From the NCBI GenBank assembly GCA_002205965.3, contig NADL03000748.1, forward strand, positions 2,232,001 through 2,296,000: a DNA stretch of 64,000 nt, written 5' to 3'. The stretch comes from Kappaphycus alvarezii (Eukaryota > Rhodophyta > Florideophyceae > Gigartinales > Solieriaceae). The notes beneath the pieces were generated by a model. It was not told the DNA's origin, did no database searches, and was given only the letters and a program-made list of their open reading frames with translations. Position 1 is the stretch's first letter. Every line of letters begins with the position of its first letter. The position numbers were made by a program, and so were the translations under genes. Positions 1 to 64,000 of this stretch are shown here, piece by piece.

Positions 1-767
1 CGCGCCAAAGAACTTGGCGCGGGCGCTTCTCAGCGCGAAAACAAAACCTGAGGAGGTCAGAAAGATAGGGAGGACGGAGGGGACCGGTCCGTAATTAGCG
101 TCGTGAGCAGAGTCGAAACAACTTGTCGAAATGGCGTTGGCCTCTGCAGAGGATAGTGTAGTATGCCCTGGGAAGGCGTTTAGCAACACAAACTCATGCA
201 AAGCACAAGCACCCAATCCAAACCGAATACTGGGCGCTACCTTGTCTTGCCGAGCATATGGACCTTTTACCTATCGCCATCGACATTTACGGACAAATAG
301 GGTCAACAGTGCTGTGACTATGGACCGAGATGAAATAGTCAGTGCGAAATGAACACATAAATAATCTCAAATGTGAGGCAAAAGATGACTTCAAAATTGA
401 AGTTAACAGTGGAGATGCGTTCGCTGATCCCCCAAGGATTGAGGTACCCTTGGTACAGTATACTAGCCATCCGTTTTGGCGATCGAGTAAAGGGAGAATC
501 TTTCAGACACATACCATTCCTACATGGTAGCATCGCTGAAGATGACCATCAACAAACTTTTCCGACTGGATGTTATTTTCCCTTTTCGTTCAGACCCTTT
601 CTTTTTGAGTCTTCGTTCTGTCTTCTCTCTTTTACTCTCCCGACCCTTGCTCCTTTCCTCTCGTTTCAGAGCTGTATCGCCGTTATCTTTCCTATTTCTG
701 CTGGTTTATTACCCTTAAGCTCCTTGATCTCATTCTCTTCTCAGTTTCTTTTTTTGATTAATGGAAT
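1..767 (+). other. Left-edge region upstream of Copia-1, possible LTR/leader
   Basis: No coding match is seen. The first 21 bases form a hairpin (CGCGCCAA, loop AGAAC, TTGGCGCG). A CT-rich tract occupies about 570-740, the kind of leader often found in front of fungal or oomycete genes. The Copia-1 gag starts just downstream, so this stretch is where a 5' LTR and leader would lie. No primer-binding site could be assigned. The true LTR start may be outside the window. Confidence 0.35.
317..404 (+). repeat. Direct repeat copy A, matched at 24362-24450
   Basis: About 88 bp here align with 24362-24450 at roughly three quarters identity by eye; both contain TATGGACxGAxATGAA and AxATGTGAGGCAAAxGATGA. 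The copies flank the Copia-1/gypsy nest. The simplest reading is that they are remains of the two Copia-1 LTRs, but the match does not extend cleanly to either side, so a short dispersed repeat is possible. Confidence 0.45.
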
Positions 768-1545
768 TTGACGGAATACAGCAATAATTATCCATCTCCG
801 TTCGTCCAATCTGGAAAAATGGCGGCTGCGACTGATGCAGTCAAAATCAGGATCGACAAGCTTCAGAATGCGGCAGACTATCCAATCTGGCGAATCTATC
901 TCACGGAGCTTCTGAACCGTGACTCGCTACTTACTTGCATCTCCGATCCGCTGGTGGATACCTCTTCCATGTCAGTCGCAGCGCGTAATCGTTACAAGAG
1001 AGATGACATCAACGCAAGCTCTCAAAGTGTTCTTCATCTCGGTGAGGAACCGATCATTACCATCAGCGATATCTCGTATACTGGTGCGTCTGCGCGGGGT
1101 GTGTGGAAGACATTGGACGTCAAGCATCAACTAGAAAATATCCAGAGCAAACTGAACCTTCGCTCCCGTCTTCAAGCGCTGAAATAGAATGAAGAGCTTG
1201 ACTTCTAAAGTCAAGTGGAAGAGTTTGAGAAGATCTTTTCGGATCTTGCTCATCTGAAGGATCCATTCAGGGACTTGTATAAGGTTGGATGGCTACTCAG
1301 AAGCTTTCCTGAATCTTTTTTCTTCATTGCAGTCATTTCAGACTCGTATAATTTGGACTTCATTTCTGTTAAGGACATTGACGAGTCTGAGATGAATTGA
1401 CACCAGGATGCGAAATCGAAGACACCTGAGCAGATCTCTTTACCAAAGGCTCTAAGTACCATCTCCCGGAGCCCGAAGTCAAACATCGAATGTTGGTACT
1501 GTCACAAGAAGGGTCTCACGATGTCTGAGTGTCGCCTCCACATGA
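768..1545 (+). pseudogene. Copia-1 gag remnant with damaged zinc knuckle
   Basis: The first 140 codons have the usual Copia Gag N-terminus: a hydrophilic start, then a KLQNAADYPIWRIYLTELL segment matching the family pattern L-x-NYxxWxxxxxxxL. A TAG ends this frame at 1185-1187. At 1491-1532 another frame encodes CWYCHKKGLTMSEC, a CCHC nucleocapsid knuckle whose His is replaced by Leu (CTC for CAC, one base). In the family Gag packages the element RNA. Here it is broken by stops near 1186 and 1398 and by frame changes. Confidence 0.75.
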
Positions 1546-1818
1546 GAGAGCATCGCAGAAATAGAAATCGCTTCAAGCGCCGGAACTTTCCTGGCCTAAA
1601 TCGTCAACAACATCAGCTGTTTCGGTACAATGCACCAAAGAACCGAAGAAGCATTGATCCCCCTTCCCTCTTTGACGACAAACTGAACAATGACTTCGAA
1701 GAAGCTGGAGATATAAAAGGAAACGTCGGTAACTCCAGTGGCAGTCGAGGTAAATTCTCGAACTGCGGCTTCAAGACCCGCCTGGCCTCGATGCAAACTG
1801 AATAATGGCAAAGAAGCA

Positions 1819-1950
1819 ATGAAACTTGATAGCGGAGCTAACGATTTTTTGTTTGAGACAGATCGTGCTTTAGCCACTGTCTCCCTGTTTTACGATCTAT
1901 CGTTACCACCTGCAATGGTTCTTCGCACATCACTGGAAAAGGTTGCGTAA
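1819..1950 (+). pseudogene. Copia-1 aspartic protease fragment
   Basis: The frame starting at 1819 reads KLDSGANDFLF. The LDSGA box at about 1825-1839 is the catalytic Asp-Ser/Thr-Gly motif of retrotransposon proteases, which cut the Gag-Pol polyprotein. The rest of the protease is not clearly continuous, and the flap and second-half motifs cannot be assigned. Its position between the zinc knuckle and the integrase is as expected for Copia. Confidence 0.6.
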
Positions 1951-2249
1951 CTTTCGGGCTTATCTACCCTGGGGGCAGCGCTGCCATGTTGAATATGGAA
2001 GCGAAAAATGCCCAGGCTTCAACGAGAACATTGTATCCCTGACGAAACCCGAATGGGTGATCAAAACGCTCTTGATCATTCGTGATGAAAACTGGCAGAG
2101 ATATCATGCCATCCAACCCGGGAATGGGCGTTTGATCTTCAAGCTGGAGCAAAGTGACGGACTTTTCCTTTTCTTCCTCCTGTCAGGAACCCTACACCGC
2201 GTGCACTTTCGTCGCACACCAAGGATGACAAAGAAGAATTCAGAAGATG

Positions 2250-3210
2250 GAATGAAACACTAGGACACACTGACATGAAGCGACTACTCAACAACTCTAA
2301 CGCCACCATCGGTGTACTTTTTTTTGCAAGAAAAATGCAAAAAAAATCCATTGCATCCCTTGCATTGAAGCAGTGACCAAGAGAGCCCCAGTTCCTACAA
2401 AACTTCAAGGATCCACAAATCCCTGGACCTGACACACAACTACCCTTCCGGGAAGATACCAAATCCCTCGCTGAGTGGAGCGATTTACTTTGCGGTCTTT
2501 CTAGACGGTGACTCAGCAATGTCTGCCGTATAATTGCTCAAGGAGCGCACAGGTTGCAGCACAGACGATTGGCAATGTCAGTCTCTCGAAGAGAATGAAC
2601 GCGCGGGAAGGATGTGAAGGATAAAATTGGACCGAGCGGGTGAGAATCGGGTTGAAGAATTTCAGAACCATGTTCGAGGAAAAGCAATGGTTCTCTTATA
2701 CTCCCCTGCGCATGCACATCAGTCAATCTGTTCAGCAGAGCGATTGATTCAGGAACTATCAAAGGTTACTGGCATCCTTTTGATACTACTAAGCTTCCAT
2801 CCTTCCTGTGGGGAGAAGCTGTTTCCCATGCAAACTGGTTGAGAAATAGGCCACCTGCTGGTAGGGTGGATATGGAAATACCATACACCATTTGGTACGA
2901 CGAAAAGCCAGAAGTTTCAAATTTCATACCATTTGGGCAACCTGGATATGAACTTCGGTACCATTCAGAGACAGAACGAGGAAGAAGTCTGCTACCACGG
3001 AGTATCTTCGGTCATTTCGTCGGAATGGATAGCCCCAACACGCTTTTTCGCATCTACCGCCCTCAAGAAAAGAGCATCGGAGTTTGCCGGGCTGCAGATT
3101 TCACGAAACTAAGAGAAGACACGAAGTTGGCCTACTTCGCATCTCTTATTGACAACATCTCCCGCACTCGCGATATATCTGAAACAGATGATCCTCACAC
3201 GGCTATTTAA
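2250..3210 (+). pseudogene. Copia-1 integrase remnant
   Basis: An HHCC-like zinc domain begins with WNETLGHTDMKRLLN (about 2250-2294) and continues with CIPC at about 2350-2361 in another frame. The core shows YFAVFLDGDSAMSAV near 2480-2530 around one catalytic Asp, then YSPAHAHQSICSAERLI near 2700-2750, which contains the catalytic Glu (AER). The C-terminal part (2839-3210) is the best preserved and carries IPYTIWYDEKPEVSNFIPFG, a pattern typical of Copia integrases. Stops and frame changes separate the blocks. The enzyme would insert element cDNA into host DNA, but it is not functional here. Confidence 0.75.
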
Positions 3211-3390
3211 ATGGAGAAAGCGCTCGCCACGGCAATGTATGCTCACAATGCTAACCCGGTCACGAATTTCAAAGCAAAACTGAGAGATTCAAGGATCCCT
3301 AGATCCTATAATGATGGTTACAAAATCCCCGATTGGGCCGAAGTAATCGACAGAGAATAAAAGCCCTGATGGAGAGAAATACATGGAAAT

Positions 3391-4230
3391 ATGGAAAGTC
3401 AGATCCGAACGACAATCCACTACCGTACACATAGGATTTCAGATATAAGAATACTTCTGGACAGAACGAATTGCTTTTTCAAAAAGCCAGTTGCTGCCTC
3501 AGAGGAGACGTTAAGGAGAAGTATAGTGATTACGATCCAAACAACATCTACGCTCCAGTGGCCCGACATGAAACCATCAGAATGCTTGTTGCGAAAGTCG
3601 CCGCTCAGGTCCTTATCTTCGAAGGCCTCGACATCGCCAGCGCATATCTTTACGGTAAAATGGATGTAAAAGTACGCATAGAACAACCTACGGACTCTTC
3701 TGGAAATGTGGAAAAGCCGAGATACAACGTTCTTCTCAACAAATCGCTGTATGGTGGCAATCAATGTGGTGCCATCTGGGGAACGCTGTTTCACAGAGAA
3801 GCCACTTCTTGAGGATCCCTGCAGTCCCGTGTCGACCAACGCTTGTATTTCCTCCCATGCTCTGTCGGATTAGTGAAAATCTTATCTGTCGTTCACGATG
3901 TTGCGTTCGCGAGCAACAACCATAGACTGCTGAATGATGTCAAAAAGAAATTCTCTCCTGATTTTAGTCAAACTATTAGGACCGTTGTCCTTTTTGATCT
4001 GTTGGACCATGAAGCGCAACCAATCTGGAATCTCCATCTCACAGACGTCGTGCCTTAAGCGTCTTCTTCATGAGCACTACCTAGCCCATGTCAATCCAGT
4101 CCCAACACTACTTCCTCTCAATGCTGACCTCACTTCGATTCATTACGGAGATCGACCCTTAAACAATCGTGAACATTCCAGATACCGCTCATTGATTGGC
4201 GCACTAATATAAGCTGCAGTCTGCACTCGA
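3391..4230 (+). pseudogene. Copia-1 reverse transcriptase remnant
   Basis: The frame at 3471-3812 reads YAPVARHETIRMLVAKVAAQ and then EGLDIASAYLYGKMD, the conserved Copia RT blocks including the first catalytic Asp. The YVDD catalytic box, expected at about 3894-3905, reads VHDV, so catalytic Asp and Tyr positions are altered. A stop near 3810 and later frame changes split the domain. A further piece (3934-4212) covers the thumb region up to ALDL-type sequence. RNA-templated DNA synthesis by this copy is not possible. Confidence 0.8.
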
Positions 4231-4289
4231 CCAGATGTCTCTTTTGAATGTGGTTTTCAGGTAAGGCAAATGCACGCTCCAGCGCGAAG

Positions 4290-4855
4290 ACATCTTGTCC
4301 TTGGAAGCGGGTGGATCGATACCTTTCAGGCACGCTACGTATGTCTATTTCGTATCGATCCTGCAACTCCAAACTATTTGTCACGTACAGTGACGCCGAC
4401 TGGGCAGGGTGCGGAGAGATAAAAGATCAACTTTTGGAATTATTCTATGTGTGAATGGCAGTCCAATCCTGTGGAGCTCAAAGCGTCGATCGAACATTTC
4501 GCTTAGCTCTGGAGAAGCTGAGTACATTGCTCTATCTTACCGCGCGAATCAGACAATTTGGCTATGGAGACTATTCCTTGAAATGCGAGATAACTACCCC
4601 TACGATGAGAAAATGAAACTGCTACAAACAAGGATTCTCATTGACAGCACGTCTGCACTATCCATTGCCAAGAGAGAGCAAGTGTTGGGGCTAAAAAAGC
4701 ACATAGAGGTCAAGATTCATTCCGTCAAGAACGCGATTGAACCTGGGATGGTCGAGATTACTCACCTGAGCAGGGTGAAACAACCCGCCGACATGCTGAC
4801 AAAACCTGTGGATGGTTCCACTCTGAATGGATCACTTCCTCTGATTTTAATGTGA
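4290..4855 (+). pseudogene. Copia-1 RNase H remnant
   Basis: This domain is nearly complete over two frames. It shows YSDADWAG (about 4388-4411), SKRRSNISLSSGEAEYIALS (about 4470-4530) and DSTSALSIAK (about 4641-4670), which contain the Asp, Glu and Asp catalytic residues of Copia RNase H. It ends with the usual ADMLTKP motif at about 4789-4809, near the end of Copia pol. One frameshift lies near 4430. RNase H removes the RNA strand during cDNA synthesis. Confidence 0.85.
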
Positions 4856-5337
4856 AATGATGGAAATGAGTAAGTTGTACATGAGTTCATTTCTGTTTAT
4901 CTTGTTTTATGTTTTTTTGAATATGTGGGATATTTGTTCAATGCGATTTGGAAGAACACGGACAGGGACAAAACTTTTCCTTACGACTGAGTTTTTTTCC
5001 CCAATGGGTTTTTATCTTCCGTTGAAGTTTTTTAATGGTGTTAGCTCCAAGTAACTCATTCATGATTGAAGTAAACCGCAATTTTGATGAGAGCGATCTT
5101 CTCAAGTGCCATCCACTGTTAAATGAAGAAGCCGCATAAATGATGCGCGGAGGCAATATTTGCACGAAACAGACGATTATAAACCCACTACCATGTGAAA
5201 AGACGCAACGGGCTTGTGCAAGTCATACACGTTTACATATCTCCCCGAATAACGCTAGGATAGCAAGATTGTTGGCGCAAAATCTTTGCATTTGAGGGAA
5301 AGAAGCCGCTTTATAGAACAGAGTTTGCAGATTTAGC
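4856..5337. other. Non-coding stretch, possible left part of Copia-1 3' LTR
   Basis: A purine-rich run around 4850-4870 directly follows the end of pol and could be the polypurine tract that primes plus-strand synthesis. No ORF of note and no convincing match to bases 1-767 are seen. The stretch ends at the left LTR of the outer gypsy. Confidence 0.35.
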
Positions 5338-5803
5338 TGCTTCGATTAATTTGGAATGCGGGAGGCGCTTGGGCGAAGTACTATACACGCCTGGAGAGAA
5401 CGGGGGAAGCTCAAGGGTTACGAGAAGAAAACAACGGCAAGAGAATTTGTCGGAGGGTTGGAAGGTTTGGAGGTGCGAGGGCCGAGATATCGGTGGCAAA
5501 CAAATACTGTTTCGTACCTCGTTCGCACTGTATGCTACCCAACACCCTAACGTAGCACACATGTCTGCTTCAAGAAACTTCGATGGTACTGTACTGTAGC
5601 TCTTTTATTCCGACACTAAGCAATGCGGTATATAACACCCCTAGCGAGGGGAAAGTAGAGAGAAGAAAAGGATACAACAATATCAGCACTTTTCCAAACT
5701 CTGGCATCCCTCCACCTCCTTTCTACGATCACTACCACTCCTTCCTCCGCGTCACGCTCCCTTCCCGCAACTCGCGCGAGACCCAACACTCGCGCCCTCA
5801 ACA
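5338..5803 (+). repeat. Outer gypsy 5' LTR
   Basis: The sequence starts TG and ends CA. From 5351 it matches 23561-24014 over about 453 bp; the first 13 bases align only loosely. It contains a TATATAA box at about 5631-5637 followed by CCCCTAGCGAGGGG and a CT-rich 3' part, a plausible promoter layout. A GTACTGTAC palindrome lies at about 5586-5594. Confidence 0.85.
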
Positions 5804-5820
5804 TGGTACTTCTGTCGAGG
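5804..5820 (+). promoter_or_regulatory. Outer gypsy primer-binding site
   Basis: TGGTACTTCTGTCGAGG begins immediately after the CA end of the 5' LTR. The leading TGG pairs with the CCA end of a tRNA, as expected of a minus-strand primer site. I did not identify which tRNA it matches. Confidence 0.55.
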
Positions 5821-6013
5821 AAGGTGATGCTCCAGCAGCTGCATCGACTCACATATTTCGTGGGGACTCCGACGTAAAAGGTTCTTTTCTTCCTTGAGAA
5901 CGTTATGAAGCGGTAAAAGGGAGGAAGGTAAGCAGCTCGAGCTTCTGTCCCACCTAAATAGCGAAGCGTTCGACTTTCTCTTTCAGAAGTTTACGAACGA
6001 GAAAGGAGATCTT

Positions 6014-6531
6014 TTGCCAGAAGAAAAGACTATGACGTTGTCAAGGCGCGACGCTGGAGAAGTCCGGAAAATTTGTCAGCCACATGAAGCTATTCGGCGC
6101 ACAATGGATGCAAGACTCGATACGGCTAGACTTACTGAATCGATAAGGAAAATGGACTCGTTCCTCGCGAAAACGAATTTCAATAAGAAGGAAATTTCAG
6201 CATTCTACATAAAGCCGCTATGGAACACTAGGAACTAGTCCCGTATATCATCTACCGCAGTCCGAGGGACTAATAGTCGATGAAGTCCATTATAGCCGAT
6301 AATGATGAAGGTAAGAAGGCGTTCGAGTCGCAAAAGTTCGCGAACTCTTCGCCTATAGCCGACCCCATAATGGGAGCTGGTGCAAGTTTAGTCCCCGACG
6401 AGGGAAAACCAGGACCGTCAAATCCGGTCATTACCGTTGAGAAAAAGGCACAGCGGCTGTTGATTCGTACTGACTCCCGGTACCAGAAGCAGAAGAAAAT
6501 GTGTGTAGCTTGGTTACAGCTTTCGAAGACC
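6014..6531 (+). pseudogene. Outer gypsy gag, 5' part
   Basis: Two overlapping-frame ORFs (6014-6238, 6280-6531) are charged, Lys/Glu-rich and without a recognisable domain. They are placed in gag because they lie between the primer-binding site and the zinc-knuckle segment that resumes at 17891. Reading is cut at 6531 by the inner gypsy; the last five bases, AGACC, are its target duplication. The capsid region seems shortened compared with usual Ty3/gypsy Gag. Confidence 0.5.
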
Positions 6532-7496
6532 TGTGGTGTAAGGCGGTACGAAGGTGTGCGTCGCCGCCGATAGCGCGCAGTGAAGGAAATGATGGAAGCT
6601 ATTCGGAAATGACATGGTTTACTTTTTTGGATGATACTATTCACTAATCGACGCGGGCCAAGGCCAGGCTAATACCGCATGTCGCAGCACAGTAATCAGG
6701 CTACCTGCTGTATGTACACATGGCTTACACCTGGCTAACAAGTTTTGCACTTACGGAGTGCAATGTACACTACACGGACAGGATGTGCAGGTGGCAGTGT
6801 TGCATGGGTGGTCACACTAGATATTCTTGCATAGAGCGTGGCCCTCCGTGGCACTCATTACTGAATGTAGAGCACAGAGCGCCCTGACACTGGATACTTT
6901 GTGGATATTTGTATGAGGTGGCTTCCCAACCACAAGCCTATGGAATCGCTGATTTTCGTATCAATAAGCTATTTCGCTGAAGCAGTGCAAGTTGTACTAA
7001 TAGAACTAGTAGCCAGCCAGTTGCTTCAATTTTAAATGGAACCGTCGGAGGCTCCGAACTACTCTCTTTTTGGAAGTGAGAAGCACGATCGAGTGACCCC
7101 CTGTTTCCCGGCGAAGCCGACGCGCGTGCGTTTGCGAACCGACTCAGGCTAGGCGTCCTCTTTCACTCCGGCGCGTTCCCGCGTCCCCCCCCTACCACCA
7201 CCCTCTACCGAAATCTAGGCCCCTTCAGCTGCGCAAACCTACTGCGTACAGGAGACCCACGATTCCAGGAACTTTTACAAGGCTCACCCCTTGGGCGCCA
7301 CTTCGGTTGCGCTTGAATTGTAGCATACGACCTTCACCCCTCTCCCCTTTCTTCGCCCTCCGCGTTGTTGTTGTTGTTGTTGTTGGTTCCCCTTTTTTGT
7401 TGGTCGTTTCCAATCTAATTTCTGTTCCAAAGCCAGACTCTAATCGCCCTACATCCTCTGGTCTACCGGCCGGACCCGAACCCAGATTGCACTACA
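6532..7496 (+). repeat. Inner gypsy 5' LTR
   Basis: It begins TGTGGTG and ends GCACTACA (TG...CA). A GTT microsatellite lies at about 7363-7385. It matches 16934-17885 along its full length, with an unusual number of one- to three-base length differences. The choice of 7496 as the end rests on the AGACC duplication found after the other copy. Confidence 0.88.
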
Positions 7497-7960
7497 TTTT
7501 CTGATCTCCCGACCTAGAATCGGGTGGGACTCCAGGTGGCTTTCGGGTCCCTCTTTTCAACTCTCCGACTCGAGCGAGTCACCCGCCTTTGTTCAAGCGA
7601 AGTACTTGGAAGTTAAGCTGGTCAAGGCATCGTTGCTTGTATTCTTGTCATTGTTTGTCATCGTCGTTACTGTTGTTACTGTTTGTTCCGCCGTTGATCG
7701 AGTGAAGTACTAGGCAGTTAAGCTGGTCAAGGCATCGTTGCTTGTTCTCGCTGTTATCATTTTTATTGTTTGTTTCTTGATTCGTTTTATCTGTTTGGCT
7801 TTTTGTTTAAGTATGTCGAGCCGTCAATCGGGAAGAAGCAGGTCGAGTGGGCCCTCTCGAGCGTTGCGCTCAAATTCAAGATTAAGTCCTGGATAGAGGC
7901 AATATTTGGCAATCGATCTTCCGCAAGAGCTGAAGGTTCGCAAGACACAGAAAATCTCGT
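7497..7960 (+). other. Inner gypsy leader with a tandem 5S-like repeat
   Basis: No clear primer-binding site abuts the LTR; TGGGACTCCAGG at 7525-7536 is a possible displaced one. Two copies of a roughly 43-bp unit (7598-7640 and 7701-7745) share AGTTAAGCTGGTCAAGGC. AAGTTAAGC resembles the A-box core of 5S rRNA genes. No coding signal is seen. Confidence 0.4.
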
Positions 7961-8552
7961 GTGCAAGATGGTGAATCGGCCATGTCCGCGCCAAGCGCCA
8001 GACCTTCGAGCTCGCAGGCATTTCCCCGCGAACGCACACTTTCCGAAAACCTGGAAGCGGCAACGGCATACAAAAGTCAGATCCTTTCAGAAGGTCAAGG
8101 CAGTACGGAGGTTCGGATGGCTACGGAACACCGTCAAGTGGTGGAGCGAGCCATGGTGCAAGCTACCCAAGAAGTTGCTCGCTTGCCCGGCAGGAGGAAG
8201 GGACTCAAGGACGCACCGGTGATGCCCCAGTCGTATCATCCCAGCAGCCGCAAGGAGTTCAAGGGACATCCGGGCCAACTGGGTTTACCCACTCGGGGGT
8301 GATCTTCTAATGTCAAGGTTCAACTCTGAAAAGTCCGGGCCCTGGACTTCAGACAGGGTCACATTCGTCAGTACCCAACCGCAGTCCGCCCAAGCGACGA
8401 CTGTCGCCGTTTCTCAAGCAACTCCGCAGTTACCGATTCCATCGGGACCTTCAGGAAGTTCTCCCGATTTAAGAGAACCTAATCCGGATTCAATGCGTTC
8501 GTCACAAGTACAGGCTACAGCGAGTATTGGCAACCAACAGGGCCACGGCTAG
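7961..8552 (+). pseudogene. Inner gypsy gag remnant
   Basis: Two consecutive ORFs (7961-8302, 8310-8552) encode Ser/Pro/Gln-rich, disordered sequence with a short helical, charged piece. No capsid core and no CCHC knuckle can be found before the protease starts at about 8884. Much of Gag therefore appears deleted or unrecognisable. Assignment to gag is by position only. Confidence 0.45.
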
Positions 8553-8883
8553 ACCTTAACGGGTCTGACACACTTATACCGCATAGTCAACCGCAAGTGG
8601 TACAAGTTCTACCGACTTCGGCAGGAGCGCCGACGCCCCCGTCGAGTTGCTGGACGCAAGGGATAGTACCGCCGCCGTCGCCAGTGGCGCCGATTACCGT
8701 GGAGGCCCTTCACAGGCTGTGAGGGTAACCTGGACGGAAGAACCGGGATGAACGAGCATCAGAGGCCAAGTTACGCGTGCATACGCGGGGAGACAGAGGT
8801 CACCATGGAGGAGTGCCTCACGTAAGGAGACCCTCCGCCGACCATTTTCAAAATACACTCCACCCCATCTTAGGGAGCTCTGC

Positions 8884-9306
8884 TTGTTAATGCACAAACT
8901 TATCTACAAGGCATACGCCGAGATTGGACTCACCATTACCGCAACAGCACGTTGCTTGACTGTGCTGGACACTGGGGCAGGTCCAAAATTTGTGCACCAG
9001 AGCTTATTTCCAGAAGAATCGCTCGCTAAATTACGAATGACGGGGTTAACTACCGTTAGAGATGTTAATGATCGATTGATAAGCTCTTTGGGGATCGCAG
9101 CCCTGGTAGTTCGCTTCGGCAACTACAGAGTAAAAGTCGATTTCATTTTCTGTGCAAGTTTAGCAGCGCCCGTGATCCTAGGATGCGATTTCTGTGACAG
9201 GTTCATTGAATGCATCCATCCCCGCTCGCGCAAGGTAGTAATGGATGATGGAATCGAAGTGCCGATTGTACGACGACCTTTGGAACCGGTCAAGGGACTG
9301 AAATAG
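8884..9306 (+). CDS. Inner gypsy aspartic protease domain
   Basis: This 140-codon open frame has VLDTGAGPKFV at about residues 28-38, where DTGA is the catalytic motif, and PVILGCDFCDRF at about residues 97-108, matching the conserved ILGxDF block of retropepsins. Spacing between the two fits the family, and no stop interrupts the domain. It is one of the best-preserved domains of the element. It normally cleaves the Gag-Pol precursor. The frame closes with TAG and the RT starts about 550 bp later in another frame, so it is a surviving module of a dead polyprotein. Confidence 0.75.
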   Translation: MLMHKLIYKAYAEIGLTITATARCLTVLDTGAGPKFVHQSLFPEESLAKLRMTGLTTVRDVNDRLISSLGIAALVVRFGNYRVKVDFIFCASLAAPVILGCDFCDRFIECIHPRSRKVVMDDGIEVPIVRRPLEPVKGLK

Positions 9307-9855
9307 GAACAGAAGGAGATTCAAGAGAGCCTACATGCTCCGAAGTGGACGGGACGCAGCTCGAATAAGATCAAGTCAGCCGAGCGTGTACTGATCCCCG
9401 CAAGGAGTCAGACTTTCGTTCATGCAACAACGCAACGCTTCGGTCCGATCTTAATCGGACCTAATGAACGGACCTTCCACCGACACGGCATAATGGCCGC
9501 CAATGGTGTACACCAAGTTGAATCACTTCAACCTTTCAGTATTCTAGATGCCAACTGCTCTGTAAAAGACTTCCTACTTACCAAAGGAAATGGTATTAGG
9601 AACTGCACTACCGCACCCCTCTTTTGTGATTTCCAGTATGATGCAAATTGCGAAGGTTCTTGGGATGGAACCGCAGGAATCCCACCCACCACTTGTACCC
9701 GAGCCCGTCACATTGGACTCTACTCGTTACATGAGGACAACTAGAGATATACCCAGTGATCAAACCCATCCGGGGGCTCTCATTTTCCTCCTCCCGGAGA
9801 CTATCCGGTACTCTATGCGACCCTCTCTCGAGTTTCGCAGGAGAAACAATACAAG

Positions 9856-10698
9856 ATGGCCGGGTTCATTCAACGTACATTGGACAAGGACACTGCAGAT
9901 AAACCGACCTTGGAGGACGTCAACCCCGAGCATCTGTCTAAGGAATGGCAGGAACGAGTACGAGAAATGCTCATGAAGTTCCCGGAAATGTGGGATGGTA
10001 CGCTCGGAAAGATAAACACAATGGAACACCGCATCGATCTGCAGCCGGATACCAAGCCAATCTGCTCGCAGCCATATCGAGCCGGCCCCAAGCAACGAGC
10101 CGTTGCTCAAGCCGAAATCGATCGCATGCTCTAACTCGGAGTCATCGAACGCGCCACTTCACCCTGGGCGTCACCAGTTGTCTTCGTTCCGAAGAAGGAC
10201 GGAACATTACGGTTTTGAATTGATTATCGCCGCCTAAATACGGCTACAATAAGGGATACTTGTACCATACCAAAGACTGACGAATGCATTGACTCCCTTG
10301 GTCATGCGAACATCATTACAACCTTAGATTGTAACTCAGGTTATTGGCAGATCCCTCTGTGTAAGGGAGGTATGAAAAAGACCGCGTTCACATGTCGTAC
10401 AGGACTCTGTCGCTTCCTAGGGATGCCGTTCGGACTTACTAATGCCCATGCAACGTTCCAACGAGCACTCGATATACTGCTCTCAGGTTATAAGTGGAAA
10501 ACCTGCCTGGTCTACCTAGAAGATGTCATCATCTACTCGAATAACATTGAGGAACATTACAAGCATATGGAGGATATCCTCGCTTGTATGCATCGTGCAG
10601 GTATTACGTTGAAGCTTTCTAAGTGCGACTTCTTCACAAACACAGTCCATTACCTTGGCCACAAGATCCGTCCAGGTCGCCTCGGGACAAGGCAGTAA
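9856..10698 (+). pseudogene. Inner gypsy reverse transcriptase
   Basis: Recognisable blocks are HRIDLQPDTKPICSQPYR, then GVIERATSPWASPVVFVPKK, IDYRRLNTATIRDT, TLDCNSGYWQIPL (first catalytic Asp), FLGMPFGLTNAHATFQRALD and LVYLEDVIIYS. The YxDD catalytic box reads YLED at 10513-10524, so the first Asp of the pair is Glu. A TAA at about 10132 and a TGA at about 10216 interrupt the frame. A frame change near 10690 leads to the connection segment. Ty3/gypsy affiliation is clear from the FGLTNAxATFQ block. Confidence 0.88.
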
Positions 10699-11360
10699 CC
10701 GCCGCTTTGAAGGACGCGAAACACCCTCGCGATAAAACCAAGCTTAAGTCCTTTCTAGGACTTTTTAATGTATATAGACGCTTCGTTCCACGGTTCTCGC
10801 ATATTGCCGGACTACTCAATAAGCTTCTCAAGAAGGAGATGCCTTTTGAGCTATCTCATCTTAGTGAAGGGAAGCCCAAGCGTTCAATACGCTTTTGACC
10901 GCAGTCACTAAACCTCCGGAGCTTGCTCTACCAAAGTTAGGACTTCCCTACTCTGTTACCCCGACGCCAGTGATTATCAAATTGGTTGCGCGCTCTTTCA
11001 GGTCCACGAGGGTGGAGAGCGAAAACCAATTGGCTATTGGAGCCGATCCCTCACCGCTGCGGAGAAGAACTACTCCGTCACGGAGAAGGAATGTTTAGCA
11101 GTTGTTTGGTCACTGCTCACTCTAAGACCATACCTCATGATGGAACACTTCACCGTACACACTGATCATGCTTCGCTCAGATGGCTTCTATCTGTGAGCG
11201 ACCCTTCTGGTCGACTCATGCGCTGGAGATTTCGCTTTAGCGAGTAAGACTTTGATGTGCAGTACAAGAAAGGTATTAAGAACTGCCAAGCGGACACACT
11301 TTCACGCCTAAGGACCGCGGGAGAGACTACAGTGGAAGTCGACACGAAGGTCTCGTGACT
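10640..11360 (+). pseudogene. Inner gypsy RNase H
   Basis: After a connection block (SFLGLFNVYRRFVPRFSHIA) the RNase H reads almost uninterrupted from 10963: DASDYQIGCALFQVHEGGER, SLTAAEKNYSVTEKECLAVV, HTDHASLRWLLSVSD and NCQADTLSRL. These hold the Asp, Glu and Asp catalytic positions. A single TAA at about 11247-11249 lies near the end, after RFRFSE. An upstream TGA near 10896 and a frame change separate it from RT. Confidence 0.87.
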
Positions 11361-11433
11361 CCCCGGCGAAATATTAACTTCTGCACCGGCCCGTTATCAG
11401 ACAATTGAAGATAGTTCGTCCGAGTTATTGCCC

Positions 11434-12101
11434 ATGGGGGGACTGGGTGTTTGTCTACGGACCACCTCAGAAATTACTTTCCGATAATGCAGTTCACTTC
11501 CCGTACATTCATACACATCTATAAGTTGTTAGGGATTGAGAACTTATTCACAACTACTTACCACCCGTAAGCGAATGGAAAAGTAGAGAGGTTCAACCGG
11601 ACCTTACTAGCCGCACTACGGCATTACGTCGCCGACCATCCAAGAGACTGGGACATGTTCCTCGGATCGGTGACGTACGCGTAAAACACGCAACCGCACA
11701 CATCGACGAAGATGGCACCGTTCGAATTGGTCTTGAGCAAGTCGCCACCACCGATGTCGATACAAGCCCGACCTAAGATAGTCGAGGAGCAACCTGGCCC
11801 TTCGAAGTATATGCAGAAGTGGAAGGCTTGGCTTGAGACGCTGATGTCCACTGCCGGTAACGAACTAGCGAAGACACAAGAAAGGTACAAGCTTAACTTC
11901 GATGAACGTATGCACAAGTCAAAAGAAGAAATAGGGCCTGGCTCCTACGTCTTCATCCGTAAGGAACACTTCAGCAAGGAACAACCTAAGCACAAGCTAG
12001 CTCCACTTGCTGATGGTCCGTAGAAGATCGTCGCCGCCGAAGAGAAGACTGTTGTCGCCCACATAGGACGGCAATACGAGCGCATATCCCCTGAAAGGGT
12101 C
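11434..12101 (+). pseudogene. Inner gypsy integrase, N-terminal half missing
   Basis: The sequence enters the core just before the second catalytic Asp (GPPQKLLSDNAVHF, about 11462-11503). It continues with a helix containing the catalytic Glu (ANGKVERFNRTLLAALRHYV, about 11571-11630) and the MAPFELVLS block at 11712. The HHCC zinc domain and first Asp are absent. Only about 90 bp separate the end of RNase H from this point, so a deletion of several hundred bases is inferred. A GPY/F-like C-terminal part (KHKLAPLADGP, then IVAAEEKTVV) follows, broken by a TAG near 12021. Confidence 0.8.
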
Positions 12102-13140
12102 GTGAAAGCCCCGCCACCAGTTTCGGCAAGTGAGAGCGCGTCTACCGCGCCGTCCACGGAAGCAAAAGACGCGCGGAGGCAAACTGAGAATAAAGGCCTG
12201 CCTCCTGAACCGAACGCGGTCCTGGCACCGGTCTCATCACGCACACGTGGAGTTATCACCCGTGCGCCATGGCGCGACGTGTCCACTGAGGGGCTACGCG
12301 CACTACTCCCGAGTAGTACTGCGGAAGCTTACCGGAACGTAGAAGATCTACGCCCAACCATTTTTGTACCCCCAAGTTCGATAGATACTCAGGAACATCC
12401 GGAGGAGGTGGTCAGCAGCACAAAGCCCTATGAGATTCCAGATCAACGTATAGAGATGCACGATCAAGAGGGCCAGGCAGTAGTAGAAGGCCAAGAGATA
12501 GAAGAAGGTGAATATACTCCGCCTAGAATGAAGAATGTCGATGAGCCTCTCTTCGCCCCGATACCGGGAGAGGAATGGCAAGCTATCGCACAGAATGAAG
12601 AGTTTGATGAGGACCCTGGTCAAGTTATCCTCCCTGACGAAGAGGAAGACTCAGCGCCTCGCACTGGATTACGCTGGACGCTAAACCGGAAGGTATGGTA
12701 CGTCGTAGTACTCGACTTCAACGGCAAGCAGCTCAAGTCCCAGCGGGGGAGGAGAACCGCGAGCGTCGCCACCAAACAAGGACCCTTCGACCCCCGAAGG
12801 GCAGAGAGCCCTTCATGAGGAGAACCTAGGGAATCTAGGGAAAACTCCGGTCAAGGCTGCGTCGACGGCAGGTTCTGGATCGCGACGCAAGGCATGTAGA
12901 AGGAAGAGGTAAGGAGGATCATCGCCGATAGCGAATACTATGTAGAAGAATTATTTCAACATACGGACGAGCCGGACGGTACAAGAAAGTATCAAGTCAA
13001 GTGGATTTATCACCCATCGAACCATAATACTTGGGAACCGCCCGAACACATCCCTCACTCACACATTGTACAGTATTACCGTAGATACACCACGCAGGGC
13101 ACGGCTGGCCCATCTGAAGGGATGCCGGAGGACCTCTAGC
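12102..13140 (+). pseudogene. Integrase tail and chromodomain
   Basis: An open frame of 238 codons (12102-12818) encodes an acidic, Pro-rich linker that follows integrase. In a second frame, 12923-13093 encodes a chromodomain: SEYYVEELFQH, RKYQVKWIYHPSNHNTWEPP and HSHIVQYYRRY. It has the family's aromatic positions (Tyr near the start, Trp in VKW, Trp in NTWEP). In chromoviruses this domain guides integration to methylated-histone chromatin. A frameshift near 12820-12900 separates it from the linker. A stop (TAG) lies at about 13138. Confidence 0.85.
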
Positions 13141-13411
13141 CTCTCACAAAACAGAAGACTAGTGAAGAAGTGATCGAAGAGTTCATAGACATGACGTTGG
13201 ATGAAGAGGGACACTCGCTGTCATGAATCAAGTGGTAAGGCGAACCGACGGAGCACAGTACATGGGAACCGGAAAAGCATGTCCCACGCTCCCATATAAT
13301 CCGCTATTGCAAGCGCAAGGATGTTGCAGTACCCTCCGACATCGACGAACCGCAAGTGGGCTAAGCCTCCTTGATATATGTGGTACCGATCCCCTCAATG
13401 ATCAAAACAAC

Positions 13412-15528
13412 TTAACTAACATGATTAACCAAGTCACTAACTCCCTCGGACGAAGTTTCGGGCGAAGTCGGCAGCGGCGCTTCACTAGCTGCCGTGATTG
13501 CGCGTGGACACCCCTCAATTTCCTGTCTCGTAATAGACGCGTCCACAGCCTGAGCGATGATTGCATGAATGAAGGCATGCATCGGTGTCTCCATACTTCT
13601 CCGAGCCCCCTGCTTGTCCTGGGACTCAGCACGCTTTCTCAACTTCGTAGGTTGGACGGGAAAAACTGGGATACTTGCGCGTCGGCGTTGGAGACCTGTA
13701 CCCGCAGGACTCGTCAAGTCCAAGATCTCGACTGCGGGCTCGATTGCGTTTTAAACCGGTGTTTCCAGACAGTGCCCCACATGGGCTTCGATAATGGCGC
13801 GTCCGTCCGTGGATTGCGTCAGAACGGGTACGAGACACCAGCTCCGCGCAAGAAATGACCCACCAAGTCGCGGTAAATGGGGTAACGCATGCCTTCACGG
13901 CACGGGTGAAGCGATCGAGAGCTATCTGGAGCGCCCGCTCCCGTGTAAGGTCCCCACCCTCGTCCGGACCCATGGGAATCCCTGCAACGAGAAGGTACTC
14001 GCGCACAGCCCGGAGGAATACTGACTCCGGAAGCGGTGGATGCTGGCGGTATTGGCTATCGTTCAGCCGGAAAGGGACCACCAACCGATCGCGATCTGCG
14101 TCCGTACTCTCTCCAACGACATCTATGGACCTTCCGCGTTGGCTGTTGCACGAACCAGTGGGCAGAGCAGCGGAACCCACAAGATGACGGCCACGGCAGA
14201 TGAGACTGTCTTGCGTGGGACGGTTGGACACCGGAGCTGGAGAGCAGCCGCAGTCGTTGCTGTCAAAGGATCACTGTCACCTCCCCTTCACGCACGATGA
14301 CGTATCCACAAGGGTGTCCCATTGGTATTGCAGGCGGTACCGAGCAGAAGTCCTCAGTCTCGTGAGGCCGGGCGCAGACACGCGTCCAGGGGTCAGCAAA
14401 GATAAAGTACCCACAGTGAAGGATGACGACCAACGAACTTCGGATCTACGCACTCATGATCCACCCTGCGGTTCCACTCCGGCAGGACCTGGTTAGCATC
14501 ATCCCAGTTGATGTCCGCTGCGAAGCCCAGCCAGAAAGTCAGCTCGTGAACGTTATCCGGCCTCCCAAGGGCCTGACCAGCTGCTCCTTCATATCCCCGA
14601 TTATGCGGAGGACCAAGGGAGGCAAGCACCAGACGCGGCCTTAAGAGAATATCTCCCACAAGAACGCGGCCGCAACGCTAGCTGCCCATCCTGCATAGAA
14701 CACCGCCCAATAGGGTGTACCGTAGATGCGAGCGAACTCTGTGCAGCGATAGGAAATGAATAGCCGGGAGAAGGGCAAGGAAGCCGTCGGGCACTTCGAG
14801 ACGATGCCAATCAGGGCAGGGACGGCATAGAGGTTGGAAAGTTCATCGGAGCGACGGCCAGACCTCCTGTCGCTCATACGGGAGAGGTAGCCAAAGCGCT
14901 TCCGCATGCGCCGCTCCACACGGGCTAGCTCCAGCTCGCTGCTGTGAGCGTGGGTTGCTGGACTTATAGCGCGGTGACGCGGGAGGTAACGAACTCAGCC
15001 GGAGGAGTACCCCGGCAATCATGTCACTGGGATCCAACTGAAGAGGATCCGATTTCGTTGCACAGCGTTCTGCACTTGGTTCGCAACCATCCAAGTCATC
15101 AACGGTCACAGTAGGTGTCGTCGTCCGGACGCCGATAGAAGACGCACGCCACATCGATGTTCTCCGGAATGATCCGACGCCCTCGTTGCCGACGGAACTG
15201 ACGGCCAACCTGTTGAACATGCGTACACATGGCACGTTCCAGGTCTTCGCACGACCACGCATCGACCGCGGTTAGGTTTCAGCAGTGTGGGGTTGATCGC
15301 GCCGTACATGCGCCATTCGCGGCGGTTGACTGCCGACAGCGGCAAGCCTCCAGGTAGCATTCCATCGACAGCGAAGCGTGCACACTCCTGAGTATCGCTG
15401 ACAGCTAGGTGATGCCACAGGGAGCGGGAGGAACAGATATGGATGATCAAGGGGTGTACGCCCCTCGAAATCGGTAAGGTTGAGGCGACCTGGATCGGTG
15501 GGTTGCGCGTAGCGTTCATCGTCAGCAC
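13412..15528 (-). pseudogene. Antisense gene of unknown function inside inner gypsy
   Basis: Minus-strand reading of about 2.1 kb lies between the chromodomain and the 3' LTR. ORF pieces follow in order 15528-15106, 15262-14843, 14919-14641, 14659-14393, 14231-13626 and 13723-13412, each 86-200 codons, in shifting frames as expected of a decayed single gene. Distinct segments include HPLIIHICSSRSLWHHLAVS near the start, a hydrophobic stretch IYGTPYWAVFYAGWAASVAA (a possible membrane helix) and FLRAVREYLLVAGIPMGPDE. I recognise no family. Start at 15528 is chosen because a CT-rich leader lies just upstream. Chance antisense openness in GC-rich DNA is the main alternative. Confidence 0.5.
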
Positions 15529-15699
15529 GTTTCAACGGTTTCCAGTGAGTAGACTGGCGCGAATCGGCCTGCGGACCAGCGACAGCTGCGAGGCGACGAG
15601 AGAAGTACCGATCGCGACGAGGATTGTCGTCGAACGGAGGATCACCTGCCCGGTGAGGACGCCAGGGCGCTCGACGCTCACCATTTTACTCGGTCAACG

Positions 15700-16160
15700 A
15701 AGATCGGAGCGCCGCACAAGGGCTAAAAGCTGCGCGAGGCAAAGAGAACGCCCAGCCGAACCGGAAGAAGAGGTGGGGAAGGACGAGAAAGGGCAGCGAA
15801 GAGTCGGAGAATGGAGGAGGGAGAAGGGATGGACAAAGAGTGAGAAGCGAAGGAAGGAAGAGGACTGGGTGAAGAATGGGAAAGAGAAGAGAGGGAGAGG
15901 GTGAAGAAGGCGTTGGCGAGGGAGGAATGGGGGAATGGAAAGTGAAACGAAGCCGAACATGAGACATGGAAGAAATTGCAAGTTGGTGCGACCACCAACC
16001 GCAAAAATGCAACTCGGCTTACAATGCGTGGAATCCGAGCGGGGCCCACGAGCTCACTCCACACCCGTGCACTCGCCCTGACGGCCAATCAGAACACGTT
16101 GCGTGTCTTTTTGATTTTATTTTTGGCGCCCCCTGTGGAACCTCGTGACCCCCGAGGTAC
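15700..16160 (-). promoter_or_regulatory. CT-rich leader and AT-rich core upstream of the antisense gene
   Basis: Read on the minus strand, 15915-15715 is an almost uninterrupted CT-rich tract. Further upstream, about 16130-16100, lies CCAAAAATAAAATCAAAA, a TATA-like core. The same architecture (TATA, CT-rich tract, ATG) occurs at 36490-36850 in front of another ORF. This supports transcription of the antisense gene from its own promoter but is inference only. Confidence 0.4.
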
Positions 16161-16933
16161 AAGCCCGAAATTATTTTGGAATTTCAGGACACGTGCAGAC
16201 CCGACACGGTCACCCTTGTACTGTGCCACGAAACCATCCTCCACCCTCGAGACCCTACACAAGGCTTTGGTGCGTGCCATTTATTTTGTCGGAAGAGTAC
16301 CTACGCGACACACACACACTACCTACGGGCCCCTACCCCGACTTTACCCAATGCGGTGTGCGTTACCGCCTCTCCCTCTCGTGGCGTTGGGACACAACGA
16401 AAAAGGCCACGAACCACAAGCTCTTCCGTTATTTATGGTTGACACCGCGACCCACAACAACCGCAAAATACAGACTGAGGAAAGCCAAATGTGGTCTGTC
16501 ATCGTACATCTGGTACGCACCCCCTCCCCCAAAGTATGGACAAGGGAAATTCGACACGTCCTTCTCTCGACGCACTACAAGGACGTATCCCTTGGCACCT
16601 ACAGTCAGCTGGGGCGATTCAGCCTGATTCGCACCTACGACCCGGGCGCCCCCGCACCGTGCCCCTCCCCCACCTACTAACCAGACACACAGAGGCCACC
16701 GTGGCAGCTCAAAGGCCAAGTCCTCCCCGCCGCTCTTACATGGGACCGACTCACGATCATGAATTGTCACTAAAACGATGACTTTTAATTCGGAATGGGG
16801 CGTCACAATGAACGCAATCGGGTAGCGTCACTACCATGTCGGCATCCCTACCGCGCGTCAACCACTGTCTCCCAGTCCCAACACACCCGGCCGGCTGATC
16901 CACGCGCTCGATCTGCGAGCGACGGGGAGGCTG
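16161..16933. other. 3' part of inner gypsy before LTR
   Basis: A plus-strand open frame (15976-16680, 234 codons) crosses this stretch but has no recognisable domain and a composition expected from GC/AC-rich DNA. I do not call it a gene. ACGGGGAGG just before the 3' LTR (about 16922-16930) is a weak polypurine-tract candidate. Confidence 0.35.
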
Positions 16934-17885
16934 TGTGGTGCAAGGCGATACGCAGGTGTGCCGCCGCCGATAGCGCGCAGTGAAGGAAATGAGAAGCTAT
17001 TCGGGATTGATATGGTTTACTTTTTTTGGATGATACTATTCACTAATCGACGCGGGCCAAGGCCAGGCTAATACCGCATGTCGCAGCACAGTAATCAGGC
17101 TACCTGCTGTATGTACACATGGCTTACACTGGCTAACAAGTTTTGCACTTACAGAGTGCAATGTACACTACACGGACAGGATGTGCAGGTGGCAGTGTTG
17201 CATGGTGTCACACTAATATTCTTGCATAGAGCGTGGCCCTCCGTGGCACTCATTACTGAATGTAGAGCACAGCGCCCTGACACTGGTACTTTGTTGATAT
17301 TTGTATGAGGTGGCTTCCCAACCACAACTATGGAATCGCTGATTTTCGTATCAATAGCTATTTCGCTGAAGCAGTGCAAGTTGTACTAGTAGAACTAGTA
17401 GCCAGCCAGTTGCTTCAATTTTAAATGGAACCGTCGGAGGCTCCGAACTACTCTCTTTTTGAAGTGAGAAGCACGATCGAGTGACCCCTGTTTCCCGGGC
17501 GAAGCCGACGCGCGTGCGTTTGCGAACCGACTCAGGCTAAGCGTCTCTTTCACTCCGGCGCGTCCAGTCCCCCCGTACCACCACCTCTCTAACGAAATCC
17601 AGGCCCCTTCAGCTGCGCGCAAACCTACTACGTACAGGAGACCACGATTCCAGGAACTTTTACAAGGCTCACCCCTTGGGCGCCACTTCGGTTGCGCTTG
17701 AATTGTAGCATACGACCTCACCCTCTTCCCCTTTCTTCGCCCTCCGCGTTGTTGTTGGTTGTTTTGTTGTTGGTTCCCCTTTTTTGTTGGTCGTTTCCAA
17801 TCTAATTTCTGGTGTTCCAAAGCAGACTCTAATCGCCCTACATCCTCTGGTCTACCGGCCGGATCCGAACCCGGATTGCACTTAA
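16934..17885 (+). repeat. Inner gypsy 3' LTR
   Basis: It begins TGTGGTGCAAGGCG, matching the 5' copy. Its last five bases (CTTAA) align with CTACA of the 5' copy, so the CA end is mutated. The AGACC duplication follows directly at 17886-17890. Confidence 0.88.
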
Positions 17886-17890
17886 AGACC

Positions 17891-18496
17891 TCTCTTTAAT
17901 GATTAAGAAACAGCAAAGGCAGCTTGACTCGATTAAAGGAGCCCCGCATGGAGTTGTGAAAACTGCTCGGGCTGATCGTTACCGAGTCTGTTCATTTTGT
18001 CATAAGCAGGGTCACAGTGCGAATCGTTGTACTTATAAGCCGCATAGGGATGCTAGACGTTCCAAGTGCGGTAAGAAGGGACAATCGGAAGCTACGTGCT
18101 GGAGTCGCGGAGAAAAAAGCCCGCCCAGGGAAGATTTATGTGGCGATGGTAATATCTAGTGATGAGAGCTCGGGAGAAGACGAAAAGGAGAACTTTTTTG
18201 CTGTCATTGGTCCGGATATTGAGGAAGTTCTCGCCGTCAAACGTAATTCGGACGGGGAACCAATTCGAAAGCTAGCTCGTGGAGAGCAGGGTGCTCCGAT
18301 TGAGGCTATACTTAAGCCTCGTTCGACCGGGCCGTCTAGACCCTGGGGTTTGATTAAGCCTCGTCCCGCAGTAGTAAGACGGAAAAAGAATACCCCTAAC
18401 AGGGGCAGGAAGTCGACTGGAAAAAAGAACAATGCCAAAGGAGCCAGAAATAAGGACCAGAAAGCGGTGAAAGAACGGGGAACGGGACATCTCTGA
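17891..18496 (+). pseudogene. Outer gypsy gag, nucleocapsid part
   Basis: The frame 17899-18159 encodes a CCHC zinc knuckle, CSFCHKQGHSANRC (17989-18030), followed by a second degraded one (KCGKKGQSEATC, first Cys and His lost). The overlapping frame 18017-18496 continues with an acidic block and a Lys/Arg-rich tail. This is the RNA-binding end of Gag, separated from its 5' part by the inner gypsy. The junction frame runs into TAA soon after 17890, so a frameshift already existed or arose later. Confidence 0.75.
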
Positions 18497-18660
18497 GATT
18501 ATCCTAAAGTACGAGGCCCTCAATGCGTTTGCGAATGCCCCCGCTAGTCTTTCATTTGGTCAACTCCTACGTAGTGACGCTATGCAGGTGTAAGGGGTTT
18601 TTATGGAACTTTTCAGTGGCGGGATTGCTAGCGGCGTCAACGGTTAGGCACAGGGCAGGA

Positions 18661-19110
18661 ACAGCTGCCTGAAAGTGGTGGAAGTGAGTTTGTATGGTAC
18701 TAAGGCGCATGCACTGTGCGATACCGGGGCAAACCCGGATACTATTTCCGCAGAGTTTGCCGCGAAATTATCTATCGAACTGGAAGTCGTCAACCGTACA
18801 ATCACCGTCGCTACGGGGGTGAAGTGAAGCTACGGGTGTGAATTTTCAAGTTAATGCAATCCTTAGAAACGCCCCTATCTCCTTCTGAGGGCTCGTCGTA
18901 TGCTTGGATTTCATCTTCGTTGAAGGATCTCCCTTCGATGTCGTCATCAGCGACCTGAGCATGGAGGCTCTAATAGCCACTATCGACTATGGAACAAGAA
19001 CCGTGACACTGAATTACGACTCTAGGGTTGCTGTGCTCGACTGGCTTTCCGATTTCGCCCGCTTAACGGCAGAGGACCTCGTGAAAGAAGGTGAGGAGAC
19101 CGACAGCGAG
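18661..19110 (+). pseudogene. Outer gypsy aspartic protease
   Basis: ALCDTGANPDTISAEFAAKL (about 18710-18770) carries the DTGA catalytic motif. After a frameshift near 18820-18900, MDFIFVEGSPFDVVISDLSM (18904-18963) gives the second half of the retropepsin fold, with an ISD in place of the usual LGxD. An acidic Glu/Ser-rich linker at about 19090-19190 then leads into RT. Confidence 0.7.
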
Positions 19111-19382
19111 GACTTTAACCCATCGTCTTCAGCAGCACCTTCTGAGGAAGAGGACTCCGATGGAGCGGAGGAAGAGGAAAAAGAGGACGTAGTACTCATA
19201 CTGACGATTCAAGGAAGTTTAGAAGAGCCATTGGGTAAGGCCAAATCCCTCACAACTTCTGAGGCGCTCGACAGGAAGCTAGGACACTTACCCATCAGCA
19301 AGAAGGGGCATTTTCAGAAGGTCCTCTCCAAAGGCGATGTCATCGCTGAATCCCTGTTCAATCTTCGACCTTCGAGCGTCCC

Positions 19383-20194
19383 GATAAAACACTCTTTCGG
19401 GCTTACGGACGCCAAGCCCATCTATCATACGGATCGCCGCCTACCTCCGACCCAAAACCAACTGGTAAGAGAGGAATTGGATAAGATTCTTGATGCCGCA
19501 TAATTAGGCCCGCATCGTCCGCGTGGTCCTTTTCGGTAGTCATAGCTACTAAAAAGGACGGGTAATCCCGCTTCTGTGTCGATTAACGGATGCTTAATCA
19601 GAAGATGAAAGGGACCGTTGACCCCTCCCTAAGATAGACGATATATTAGAAGCCCTTTGCGGCGCGACGGTATTCACATCTTTAGACCTGTTTAGTGGAT
19701 ACTAGTAGGTCCGTCTAGAAGATTCCTGCAAAGAGAAGACGAAATTTGTGTGCCTTTTCGGCACTTATCAGTTCAACGTCATGCCTTTTGGACTCATGAA
19801 CGCGCCATCGAACTTTCCAGCGAATGTTGGACCATGTGCTAGCAGATATGGACTTTGCTCGCGTTTATCTGGACTATGTCGTGGTCTTTTCGAGTAATTT
19901 GGAGGAACATTTGGAGCACGTTTCGGCGGTCACAAGCGCCTTTGCCAAGTACAAGTGGGAGGTCAAGGTGGCCAAATGCTACCTTGTGCAAAGGCAGATA
20001 GGTCTATTGGGTCACCTTGTTGACGAGCGGGGGGTTCGTGTGGACCTGATGAAAGTAGGTGCGATTCCATCCATTATAATTCCCTTGAAAGTCACGCACG
20101 TATGCACTTTCCTAGGGTTGGCAGGATACTATAGGAGATACATTAAGAATTTCGTGGGGAAGGCAGCTGTCTTACAAGCCGTGACCTCGAAATG
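19383..20194 (+). pseudogene. Outer gypsy reverse transcriptase
   Basis: Blocks in order are HSFGLTDAKPIYHTDRRLPP, a KILDAA entry, SFSVVIATKKDG, KIDDILEALCGATVFTSLDL (first catalytic Asp), KFVCLFGTYQFNVMPFGLMN and VYLDYVVVFSSNLEEHLEHV. The catalytic box is YLDY (about 19866-19877) instead of YLDD. The connection segment FLGLAGYYRRYIKNF closes the domain near 20157. Stops around 19501 and several frame changes break it. Confidence 0.85.
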
Positions 20195-20720
20195 AAAAAA
20201 AGTTCGCATGGAAGACGTGGAAGAGGAGGCGTCTCGCAGGCTAAAGGAAGCTTTGATATCCCACCTGTTCTAGCATTTGCTGACCTTGAAAGATCGTTTA
20301 TCGTCGAGACTGATGCTTCTTCCACGGCTGTAGGCGCTGTTTTGTCACAGAGGCAGTCGGAAGGCAAAATACACCCGGTCTTATACGCCAGCAGGTCGAT
20401 GAACCCGGCGGAGAAGCGTTACTCAGCCTGCGAGAGAGAATCATTGGAAGCCGTTTTTTGGACTACGAAAGTTTCGTGTTTCCCTTTTATCAAGTCACCC
20501 TTTAGAGCTTATTACCGACCATCAGTGGCTAAAGGACGCCTTTGTGCGCAAATCACATACCGAACGCTAGCCCGTTGGCTCGACTCTCTTGCGGAATACG
20601 TCTATGTCATTCTTTATCGGCCGAGAACGATGAATAGTGTTGCGGATAGGTTATTTAGACTGCCAGTAGAAGTCGAGGTCGGCACTGAGCACGGTGACGG
20701 GGACCTCCTACTATCATTGA
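20192..20720 (+). pseudogene. Outer gypsy RNase H
   Basis: One open frame contains FIVETDASSTAVGAVLSQRQ (first catalytic Asp), SMNPAEKRYSACERESLEAV (catalytic Glu) and a degenerate third block before LARWLDSLAEYVYVILYRP and NSVADRLFRLP. Order and spacing fit Ty3/gypsy RNase H. The TDH block that holds the third acidic residue is not preserved. The frame runs on into 20857 as a linker to integrase. Confidence 0.82.
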
Positions 20721-20859
20721 AGGGCCCCTCCGAGGAAATAGGAGGCGCAGATCTAGAACTGCATCTCACACTGGTTCTCAGGTACCAGTCTGTGAGTGAT
20801 AAATCCTACGCCACGCCGAAAGAGCGGTTGAAGGCTAGGAGGGAAGCCAATTCTTAATG

Positions 20860-21918
20860 TGAGATGGGAACCTTGTTCCGCCGTACAAAGAGTGGCTAGA
20901 AGATCGTCGCCAATATATCAAAGCGTGCAGAAATCTTGCTTTTCCTCCACGAAAATGTGGGTCATTGGGAACTCGGACTACCCTGAGGTTCATATAAGAC
21001 AGGTTCTGGTGGCCTTGGATGATATCAGATATACATGGGTACGTAAGTTCGTGCGACTCTTGCCAAAGGATGCGCGGACTGCCGAAGTACACACCGATAA
21101 CAAGGATGCCGCTACATGTATTGTTTTCGACCTTCTCAATTGATTTTGTGGGTCCTTTGCAGCGGTCCAAGGACTGTTATCGATTCATATTGATTTTGTC
21201 GAACACCTCACTGGGTGGCCGATGGCAATTCCCACCAGGGACGCTACAGCGCCCTCCGTCATAAGATTCATTGAAGAGGAAGTGATTCGCACTTTTCGCC
21301 CGCCGCGGGAGATCTTTAGCGACAACGGAAGTTGTCTCAAAGCCGCTGCGCTCGTTGATTATATGACGAGTCATGTTATCAAGTGGCGTACGGGCATGGC
21401 ATACGCAACCATGTCCAACGGGGGGCGGAGAGGATTGTTTGTGCGCTTAAGTCTGTCATAGGAAAAGTTATCTGTGATGACCCGGATTGGCTGGAAGCCC
21501 TCCATAAGTGCGTTTTCGGATATCGTCAGCGCCCAGGACCGACTGGGGTTGCCCCGTTTGAGCTTTATATGGAGTTAAACACCGTCTTCAAGGCGACGTG
21601 TACATCACTTCGCCGCAGGCGCAGCATGCTGAGGACGGATTTGTCGAGACACGGGCTCTCGCGGTCCTTCGCGCGGAACGAGTTCTGGATGCAGAAAGGG
21701 CTAATAACGATTCCACTCAGGTGCAACAGTTCGCAGTGAGGGACCATGTCCTGGCTGCTCATGGTAAGGCCTTCCAAGGAGCTAAGTGCCCGGCCTTGCA
21801 GTCGAAATGTTTTGATCGATGGGAGGTAGTGCGAGCATCACACCCTCGCTATGTCCTGCACTCCCGTCGTGGTAGATTCTCGCGGCAAACCATTTATACT
21901 AGAGGTTTGAGCAGGTAA
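20860..21918 (+). pseudogene. Outer gypsy integrase
   Basis: Zinc-domain sequence (HGYVSSCDSCQRMRGLPKY, about 21034-21090) is followed by FSIDFVGPLQRSKDCYRFIL with the first catalytic Asp, REIFSDNGSCLKAAALVDYM with the second, and GGAERIVCALKSVIGKVICD with the catalytic Glu. The GVAPFELYMEL block is at about 21547-21580. A GPY/F-like end (FDRWEVVRASHPRYVLHSRR) finishes near 21918. At least four frame changes occur between these blocks. Unlike the inner element, the whole integrase span is still present. Confidence 0.85.
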
Positions 21919-22079
21919 CACCCGCGCCCGGACCACCTCAAAGTACACTCAGATATAATTATCAACCTTCTTACCAAATTATTTCGTATCCTTTACTCAC
22001 ATCTACTCCCTACCGTAAGGGAAGAAGTAAATGAAATAGAATGAACGACAAGTTATGAAATTACTAAACTAAATGGATT
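21919..22079. terminator. AT-rich spacer between convergent reading regions
   Basis: A short AT-rich stretch separates the plus-strand pol end from the minus-strand ORF end. This is where both transcripts would terminate if both are made. No sharp signal was identified. Confidence 0.25.
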
Positions 22080-23317
22080 TTAGGTTGCCTTACGCTGCCT
22101 GGAAGGTCCCGGGCCGCTCCGGACACGCCGCTTCGAAGCCTGGAGCTGTCTTCTATGCTCCCTTTTACGATATTTGCGCGCCGCTGTCGCATCTTCGTCC
22201 TTACCCTTCAAGTTTATTTTTCGGACGTAGTCGATATGGTCGTAATCTCTAATAGTACCTCCGCAAGCGCAGGCTCGTAGAGACCCCGGGCATAGATGCA
22301 TCTGGAACTGTTCCACGCAATAGACCAGGGACGGTTTTGAAGTTCGGAGGTCGGCGCAAACGGCGTGCTTGAGTCCATGACGGGAATGAATCCGGAGTAC
22401 ATAAACTACGGCAGTATAGGGTCGCGGCCGGTCCGAACCCCTGGATTCTCGATACTCTCGAAGGACATTCGTGGCTCGAATGTTCAGTAGGCCGCACTTT
22501 TCAGAAAGTGCGGCCTACTGAACATTCGCGGAGCAGGGCAAGTCCATTCGCCACCGCGGCGAGCTTGCACTGGTCTGTCCAATCGTTGATGGTTACGGGA
22601 CGATCCCGAAGGAAGTACTGCTCGGCGTAGGTAGAAGGTGGTCGGGCCATGGCTACGTTGACCTCCTTCTTCTCCAGGGTGTTTTCTACACCAGGCATCA
22701 ATTTCTCAGATGCGAAGAGCTCTTAAGAAATCGTTGGTAGCTTCTACGACATCCGGTTGTACGTCTTCGGAGGGCACAAGGGGACGCCACTCCATCGTGT
22801 AGAGGAGGATTGCATAGGGCGTCTCATCCTCCTCGGAGCGGGCGTAATATGCTCCAGCAACCTCGGAGCGCTCTCCAAGGGAAAACCATACAAGGGAGAT
22901 AATCCAGTCGAGGTCCAAGTCCAACGGTCCGTAATCCTGAGTATCGTTGACGGACTCCGTTAACCCGACGCGTGCCACCGCGCTCTTATCAAGGGGTCTC
23001 TTTCACGCTGTCGCGAACTCCGCAATGTGCTTTCCAAACGCCCTTGAAACTTCACTCATCGATCGCTCATACGCTGTACCATTCAAGAAGGACACCATGA
23101 TGCCCCCGTCTTGGGAGGTCGTGAACTTGTCAAGGTCAGTACGACCACATAGGGGCCAGAGTTGGTCGGCCAACGGACGGTTTCTGGGAAGACGAAGATC
23201 GATTTCCCCGACTTCAAGTGGCCTTTCATCGGTGGATTCGAAAGAAGTCAGTACCACTCCACACCGCCTCATCACCCTGGATGACTCCACAAACATGCGT
23301 GTGGAGAGGAATGCCAA
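22080..23317 (-). pseudogene. Antisense gene of unknown function inside outer gypsy
   Basis: From 23317 the minus strand reads 204 codons to 22706 in one frame, broken by a single TGA at 23003-23005. The text resumes in a second frame (22701-22501, containing MARPPSTYAEQYFLRDRPVT) and then others down to 22080, where the end is basic (KREHRRQLQASKRRVR). Features include an acidic first part and DLDWIISLVWFSLGERSEVA. No family is recognised. It sits between integrase and 3' LTR, as does the antisense gene of the inner gypsy, but I see no clear sequence match between the two. Confidence 0.5.
22477..22528. repeat. Perfect 24-bp hairpin with 4-base loop
   Basis: Arms 22477-22500 and 22505-22528 are exact reverse complements around the loop TCAG. 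It interrupts the outer antisense ORF, and a stop codon arises at the loop. Such a perfect palindrome in otherwise decayed DNA suggests a recent inverted duplication. Confidence 0.9.
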
Positions 23318-23550
23318 CTAACTTGGCGGTACCCTACCCCTGTAGACTTGTTCGCGGTCTCCTTTGTCCGCACCATCTAGGATTCACTCACTGGCCGAGA
23401 CCGAACCGAAACTACGGGAGTTTTACCACCGAGAACACGGGCGAGGCAGAGGCCCGATATGCCGAGGGTAGTAAGGCACGCGCGACGGCAAAAGATGACA
23501 AAAGCACGGAAAAGGCACTCCCGTGTTGTGCCGTGGGGAGGAAATGGTGC

Positions 23551-24014
23551 TGTGGACGATTTGGAATGCGGGAGGCGCTTGGGCGAAGTACTGTACTCTC
23601 CTGGAGAGAACGGGAAACACTCAAGGGTTACGAGAAGAAAACAGCGGCAAGGGAATTAGCCGGAGGGTTGGAAGGGTCGGAGGTGCGGGGGCAGAGATAT
23701 CTGTGGCACACAAGTACTGTTTCGTACCTCGCTCACACTGTATGCCAACCGACACCCTAACGTAGCACACGTATCTGCTTCTAGAAACTTCGATGGTAGT
23801 GTACTGTAGCTCTTTTATTCTGATACTGTACAGTGCGGTACATGACACCCCTAGCGAGGGGGAGCGTGGAGAGAAGAAAGATCACAACAACATCAGCACT
23901 TTTCCAAAATCTGGCATCCCTCCCACCCCCTTTCTCCGATCACTACCAATACTTCCTCCGCATCACGCTCCCTTCCCGCAACTCGCGCGCGACTCTACAC
24001 TCGCGCCTTTAACA
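23551..24014 (+). repeat. Outer gypsy 3' LTR
   Basis: It starts TGTGGACG and ends AACA. A purine-rich run TGGGGAGGAAATGG (about 23534-23547) lies just upstream as a likely polypurine tract. The TATA box of the 5' copy reads TACATGA here. Confidence 0.85.
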
Positions 24015-24890
24015 TTTGCTGCATAATACACATCGATGGCAATTTGAATACGTAAATAGTCGTCGAAGGTCGCCTGCTACACTATCAGTTATAGGTTTTG
24101 TCGGATAAGTTGGAACACTGCCTTTGAAAATGTTTGACAGAGTTTTCTCAAGAAAATTGTCATTGGTAAGTGAGAAGCGACCTAAAGATTCTGTTACAGC
24201 TTGATACCGTGGTCTAGGAGTCTTTGCCGGTCATATTGTGACAATTCGGCGCAATGTTCACTATTACGTAAATAGCTGCAATGCGCACTCCAAGTTTCTC
24301 GCGACGCAATTTGATCGGTTGATGATTATAAAAGGCCCATCTTTTGAGCGGTTGTATTGCGAATATGGACAGAAATGAAGCACTCAGTTCGAAGTGGACT
24401 CATAAATATCCTCAGATGTGAGGCAAAGGATGACCCCAAATTTTGAGCTTAAACGACATGAATGGATCAGTAATATATAAAACGCCCGCATGATGCTATT
24501 CGATGAGAGGAAAAGGTGTCAAATTACAGCAGTACGGCTGTACGTCTCGCCAAACTATTGCCACCTTCTGGTGGCTCCTGTACGCACAGCGGGTCCAATA
24601 CAGTACTACAAAACCTGAGGACTTCGCTCCAACGCGCACACACCAAGAGACAAGACCAAAAAAAGAGATTCAACAGCAACGTAGACACTTTAGTCCGTTG
24701 CTTCCTTCAGCGTGCACTGCGCTAGTGCCCTCAAGCTTTTTCTCTTTACTAAGATTACCCTTATCGTTTTCTATCCTACCATCGCACTACCTTCGGCTCC
24801 TTTCCTCCCGCACGACTACCCACGTAGCTGATTGTACATCTACGAGTCGCGCCCGCGTAAGAGCGTTTTCCTACGACAGTGAGTAACATG
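24015..24890. other. Right flank of the nest, possible Copia-1 3' LTR remainder
   Basis: It contains direct repeat copy B (24362-24450) and then a CT-rich region (about 24690-24810) comparable to 570-740 on the other side of the nest. No convincing gene is seen. The ORF at 24503-24886 is CT-tract translation. Confidence 0.4.
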
Positions 24891-25639
24891 ACAAGGGTCT
24901 AGGGATGGGACAGCCATTAACAGTGATCAATTTTTAGTCATTTTTCTTGAGTGTACACTCACTGATTTTTCGAGAAATTTATGAGGTACTGCTTGTCACC
25001 CTGGGGTCAGCGGAAATTGTACCATTCGCAACCTTCAGCCCGTGCAGTACTGTACAGTCCAGTGCAGAAACTGTAGAGATGGAGGTCTAGTACATGTACA
25101 GGATAATTTGCTGCACAAGAATGACGCATGCCACGTAGTGATTCACTGTCAGCGAATACTGAACAGTACAGTATACACCTACAAAACAACAGACGGAAAA
25201 CTGTCACGTCCATGCTGAAAAATAAATTAAACTTAGAATACATAAATTATCTACGAAGAAGTAAAAGTGGTGGCTGCGAGCAGTTGTGGATGCGCACAAA
25301 TTTAACACACAGTTCAAGGCGAAATCACACGAAGCGCAGTTCAAGCAGCGCACATATCAAGCTTTGCAAAAGTAAAGTTGCGCAAAATTCAAGCTACAAA
25401 AAAGTCAGGCAGCGTACAGTTCAAGCTCTTGACATGATTTGACGCTCGTTCAATGCAAGATCACTACAGTGCCTGAATGTAGCAAAGCTATCAATCTTTG
25501 GGATGCGTCCTTAAAGTTATTAAATGATAATCTTAAAATAAATTAAAATTAAAAGAGAAAGACCTAGGTCACTTTCAAAATTTAAGAATCTTTCTCTTTC
25601 CGATTAGCAGACAACCAATATGTACTGGTCATTAATCAT
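24891..25639. other. AT-rich non-coding stretch with GTAC palindromes
   Basis: Copies of CAGTACTGTAC/GAACAGTACAGTATAC lie near 25045 and 25160. Short repeats of the type CGCAxxTTCAAGC recur between 25310 and 25430. No coding signal is seen. Confidence 0.5.
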
Positions 25640-26149
25640 ATCTTAAATAATGGGTAGCCACTCTCTATCAAAAGTTGAGTTAGATTTGAAACGGCTAAAA
25701 AGCACGGTCGGTGCAAATCCGAACTATGCATAAATCTAGTATCCAGTACCTTAAACTGCCTGAGTCTGGAATTCACACTTTCATGCCTTGCTCTAATAAG
25801 GCTTTAAAGTGCCTTGGACAAAATTCCCTCTCGTTATGATAATCATTTGCTATCAGTACATCCTTTATCAGTTATCACTCTTTCCGCAGGAAGTAGTTTT
25901 TTCTTTAAAAAGTGCCAAAATTTTCAGTATATCTTTAAAGATACCACGTGTGAAAGGTCCATTGACCCATACAATATGTCCGTTTGATATAGCCAAACCT
26001 ATTTCATATCTTACTCCCCCATGGTAAAATTTTTGGGAGTAATATCGCCGACCAAATGGCACAGGCTCATTGATTCCCATATCAGTCCCATCAATTGAAA
26101 TGCAACAGTACTCAATGCCTGGTTTAGAAAAACGTTTCCTAAGATACAT
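25640..26149 (-). pseudogene. DDE transposase remnant, copy 1
   Basis: Minus-strand reading 26149-25868 gives YCCISIDGTDMGINEPVPFG, then YYSQKFYHGGVRYEIGLAIS and HIVWVNGPFTRGIFKD. This is the core of a DDE_Tnp_4-type transposase family known from fungi, algae and oomycetes, with the first catalytic Asp in IDGTD. After a stop and a frame change near 25850, the C-terminus continues at about 25810-25640 with LIRARHESVNSRLRQFKVLD and LTQLLIESGYPLF. The N-terminal third is not found. The enzyme would cut and paste its element; this copy is dead. Confidence 0.8.
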
Positions 26150-26793
26150 TTATCAAAGCACAGTAAAATCATAGTTAACATTAACTAAGAGATAAAACAA
26201 AACAGATTAAATTAATTGCAACTTACAATAGCGAGACTTGCCAACAGATCAATGAAAACCCATGGCCCTTAGCGATGAGTGACACACAGGTATTCCACAG
26301 AGTTTAGAAGAATGAAGATCGAGTTGGTCTGAATGATGATGTCCATTCGCGCAGCATCGTTTTTGACGTTTTTCTGAAATCCATGCGGAAAAGGATATCT
26401 GAAAAAATTAAGTCTAATTTGACTTTTAAGCTTCCGTTCAAAGTCTACGACTCCATCGAAGACAGAAATTTTTTGGACTGGCGCGATATGGAAACTCAAG
26501 TACTGTATTCTGACCTACGCGCTATCGAAGATCAGTCTTACGAAAATGGACTTGGAAGCGAAGGTATTTTGCTGAGGTAGACACAAGCGGACAGGTTCCA
26601 CATTAAATTTGGTTTAGCACCTGATGAATTTCTTACTATAGATCCTACTTGGCAAATTGTGTATACAGCAGTACCGTACTATTGCATTTCGGTGCTAGTG
26701 CCAAACTTAACTAGTCACGACATTGCTATTATTGCCCAGGGGCAGTATTGTACAGTAAAATACTGTACTGGTCTTTACTGGCACTAGGACATA
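26150..26793. other. Stretch without a recognised gene
   Basis: A 65-codon plus-strand ORF (26383-26580) has mixed composition but no match I know. GTACAGTA and TACTGTAC repeats lie at 26745-26770. Terminal repeats of the DDE element could not be located here. Confidence 0.4.
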
Positions 26794-26980
26794 TGCAGTG
26801 CGCGAAAAAACTTTAGAGTACATCCTGTTTTTAAAATTTTATTTTGAAAGAAATGGCAAATTAAAAAACAAAAGTGGCTAAAACCCTTGTTTTGACGTAT
26901 CATTTAAAGAAGAGAATTTGCAACGTGCAACGAATATTATTTAAAAATTTTCTGTACAACGGCTACCTGGGAGGGTGCAA
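26794..26980 (+). repeat. Mariner left inverted repeat
   Basis: It pairs with 28824-29011 over its full length with modest divergence. It ends at GGCTACCTGGGAGGGTGCAA, which matches the inner end of the right copy. Confidence 0.88.
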
Positions 26981-27065
26981 TAATAACAGAGTACATCAAC
27001 TCAAATTTCATTTATCGGGATAGAAAAGGGTTTAATGGTCAGTCTTACGACCTTAGACTTGATTA

Positions 27066-28719
27066 ACGTCCAAGCAGCGCTTTTGAACGCCTCAAATTAG
27101 TCGAAGAGGTACTGCCCGTCCATTTTCTGCCACTTTTCTACGATCGCCTCTTTCAGCTCCTAAAAATTCCCAAATTTCCTCAAATCCTTATAAACGCCCG
27201 TCACTAACACGCCCTATACATTTTCAATAGGAATCAGATCGGGACTCCTAGTAGGCCAAGGCATAAAATCGATGACATGATTCGAAGTCTATGATCTAGT
27301 GTGGTATAGTGAGTGAAGTGACCGCACGGTGAGTGGGATGGCTGAATTTATAATGATCCGAGGGAGGATCACCCGGCCGTTCGGTTGTTTGGCGATGCAC
27401 GCGTTGACCCGCTCGGGGACCACGTGGCAAAGGTGAGGGCGTACAGCAGTGTACACCGCGCCGGGGTGAGGAATCCGTAAGGTAATTACAGGACTGTGGA
27501 GAGTACAGTAGGGTATAATTTAGTAGTGCGTATGATAATTAGTAGAAATTGACACCTGTATGCACGGGACCATTAGGGTCTAGTGCCAGGTCCAATAGGA
27601 CTCCGTACGGACTTCACAGATATTTAATTGTGATCTCCTTTACGGTGCCCGTCAAGTAAAGAGGTAAGCACCCTTCCACCTTGGAGTTCCCTGTTTTACT
27701 TTTACCTTTTCCTTTACCGCTCGGTTACTCCTTGTTTTACTAGTCCCTCTCTGGCCTGTATCGCGCCGTCACCGTCTCCGCGTATTTCCCCCAACCGCGG
27801 CACGGTTAGCTCGTCCGAGAGTGAGCCAGCCTCTGTCTTGTGTTTCCCTTGTTATTCCGTTCGGTGGTCCCTCGCTGGTCGCAGACCTACCTAACGCTCT
27901 ACCAATCTACCGAGGTCCTTCCCTTTCCCGAACGGAGACGTCCGTTAGGTAAGAGAGAAGTGAACCCTAACGGTTTTATACCTCATCTAGTAACACCTGC
28001 AGTGTGAATGGGCGCATTTTCCTCCTGCAAACAGCCAACGTAAGATGATGGGTGCCGATAAGTGGTAGTAGAAACTCTTCAAGTGTCTTCACGTACTTCG
28101 ATGCGTTCTGTTTTCCTGTCAATAAAGCAATAGCGGACTGAATTTTTTCACTGCATGCTACCCAAATCATTACTGAACCATCTCCCATCTGACGAAGAGA
28201 AAACACGTGCTATTCCTTTCGTAGGTCGTTCCAATAGTTCTGAATACCATCAGGGCCGTCTAAATTGAATTTCTTCTCATTCAAAAAGATAACACAGCCT
28301 CATTCACGCATGGTCCAAGTTGCCATTTGGCGGCCCCATGGCAACCAGGTCTGACAATGAAATGGAGACAATTGAGGGGCGCGTTTAACCTTTTTATACT
28401 GCAAGTTTGGTTCCACCGAAGGAATTTGTTGAGTACGACGCTTTGATATCGGGAGAGAGAGCGCGCGTCGCATTTCACCTACGGATTTTCCGCTGTCTGA
28501 AGCAGAACAGACTAGTCGTCTTGTGTCCCTGGAAGTAATTTTTGGAGGATTTCCGTCCTTTTTCTTGTCGTTGTAGGTCACAGGGGATTTTAAGAAGGTT
28601 TGCACTGCTTTTCGAGACTTCCATAAGCAGCGAGCTATCTCAAATTGAGGCAATTTCTCCTCTCGCCAGGCCAAAATCTTTCCCTGCTCGACTTCGGTCA
28701 GCTTTTTGCAAAGAGGCAT
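27066..28719 (-). pseudogene. Mariner transposase, interrupted
   Basis: The start Met at 28719 opens MPLCKKLTEVEQGKILAWRE, an N-terminal helix-turn-helix DNA-binding region, followed by GNPPKITSRDTRRLVCSASD (second HTH-type half). The central part reads FSLRQMGDGSVMIWVACSEK. QEENAPIHTAGVTRS then lies directly against the solo LTR. On its far side TSNHVIDFMPWPTRSPDLIP and IEN continue in the same frame; PDLxPIEN is the mariner C-terminal catalytic block. The second catalytic residue appears as Glu (QEEN for QxDN). Stops include TAG where the family has Trp (IENVWG). Confidence 0.88.
27300..27985. mobile_element. Solo LTR (686 bp) in the mariner transposase
   Basis: It begins TGTGGTATA and ends TATACCTCA, an imperfect inverted pair with TG...CA ends. 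It is flanked by the exact 5-bp duplication TCTAG (27295-27299, 27986-27990). Removing the LTR and one TCTAG joins the mariner reading in frame. No internal retroelement sequence remains, so it arose by LTR-LTR recombination. No relative with internal sequence is seen in this window. Confidence 0.9.
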
Positions 28720-28823
28720 TGTGGATGGCCTAGGATAGTCAGGGACAGTTGTAGACTCGGAGACAGGCAGGTTTCCATTTATTGTCGAGAATTTGCCTTG
28801 TTTTTGGCCATGTGCTCTATAGG

Positions 28824-29011
28824 TTTTGCTCCCTCCCAGGTAGCCGTGTTATAAAAAGTTTTAAAAATAATATTCGTTACTCCTTGCAACTTCGTTCCTA
28901 TAAATGATATGTCCAAACAAGGTTTTTGGCCACTTTTGTTTTTAATTTGCCATTTCTTTCAAATATATATTTAAAAAAACCAGGTGTTCTAAAGTTTTTT
29001 CGCGCATTGCA
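28824..29011 (-). repeat. Mariner right inverted repeat
   Basis: This is the reverse complement of 26794-26980. Its outer end is the CGCGCATTGCA at 29001-29011. Confidence 0.88.
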
Positions 29012-29333
29012 TTTCCCATTATTCCCTATAGGATGTTCCGGGCCACAACTGACCATGAACATCCGCGCTCGAACGAGCCACCCGGAAGAAGCACAACTAC
29101 TACGGCCCTCCTTGCCGGTCCGAGGGCATCGAACTGCGCCCCTTGTTTATGGCCGGATCGACATCTCCGGCCTCAAGCTCCTCCAGGACATTGCCAACCG
29201 CACCGTCGCTAGGCGGGGAAAGCCTGCCTTCACGGGGTTTCGCGCGCTTCGTACAATGGTGTCAGCATTCGTGCAACGGTATACTGCCGTCGTGATCAAC
29301 CAGCGCAAATTATGCACGGTTGAACCCCAATAG
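29012..29333 (+). CDS. Unidentified ORF A, 5' end lost at mariner insertion
   Basis: An open frame enters from the mariner repeat and runs to TAG at 29331-29333, about 105 codons beyond the repeat. A Met at 29056 is a possible start. Text such as YGRIDISGLKLLQDIANRTV looks protein-like, and the sequence is GC-richer than the flanks. No family is recognised. The sequence left of the mariner does not continue it, so either the ORF starts at 29056 or flanking DNA was lost. Confidence 0.4.
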
Positions 29334-29402
29334 GTCCAGCCCGGGCCGTACGCTCCCCTCGTAATGCATTTTAGTAATAAAAAGTCACCATTTCCCCATG
29401 TC

Positions 29403-29441
29403 TTTCAAATATTAAACCACCTCACATTCCCCCTTCACTGA
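29403..29441 (+). repeat. Intergenic motif, copy 1
   Basis: TTTCAAATATTAAACCACC followed by CACATTCCCCCTTCACTGA recurs at 30407-30443 with few changes. Both copies lie about 70-110 bp after an ORF end. Confidence 0.6.
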
Positions 29442-29645
29442 TTCGCTTCACCACTTTACCCTTACCCTGGACCTTTCGACCATCCGACGTTCAACTTGTC
29501 AGACGATTGCGGAGAGGAAGGCGAAGACGAAAGAGACTGGCATTTGGACACCCCGGAGGATCCCGCAGCACCTTTTGTGAGGACATAGGCCGCTTGGTCG
29601 GACGTCCCGCGGAAGCTTAAGCCGCCCGGATAATCTTTCCTCTAT

Positions 29646-30300
29646 TTGCGACTGGTCTACTTCACTCTAGAAAGTGACGTCTGTTCCCTGCTCCGTGAAC
29701 CGAAACGAGACCTCAACGGGTTACATGCACAGGTCAAGCACCTCGTGTCTGAACTCCAACGGTTCACCCGCCTGCACAGTGTAACTGTGTGGCGTGACTA
29801 CGGGATCGGTCACGTGGTTGCGGCAATCATATGCGATCTGCTACCTCGTGTGGAAGCGTCCAAGACAGCACGCGTGGTTTGAATCGCTCCGTGAGGGACC
29901 TTTTGTTCGCAATATTTGATGGTTTAAGGTCGGATTCTCACTCGGCTCCGTCTTTTCCCCAAAGAAACAGGCCTATAGTGAACTACCCTGTGGTACCGAA
30001 CACCCTGCGTCCGCTACCTAGTGGCGGGAAGCTCTACTCTTCCACCTTGGTGGAAGCCGCCGATTACCAAACAACACCCAAAGCCGTCTATGGGCAGACG
30101 TCATGGTACGAGAGTGGGATTATTACGGCCACTGAGAAGGACACTAACCAGCCTGTGATGGGACCCTATGGCACGGAGCAGTTGTGGGGTGCCTGCTCGC
30201 TGGATGGACTGGTCTGATCTCAACTCTTCGGACGGCGACGACGTCGGTGATGTCGCTGCCGATCTGGAGGGTTTAGAAGCTGGTGGGGAGAAGGATTAGT
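29646..30300 (+). pseudogene. Unidentified ORF C with acidic tail, frameshifted
   Basis: Three overlapping frames follow each other: 29646-29882, 29831-30217, and a last one ending at TAG near 30298-30300. The middle junction can be read as GIGHVVAAII continuing into YAICYLVWKRPRQHAWFESL, a possible membrane helix followed by basic residues. The end is strongly acidic (SSDGDDVGDVAADLEGLEAG). Just upstream, 29470-29587 encodes another short acidic piece (DDCGEEGEDERDWHLDTPED) that may be an N-terminal part or a separate gene. No family is recognised. Confidence 0.4.
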
Positions 30301-30406
30301 ATGGGGTGGGGGTATCTCGTGGTATGCTCCAGGTAGCTTTGCTGGCAAATAGGACTTTCCATCATCGGTAACCCTCTAAGATACTCCGGGACCCAACCGA
30401 CCACAT

Positions 30407-30443
30407 TTTTCAAACATTAAAGCACCCAAACATTTCCCCCCTG
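30407..30443 (+). repeat. Intergenic motif, copy 2
   Basis: TTTCAAACATTAAAGCACCC then ACATTTCCCCCCTGA. See copy 1 at 29403-29441. Confidence 0.6.
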
Positions 30444-31265
30444 ATTTTTTTTGACAGTTCTGATTCGAACTTTTGGATCTTACGGCGATATTCTTGGTCA
30501 CTCTTCTATACCGCATACGGCGCGGTTAGTGCGAAATAATGCAAGTTGACTTCTCGAAAGCAATAGTGTCAAGATATGAGCCCACGAAGGGTATGTCGAT
30601 TTGATGAGGAAGGATGTCTGGAGAAATGCTGATATTAGTGGTATATCGTGTTGGTATGGTTAACAGTTTCAAATGAGTTATTCCGCTTTGAATGAGTAGT
30701 ATCGCTTTGAATGAGTTTGATGTGGTATTATTTGTAGTTTCCCTCTGGAGTACGATTGAGCAGCTTTTGGGCAGCAACAGGGGCATCAGTTTTTTCTTAT
30801 CGGCTTACCCCTACAGGTTATTAGCTGTGCGCACCACTGTGCGCAATTTCGACTCTCGGTCGATTCCATGACCACGCAATAGTGAAGAACGCAGCACATA
30901 GAAAGACGCAACAAAAACCACACAGATTACACGTGACCACATCTCCATATGTCTTCCCAACGGTTCGCCGGTCATCCACACAAAACCGGGAGAGGTTGAA
31001 GGTCATCCACACAAACCCTGCAAGATATCACGACCCAATAACTTCCGGAACCAACAATCGGACCTTTCTGCCGTACATTCCTCTCACCAGCAGTGCGGGG
31101 AGCTACAGAAGCGCAAATTATGCCCTCGTGCCTCTCTCTCCACAGGGAGATGAAAATTCGAGAATTTAGGACTCTCGCAATCAGCGTAGAAAGGGTTCCA
31201 AAAAGTTACTTATTTACTCAAAAAATTAAATTGCAAACAACGGGTCACTCGTACGGAGCATGATG
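30444..31265. other. Stretch without a recognised gene
   Basis: Only short, unremarkable ORFs are present. GTGCGCACCACTGTGCGC (about 30835-30852) is a short inverted repeat, followed by CTCTCGGTCGATTCC (30854-30868), which resembles a tRNA-type B box. No A box could be placed with confidence. Confidence 0.4.
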
Positions 31266-31269
31266 GCCG

Positions 31270-32168
31270 TTATACGAGCCACTGAGTGAAATACAGTATC
31301 ATGGTGAACCACTTTGTGCCGAAAATAGAGCGCACTGAATTGAAATTCTTGATTATTTCCTTCACGGTTTCATGACGTGCCCTTAGCAGGGAGTGTAAAT
31401 CCTTTTTGGATTGACACACAGTGCTTGGATTAATACAGCATGCATGAGTGTATCCGTTATCAGCAATAACATGCTCATTGCTGTTCAAATGAAAAAGCAT
31501 TCTTGTTTAAAAATACGTAGATCACGATGCGAACCGCTAGTAAAAGGTCAATTACACCAGAAAATATCACCACTTGTCACAGAAAACGCAATCTCATAAC
31601 GAACACCTGCACCATGGAACTTATGAGAAAACCACTTTGAGTCGAAAGGGCTTGGCTCATTGATAAGGCAATCTGTTCCGTCGACAGAACAGGCAACGCT
31701 ATCCCTCAAATTGCCCTAATTAAAACAGGATTCCCACGAAATCTGCTACAAATGTTAGTAAACAATTAGAAACTTAGCCCTACCAAAACCAAAGTAAAAA
31801 TAAGCCTACCACTGGGAGAATCGAAAACTTCTCTATGAAACATCAAGACCATTTCCTAAAAGTCTTTTCATCACAGTTCCAAATTAGCGCGCTGACTTCC
31901 TCTGTGCCGTAATTTTTCAAAATAAAAACACCACAGTAGATGAACCGGTAGGGCCTTTTTTTGACAACGACGGAATTAGCATATTCCATACTATAGATGC
32001 AATCTCAGCCGACACCCCGAATATTGCCCCAAATCGCCTCCTCCCTACTGCTCCAAGTCTCTCGCCTAAAGAAAAAATGATCCCGCGGTTTGAGTGAAAA
32101 GGGCCGGGTTGCCGTGACCGTGGTGGACAGCAGTGAAGTGGGACGACATAGCTCGCATCCCACTTCAC
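31270..32168 (-). pseudogene. DDE transposase remnant, copy 2
   Basis: This is the same family as 25640-26149 but longer. The N-terminal part at 32168-31917 includes GERLGAVGRRRFGAIFGVSA and ends before GPTGSS. The core, read from about 31720 to 31540, gives a degenerate GTDCLINEP block, PFDSKWFSHKFHGAGVRYEI and then a stop where the family has the NGPF motif. The C-terminus at 31500-31270 reads LNSNEHVIADNGYTHACCIN, with the second catalytic Asp in IADNGY, and LLRARHETVKEIIKNFNSV. Several frame changes separate these pieces. Confidence 0.8.
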
Positions 32169-32182
32169 TGCTCACCCACCAC
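32120..32182. repeat. Near-perfect 24-bp inverted repeat at the transposase start
   Basis: Arms 32120-32143 and 32158-32182 (GTGGTGGACAGCAGTGAAGT against ACTTCACTGCTCACCCACCA) enclose a 14-base loop. The right arm runs into the tandem duplication below. Confidence 0.85.
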
Positions 32183-32705
32183 TAATTGACAGCATGAATA
32201 GTTACCCTTTCATGCCCAATAAAAAATGAACGGCTAAAGTACAGGAAAGAAGTGACTGAAAGACAGTACAAAAATTCATAAATATATTCCTATTTTCGAA
32301 ATATAGAAATATGTTAAATATTAAAGAGTCCAGTACATAAAATGATTAAACTTTTACATCCAGAAGTACAGTCATAATCATCACTGTTTACAGACTGATC
32401 TTAATCTGAGGTAGCTATTGAGTTCGTCTACTTGAATTCACCACCACTAATTAACAGCATGAATAGTTACCCTTTCATGCCCAATAAAAAATGAACGGCT
32501 AAAGTACAGGAAAGAAGTGACTGAAAGACAGTACAAAAATTCATAAATATATTCCTATTTTCGAAATATAGAAATATGTTAAATATTAAAGAGTCCAGTA
32601 CATAAAATGATTAAACTTTTACATCCAGAAGTACAGTCATAATCATCACTGTTTACAGACTGATCTTAATCTGAGGTTGCTTTTGAATTCGTCTACTTGA
32701 ATTCG
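32176..32705 (+). repeat. Tandem duplication, two copies of 265 bp
   Basis: Units 32176-32440 and 32441-32705 are nearly identical; the few differences are mostly near the 3' ends. They are AT-rich and non-coding. Near-identity implies a recent duplication or conversion. Confidence 0.92.
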
Positions 32706-33364
32706 AACTTAAAATTAGTTCTATTTTTGAGGTCGCCGATATTTATACTAAAATTAAGAATTATCCCAGAAACGGTCCAAATCTTACTTCTCTGTTGCAT
32801 TGTCTACAAAGATTCGGAAATTTCAGTAAAATTATGATTTTTTTAATTAAATTTATGGATGGTGCTAATGCCATTAGCTACCGAATTTGTATAAAAAGTA
32901 GATACTTTTCAAAATGGGGTCGCCGAAATACAGCGATTCAAATAATTAATTTCTTTACCTCGAGCTTTGATATTTCGATATCCCGTTTACGGTGATTCGG
33001 GGTCAAATACCGGATTAGGATCAACATAGTTTTCAATTCGGATGCCGAAGTTATCTGTAAATTCCTGAGTTCGATACTAGAACTTAGAAGTGGCTGTCGT
33101 GATGAACGTGTCTGAGCATAATTAATGTTACATTGTTGTGGAAGATAGTACTGGACGCGAACGTAACAATGCAACATGAATTAAATTTTTTTATCCAAAT
33201 ACTTCATTAAATAAGTAATAGGTTGAGTACCATAAGTATTTCAGAAATGCCTTTCCACTGTAAAACTTTACATTACGTAATGAAGATGGCTATAACACTG
33301 GCATTCTCAGGATGGCCGACAAGTTCAATTATCGCTTTAGGTTTGCCAATCTTCTACTTTGAGG
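32706..33364. other. AT-rich stretch without a gene
   Basis: ORFs here are below 80 codons and low in complexity. TAAAATTAxTTxT-type runs and imperfect inverted pieces are present. No feature is recognised. Confidence 0.4.
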
Positions 33365-33893
33365 ATGTCTGAGAAACTAACCGAGTCCTCAAGAGCTATG
33401 GTTCTTTTTAGGCGTAAGCTTGCGTCTGGAGAAATCGCTCGAGACTCAAACCCTAAGCAGATATGGGCGTCGGAGGCTGTTTTTATGAACCATAAGCTTG
33501 ACAACTTCAGAACGAAGCTTTAAAGGCTCAAACAGGAGTATTATGGTGATACTGCTGGTGAGTGCTACTTTTACTTTTTACTTTTCTTTATCTTCTGGTG
33601 ATTTACTGACCTGTTAATAGATGAGAGTATTGCTGGTTTGCGCAATCGATGTACCGTGGATGAGCCCACCTCGAAAAGGCGGAGGTTGGGTAATGAGGAG
33701 GATGAATCTGTGGAGTCGTCAGAGGTGCAAGTTACTAAGAAAGAAACCACATGTTCCCAGGTCCCTGGCCAAAGATTCACTTAGAAGGAAAGTGTGGTGG
33801 TAAATCTTTATGGGTTGTACAATGTTGCACAAAAGCGTGCGGAAAGACTGGCGTGGAAGAAAGTGTGGCGTAATCTCTCTCCAGTAAGTACTT
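33365..33893 (+). pseudogene. Intron-containing gene fragment of unknown function
   Basis: ATG at 33365 opens MSEKLTESSRAMVLFRRKLA and reads to about 33554 with one TAA. A GTGAGT...TTAATAG intron (about 33555-33620, 66 bp) follows. Splicing keeps phase: gat act gct g joins at gag to give DTADESIAGLRNR. Exon 2 includes a nuclear-localisation-like SKRRRLGNEEDE segment, one TAG, then KRAERLAWKKVWRNLSP, ending at a possible second donor (GTAAGTAC at about 33894). Two in-frame stops make it a pseudogene unless the assembly is wrong. I do not recognise the family. Confidence 0.55.
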
Positions 33894-34120
33894 TCGATAC
33901 TGTCCATGTGTACGGTACAGTGTAATGTGTAGTGTACTGTACAGTATGCGAAGTAGCAAGTAACACTGCCGGCCCAACCAGTCACTGCTCAACAACGCAA
34001 TGGCTTTAAGTGTACCAAGCTGTAAAATGTCGTACACGCCAGTTTATGTGTAGTAAGGTAAACGAACTCTGAAGAATATGCATCTCTGGGTCTACTTTTC
34101 CATGGGCCTTACAATACACT
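33894..34120. other. Possible intron or spacer with GTAC palindromes
   Basis: Several GTACGGTACAG and GTACTGTACAGTA copies lie at about 33910-33950. No coding signal is seen. Confidence 0.35.
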
Positions 34121-35690
34121 CTGCGCTACAGCTGAATGTAGCTCACCATGCTCGTCGTGCACCTTGTGCGATTACCTGAAAGCTTCCGAGGTGGGCAGTG
34201 GAATAACACTGTGCTCTGTATGCGTCGAGTCCCCCTTTTCACTTGCTAAGTTGATATGCAAACTATCATTGCAGGACCAAGAACGCAGACTGAGATGGCG
34301 CCCTCGTCTAGTGAACAGTCATCGACCGGATAGTTCTGTAACGTGCCGTACTGTATCGAAAGGTATATCTGAAGGGATCTATGATGATGAGGGAATCATT
34401 TTGCAGAATTTGCATTGCGTAATAAGGTGGGAAAGTTCAAAATCTTCTTATCTCGCAGAAATGCCCTTCAAACTTTAGGGTGCACCTACTCTGATACTTG
34501 CTCACACACCAGTGGTCGCAAAAAGATGTGCTACAGTTGCACTGTTGTCCAAACAGATGCGAAAGGAGCCGACTATAAGATTCTATGTATGACAGCATTG
34601 ATCGCTACGACAGCTCAAGGCGGTATGAACTTTATAGATTGGAGAAAATGATTCACGTATGACGCAGGTTGCGATCGGTAATTTGACGGTAGAAAGAACT
34701 CCAGGAGAGATGTCCTTGCGGGATTATATAAAATTGTACAGCTCAAGCAGAAGGTTACTTGCTACGGCCACACGAGAGAAATGCAGTGTTGTATGTGATT
34801 TGTGTTTGACGGGGAATAAAGGGTACGAGGCCAAGAGACTTGATGAAGGGAGTGGACTGATGACTGATAGGAAGCTTCAAATACCCAAGGGGACTTACCG
34901 TAGCACCTTGGAATAGAAGATCACGCGTTTGAACGGTGTACGAGATGGTTTCGAATCGAGAGGGCTTGCTGCATGTTGGTTACAAGTCGCAGGAATTCAT
35001 TCGTTTGCAACTCGACATTGGATTTCCCCGATTTCTCCCAAAAGGGATGGAAAGTCGTCCGCACAAGGACATTAATAAATAAATCTGAGATACAGTGGAG
35101 AAAGGCCCTTTTTGCGGTGACGCTGGGGGCGATCCTGAGATTGGTTTTGCAGGGTACATGTACATGATCAGCACAGGAATCATAGTAGAAAGTAATTTTC
35201 TTGAAGGGAGCTGCAAACTGGAGCGAGATTTCTGAGGGATGGTGTAGTAGAGGCAGATACTGGGTTCACGGACCTTCTGCTACGGTAATGTATTGAATAC
35301 AGTCAGTCTAGTGCAAAGCCCCGTGACGAGGCAGAGTTTCCTCCACCTCACTGGTATAGTGTTGCATAAGAGAGAGTGCAAGCCAGCTACACCTCGTGTG
35401 GGCGATTTGGTAGTTTCAGGTTGGGCAGGAACATCGCAGTCTAGGATTATTGCTCCAGATGGGCGTAGCAGAAAGATTCAAGATAGAGAGGCGGCCCGAG
35501 GTCCCATCGGCGGTGTGAATCGATGGAGACTGACATGGCATAATGGCAATCCGTTTCATGGGGAGAAGAATGGTAATCCAATCAATGGTCTAACTTGTTG
35601 TACAAGCCGGAGGAATGATCTGATGAAGTCCGAGTTGCCGCGCGGCCGGGCTCAGGTGTCATATTCATTGAGAAAGCCTAGCTAGGGCGG
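34121..35690 (+). pseudogene. Unidentified broken gene or genes, plus strand
   Basis: ORF pieces at 34164-34478, 34415-34651, 34659-34916, 34973-35167 and 35293-35685 follow one another on one strand in shifting frames. The first piece is preceded in frame by CSSPCSSCTLCDYL and followed by TLCSVCVE, a Cys-rich pattern that could bind zinc. A later piece reads MSLRDYIKLYSSSRRLLATA and CSVVCDLCLTG. Several GT...AG pairs could be introns (for example GTATATCTGAAG to TTTTGCAG at about 34361-34406). It could be continuous with the gene at 33365. No family is recognised. Confidence 0.35.
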
Positions 35691-36489
35691 TGAGCGTGGA
35701 AACGTGGGAAAAGAAGCGTAGAAAATAAGGGATTGCAGTGGAGATTACAGTATGGCAAATGATGAGAGCAGTATGGTTTGTTTTGTTGCAGGAATAACGT
35801 CTAGACGTTGAGTGCAGTCATTGGCTGTTTACGAGTTGTGGAGCGTGGAGTGGAGAGCTGGAGGACGGAACAAGTAAGGCAGAATTAAGTTGATTAGAGT
35901 CATAATTTGTTGCAGGCCGACATTGAATCAATCATACAGCGCAAATGTACTGTATCCTCTATACAAAACGCGCACTGGCTGCGGAATAATGCGGCGGTAA
36001 GGATTGGAAAAAAAAGAAAAATCTCCACGGCAGCAGAAATAGAGGATTCTATTCAAGTGGTATCCAGGGTTCCAAAGGCTAAAAGTTACCGTCCTCTGAC
36101 GACATGAAGATAAATTTGTTTTTTTTTTGCTTAGAATTATTTACTTTGCTAAACACATCTGACAGCGGTTTGTTGAAAGTTGAAAGAGCTTGAACCAATC
36201 AGGTCATGGTGCACAAAACACCTCCAAAAAAAGTTGAGGACATGGATATTTGTGTGCAGTATGTATGATACAATTCTAACTACTGTACCAAAGAAGTGTG
36301 CAAAAAAAAAATTAGCCCAAAAGTCCATCACTGCCGTTTGGCGGAGTATGGTGCGCACCGAGTGCGTGTGTGCGTGCGTGCGCCTGTTTCGAACCTGCTA
36401 CTTGCTAACCAAAATTTTGTACACCCGGTTGTATACCACCGCATAAACTCACAATTTCCTGCTCCACTGTTGGCAAAGCCAACTCCCCC
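35691..36489. other. Stretch without a recognised gene
   Basis: A T-run lies at 36118-36128 and an A-run at about 36301-36310. ORF 36180-36446 has no recognisable content. GTGCGTGTGTGCGTGCGTGC is a short microsatellite at about 36363-36382. Confidence 0.4.
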
Positions 36490-36847
36490 TCCTCCGACAT
36501 ATAATATCATCTCCTTTCACACCTGTCAACGCTCAACATCGTCAACCGCCTGCCTCTTGCCTACTCCAACGGACTGCACTCCCACAACCACCACGCCTCC
36601 TCACAAATCAATCTCCGCCCCAAGTCCTCTCCCCATCCTCTCCTCTTCCACCCTCCTGTCAATCTCATCGTTCCATTCCTTCCCAAACCCCCATCTCCCC
36701 GTCCACGTCCCACCCCACTCCTCCCGCATCCCAACCCTCGTTGCCCACTCGTGTCACCCTGTCTCCCGTGTCACTAACATGTCCTCCCTCTCCCTTCATC
36801 TCCCCCAACCGTAGTGTCCTCCACATCCCTCGCCACCCATTTCGTAG
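36490..36847 (+). promoter_or_regulatory. TATA box plus long CT-rich leader
   Basis: ACATATAATATC (36498-36509) is followed by about 320 bp almost free of purine runs (CT/CA-rich). It ends just before ATG 36848. This matches the TATA/CT-tract promoter layout of many filamentous microbes and resembles the leader of the inner gypsy antisense gene. Confidence 0.5.
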
Positions 36848-38222
36848 ATGGTCCCGCTCCACATGGGTCGCCTCACGCGACACTACACCTTGCATAACGG
36901 TCAACCCCTTTCCATGCGAGGTTCCCGCACGCAATCCGACATTTTCCGTCTACCCAACTCCAACACCGCCGTTCGTGACTGGCTTTACACCCGTCCTGAC
37001 GTTGCTGCCGTCGGTGAAGATGCCTTTGATAATGCCGCTACCGAATCCTCCACCATCTTTCGTATGAACCTTTGTTAGGCCCCCGACAAGAATCGAAATA
37101 TCCCCCACAGTCTCCAACCATTGGCTTATGGTCCCAATACAATCTATCAACGGCGTCACTGTTGGTCTGACCTACTTGGATGTCCTCTACCAGCGCCCCG
37201 GTGATGATTTGCGTGTCCCGCCCTTGCCAGTTGGCAAGTTTGCAATTGAGGATGCCACGGGAGAAGTCTTTGTCACCGGTTGGGGTGAGTCCGATTCAGT
37301 CATGATCATCGGATGGATTCAAAGCATCATCAAGTGTGAGCGTGTCCGAGAGCTCCTCATGTATGTTGCTCCTCCCGCCAATGGCATGGCCCCCGAGATT
37401 TACTGCGCCGCAATTCGTTTTATGAACGTCGCGACTGTCACTTGTGTGCTGTGGGGTACAGTATGGATGGCTTGGCCGAACCCTGCTCAGGGGTGGGTAG
37501 GTCATTTTCACGTGACCCGACCAAGCCGACCCACTTACTAAAATTGCTACGCTTTACCGCCGCTTTCGGGGAGCTTACTTTGGATTCTGCATCAAGACTA
37601 GTTACGCTCCCGATCGCAGGTTGAACTGGCAAGATTATTGTGCCCGTTATGGTGGATGTGCGCCATGGTTTGTACGTTGTTAAGCAGAGGTTTAAGATGA
37701 ATTTGCATCGTAATGTGCACTTCACTCTGGATTGCAATAGCGGTTTGTTTGGGTTGAATCCTGTCACGTCGAGCCGATTGTTTATTCTAAAGAGTAATCG
37801 GCCAGTGACTAGCTACCCTTTGCTTACAGAATCTTCAACCTGTGGAGGCAAGAGGAAGGCCACCTCAGAGTCGTCCAGTGAACGCAGTGGGTTTAAGACT
37901 GAGAGCAGCTCAGAAACCACGCACGTTGATCTGGATTCTGGGAACGCATCATCGGAAAGGAGTGACAGTCCCCCTGCCAGGAGGAGACGGAGGGTGGGAG
38001 TGGACGACATGGACAGAAATACAGTCGAGTTTGAGCGTAGAAGGAGGAACCGTATTGCCGCAAAAATCAAACTTGCAGAGAAAGTTGAGATTGCAAAGGG
38101 AAAAAGAAGAGCTCAAGCGGCTCAAGGAATACAAAAAGGAACTGGAGGCGAGGTACAATGAATTGAGTATGGATAACGTTATGTTGAAATGGCAGACGAC
38201 GCAAAGCATATTTGATGAATAG
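36848..38222 (+). pseudogene. Unidentified protein with bZIP-like C-terminus, frameshifted
   Basis: ATG 36848 begins MVPLHMGRLTRHYTLHNGQP. The text then moves to another frame at about 37080 (with VPIQSINGVTVGLTYLDVLY and KFAIEDATGEVFVTGWGESD), to another by about 37500 (THLLKLLRFTAAFGELTLDS), and to the frame at 37640 (VPVMVDVRHGLYVVKQRF). The end is Ser/Glu-rich, then basic: ERRRRNRIAAKIKL at about 38030-38073, with the NxxAA core of bZIP basic regions. In the next frame EELKRLKEYKKELEARYNEL and following residues give four leucines spaced by seven. One frameshift near 38065-38080 separates basic region and zipper. The N-terminal part has no recognisable family. Confidence 0.55.
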
Positions 38223-38579
38223 GAGAGACAATGTGATTCTCGTTTCAGAGGTGGACTTGAATTGAACAAACGGGCAGAAGGCGCTCTGATATCGTATCGG
38301 ACTTGTACATATGTGCTGCAGTAGCTCCGTAAAGGGTTATCAAACGAGAGTTCTCCCTTCGCTGAGTATGATCTCCGCATTTTCCGCTTCCTCCTCCCCC
38401 TCCTCTTTGCAAGCAACGTCTTTCGCGTTGCAGAAAACCCCTGTCTCTTCTTCCTTATACTGAAATGCTCGTTGGAGAGGGGCCGATACTCTATTTTCTA
38501 ATGTAGTCTAAACTCTCTGTCCATTGGGTACCTGCCGAGTGTGACCTGTTGCGGAACAACTAAACGTAGTATGCAGAAG
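38223..38579. other. Spacer with CT-rich part
   Basis: No gene is seen. A CT-rich stretch lies at about 38385-38410. It separates the bZIP-like ORF from the RT fragment. Confidence 0.4.
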
Positions 38580-39540
38580 ATGGCACTCATCGACCGAACT
38601 CCGGTGGTGGCCAGGGCTTAACGCATCCTGCAGATGTTAGGTCCGAGAGTACAGGTCACAATCAACGCATCCAACCCCGTCCCTTCTGGCCTACGATGAA
38701 TCCCTTCAGGCTCCCAAGCCCTGACCTCTACCGTTCCTGCCTCGGTGTCACCAAACCTAGCATCATGTAGCTGGGCGTTACTGTTGGTTCTGACGATTAC
38801 ATGAGTCAGCGAATCCAATCTGCTATTGGCAGCGCTCAAAATGCCTAACAAATGCTCAATAACATCTCGGATGCGCACATGTGTTTTCTCCTCCACCGTG
38901 TCGCTACATCTGCATACCGAGTTCAGCGCATCTTTCGGCTCATGCCCCCTGAGGTTCCCTTTACCCTCATCCTCCAATTCGATGACCTTGAGATGGCGGC
39001 GTATGACTGCCTCAATCATGTCCCCTTCACCTCGACCGCTGGCTTACAGATCGCACGCGCCGTACGGATTGGTGGGCACGTATTGCAACCTCTGACCAAT
39101 ACTATCCATGCTTCTAATGCTGCCAGCCTGATGGCCTCCACCGAGTCGCGCGTCTGTGGCCCTGCTTGCGCATTCATTGCAAGTCACCGCCGCATTGCCC
39201 GTTTTTCGTACTCCGTGATCACCAGAAACCTGAAGTGTTCACCCAATTACCCTAGCACCCCTGGTTACGACTCTGGAAATCCCGATCTTGACTTGCTTTA
39301 CACCGAGGCTCTCTCCCGGCACACTGAACGCCCTTACACACACTTGCTTCATGGGCTGCAGAGAGCCACTACCTTCTGGGAAGACGAACTTTGAGACGCT
39401 CGCCCAAACCTTAAAGACCACGGCACTGAGTCTACCTGCCGCCACGCTCGTTGCAGCTCCCTCCTCTCCCTTGGCGCTTCCGCCTTCCTCTCAGCCCATC
39501 CTTCCGCCACCTCTCGGGTCTTCACTGGTCTCTAGTCTGT
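38580..39540 (+). pseudogene. Non-LTR-type reverse transcriptase, C-terminal part
   Basis: Frames joined in order give QVTINAS, then FWPTMNPFRLPSPDLYRSCL, GVTVGSDDY and a long open part (38852-39394) with LLHRVATSAYRVQRIFRLMP and FDDLEMAAYDCLNHVPFTST, ending in ARAVRIGGHVL. This is the pattern after the RT palm in many LINE-type elements: the FWPT-like block, LGxxxGS, a Leu-rich thumb, PP, FD and a GGxxL turn. After 39394 another frame reads CSSLLSLGASAFLSAHPSAT, also typical. The catalytic palm is absent, so this is a 5'-truncated copy. A stop near 38768 and another near 38850 break the frame. Confidence 0.62.
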
Positions 39541-41866
39541 AATGCCGCGCCCTTACCTGGACCTCCCTGTCTACGAGAACTCAGTCCCTCCGCTCGGCTG
39601 CCGCCATTATCATATACTGATAGACCCCTGAGGCGGTCGCTTCTCAATTTACAAATCTGGCGCGGGCGCCGTGCACTGGAAAACACCGTTCGCAATCAGC
39701 TCACCAGTCGAGCCACTTGTTTTCGCGTCTCAGCAGAATGTTCTCTTCCTACTCCTTACCCAGCTGATTCTGCCAATTTGCGGACATTTCAGCGGAAGGT
39801 ACGCTGGCCCTGGACGTCCTGTAGGACTTCATTCCGCTTGCTTTTGATATACTCAGTGCTATATCCGCGCGCTCGGAAAGTACCGTGGGTTCACATGGCA
39901 AGCGCAGCTATCATTCAGGTAAAGGGCACATTATTCAATAGTGTTGCTATCTGGTCCGGTGTGGCCATCGCCCTTCTTGCTCGCATGCTGTGTGACGGCG
40001 AGGGCCTGCCTTAACTCGTTTTCCTGGCGACAAGCTCTGATGTTCCGAATAAATATATTCGATGCATTGTCAAGCACACTTCGGTATGCTTAGCAGATCA
40101 TCCGCGAAGAATTGGTTATTCGTATTGTTAATACGACGTTGACGCACTCGAAAACGAAGATGAAGATAATATTTAATTATTCAATATATATGACACGACA
40201 GCTGTCGCAGAAAAGGTCACTAATTTAGTTTTGCCGTTAGTTTCGACAACTGTAAATGTAAGTTTTACTCACGGATTCATTTGTCTGGTACCAGAGGCTG
40301 AGAACCGGTAACTAAATCAAACAGATAGGCGCCCAGTTGACAACGTTTGCGCAAAACGCAACGTGCACGCTGTTCACTGGCTATGCACGACGGAATGAAT
40401 CATTTGTGTTTGTGCAAGTTTAGTTGCATTCCATTCCCTCAATCTGTGGCTGTGAGGCGGTCATTTCATACATGCCACATAAGCAGTGCTAGCTGAGCGT
40501 TCCAAATCCTCGAGGATAGCGGCAGGAGTGCTTGCCTCAGGCGGGACCTGTAATCAACGCTTCCATGTCACTTTGGGTAACGTTACTGGCTGCAGCAGTT
40601 AATTGCCTGACTATTGTAGAAGGTCCAATAGGAGCGATCTGAGACTGCCCGGGTTGAACAAGCGAAACTTGCATTTGCGCATAGGGTGGGATAGATGGGC
40701 AAACAGCATGTGTGTTCCTCCACGAATAGTTGAGACAGTTGATGCGGCTGTGCTGTCTTTGGTGAGCTAGTCGGTCTAGTCCTAACTTTATGTACAGCAA
40801 TTTCGAAAGTATTTGCAATGCACTGGCGCAATGGGACGGGTTAAAGATATGCTAACGGATGAATGGATGATGGATCTGAGGCAGTTTGAACGTCGAGGTT
40901 CCTGACAACTTTAGTTGGTATGGAAATAATTATTGGAATGGACCAAGGGACATTGTAGAGTTACAACCTGCCCTGGCAATAGATCCAAGTATCAGTTTAT
41001 ATTGACTCATGGACAGTATCTGGTGAGATAAATGCTGACTACTACTAAACCATTCGAAGGGCACGGTCTCAGGACGTATTTTCCGACACGCTTTAATTTG
41101 AACGGAGACCGCAGATGATTGACTCCCAAATATGATGTGGTTGCTGAAAGATTGACCACATAGCGTCTAAAGAACCGACTTGTACCGAGATATCTCAGAG
41201 ATATTCCAGTAATATTATTTTTTCTAAATTTCCGGGCAATGCATAAGAAAACTTGTTGGCGCCACTACGACAAAAAATTGACCATCATTGAATTTATCAC
41301 GCACGTACAGCAGGTTATCACAGCAGTGCTCAAAGTTTAACTTGTTGGAACTTTTTGTTTTATGGTTGAGCTGGTACAATTTGAGTGGTTTTAATTATCA
41401 GGGATCAATGGTACGGTAGGTGGGGTTGAGCTAGAGCTAACGGAGACGAGGCCTAATTTGAGTAGCGACCGATATACCCGGAAAACAGAGATTGTACGGA
41501 ACCAGCTCGCTGCGGCATAAAGTTTTTGTTGATGTACAGTACAGTACTTTACTGCCACGGGGAATTGTCTTCACTGGTAGTCTGTCCGTCACTGAACAGT
41601 ACTGTACACCGAAAATGAGTAAGGAGTAAATTTCCTTCATCTGACTGGTCCGACAATTGGCCAAGTGCGAACCGAACGTTCCACGTCGGCCATGTGCAGT
41701 AGGGAACAGGACAGTATTGATGTAGCGATGAACGACCACATGACACTACTGTACTAAGGGGCTGGTAGATGCGTCGACGAACGTAGGAAGTACTGTACTG
41801 TACAGTACTGGATGTACAGTACTGACTGTAATATATACACTATATCTATTGTAATTCTGTGTTTTG
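39541..41866. other. Stretch without a recognised gene
   Basis: ORF 39451-40014 is a shadow frame of the RT fragment extended by chance. A minus-strand ORF (40818-40537, 93 codons, with SQIAPIGPSTIVRQLTAAAS) looks protein-like but is unassigned. AATAAATATATT lies near 40049. Dense GTACTGTAC/GTACAGTAC copies occur at 41530-41560, 41596-41610 and 41788-41825. Confidence 0.45.
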
Positions 41867-42101
41867 CCCTATTAATTACCCCTGGTGCCTATACGACCAT
41901 TGTCCTCATAAGAGGACAATTTTTAAGAGCATTTTTTTAAAATACAAAACATTTTAGCCGCCTTTTTTCAGCCCCACGTGTTCATAAACGCATGGGGATG
42001 CTCGATCAAAACAAACTCTTCGAGAATAACAACTCTGCTCAGCGCAGGAACAACTTTCCCTTCCGCAGTAACACTCGGTTTTCCCTTATTCTTCGCAAAA
42101 A

Positions 42102-44180
42102 ATGGATCCACGAACCGTTCCAGGAAATCCAATTCACTGCCGCGCTTCCCTTGCTACGTTAGCGGCAGAATGTAAGCGCTTGTATGGGTCGGCTTGGAAG
42201 ACGAAATTGGTCAGTGGATCCGTCATTGCAGTCCATATTGACATTGTAAGTGGGCGAAGGAGGAAGTCAGGGGAAGCAAGCGGGAAGATACGCGACCATC
42301 TCAAGACCGTCACGCTGAAGATTGTCAACATCAAAGCAGGATTACCTCCAATAGACGTTTTGGAGGAGGTTGAACCGGCTCAATTGACGAATGAATGCGA
42401 AAATCAAGACTTGATTGAGTCACCCTCGTTCTCGACCGCTTTAGATAGGAATTCAGATGATTCAACGGTTTTTAAACCAGATGCAACTGTAATTACTCAC
42501 GAGCGATTGCTAATCAATCAGGACGTGTTTACACCTATTAATGAAAATGATTCGGAAAACAGATGCAAGGTAACTGGCTACTCTTGTAATACTCTTACCT
42601 ATGGTCGTGTTTTTCGAGATTTATCGCCATTTGAATGCCAGATAAGCATGTTTTAGATCTGTCATCTCAATATAATGCGTGGCCTTACAAACGAAGGATT
42701 GGATGCCACTGGAATTCAGCCCGTTTTGTCAGGGAGATATTGAAGTTCTTTGGAGTTCTCATTCTGATGACAAGGTTTTAATTTTCAAGCCACCGTGACC
42801 TCTGGAATGAGAATGGATCGATGTATATTCCAGGACCAGGCTTCAGGAAGATCATTTAACGCAGGAGATTTGAGCTGATTCTCGGAAATATTTGCTCCAT
42901 TCACTCCTCTAAAAGGGAAGAAAGGCCGTCGGATGACACAAGATGTTCTCTATTGAGTGGATTTTTGAAGGCTATCAATGGCCACCGTAGGCAATATGTC
43001 ACGTCATCTTCTCATATATGCGTAGATGAAAGTATCCGCAGATGGTACGGGCTTGGGGGGGACTTGATCCAGAAAGGACTTCCGAATTATGTTGCCTATG
43101 ACTGAAAACCCGAAACTGGTTTCAAATTGAAGGCTTCGGCGTGTGGCCAGTCTTGAATAATGTTGAGGATGGGGCTTGACATGGGAAAAACGGGTGGCCT
43201 TCGACGTGACTTCAGAGAAGAATTATGTCACACTACCGCTCTTACGCTTGTTCAACCGTGGCCAAAGAAAGATCAAGTAGTATGCGGGGACTCATATTTT
43301 GCATTGGTGTTAACTACAGAAGCCTTGATGAGATAGGGAACAAGATTTATTGGTGTAGTCAAATATACAGTCAGGGTATTTTCGATGCAATAGAAGTCCT
43401 CAAAAGAGCTCACGGAGCGCGGAGATCATATCTCGATGGTCTCTAAGAATTTGAACAGCAACAAATCTTTAATAGCTGTTTTGTGGATGGACAGAGAACG
43501 AAGATATTCCATAGGAAGTTGCTCTAAAACCAGTCAAGGACCCCAATTTGTAGAGAAAGATGGAGAACTGTGGAGGATGAAACGAGGAAGTGGAATTCGA
43601 GATTTTGGTTCCAGATGGTGTGGAGAGGTAATATGAAACGTGTTCTCAAGTTGATTGTCACATCGGATCCAGGAAAGATAAACTTGGAATTGAAAAGAAA
43701 TTGGAAGTGAAAGATTGGCACCTTAGGGTCAATTTCTCTCTCCTGTCGATTATAATAAATGATTCATGGCTACTTTACAAGCATTCTTTCGGGTCAAATC
43801 TCTCGCTATCACAATCTAATTTTATGATATTCTTGCAGAGGAACTCATTGAAAACAAGTTTGATTCTAGGTCTCGTCGCGCATCTAATTGCGTAGGAGAT
43901 GAGGGGGATGAAACGTCATTGGATCCAGTTGCAGCTATTAGCACCCATCTCGCAGTGACAAAAAAGAAGAGGAAGTTATATAGCGGAGAGTACGCTAACG
44001 CATCTTACCAGGGTCGTTGTCTGGTCTGTAAGGCCAGTAAGCCGAAATTTCTTTGCTCTACTTGCCGTGACAATGGGGTGGTGATATTTATATCTGTCAC
44101 GCAAGCACGAAAAGGTGTTGCTTTATGGATAATTTGCCCGCAATGCTCCATATGGATCTTACCTAGGATTCAAAGGTGAA
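42102..44180 (+). pseudogene. piggyBac-like transposase
   Basis: ATG 42102 opens a 184-codon frame with LYGSAWKTKLVSGSVIAVHI. In later frames come LTNEGLDATGIQ, the LKFFGVLILMTRF block, SSHRDLWNENGSMYIPGPGF and ICVDESIRRWYGLGGDLIQK with the first catalytic Asp (43024-43026). Next are VVCGDSYFA with the second Asp (about 43289-43291) and VLWMDRERRYSIG with the third (about 43490-43492). The C-terminal Cys-rich finger is at 43999-44090 (GRCLVCKASKPKFLCSTCRD). At least six stops or frame changes occur, including TGA for Arg in RKPETG. All three catalytic Asp codons survive. Confidence 0.85.
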
Positions 44181-44329
44181 GCGAATTAGTGTGACTTTCT
44201 GAAGTAAAAGTAAAAATTGTTTTGAGCTCTTTTTTCTATAGCCCCCTACTGTTTTACTTGCGTTATATATTTTGCGAAGTTAGCTGCTGTTTATGGCGCA
44301 CTGAATTATCCCTTTATGCGATGTCACCG

Positions 44330-44500
44330 TATTCTCTCTCATGTTCAAGTGGATGCCTAATGGCGCACTGAGACAGCAGCTTTTTCACCAGTCGAGTTCC
44401 CAACGGAATTGTTGGGCCTCTGATAGAGACCCAGCGAGAACTGAACCACAACCTCTGAGTCAGCAACCTACGATTCGCACCATAGACCATCGCCCCAGTG
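44330..44500 (-). repeat. tRNA-related SINE-like sequence inside the piggyBac element
   Basis: On the minus strand GGGGCGATGGTCTATGGTGC (from about 44497) contains an A-box-like TGGTCTATGG (44489-44480). GGTTCAGTTCTC (44447-44436) is B-box-like. The spacing is that of tRNA-derived pol III promoters. A 3' part near 44360 (CAGTGCGCCATTAGGCATCC) weakly resembles a segment of the Copia-2 LTR. It is not a functional tRNA, because stems do not close. It lies between the transposase end and the right inverted end. Confidence 0.5.
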
Positions 44501-44746
44501 ATGGATGGGAGAAGTTGCTATGGAGTTTTTAAAGTTGGATGCGATTGCATCTCATTGAGAAGGGTAGGAAATATGGGATAGATATCTACTGTAATTACTA
44601 CTTTACAGAGTGTCGTTTTTACTACAAAATATAGGGCCTAAAATTTTTTTGACTACCGCAATACAGTACTTCAAAAATATTTGTCCTCATATGAGGACAG
44701 TGCTATGACGGGTAGACAATAGAGTTTGCGTAAATAGCAGTAATAA

Positions 44747-45611
44747 TTGAATACAAAAAAGCAAGCGACAGAATATGGCCCAGTTGACGCTGAATTTTCC
44801 AAGAAGCCTAGCTGCCGCAATATTGTAATACTGTATTTTGCCCGCTGCGATAAGAGAAGAGCACGGTTAGAGATTAATCACCTGGTTTTATGGGAGGAAT
44901 CAGGAGAATTGACCCTTTTCGCATGTCTTGATAACCATGACGCCGTCAAAGACGCCCTTAACAATTCTTGTTATGGTTTCTGTTGATGTTGGAACATTGT
45001 CGAGTGCCTAGCACTTATTGATGTATGCGTTGATGACACCGCAGTCTGATAACTCATATTGGATCTGATCTGGCTGGATCAATTTATGGCATGCGATTTT
45101 ACTTGATCAGGTGTGATGCGTGTGATTTGAATGTGATTTGATTTGGTTTTATTTTCGATTATGTGTGATTCAATCTAGTACTGTAATGCAGATTTGAACT
45201 GCACAAGGTGTGATGAATTTTGAAATTATTTTGGTCTTTGAAATTATTTTGGTCAAGATTACAGTATCTCTAATGTGATAAGTTTACAGTGATGTGAATT
45301 TTGGTCAAGATTGCAGTATGTAATGTGATAAGTTTACAGTGATGTGATGATCGACCGCCGCCCGACGACAGCCGGCAGACGACAATTTTTGGACGTCGGT
45401 TGCCTATATAAGCAGGCATTCCAGCCCCCATTTGTGTCCTGGAAAAAGAAAAGCAGAAAATCACTCAATAAACTCAACCTACTCAACTACCATTTACATT
45501 AACAGTTTCCATGGGCTGGACATCGAAAAGTATGGTTTCTTCCTGTGTAAGGGCAGTTTAGACGTTCCACCATTGTGTTTGGTTGTTGCGATGAACGAAA
45601 GAAAAGCGTAG
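44747..45611 (+). pseudogene. Short unidentified ORF split by a solo LTR
   Basis: The open frame runs from 44747 (after TAA, no ATG) to the LTR at 44980, with text such as KDALNNSCYGF. Skipping the LTR and one copy of the GTTTC duplication, reading continues in the same frame at 45510 (HGLDIEKYGFFLCKGSLDVP) to TAG at 45609-45611, 111 codons in all. The absence of an ATG suggests an exon or 5'-truncated fragment; the piggyBac end lies 22 bp upstream. No family is recognised. The in-frame continuation argues that the LTR landed in genuine coding sequence. Confidence 0.5.
44981..45504 (+). mobile_element. Solo LTR (524 bp)
   Basis: Ends TGTTGATG and CATTAACA form an imperfect inverted pair. It is flanked by the exact duplication GTTTC (44976-44980, 45505-45509). 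It contains CCTATATAAGCAGG, a TATA box, at about 45401-45414 and AATAAA near 45465. An internal repeat (TTTTGGTCAAGATTxCAGTAT and AATGTGATAAGTTTACAGTG) occurs twice at about 45248-45345. It is unrelated to the 27300 solo LTR by eye. Confidence 0.9.
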
Positions 45612-48600
45612 TGAACCCTAGTTCCCAACAATTTAAATGCTTGAATATTCCAGGGATGTGCTTTTCGCCATAGTTTAGCCGGATTGTCCGCTTACCGGGC
45701 AGTATAGCCAATGATACCATTTATATGGTTGCCAATGACTTTTGTCAGCGTAGAAAAGACCTAATAGGAGCTTCTCTCCTAGATGTTCCCCTTTCAGGTA
45801 CTGTTTTAACTTGCAATAAGTTCGGACAAACTAAAAAGACGTAGTCTTGCAGTGTGTACCGAGAATATCATTCGGCGATAAAGCTTACGGTACAGTGCTG
45901 TATATCAAAGAAAATATAATGCTTTACCGTACACACGGTACTGTCAAATTAAACAAATGAATTACAAAGATCCAACTGTCCCGGGAATATATTGCTGCTT
46001 CTTACTTAGCACTTATATTTTACGCTGTTATTATTATATCTTTTCTATTGTACCCTTTTCGCGATATTTGTTAGGATCGTTGCAATGTCATGGTCACTAG
46101 AACTTTCCATAGTATTACAGGCGAAGGAATATTTCCACGTAGATCCCCGTTATTAACGTACGACATGTTAATTTTGGAACAAAGAAATTAAGATTCGTTC
46201 GCTGACTGGTGTATGACAAGTCATCATTAAGCACACTTATCTTTCGGCACTGCAAAAATATCGTATGCTAAGCGTTCAACTTTCAATTATCAGTGTACGT
46301 TTAAAAGTACCTAATGACTATTTTCCCTCTTTACATCAGTTGAACTAGCGGGTGCTCCATTGAAGTGGACCTGTGTTTGGAATTAGTATCCTGCAAATCC
46401 AAGTAAACTGAGATTAGCATCATTTTCATTTGATATGAAAGGGAATTGCAGTACGGATAAATGCGTTAAGAGCAAAGCTTAGTCCGTTATAATATATCTA
46501 ATGGATTGAATTCTCTAAAAACTGACAAAAGCTTTAAAAAAACAATTTCGCTTAAGTAGGCAAGCAACCACATGAAGGTGTCTAGTTATTCTCTTGAACA
46601 AATCTAGACTTGTACAAATTCAGATGGCTCCCTTATGTAACCTTAAAGATAGGGTACAAAAATGTCAGCTGTTTGCAACAAATCCGGTTCATTTGGAGTT
46701 AGCTTGTACAAAACAGTGATTAAAGATGAAAACTTTGCATTGAACCCCTCAGAAACAGCATGTAAACCAAAAATTTCTACAAATAGGAAAATAGATCAAC
46801 CCCATGTTTCTAATTGGAAAATGGTCTATGCTCTTACATCCAGTTCATGAATACTTTCCAGTCTATGTTGCACTTTAGATGGCTCCTGTAACGAACAGCA
46901 ACCATCGTATATGGTACATTCAGATAGGAATAAAATTTGTTATCATTCGTGAGTATAAAACCCGTTAATCACTTGTCGAAGCATGCTCCCACAAACCCGT
47001 ACCGTCAGAGTCATGTTCTCCCAGAAAAAAGCATCCAAATATTTCATTTGAGTTACTTCGCGAGGCAGCAGAATCCTACTGTACATGTTGACCCCTAAGT
47101 GCGTCTTATCGGAATTTTTATGTCTTCTTCTTTAAACTCTACGGATTAAGATCCTCGCTTCAGAACGCCTAGACGAAATGCCGCGTCCTCTCCATAAGAA
47201 TTTTTTTCTATATACTTACTAAAAGCCTACAAGTTTGCTTTCTTAGAATAATGCCATTTCGCAACAAAATGATTGGAATCCACTGAACTGTAAATTTATG
47301 ATGAATAGGGACCCATCATATTCTACAGTGGAATAGAATGGGAAATTAAACAGGATGTCAGAAATTAAGTCGCAGGCTGTATCTTGAAGTACAGCAGGAT
47401 AAAACTTAACTCCGACAGAGGATAGAATTTCAAATTCATGACGCAACGAGCCTGTAAAACATTTACTGACAATTTTTGTCTCCCATTTTTCACTATGATT
47501 GCTTTCTTGCCCATTCCGTGCTTGCATATCAGAGAAACGGCAATCAAATTATTAGCTGGTCTGTTCGCGTCCTTCATTTGCAACGTTTCGTCCTAAGATC
47601 TCCACAATCGTCGAGCTCTTATGTTTTTGCAGCTTGAAAACCTGATAATATTTAAGGTAATTAAAAAAGTGCCTTAGATATTATTATCTCACGCGCAGCA
47701 ATCGGTACCCCCTCTACCATCCATTGAGTGACCTGCAACTTTTCGAAAATTGATTTGACATGGTTTCTACGGCGAACATAGTCCCAAGTATGATTGGATA
47801 TCACTACATCAGTCATTTAGAAATTGGTGTTCTGGTCTGATATCGTTCCATATCCAGCAGTTTTCTTGGTAGCTTGGGGAATGTAGTACTGCGAACTGCC
47901 GCAATTTTCCATTGGGCCGCCAGATCGCATCTTTTCTGAACAACCTGTACTCAAACAAAAATGTATGAATGTGCCACGGGACGTGTCAGAAGAACCGACA
48001 TAACCCCTCGAAACTATCTAAGTCTGCCGCGTAATGTCCTCTTGCCATGTGTTGGGTCTGTTACAGGCTGTATCCTCAACAGCAATATATAGCCGGGCAT
48101 TTTACAGGAGATTCATCAATTAAGGTGTGTTTAAAATTAAAAAGGTCGTTCAATTATTAAATTTTTGGACATTATTTTTGCACCGGCGATGTTTTACAAA
48201 GTCTTTAATGACTGTGATACGTGTAGTATTTACTAGATGCGCTAGAGATATTCAAATGCAAATCCTTCCTATAAAAGGCGTTGTTTCCTTGGGCACAATA
48301 ATGAAACCAAGAAAATCCGTCTGCTTTTCGTACTCTAACATTGAATTTTAGCGACAATCCAGATGTACCTATATTAGGAGAATTTTGAAGTAAGTATATT
48401 CTCTACTAGATTGTAAAAGAATCGTGTTTGTTTTATCTCCGCGTTTTTTAGAGGTACGTAGAAGCCGCAAACTACTGACAACACCTATTCTTAATTCATT
48501 TTGGTGGAAAATAAGAACCCCAATATGCTTGCTGTGCAACGTAGCCATAGCCCGAACAGACCCAGAACAGAACTGAAATCCAGATTAGTGCTCTGAACAC

Positions 48601-48827
48601 TGAACTTTACTGTATGGGGCCTTCCTTCCTCTATTATTAGCACTAGAATCACGCCAGAGTCCCAGATTTTGCCAAGGACGTCTCCACTTGGACCAGACAG
48701 GGCCAACCAACTGCTGAATCAACAAATAGAGGCTGTAGAAATGGAAAACAAAATCGCAGACCAATCAGAGTCCATCAGCTACGGCTATTCAGAAAGTGAC
48801 AGCTTTCCTTAGAGTTTGAGTTTCAGG
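45612..48827. other. AT-rich stretch with unassigned coding-like pieces
   Basis: Minus-strand pieces at 47583-47243 (with NLIAVSLICKHGMGKKAIIV) and about 47135-46965 (with SRILLPREVTQMKYLDAFFW) read like decayed protein, perhaps parts of one dead transposon or gene. A minus-strand piece at 48706-48491 is similar. None matches a family I know. The rest is AT-rich and non-coding. Confidence 0.4.
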
Positions 48828-49217
48828 TGTCGTGAGACAGTACTGTACGTTTTTAGAATGGGTGCTACAGCACGGTGGCTTCTTAATGGCAAGCATGTCA
48901 ATTTAATTCACTGCTGTTGTCGATTCGAATTGTGAAAAATACACCGAGGGGGCATGAACGCAATGGATGGAAGTTTGGAGATATGGATAGATATGCACAC
49001 TACGGCTGCGAGTGGAAAACGAAAAAAAAAGCGACAACAAGAAGGAACGAATAAACTTATATCTGTGACTACGACAGTGTAACCCTAACGCCCCGTCTAC
49101 CGCTCAAGGTATGCTTAATGGCTCATTGAGCGATGATTTGCAGTATGAACTGGATCTACGCCAAGTACGTAACCAAGTTTACTCTCAGGGATGAAACGAA
49201 TCCCACTCTAACCGACA
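48828..49217 (+). repeat. Copia-2 5' LTR
   Basis: It starts TGTCGTGAGACAGTACTGTAC and ends ACTCTAACCGACA. An A-run and AATAAA lie near 49020-49052. The GTACTGTAC palindrome sits at its left end. Confidence 0.92.
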
Positions 49218-49496
49218 ATCATAATTATATCTTGGAACCTGGCCCCTGCGCCCAAAGGGTCCCACGATGCAGAATCGTAAGTAAGGTACGCATTATGACT
49301 TGGAAGGGTCAAAAAGGACGCAATTCTGCTAAAAACAAAAATGGAAAGAAGCGAAACCAGAGTTATTGACACGAAACGGTTGAAGCGGAGAAATATAAAA
49401 GGCCAATAGATGTGTATTTTGATTTCAACAAGCAAAACTGCCACCGCCATCCGAAGTTCAAATAGGCCGCGGAAGAAAACGACTGAGAAAGGCAAA

Positions 49497-51274
49497 ATGA
49501 CAGGAGGAAATCCATTTGACGCGCTTGTGAAGAAAGAGGACCAGCCAGAGCCATCCGACGCTATCGAAGCCGCTGCCAAGGATGCAACAGAGACAGAGCA
49601 ACTCAGGCAGACGGAAAGCAACCTAAGAAAGGGAATAGAATCGGCTTTAGGTACTGATGAACCTCAGACCATTGGTGGAGACACTGCACAACAACTAGCG
49701 GCCCACGGGCAGCAGAGCATGGTAGAAGAAATCACGAAGGTGACAAGACTACAGTCGTTAATGAACTGGTTTTACCTGATAATCCTGTGCTGGTAGTAAA
49801 TGTGTGGTGTTCGAGTGAGAGAAAGAGCAAACCAAGTTGTCCTCTGTGTTTGTACCGAGGAAGGTACAGGAGAATATGCGGACAAAATGGAATACCATTT
49901 TGTCCGCAATATTCCCATGATACTTGCTATGGGTGGCAAAGAACTACGCGCAGATGATCCACTTGATAACATCAGGGCGCATATGAACGTCAGAGACATT
50001 TTTCATCCGAATATTCTGAGCAAGCAGATATAGTATCGACGCCTTGGATTTGTGTTCAGAAATTATCTGGTTGCCATGAACTCTCCACGTGCGTCAGATA
50101 AGAACGCAAAGTACGCACAATGCGTTGCTAATGCACTCTATGGAGATGAAATTTACGACAAGGAACTATCACTGGCAAAAGACTTGATCAGCCAATACTG
50201 CAGGGCCCCTAGGCCGTTAACAGACCAGCATCGAAATTACACCAGCAAGGAAGCGACAAAGGAAACGCCAGTGCAATTTCCGACACCACATACAATTTTG
50301 CGTGTAAATTGATCCTCTTGAGAATGTGGAAAATTCTGAGTTCCCCATCCTGGCCTTTCCACACGTATTCGCAATCATAATACTGATGAAAATGTCTCGC
50401 AGTACATTTAGAGTATGCAGGAAAATCCTGACGCTAATATCAGGAGGAAGCAACGCCATCGGATCGAGCCGTTTCCGGTGGATACAAAACGCAAGGCCGC
50501 GGACTTACATGGCAACACCCTGCCTTTGGCGACCCTGACTCAAGTGATGACGACGATTACGATAGTGAGATGGATGAGGGTAATTACAAAAGGTGACAGG
50601 AGTACAGTGGTAGTCGACGAAAAATGATACCCCAAGAGAGAAACAGAACGTCTGAACAGAGATCGAGACTAGATGAGGTGTCAAAGCGCTTCTTTGAAAC
50701 ATATAAGGACGGAAGAAACTGTTTTGATGGGCGGGATAACGAGAAGTGGCAGCCCCACCTGACCACTACGCTTCGATTAATGAACAACGCCGGAATGACT
50801 GAATCGCAATTTATGGAGGGATTTCCGATGACGCTGAGAGGCTTGGCTGAAATTTTCTTTAATACGCGTGTAGATGGGATATGCAATATATTCGATGCAG
50901 CGATCATAGCGTTCACGGCAAACTACAATGGCCCAGAGGCGCAGCAACTGATGCGTGAGCGCCTGCAAGCGTTGAACATACGAGACTTCGTACAGGATGC
51001 AGGATCGGAAGTCAAGGCATTGAAGGCGGTGACGAACGAAATAGACCGGCTTTATCCGTTAACAGAGCCAGAGACACAGTCAAAATTCCATAAGATTTGT
51101 TATCTAGTGGGTGCAGTGCGTGCACGGCCATGGAGTGCAAGTGTGATAAGCGACCCATCTAAGAAGCGTGAATACAAGACGCTGGAAAGGGCTCTCACTA
51201 GTAAGCTATATGAATGGACGGCATCTCATCCCGAGGGAGACGCAAAAGGAAGACAGGTGTGGAAACACGTTTGA
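49497..51274 (+). pseudogene. Copia-2 gag
   Basis: The N-terminal frame (49497-49796) is acidic and Gln-rich. Middle pieces at 49800-50033 and 50052-50312 are separated by TAG. The longest frame (50624-51274, 216 codons) includes RFFETYKDGRNCFDGRDNEK and a helical capsid-like part with FNTRVDGICNIFDAAIIAFT. Assignment follows position between the LTR and zinc knuckle and the helical composition. The overall length of nearly 600 codons is large for Copia Gag but normal for this fungal-type group. Confidence 0.7.
49872..49914. repeat. Hairpin with 4-base loop in Copia-2 gag
   Basis: GAATATGCGGACAAAATGG, loop AATA, then CCATTTTGTCCGCAATATTC. Twelve central pairs are perfect, with further near-matching outside. 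It resembles the 22477-22528 hairpin in layout. Confidence 0.85.
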
Positions 51275-51431
51275 TGTAAAAGGAACCGAACAGCCTCGAG
51301 TCCGACAAACCGGAGATTTTACACGCGAGGTATGCCAGGCACCCCCGAACGGCTGGGGACACATTCAGCACAGCAACTAAGCCAAGAAACGCTCATTTGT
51401 GGCAAGGAGAAAACGCGACGAAAACTTGAAA

Positions 51432-51476
51432 TGCTTCGGGTGTGGGGGGCATGGATATCGAGTTCGAAACTGCCCA
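51432..51476 (+). pseudogene. Copia-2 nucleocapsid zinc knuckle
   Basis: CFGCGGHGYRVRNC is a complete CCHC knuckle (C-x2-C-x4-H-x4-C), preceded by basic residues. It lies in a frame different from the main gag ORF, so a frameshift separates them. Confidence 0.85.
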
Positions 51477-52013
51477 CATGGCTGCGCCGCGAGAGGATTA
51501 GCTCACCGAGCGAAAGAGTTCAATGAACGAAGGGGCGTCCCAAAAATGATCCTGAAGGTGTGAGGATGGCCATGTTTGCTATTGCTGCTTCGGTAGATGC
51601 CGGGAAGTTGTCGAAGCGGACGATGACATCATAGGACGTGTTGCGATGGCGTACTCACTTTAGGAGTATCAACATCCCGTCGGAAATGCGCAACTGGGGA
51701 TGAGCTAAGGTACAGTGAGGAGAACGACATCGAAGTGACTGGTTATACCAGTCGCGGTGCTCCTTTTCCGCACCCAAGCTTGAAGTCAGGCCACAGAAGG
51801 GCGGGCGATTTGTCTGACGTGTTTACAGTACATTTCGGTCGTCTGACTACATTTGCTTCCGGAACTAAATCAAAAGGTCTCTCTCATCACTTCATGATCC
51901 GAGCTTGCGGAAAGACTACCAGATCGGTTCACTACGTTTACTTCCTAAGTTCAATGCCCAATTCGTCGAACCAGCAGAAGGTTCGGTTAACGCGGTGTCA
52001 CCCCCATTGGAGA

Positions 52014-52290
52014 CAAAGCATTTAAGGGGCTCTGTATAGATTATGGTGCAACTAAGACGGTGGTGGGGGCGGCGCAAGCCATCGTATACTTACAACCGAT
52101 GAATATGGACTTTAAGTTAACCGAAAGCAAGGCACGTTTTGTGTTCGGATGTGGAGCATTGGATAGCCTCGGTACAATGGAGATGTTGATCCCACTCTCC
52201 CTTGAAGATAGGCCCCTCGCACTCCAAGTTGATGTAGTGGATACCGAATTGCCCACATTGCTGGGATCGACGTAATGCACCTGCTCGGGT
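52014..52290 (+). pseudogene. Copia-2 aspartic protease
   Basis: GLCIDYGATKTVVGAAQAIV holds the catalytic motif as DYGA where the family has DTGA or DSGA, so the neighbouring residue is Tyr. The frame continues to VVDTELPTLLGST, matching the LPxLLG block of Copia proteases. The Asp itself is kept, but activity is doubtful. A stop follows at about 52273. Confidence 0.75.
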
Positions 52291-52429
52291 TCTAATTGAT
52301 ACGGGATACTGTGCACTTATTTTCAAGAAAGAACCGGGAAAAAGTGCCATGTACCTGGTTTAGAGGACACATCTTCCACACTTGGCAGCTTCGTCCGACT
52401 ATCAAACGTAACACGCAGGCACCAATTAT

Positions 52430-53415
52430 GTTCACGGAATCCGAGTTGAAAAAGCTGCACCAGCACTTCAATCCCCTGCCTTCGTCGAGGCTCTACAGGT
52501 TATTGCAAACGGCTCGACCTGCTGAAACAACGAGTGACAAATTCCACATACTAGAGAAGATCGCGGCCGCATGTCGGATATGTACCACATTCGGAGCTCG
52601 TCCTCTCAGATTCAGAGTGGCTATTCTGCCAGAATCTATCATCTTCAATAAGGAGGTCGCGCTCGATTTGTTCTGGCTTGACGACAGGGCCATAATACAA
52701 GCAGTAGATACCCTTACTGGCTACGGTAACGCAGCCTTTTTGTGCGGTCAAAGTGTTGAGGACGTCTGCAAGAGTTCTTGCAATGCTGGGTGCTTCCATA
52801 CCTCGGATACACAGAAATATTACGACTTGACCAACGGTAACAATTTACGTCCACTAGCTGGGAGAGACGGGCTGCGGAAGTGGTATTGTAATTCAGCTCT
52901 CAGGAATTGAGAGTCATAACTCGATAGGCAATGGGGAACGATACCACGCCCCACTTAGGCGCATTTATGAGAAATTTCGTCATGATTCACCGGGACTTTC
53001 CGAAGAGATGGCACTCATGCTAGCTGTGAATAGCATGAACGATGTTGCAGGTCCTGCTGGACTATCTCCAACTGTACTGGTTTACGGGGAACACGGGCGT
53101 CTTTCGTTATCTAGGTCATCATACAGTGACCAGCAGAATAGGATGTTGGCGATGTAGACTGCTCGTTCAGAAATGGAGGCTATTGTCGCCGAGTTGCGCG
53201 TGTTGGAGGCGATAAGTTCACGCATACCAGCGGCGGCTAGTCGAATTGTGACAAAAGGTGACATGGTCCGATTATATCGAGACACTGACAATCATATACA
53301 CGGAAAATTTGAAGTACTGGCTGTGGACGAAAAAATTTATGGATTGATGCCGACGGGGTTCGTAAAAAGTTCAACCGCGCACAGGTCATTACCGACAAAG
53401 CGATTTCCCCAATGA
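52430..53415 (+). pseudogene. Copia-2 integrase
   Basis: The N-terminal zinc region reads LHQHFNPLPSSRLYRLLQTA and AAACRICTTFG. The core has FNKEVALDLFWLDDRAIIQA with the first Asp, VDTLTGYGNAAFL, a damaged second-Asp block (LRLDQR, stop, QFTS) near 52830, and NGERYHAPLRRIYEKFRHDS with the catalytic Glu at about 52929-52960. Next come MNDVAGPAGLSPTVLVYGEH and a C-terminal part (ISSRIPAAASRIVTKGDMVR) to about 53415. This layout is the fungal-type Copia integrase. Frame changes occur near 52790 and 52920, and a stop at about 53156. Confidence 0.85.
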
Positions 53416-53438
53416 CGGGATAAAGTATAAAAATAGTC

Positions 53439-54230
53439 GTGCAGGATGGTCTACAAGATTATGGGAGCCAGGAAGATACACACGTGGAGCAGGTTTCCAT
53501 AACGGAGGTACTCAAGCCCGAGGACCCGCGCAAACTTAATAGCGCATGCATAACAGCCAGAAGAATAGAGGAAGAGGGGCTTGAGGCACGCGGGGTTTGG
53601 AGAATAGTTTGCTACAGGGATGTTCCCAGAGGAGCTAACATCATCAGCTCACATTTTGTATATTCCATTAAGGACCAGGATACGGACAGCCCAAGATAAA
53701 AGTCTCGACTTTGCGCAGGAGGCAACCTTGATGATATCAAGCCGTTATTAGTCCACGATTCACGTACGGTGAGACCTCAATCCGTTAGAATCCTAATGGT
53801 GTTGGCTACAGTCATGAAATGGACGATATGGTCGTTAGACATAGCGCAGGCATATGTACGGAGTGATAGGCCGCTGCAACGCGACGTTTAAATGTGGTTG
53901 CCAAAGAGAGCAAAAGATGTGTCTAGACGTATCTGTAAGCTTATCAGACAGCTGTATGGACTTGCGGACGCTGGTGATTACTGGTCAAAAACATTGCACC
54001 GCTGCCTCACAGAAAAAATTGGCCTGCGACCAGTAGTGGGTGACCTGGCACTATACGTTCACACGAAAATGGCGCCATCGTGGGAGCATTTGCGACATAT
54101 GTTGACAATGTAATCTGCTGTGGCACCAATACTTTCAACGACAGCGCACTGAAGTTGATACGCGATTTTGAATCCAAGCCTGCTAAACGTGACAAGTTCA
54201 CTTTTGTAGGGACTGAAGTATAACCCCAGA
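53439..54230 (+). pseudogene. Copia-2 reverse transcriptase
   Basis: Blocks are RRIEEEGLEARGVWRIVCYR, PRGANIISSHFVYSIKDQ, KPLLVHDSRTVRPQSVRILM and TIWSLDIAQAYVRSDRPLQR (first catalytic Asp). These are followed by KLIRQLYGLADAGDYWSKTL and GLRPVVGDLALYVH. After a frameshift, FATYVDNVICCG at about 54089-54124 holds the catalytic box as YVDN (54098-54109), so the second Asp is Asn (GAC AAT). Stops near 53697 and 53889 break the frame. Confidence 0.88.
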
Positions 54231-54235
54231 AATCG

Positions 54236-55000
54236 ATGGTCCATGTGGAACAAAGTAGGTCTGCAAGATTAATTAAGACCCTGCCGACTGAGGCGGACTA
54301 CAAGGCATTTAAATCGCTGTTGATGCGGTGTTCTTGGCAGACGGCCAATAAGCCATTCGTAGCGTTCGACGTTGCATCGCTAGCACAGGAGACGGCTAAT
54401 TCTGTTGAAAAAGGGAAGGCAGAGGCCATAAAAAGGGCGAATATCCTCGTGAAGAATATTGTCAAAGACTGGGAAGTCGGCTTGAAGTACAAACCGATCA
54501 ACATGGCTGCTACACACATACGGGTCTACACAGATGGGTCGGTTGCCAACAATAGAGATTTAACATCGCATCTAGGACATGTGGTGACGTTAACAGATGA
54601 GGATGGGGCGTCTTGCATCGTAAAATTCCGTTCTTACAAATGCCGACGGTTGGTCAAATCTGTTCTGGCATCCGAAACCTGCGCCTTTGTTGACAGGTTT
54701 GACTGCGCACTCTAAATAGAGGCGCAAATTTCCGAAATATTTTGCAGGCGCTTTCCTATACGCGCACTCGTGGATTCAAAGTCTCTTTTCGACGTTATGA
54801 CCAAGGGGACACTTACCACTGGGCGCAGGTTTATGGTGGACCTCAGAGTGGCGAAAGAGGCCTATGAGAGGGGAGAGATCTCTGACATTGGGTGGATACC
54901 ATCGGAGCTCAACATTGGGACGCTATGACGAAGGATATTGTCAACGGGCTATCGTGGCAACTAGTCCGAGAAAACTCTATCACTCATCCCATCGCGCAGC
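54236..55000 (+). pseudogene. Copia-2 RNase H
   Basis: The frame 54236-54715 reads thumb sequence, then IRVYTDGSVANNRDLTSHLG (catalytic Asp), KCRRLVKSVLASETCAFVDR (catalytic Glu) and a stop at about 54713. In the next part ALVDSKSLFDVMTKGTLTTG gives the third Asp. It ends near IGWIPSELNIG, in place of the usual DxLTK end. The 3' LTR begins immediately after. Only one or two small lesions interrupt the domain. Confidence 0.85.
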
Positions 55001-55006
55001 GGATAA

Positions 55007-55398
55007 TACGAGATAGACAGTACTGTACGTTTTTAGAATGGGTGCTACAGCACGGTGGCTTCGCAACGGCAAGCATGTCACTGTAATTCACTGCTGTTGT
55101 CGATTCGAATCGTGAAAAATACACCGAAGGGGCATGAACGCTATGGATGGAAGTTTGGAGATATGGATAGAAATGCACACTACGGCTGCGAGTGGAAGAC
55201 GAAAAAAAAAAGCGACAACAAGAAGGAACGAATAAACTTATATCTGTGACTACGACAGTGTAACCCTAACGCCCCGTCTACCGCTCAAGGTATGCTTAAT
55301 GGCTCATTGAGCGATGAGTTGCAGTATGAACTGGATCTACGCCAAGTATGTAACCAAGTTTACTCTCAGGGATGAAACGAATCCCACTCTAACCGACA
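55007..55398 (+). repeat. Copia-2 3' LTR
   Basis: It matches the 5' LTR from AGACAGTACTGTACG onward; the first few bases (ATACGAGAT) have diverged from TGTCGTG. It ends ACCGACA, directly followed by TCAGG. Confidence 0.9.
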
Positions 55399-55403
55399 TC
55401 AGG

Positions 55404-58400
55404 TTCTACCCGTCTCGTTTCCGGACCTAGTCGGATCTAGGTTTCAGATGTACCTACTGTACCCCGACGCCTACTGTCAGCAGTTGACTTCACAGGCCAC
55501 CTTTCAGGTGCTGACAGCGCACATTAAGGAATGTACGTCTATTCAGCAACTTTGACCGCCGATTCGCATGTACAGCGCCTCATATCTGGTTTAGACCATC
55601 TCAAGGGTTTCAATTATAAGCGAGATCCCGTTTTATTTTAGAATTGGATCCTTCCTTCTCCCCTAAGCAAATTGAATCAAATCAATCTTGATTTATTCTT
55701 ACAGAAAAGAATAAAAAAATTGCAAAACTAAAAATGAAAGATATCTCCGGGAAACAAATTATCAAAAAACAGAAAACGGATTTTACTTCGTCCAAAAAAG
55801 AAAAGCAGAAAATAAGAAGGAAAAGGCTGGAAAATTACAAAGTAAGAGGATTTAATAAGAAGAAAATTTTACAAAGGACTAAATCAGCACTATATTGGAT
55901 TTTGCAATATAAGTTTAGTAAGCATGGTTTTCGGTCAAGGTACTAGACAGACCAACGCATTGAAGAGGTCTCTCGTGAACCTTTTCAAAAGTTGCATTGA
56001 GGACGACTAATTCTCAGGTGATAAACCAGCTCTCGAGTGGTCAAGGAATTTCTTATCACTATGCTATTCTCAGAACAAATTTTGAACAATCCGTCAATTA
56101 TTCGCAAATTGATTGCGTTCCTACCTGAATGTAACATCGTAATGGTTTGACATGAACATCTTATGCTTTCAAAGACTTTTGTACCAGCTATCCTCCGAAA
56201 TAGCGAGCTCAGTAAAGCATTGATGCAAAATTGATGCATATTTGAATTCTCTTTCGGCACCAACTGGATTTCTGTGAGACTCACTCGAAACCCCTTTTGA
56301 TCCGCTGAAGTTTCCATATTCCTTACTAAGCTAGCGGATATAACCCTAAATATCTAGGCTCTGTAGGGAAGAAAATAAGAAAATGTGTGGTGCCTTAGCC
56401 CAATATTAGAATAGCTTAAAGTCGAATGTAAGAAGATCGGGCAGAACTAAATGCTCAGTGAAGACCAAAAGCTTAGATAAATTTATCATATGCCTAAAGG
56501 AATTGCAAATATATCATACATTAATAACGTAGAAGGCGTATATTAGCACTAAATACACGCGAAAAGTGCGCTGGCAGGGAGTAAAGCTCATTTTATAGGC
56601 CAAAAATGAATTTTCGTTTACCCCGAAGCATTCGAGCGAGCCAATAAACTCCTCCGACGTGTATGATAAAAAATTACACAAAGAAAGTCCATGAAAAGAT
56701 ATCTAAGATGAAACATCTGGCACCATCTCATTGCAGACCCGATAGAGACAAGATTAAATACCTTCAGTCAGACTTCATCGGATTCTCCTAGACCCGTGGA
56801 GCCTGGAGCAGATCGAACACGGGTGAATTGGGAAACAAATCATATTACAGACAGTTCATGTCAAATGCTTAATCTGAAAAAGATGGGAAAATGGAGAGGT
56901 AAGAGATGAGATAAACCTGCGCATGAAGTCGATCTCAGACGGGTAACACTTATGCGGTGATATCATTGCTGGTACATTGTAGAATGCACAGCCGCAATAT
57001 GCTCGTGACCAGAGATCTAAAAAATATAACCGACAGAGCAGTAAATTACGACAAAATGGCTCTTATAACACGCATAAGGACAAGAGACATGATATTTGGG
57101 TGTTTTGGGCACATTCTATATCAAATCTGCCATTCTTTGACAGAAACGTTCTCTGAAAAATACCCCAAAAGGCACGAAACCAATAATATTTAAGCTTCAC
57201 TAGGAACTTGATCACCATTAGGTGACTCCTGAAGAAAAATTTTAACCAGAGGACAGAATATTCGGAGATATTGGCTCTGATCGTGGAAGGCATGAAACTT
57301 ACAATGAAGAAATATAAATAGATAAACCAATTTCTGTGCCTGAACAGTTTTCCTTGTAGCTATATTTGAAAGACTAGACGTCTTTACTTGACGATGGTTT
57401 TAGCAAGGAGTACCCAAAAAGGCCGAGGTTCTCCTGAAAGAAAGCAACCAGTAACGGAAAGAGAAAAATTCTGCAAGTGTAAGGTACAAATAGGTTCTCT
57501 TCATGGAAGAAAATAAAATTGAGAAGGAACAGGCTGAGAATACGTGTTATCTAATTAAGTGTATTCTAAATTATAGAGCAAATAAATAGGGCCAAATCCA
57601 TTCCAAAAACTACCCAGAAACAACCGAAAGTACTGATGCTGCGACACGAGGCCCATACACCGTATTTATTCAAATTGAATGAATAAGAGGCTACTAGCAA
57701 TTCTTCGAAAAATTTATAAGATTTTTGATGGATTTTGTAACCCTAGCAACCAAAAAGACCTATATGTTTTCTGAATTTCTAATCGAGCTGTAAAGGAGCA
57801 TATTTAATTCTCTAATAAAGCGATATGGAAGTTTGGAAAATTCATCGAAATATGAAAGGAGATTTAGGAGGTTCAGAAATACCCAAGGTGGATAGATTGA
57901 TTTCGGAGCAAGATAATCTGCATACTGAGAACAGACGCCAAAGTAGATAGTTTTTGATCCTTTGACTATTTTTTTTGTGTTTTCTCTGTTTCCACGATTT
58001 GGTTTGAATTGCTGAACTACACTCAGAACTGATGGCAATCTCATTTGCATTGTTTTCATTAAATCGTGACGCCATTGCTGAAAAAATCAGACGAGCAATT
58101 TTTGGACTCAATCACGCGGTCAGAAGCGGAGTGAAATATCTAATACGCGTAGGTGGCGTCGGAAGTGCATTCAGGACGAAATAAGTCTCATAAAAATTGA
58201 TAGTATGAGGAGAAGATGTTTTATTCATCATCCAATAGAATACTACGCTTTTATTAAAATCATGGCTCGCCCTTCTGGATGGAAGTTTTGGTCAGAACGA
58301 TTCCCATATTCTTCAGAGACTGCAAAATTTTATTTCAATATACCATGCGACACCATTAGACTTGCTCTCAGTGCAGCATACAGACACAGTTTAAACTAAA

Positions 58401-58930
58401 GATGTTTATTGACGTGGGTGATAGCTGCTCTAGCATCGGGGAATACCCCTGCAATCATCCTTGTGCGCTTACAAATCAAGGGAAGCGAAGCTCTATGTCA
58501 TGTGTAATGGGTCGGCAATATTAGTGTCCAAATCAGCCCAATTTGGACAGAACTTGTTATTCAGAAAAATGCTGTCTTCAAATGAAATGGATTGGATATT
58601 TTGTACCGCAGAGGAAGGGGATGATCAAAATACGGTCCAGTCCTGGATTGGACGGTAAATTTTACTACCGTTCGATATGCTCTTATTACCTCCAGGGAGA
58701 AAAGTAAGCTCTACCTGAGAGCACCCTGTTTCTCTGTATGGAAATTATCGCGCAAGTCGAGCGCTAGTTCCTCAAGGGCACTCTCCGCTGCTGAATCACA
58801 CAACTGCATGGTACTGCGGATTATTTCAATCAGCTACATACAGCACACAGACAGTACAGGCATGCACCGGTAGCGGCACTGTACAGTATTGCTCTTTACT
58901 TTACTGTACACTGGAGACGCAAGCTCTCAC
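55404..58930. other. AT-rich stretch with weak ORFs
   Basis: The longest ORFs are minus-strand 56317-55985 (110 codons, METSADQKGFRVSLTEIQLV...) and 58059-57760 (99 codons), plus a Lys-rich 70-codon plus-strand frame at 55734-55946. None has a recognisable domain, and chance is likely. GTACAG-type palindromes lie at about 58850-58918. Confidence 0.4.
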
Positions 58931-59345
58931 GACACATAACGTCGTGCGCTCCGCCTGGGCACGCGAGTTTTTCTTTTTGTCCTCGCCCCTACTGGGCTCG
59001 GACTTCCTCAAAGACAACAGAGATGTAACGCAGTGTGAACAACAGTCCACAGTGCCGCCAAGACCCCTGCCCCAGCAACTTTTCTTTACCCTTCCACGTT
59101 ACTTTTCCCGTTTCACCTTCACCCTAGCTCCCTACGAGTCGCACCGGCCGCCGCCGCGTATGGTAGCACAATCGGTACCCGAGCCTTCTGATAGAATCCG
59201 TGACCACCATAGAGGTAGCGTTCTACACTTTTGGACGTAGATGAAGGTAGTCGGGAACTTTTTTCTTTTTTGTTTGTTCACACAACAGCCAATGGACATA
59301 ATTTACTCCGTTTATGACTGTTTACATGTACGATAATAATGGGAC
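58931..59345. other. CT-rich island, possible LTR or leader fragment
   Basis: This CG/CT-rich island stands out in AT-rich surroundings and resembles the CT-rich leader near 24700-24810 (CTACGAGTCGC occurs in both). The right part (59258-59325) has a diverged direct copy at 63873-63942. No gene could be called. Confidence 0.35.
59258..59325 (+). repeat. Dispersed direct repeat, copy 1 (matched at 63873-63942)
   Basis: Both copies read CTTxTTTxGxxTGTTCxxxC, then CAGCCxxTGGACATxATTT and a TATG-GTTTAC-like end. Identity is about three quarters by eye. Confidence 0.5.
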
Positions 59346-62300
59346 CGTGAGTGTAATGATATGAAAGAGAAACATTGTCTTCAATATCAGTATATAGTGC
59401 AGAAACTTCTTGAGCTACGAATTACTTCTAATTCGTCATAATTAAATAATAATTACTTTTGTGGTATTTTAATTAGATAAAAATCGAGGATTTCTAACTG
59501 GCTATCCATTGCAATCGCGTTGGAAGTAGTCAGATAGCCGTAATGCAGATTACAAGAGTAATTTCCCGGCGTTCATAGAATTCCTTAAAATGCCAAAGTT
59601 GGTAAGGAAGATTTTCTCAGTTGAAGAATTTATAAGTATCATATATCGTACGGGCTCTTCAAGTCAGTGTGTATTGTATTTGAAGGGGAAACATCTTACC
59701 GTAGATAGCATCCAGTGTTAGACAATTTTTTTCGGTACAATAGAGCCATGTACCATGGTGAATAATTCGATTGTTAGTACATTGCGCTTTACTCTCTTTG
59801 CGTTTGTGATTGAATAGTTAATAATGTAAGGCTTTACATATCTGCCCATTGGGGCTACAAAGATTCAGATTTGTGAGCTCTTGCCTGCTTATCCCACGAG
59901 ATACCAACCGTAAATACGGCTATGAAAAAGATTTTTTGTTTACCTTGACAAATATAAACCCAGATTAGGGTTTTCCCAGCACATCCTGAGGAATTTTTTA
60001 ACCACTTAACATAATCTTGGTCCGGGTTGGTGATCTGTAATTCTGCCACGGAAACAAAATTCACATCTGGCCTGCATAGAGCGGCCACATATCACATACG
60101 AGCCCTCTGAGAAACAAACTAAGACTTGTCACCGTTGGACTATTTGAGTAAAAACCTTACTAGTATTCTTTGGTTGAGTGAGACTGCATAGTACGTCTTT
60201 CTTAGATATTGTAGCAACATTAAAACGAATTTTGTCCATTTTGTCCAGATCTTGAGCTGATGTAGACTGAAAGTGTGAGTTAGACTTATCTTTCAGCTGA
60301 AAATGCTTTTCTCCGCTATTCAAAGTATCATCAGCTTTTAGCATGTGAAAACCCTCGGAATATTTTGATCGACAAAGAAGGATAGAAAATAAAGAATATT
60401 TCAAAAAACGACGTTTCTATATTGTGATTTCATTATGGTACGAAAAGAAGTTTTTCAACCAATGCGTGCCAGCTTTTGGAATACATGTAGCATCTTGAGG
60501 ATGATCTGCAATATTGCACGCGATAGTTCAAGGCGGCTGGGTCGCACGTAGATGTAACAATAGATCACTTTACCATATTTGCACATGCCCTCGTTATATT
60601 TCGGGTAAAAATGCGCAGTTCTGAGTCGATATCACAAAGACACAGAATTTTACTAAGAAAAATACATCGGAGCAGTTTAAGACGTGAGGAACTCATTTGT
60701 CATCAAAAAAGGCAGCACGACCAGTCGAGATTTATCTTAAGCATCGGAAAGTCCCCCCAGCTTTATTTAGTCAACAAATAGACTACCATACTTATATTTT
60801 CTATCAACCTGCGGTAAGTGCAATACTTTAATATCACCATATGTCAATTGGTACATATATTTATTTCTGGAGAGTTCTAAGGGGCAAGATATTCTGATTG
60901 CTGATGATCAGAGCAGCCGTAACCCTTCAAAATTCGTCCATTTTCACTCCTGGGTTGTAATTAGCAACAACAGTGTGCGGAAATGGACATTTTTTCCACA
61001 CTTTGCTCCTGAATGAGGTCGATCTATGAGCCTATAATACATCAAAGGATTCATCATCAATACCAAGTAGTGCATATGACTCTTCCAACTTACCCTTTTT
61101 GGTTGTATAGAAAAGTACAAGTAAACAATGGGCGGAGTTTATGCTACTCGTATCAAATAAACCTGGACGCGCTCGATACAGAGCAAATACATTATTCATT
61201 ACTTGTAGTCTTTAGTTCAGAAGCAATCTTGAATATTCCATCTAACGGCCTACTATAGGGAAAAACAAGTCTTGGAAATGTACTGTATACAGAAAAATGG
61301 TTATGAGCCTCTTAGATGTCCAAAGAATCATTAAAAGCTTTGATTGATGTTTTAGAGCACCTTCGTAATCTAAGAATTGGCTTTGGCCGAACATAATTTG
61401 GAGCCCTTTTGTATTTGCTTTCATTATCGATTCAAAAAGTTGGTTCTTTAGTTCCTAACATTTTTGTATGAATTTGGAGGGGAAATAAATTTTCTGTAAA
61501 GAGGGCGAATAAATTGCGTTCCAGTATAATAAGTAATTAGACCCGGATCAAGTATTTATCAATCAACGGATCCATAGGGATCTAATGATAGATTATTCTT
61601 ACAAAAGCTGCAGAAAAAGTCTTTTCGGTGGCACTTGGACTAATAATCATTTAAGGAAATAGTTTGAGATAAAGTAAACACGCCAAAAAAAATACTCTAG
61701 TTGAATTTTATCGTCCCGGATAGAAAAATTGAAAAGCCTCAATTTCTTTGGATATTTTTGATAGTGTGTGCAGCGTTTTGTGATCTACTACAGTGAATGA
61801 ATGTTTCATACTTATTTTGGTCGGATAACCCTCCCTAGTATATTAGTCAGCTTATCTACATATAGGTGTTCAAAACGGCGATTTAAGCGCTATAGATCTG
61901 TGGATGCGAAATAAAATCCTACAGTCGGGTTATATAAATTCAAAAATGGCTAAATGTCGTTAAATATTGATAAAATGTTCCCAATCGGGCGTCTACAGGT
62001 GACCCTTGATGTCATTTTAATATAGAGTATATCTGTATCATCAAGCCTAAATCAGATGGGTAGATACCCATCTAAGATATGCATTTAAATTAATATTGAA
62101 AAAAGATTGAATGGAAATATATTTATGGCTATAAGGCATGATTTGATGATCCATTCCCAGAGTCACTTTAACAGTCTTCATGTTGTTGATTTCAGGATCG
62201 ATTATAATGTTAAAAAAGTTAGAATTAAAACTTTCTTGCTACACCAGAACTACCTTTACCATATCCAGAGTCAACTATGCTCCATAAGATATATTTTCAG

Positions 62301-62479
62301 TGTCTGTGCGTGGATTAAAAAAATCCGACGTACGGGCATGGAAAATCTGTTATTCTTTGAGGTAGTCAACAAATGATAAGAATTTTCCAGTTTTTCCCAC
62401 TGTACGAGGCTGAAGGGCCTTATTCTGAGTTCTGGGCCACAAGATAGCCATATATAAACTTTAAGATGCCGTGTTTGCA
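59346..62479. other. AT-rich stretch without a gene
   Basis: Only ORFs below 100 codons with AT-driven composition are present (for example 60404-60129 minus). No transposase, RT or RNA gene was recognised. Confidence 0.5.
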
Positions 62480-62919
62480 TTAACAGCGATAATCTCGTCT
62501 AAAAAGCCTTTTCATCGGACTCGGAGCCCGATGAACTGTCTTCATCATTCCTTTTGCTTTATTACTTCGTTTTTGAAATATTACGTTCCATTTGAAGGCA
62601 CAAATCCCCTCACTTGTTGCAGCTAGTTTATCTGCATCCCTCTCGAATACAAAACAAGTTTTCCTACGATCAACCTTTCTAAGCATATTATGTGTAGAAA
62701 AATAAAGGCAGTACACAACAAGAAAGTCCATGAATTCATATCTTTAAGGCTCCTTGGTAGGTAAAATGCTAAATAGCTATACAAATTGTCGATAATTCTT
62801 TGAAAAATATCAGCGAGTTCAAAGTATTCCACTCTATAACAGTCAATATCCTTGGAAATATTGACTATTTTGTTGCGCATTATAGTTTCTTTTCTCCTAC
62901 ACTTAAAATAAGAGTTCAT
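62480..62919 (-). CDS. Weak minus-strand ORFs of unknown function
   Basis: Two overlapping frames (62919-62623, 98 codons; 62731-62480, 83 codons) could be one decayed or spliced gene. The first includes RVEYFELADIFQRIIDNLYS and a hydrophobic end (WTFLLCTAFIFLHIICLERL), a possible membrane helix. The second is Lys/Arg-rich at its end. No family is recognised and AT-rich chance reading is possible. Confidence 0.25.
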
Positions 62920-63315
62920 ATCCTGTAGAAATTAATTGAATCTATAAGACTTATTTAACTTTTGATTTTGCTTGACATAATTGATGATTAATCCCTAACT
63001 AATGTCCTGGTTTTCTCTGCTGCCTTCGATCTAGATTTAGTAAGGCATAATTGTTCATCAATCCCATGATTCTTAGCACGCAAAAACTCAAAGCAAAATG
63101 ATGTTTATCACGCACACAAATCATCATTCAGAACTAATGTCACCTATTTCTATGATCAATACCGACTATTTCGCAACCCTCTACGAACATAACATATTTC
63201 TATTGATTTTTTCTCCTGTTACCTTACTTTAGCGAAATTTATCACCTTGGTACGCCTCAAAAAGGTTTGGAAGACTACCGGAATCATATTTAGCTCAGGT
63301 TGTATTGGAATTTTT

Positions 63316-63653
63316 TTAATCGTCCCTTTCTTGTTTAACGTCACCCATTTCCCGGTCTCCACTTTCGTTTATTTTTACATTGATGGACAAGGGAAATCCA
63401 TCTCTATGGCTTAAAACAAGTATAAGATTTTTTAAAAACTCAATTCCCTTACAGAAATAATGTATGTTGTTATGTAAGTAGCTACTTATATGATGGCGAA
63501 CCTCTGTATCGGGGCCAGAGAAGTCATCCATCGAGTAGCTTGAGAAATCATCGGTGATGTACTTTAACAACTCTTTTTTTCGCCCATCCGTTGCTCCTGG
63601 ACGACTTCTTCTTGCAATGAAACGCGAATTTTTTTCCCAGGCGTAGTTCTGTC
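63316..63653 (-). CDS. Hypothetical ORF of about 110 codons
   Basis: The minus-strand frame opens after a TGA near 63655, without a usable ATG at the start. It includes RFIARRSRPGATDGRKKELL, then KYITDDFSSYSMDDFSGPDT and HDGFPLSINVKINE-like text, ending at a stop at 63316. Its composition is more protein-like than its surroundings. It may be an exon or the end of a longer gene. No family is recognised. Confidence 0.35.
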
Positions 63654-63872
63654 AGAGGTACCTTCCGAAAACGGAATATGTCTCATTCGAACGAATATCG
63701 GTTGCTGATCTGCTCGTCAAGAATAAGTCCATGACTATTGTCGCTCAAGTAGAGCACTAGATCGTCATTGGGAAGCTTTAACAGACTATTTTCTTGCCCA
63801 ATGTGATACTAGAGATTATTTACTCCCCAAAGGTAGTTTTATACAATTATGGAAGTGGAGAGGTATGGGGGC

Positions 63873-63942
63873 GTGGTTTCTTCTTTTCTGGCTGTTCCAC
63901 CAGCAGCCGTTGGACATTATTTTCTTCATTTGTATATGGTTA
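63873..63942 (+). repeat. Dispersed direct repeat, copy 2 (matched at 59258-59325)
   Basis: See copy 1. It ends about 60 bases before the window edge, so a longer element may continue outside. Confidence 0.5.
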
Positions 63943-64000
63943 CTAGTACGGAAATCAACTTTTCCTGCGTGGAATTCCATTCAAGAGCGAGAGAATGTCC

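What the first reader, a model, noticed from the sequence alone, without database searches (positions are those of the whole stretch)
13412..15528. Long antisense gene behind the chromodomain of the inner gypsy
About 2.1 kb of minus-strand reading, in six successive ORF pieces, sits between the chromodomain and the 3' LTR. It has a CT-rich leader and a TATA-like core at its 5' side (16130-15715 on the minus strand). Antisense ORFs in this position are known in some plant gypsy lineages (Tat/Ogre-type aORFs), but a chromovirus-like element carrying one is unusual and I recognise no family. It could encode a chaperone or silencing suppressor for the element, or be captured host sequence.
Basis: partly seen in the sequence, partly recalled or inferred. 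Interest (0 to 1): 0.75.

Follow-up and report, generated by a model that had tools for sequence, protein, structure and literature searches.

The report
Conserved antisense gene in algal retrotransposons
Behind the chromodomain of this gypsy-type jumping gene lies a real gene on the opposite strand, kept by selection and shared by many related elements in the same alga-like genome, so these elements carry an extra protein of unknown function.

Summary
The antisense gene is real: one long minus-strand frame (about 15684 to 13412), cut up by small indels that may be decay or assembly error. Frame length alone is weak evidence. The proof is comparative. Against elements about 34% diverged in DNA, substitutions pile up at third codon positions (247/216/467); pN is 0.29-0.32, pS 0.74-0.77. 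Only the mirrored sense frame echoes this, and stops close it. One relative has 779 codons with one stop. Pairs within a clade look near neutral. Three searches merge into 135 places in this genome. Of 177 chromodomain places in two capped lists, 75 have the gene within 6 kb, all 75 convergent; 102 have none listed. No Pfam or PDB relative was found. The host is photosynthetic. Antisense accessory genes in this slot are known from plant Grande, RIRE2 and Retand and from fungal Boty (brtn), itself a chromodomain element. This is a new variant of a known kind: an apparently new protein family in chromodomain gypsy elements of a probable alga. Transcript, protein, promoter and function are inferred, not shown.

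The parts
6527..6531 (.). 5-bp target site duplication AGACC, left
   Evidence: same letters as 17886-17890
6532..7496 (+). 5' LTR
   Evidence: 6532-7493 is 94% identical to 16934-17882 over 973 columns; last bases set by eye
8752..9306 (+). protease region piece (DTGAG motif recalled; no Pfam hit)
   Evidence: 0 Pfam families; 71.5% over 137 aa to the corresponding C820 frame
10219..10698 (+). reverse transcriptase piece
   Evidence: Pfam RVT_1, E 2.5e-27
11378..12020 (+). integrase pieces up to a GPY-like module (module name recalled)
   Evidence: match the C820 integrase frame, which has Integrase_H2C2 over and rve just under the Pfam cut-off
12900..13139 (+). chromodomain 1
   Evidence: Pfam Chromo, E 2.1e-8
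13140..13361 (+). second chromodomain, in two broken pieces
   Evidence: home-made chromodomain profile: 13140-13223 (iE 0.019, weak) and 13239-13361 (iE 3.5e-10); two Chromo stretches in the C11 relative
13412..15684 (-). antisense gene, one frame with several indels; tail-to-tail with pol
15685..15984 (-). pyrimidine-rich leader, possible antisense promoter or 5' UTR
   Evidence: pyrimidine 0.67/0.87/0.80 per 100 nt; function inferred
16934..17885 (+). 3' LTR
17886..17890 (.). 5-bp target site duplication AGACC, right

Best explanation
An accessory protein gene of a chromodomain gypsy lineage, on the strand opposite gag-pol, tail-to-tail with pol, between the chromodomain and the 3' LTR. The 5' LTR would make the genomic RNA (Gag-Pol); a second promoter in the pyrimidine-rich stretch about 1 kb upstream of the 3' LTR would make an antisense mRNA for a protein of roughly 760 residues in the window clade. 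Shown: a coding frame, purifying selection on its amino acids between clades, and a shared position in many divergent elements. Inferred: the antisense mRNA, its own promoter, and that the protein acts for the element, most likely as a soluble factor in a replication, nuclear or silencing step, as has been proposed for plant Grande gene23.
For: Codon test, window against the C461, C11 and C820 copies: substitutions at codon positions 1/2/3 of 247/216/467, 247/216/473, 256/220/484; pN 0.30-0.31, pS 0.75-0.77; in the two between-clade pairs tested in all frames the two shifted antisense frames give dN/dS 1.2-1.7. Six-frame control: 1 stop in 779 codons in C820 against 13-38 in the other five frames; amino-acid identity 0.505-0.538 against at most 0.454-0.480 in any other frame over three pairs. 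Integrase of the same elements gives dN/dS 0.12-0.15 between clades (three pairs); the one unsaturated antisense pair gives 0.13. Linkage: 75 of 177 chromodomain places and 75 of 135 gene places pair within 6 kb, all 75 convergent, 0 in another orientation; read by eye, five more chromodomain places gain a convergent partner. RT identity is 65.6% (C820-C685) and 58.3% (C820-C661) while the antisense protein is about 32%, so the association is old. A pyrimidine-rich leader is seen in both clades: 300 nt in the window clade, but only the last 100-200 nt (0.72-0.76) in the other. No Pfam family in 15 antisense pieces and no PDB relative in two searches.
Against: No RNA or protein evidence. All six copies in the codon test (C744, C12, C519, C461, C11, C820) have a stop or frame break. 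Synonymous sites are saturated in eight of nine between-clade pairs. One mirrored sense frame gives dN/dS 0.30-0.31 because its third positions face ours; only its stops exclude it. Within-clade pairs give 0.74-0.93 (six pairs) and C661-C691 0.69. 60 of 135 gene places and 102 of 177 chromodomain places had no partner in the capped lists. The C585 copy has lost about 1.4 kb, most of the gene, with flanks 93-94% alike. No basic nuclear-signal cluster by a simple pattern in five open pieces.
Confidence: 0.78

Rival explanations
1. The antisense transcript itself, not its protein, is the functional product (an RNA that pairs with genomic RNA and tunes silencing); the frame is a relic or by-product.
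For: Antisense RNAs with possible regulatory roles are discussed for other elements (PMC7264820). The convergent position would allow RNA pairing.
Against: Selection acts on codon positions and amino acids between clades about 50% identical in protein; an RNA-only role would not give a third-position excess tied to one open frame.
Confidence: 0.1
2. A host gene captured once by an ancestor and carried along without function for the element.
For: No similarity to known families, so a host origin cannot be excluded; long open frames without a chromodomain partner in the lists exist, such as C510:366051 with 618 aa.
Against: Constraint between clades and the fixed position in dozens of elements speak against a passenger. 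Of two long open cases read further, C590 sits beside integrase and a chromodomain; C510 showed neither in 2.9 kb, though a chromodomain lies 9.7 kb downstream on the opposite strand.
Confidence: 0.08
3. Chance open frames in G+C-rich sequence.
For: Frame lengths alone are only marginally unusual (61, 107 and 16 of 1000 shuffles).
Against: Codon pattern, stop counts and a protein-level family are tied to this frame.
Confidence: 0.01
4. An env-like gene.
For: Same slot between pol and 3' LTR as env; one hydrophobic stretch in C820 reaches a 19-residue Kyte-Doolittle mean of 1.62.
Against: Opposite strand; the other four open pieces reach only 0.99-1.23.
Confidence: 0.02

Closest known systems
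Boty-like gypsy elements of Botrytis cinerea / Sclerotinia with antisense gene brtn (Zhao et al. 2011; paper not held; seen through passages of PMC8365987 and PMC4227169 and parts 1-2 of 3 of PMC7264820)
   Same: Gypsy element with gag, PR, RT, IN and CHROMO plus an extra antisense gene between pol and the 3' LTR.
   Different: Host is a fungus; here it is photosynthetic.
Plant antisense aORF-3R genes: Grande gene23, RIRE2, Retand ORF4 (TRP28, PF04195)
   Same: Antisense, between pol and 3' LTR, shared across related elements; Grande gene23 has its own promoter and a nuclear product (PMC7264820 parts 1-2 of 3; PMC11963269 passages).
   Different: Retand is a non-chromovirus lineage with a TRP28 domain; here there is a chromodomain and no Pfam hit.
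Chromodomain gypsy lineages of brown algae (Ectocarpus) and oomycetes (Chronos) (PMC12477816, passages)
   Same: Chromodomain in gypsy pol outside plants and fungi.
   Different: The passages read mention no antisense accessory gene in a gypsy element.

Membership tests
Antisense aORF-3R class (as described in PMC7264820) | Between pol and 3' LTR, opposite strand | tested here: met
   Window anatomy; 75 of 75 paired places convergent
Antisense aORF-3R class (as described in PMC7264820) | Present in most copies, conserved like other element proteins | tested here: inconclusive
   135 places and constraint between clades; 102 of 177 chromodomain places unpaired in capped lists; one deletion copy; pN about 2.5 times that of integrase
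Antisense aORF-3R class (as described in PMC7264820) | Own antisense transcript and promoter | not testable with these tools
   No RNA data; only a pyrimidine-rich leader
Retand-type TRP28 aORF | TRP28 domain (PF04195) | tested here: not met
   0 Pfam families at E up to 1 in 15 of 15 antisense pieces: 8 of the window, some partly out of frame, 2 of C820, 5 of distant elements
Retand-type TRP28 aORF | Non-chromovirus pol | tested here: not met
   Chromo domain at 12900-13139
Boty brtn | Sequence homology to BRTN | not testable with these tools
   Paper not held; no sequence at hand
Ty3/gypsy (Metaviridae) | PR-RT-RNase H-IN order between LTRs with target site duplication | tested here: met
   RT by Pfam in the window; RT, RNase H and integrase by Pfam in relatives; protease by motif only; LTRs and 5-bp TSD
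Chromovirus | Chromodomain at the end of pol | tested here: met
Chromovirus | RT falls in the chromovirus clade | not tested
   No named reference RT set at hand; chromodomain gypsies outside that clade exist (PMC12477816)
env-like aORF | Sense orientation and membrane segment | tested here: not met
   Antisense; KD19 maximum 0.99-1.62 in five open pieces

The most novel reading that the evidence does not exclude
A previously undescribed protein family, held for a long time as an antisense accessory gene in a diverse lineage of algal chromodomain gypsy elements. If it is unrelated to the antisense genes in the same slot in flowering plants and fungi, LTR retrotransposons have repeatedly gained a second, separately controlled gene next to the 3' LTR.
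Probability: 0.6. Interest if true: 0.7.

Novelty: new variant of a known kind. Interest (0 to 1): 0.58.

Why it matters
Antisense accessory genes of LTR retrotransposons are known mainly from flowering plants and have no agreed function. A large family with many divergent members in one genome gives the variation needed to find invariant residues, to time gain and loss of the gene, and to ask whether elements with and without it differ in spread. It also suggests that annotation of algal elements that looks at one strand only can miss a gene.

Tried and rejected
Spliced gene with introns: rejected; copies align through without introns in the part that was printed, and C820 has 779 codons with one stop. 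Fungal host: my first assumption, dropped after 22 chlorophyll a/b-binding matches, some on contigs that also carry the antisense gene (C461, C497, C585). Chitin_synth_2 gave 0 matches (its controls are not fungi) and a typed EF-1alpha at best 50% identity (13 matches); neither names the host. Viral contigs: no relative. PDB: two searches, nothing below E 0.68.

Open or against: 60 of 135 gene places had no chromodomain partner in the lists. Of these, two C462 places and C713 do have one in their own loci, C590 has one, and C510 one 9.7 kb away; the rest were not settled. The two C462 places pair in the wrong order at 12.7 kb because their own chromodomain was missing from the lists. The profile was seeded with segments of L037 and L040, which match by construction; 10 of 17 distant loci had a chromodomain on the opposite strand in the roughly 1.5 kb of flank, 7 had none.

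Full report
What is there. The inner element runs from 6532 to 17885 between 5-bp duplications AGACC. Its LTRs are 94% identical, with 22 mismatches and 24 gap openings in 973 columns. Pol is on the plus strand: protease region 8752-9306 (by motif and relatives, no Pfam hit), RT 10219-10698 (Pfam), integrase pieces to about 12020, chromodomain 12900-13139 (Pfam) and a second, broken chromodomain at 13140-13361. On the minus strand, tail-to-tail with pol, lies one frame from a probable ATG near 15684 to a stop at 13412, with a pyrimidine-rich leader at 15685-15984.

Is it more than chance? By length alone, hardly: 61, 107 and 16 of 1000 shuffles reach the three observed length measures. The case rests on relatives. 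A DNA search of the own genome found the window plus six other places: C12 at 95%, C519 at 92%, a part in C32 at 94%, and C461, C11 and C820 at 66-67%. C11 and C820 carry protease-region, RT, integrase and chromodomain pieces on the opposite strand in the same order. In C461 only integrase and chromodomain pieces were found in the 8.5 kb read; a transposase-like frame lies next to them.

Coding and selection. In the frame of the C820 copy, window against C461, C11 and C820 shows substitutions at codon positions 1, 2, 3 of 247/216/467, 247/216/473 and 256/220/484. All nine between-clade pairs have pN 0.29-0.32 and pS 0.74-0.77; only one (C519-C461) gave a finite dN/dS, 0.13. In the two between-clade pairs tested in all frames, the shifted antisense frames give dN/dS 1.2-1.7 and two sense frames 1.0-1.8. 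One mirrored sense frame gives 0.30-0.31, because its third positions face ours. Stops exclude that frame: in C820 the antisense frame has 1 stop in 779 codons, the other five 28, 38, 13, 30 and 20. Over three between-clade pairs amino-acid identity is 0.505-0.538 in our frame (5-8 columns with a stop) against 0.454-0.480 in the mirrored frame (45-54 such columns). Within clades dN/dS is 0.74-0.93 (six pairs), and 0.69 for C661-C691: mostly decay after insertion. Integrase of the same elements gives 0.12-0.15 between clades and 0.56-0.84 within (three pairs each), the same pattern. The antisense protein changes faster (pN about 0.31 against 0.12).

How common. Antisense protein queries from C820, C685, C661 and C617 gave 89, 107, 131 and 120 matches, with 84 of 193, 103 of 386, 120 of 424 and 108 of 466 candidates scored. 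The first three merge into 135 places. Chromodomain queries gave 72 and 150 matches, with 150 of 779 and 150 of 427 candidates scored, merged into 177 places. Of these, 75 have an antisense gene within 6 kb and all 75 are convergent; 102 have none in these lists. For the first list alone, 66 by 135 places, chance predicts about 0.3 pairs of any orientation. Read by eye, one search gives five further chromodomain places (C523, C664, C837, C109, C668) a convergent partner. In two distant elements the pol side was read too: both have RT and integrase on the opposite strand. Of two long open antisense frames without a listed partner, C590 has integrase and a chromodomain in place; C510 has neither in the 2.9 kb read, but a chromodomain lies 9.7 kb downstream on the opposite strand. 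One element, C585, lacks about 1.4 kb, most of the gene, while its flanks are 93-94% like the C661 element.

What the protein is. No Pfam family at E up to 1 in 15 antisense pieces, no PDB relative in two searches. In five open pieces there is no basic nuclear cluster; the most hydrophobic stretches reach 0.99-1.62. Six of the eight aligned pieces cover a conserved core with an LGG, a DWD and a GRRHxxCGD-like motif, none strictly invariant. Its biochemical role is unknown. I judge a soluble regulatory or replication factor most likely, by analogy with Grande gene23, which has its own promoter and a nuclear product (PMC7264820, parts 1-2 of 3 read).

Host. The genome has 22 chlorophyll a/b-binding matches, all over the cut-off, no Chitin_synth_2 match and no EF-1alpha match above 50% identity.

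Compared with the known. The slot and strand match the antisense aORF class. Retand genes are TRP28 proteins of non-chromovirus elements (PMC11963269, passages); ours fail both features. Boty of Botrytis is a gypsy element with CHROMO and the antisense gene brtn (PMC4227169 and PMC8365987, passages; PMC7264820, text), so chromodomain plus antisense gene is not without precedent. A BRTN-like transcript is reported in Monilinia (PMC5987419, passage). Zhao et al. 2011 itself is not held. Chromodomain gypsies outside the chromovirus clade exist in brown algae and oomycetes (PMC12477816, passages), so I do not file the window element as a chromovirus. The listings of searches showed no report of an antisense gene in an algal gypsy element; they cover open-licence PMC papers only, and most listed papers were not opened.

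Caution on the broken frame. Copies in the C462 array differ by gaps without mismatches, the mark of residual assembly indels. How many of the window's frame breaks are real decay cannot be told here.

Noticed in passing
G000:C462:1400094-1466630 (L038-L042): Five copies of an antisense-gene-bearing element spaced about 14.4 kb (one step 22.7 kb), with 0 mismatches and at most 8 gap columns between copies over about 3.6 kb: looks like a recent tandem array.
   Followed up: partly
L015:1479-2396, L017:2031-2771, window 12900-13361: Two tandem chromodomains at the end of pol in several elements of this lineage.
   Followed up: partly
G000:C585:3399867-3403200 (L061): Element copy with most of the antisense gene missing but flanks 93-94% alike: possible deletion derivative.
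   Followed up: partly
window 5349-5648 and 23559-23858: 88% direct repeat outside the inner element, with another gypsy's RNase H at 20147-20857 between: looks like an outer element into which the inner one inserted.
   Followed up: no
window 28300-28848, minus: Tc3-like transposase helix-turn-helix (Pfam).
   Followed up: no
L013:3306-3968, minus: Transposase-like frame (DDE type by look, recalled) beside the integrase pieces of the C461 element.
   Followed up: no
L060:3189-5799: Long low-complexity open stretch between integrase and chromodomain in the C685 element.
   Followed up: no
C759:701774+ / 707169-, C508:451980+ / 455173-: Pairs of antisense-gene matches on opposite strands 2-4 kb apart, unexplained.
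   Followed up: no
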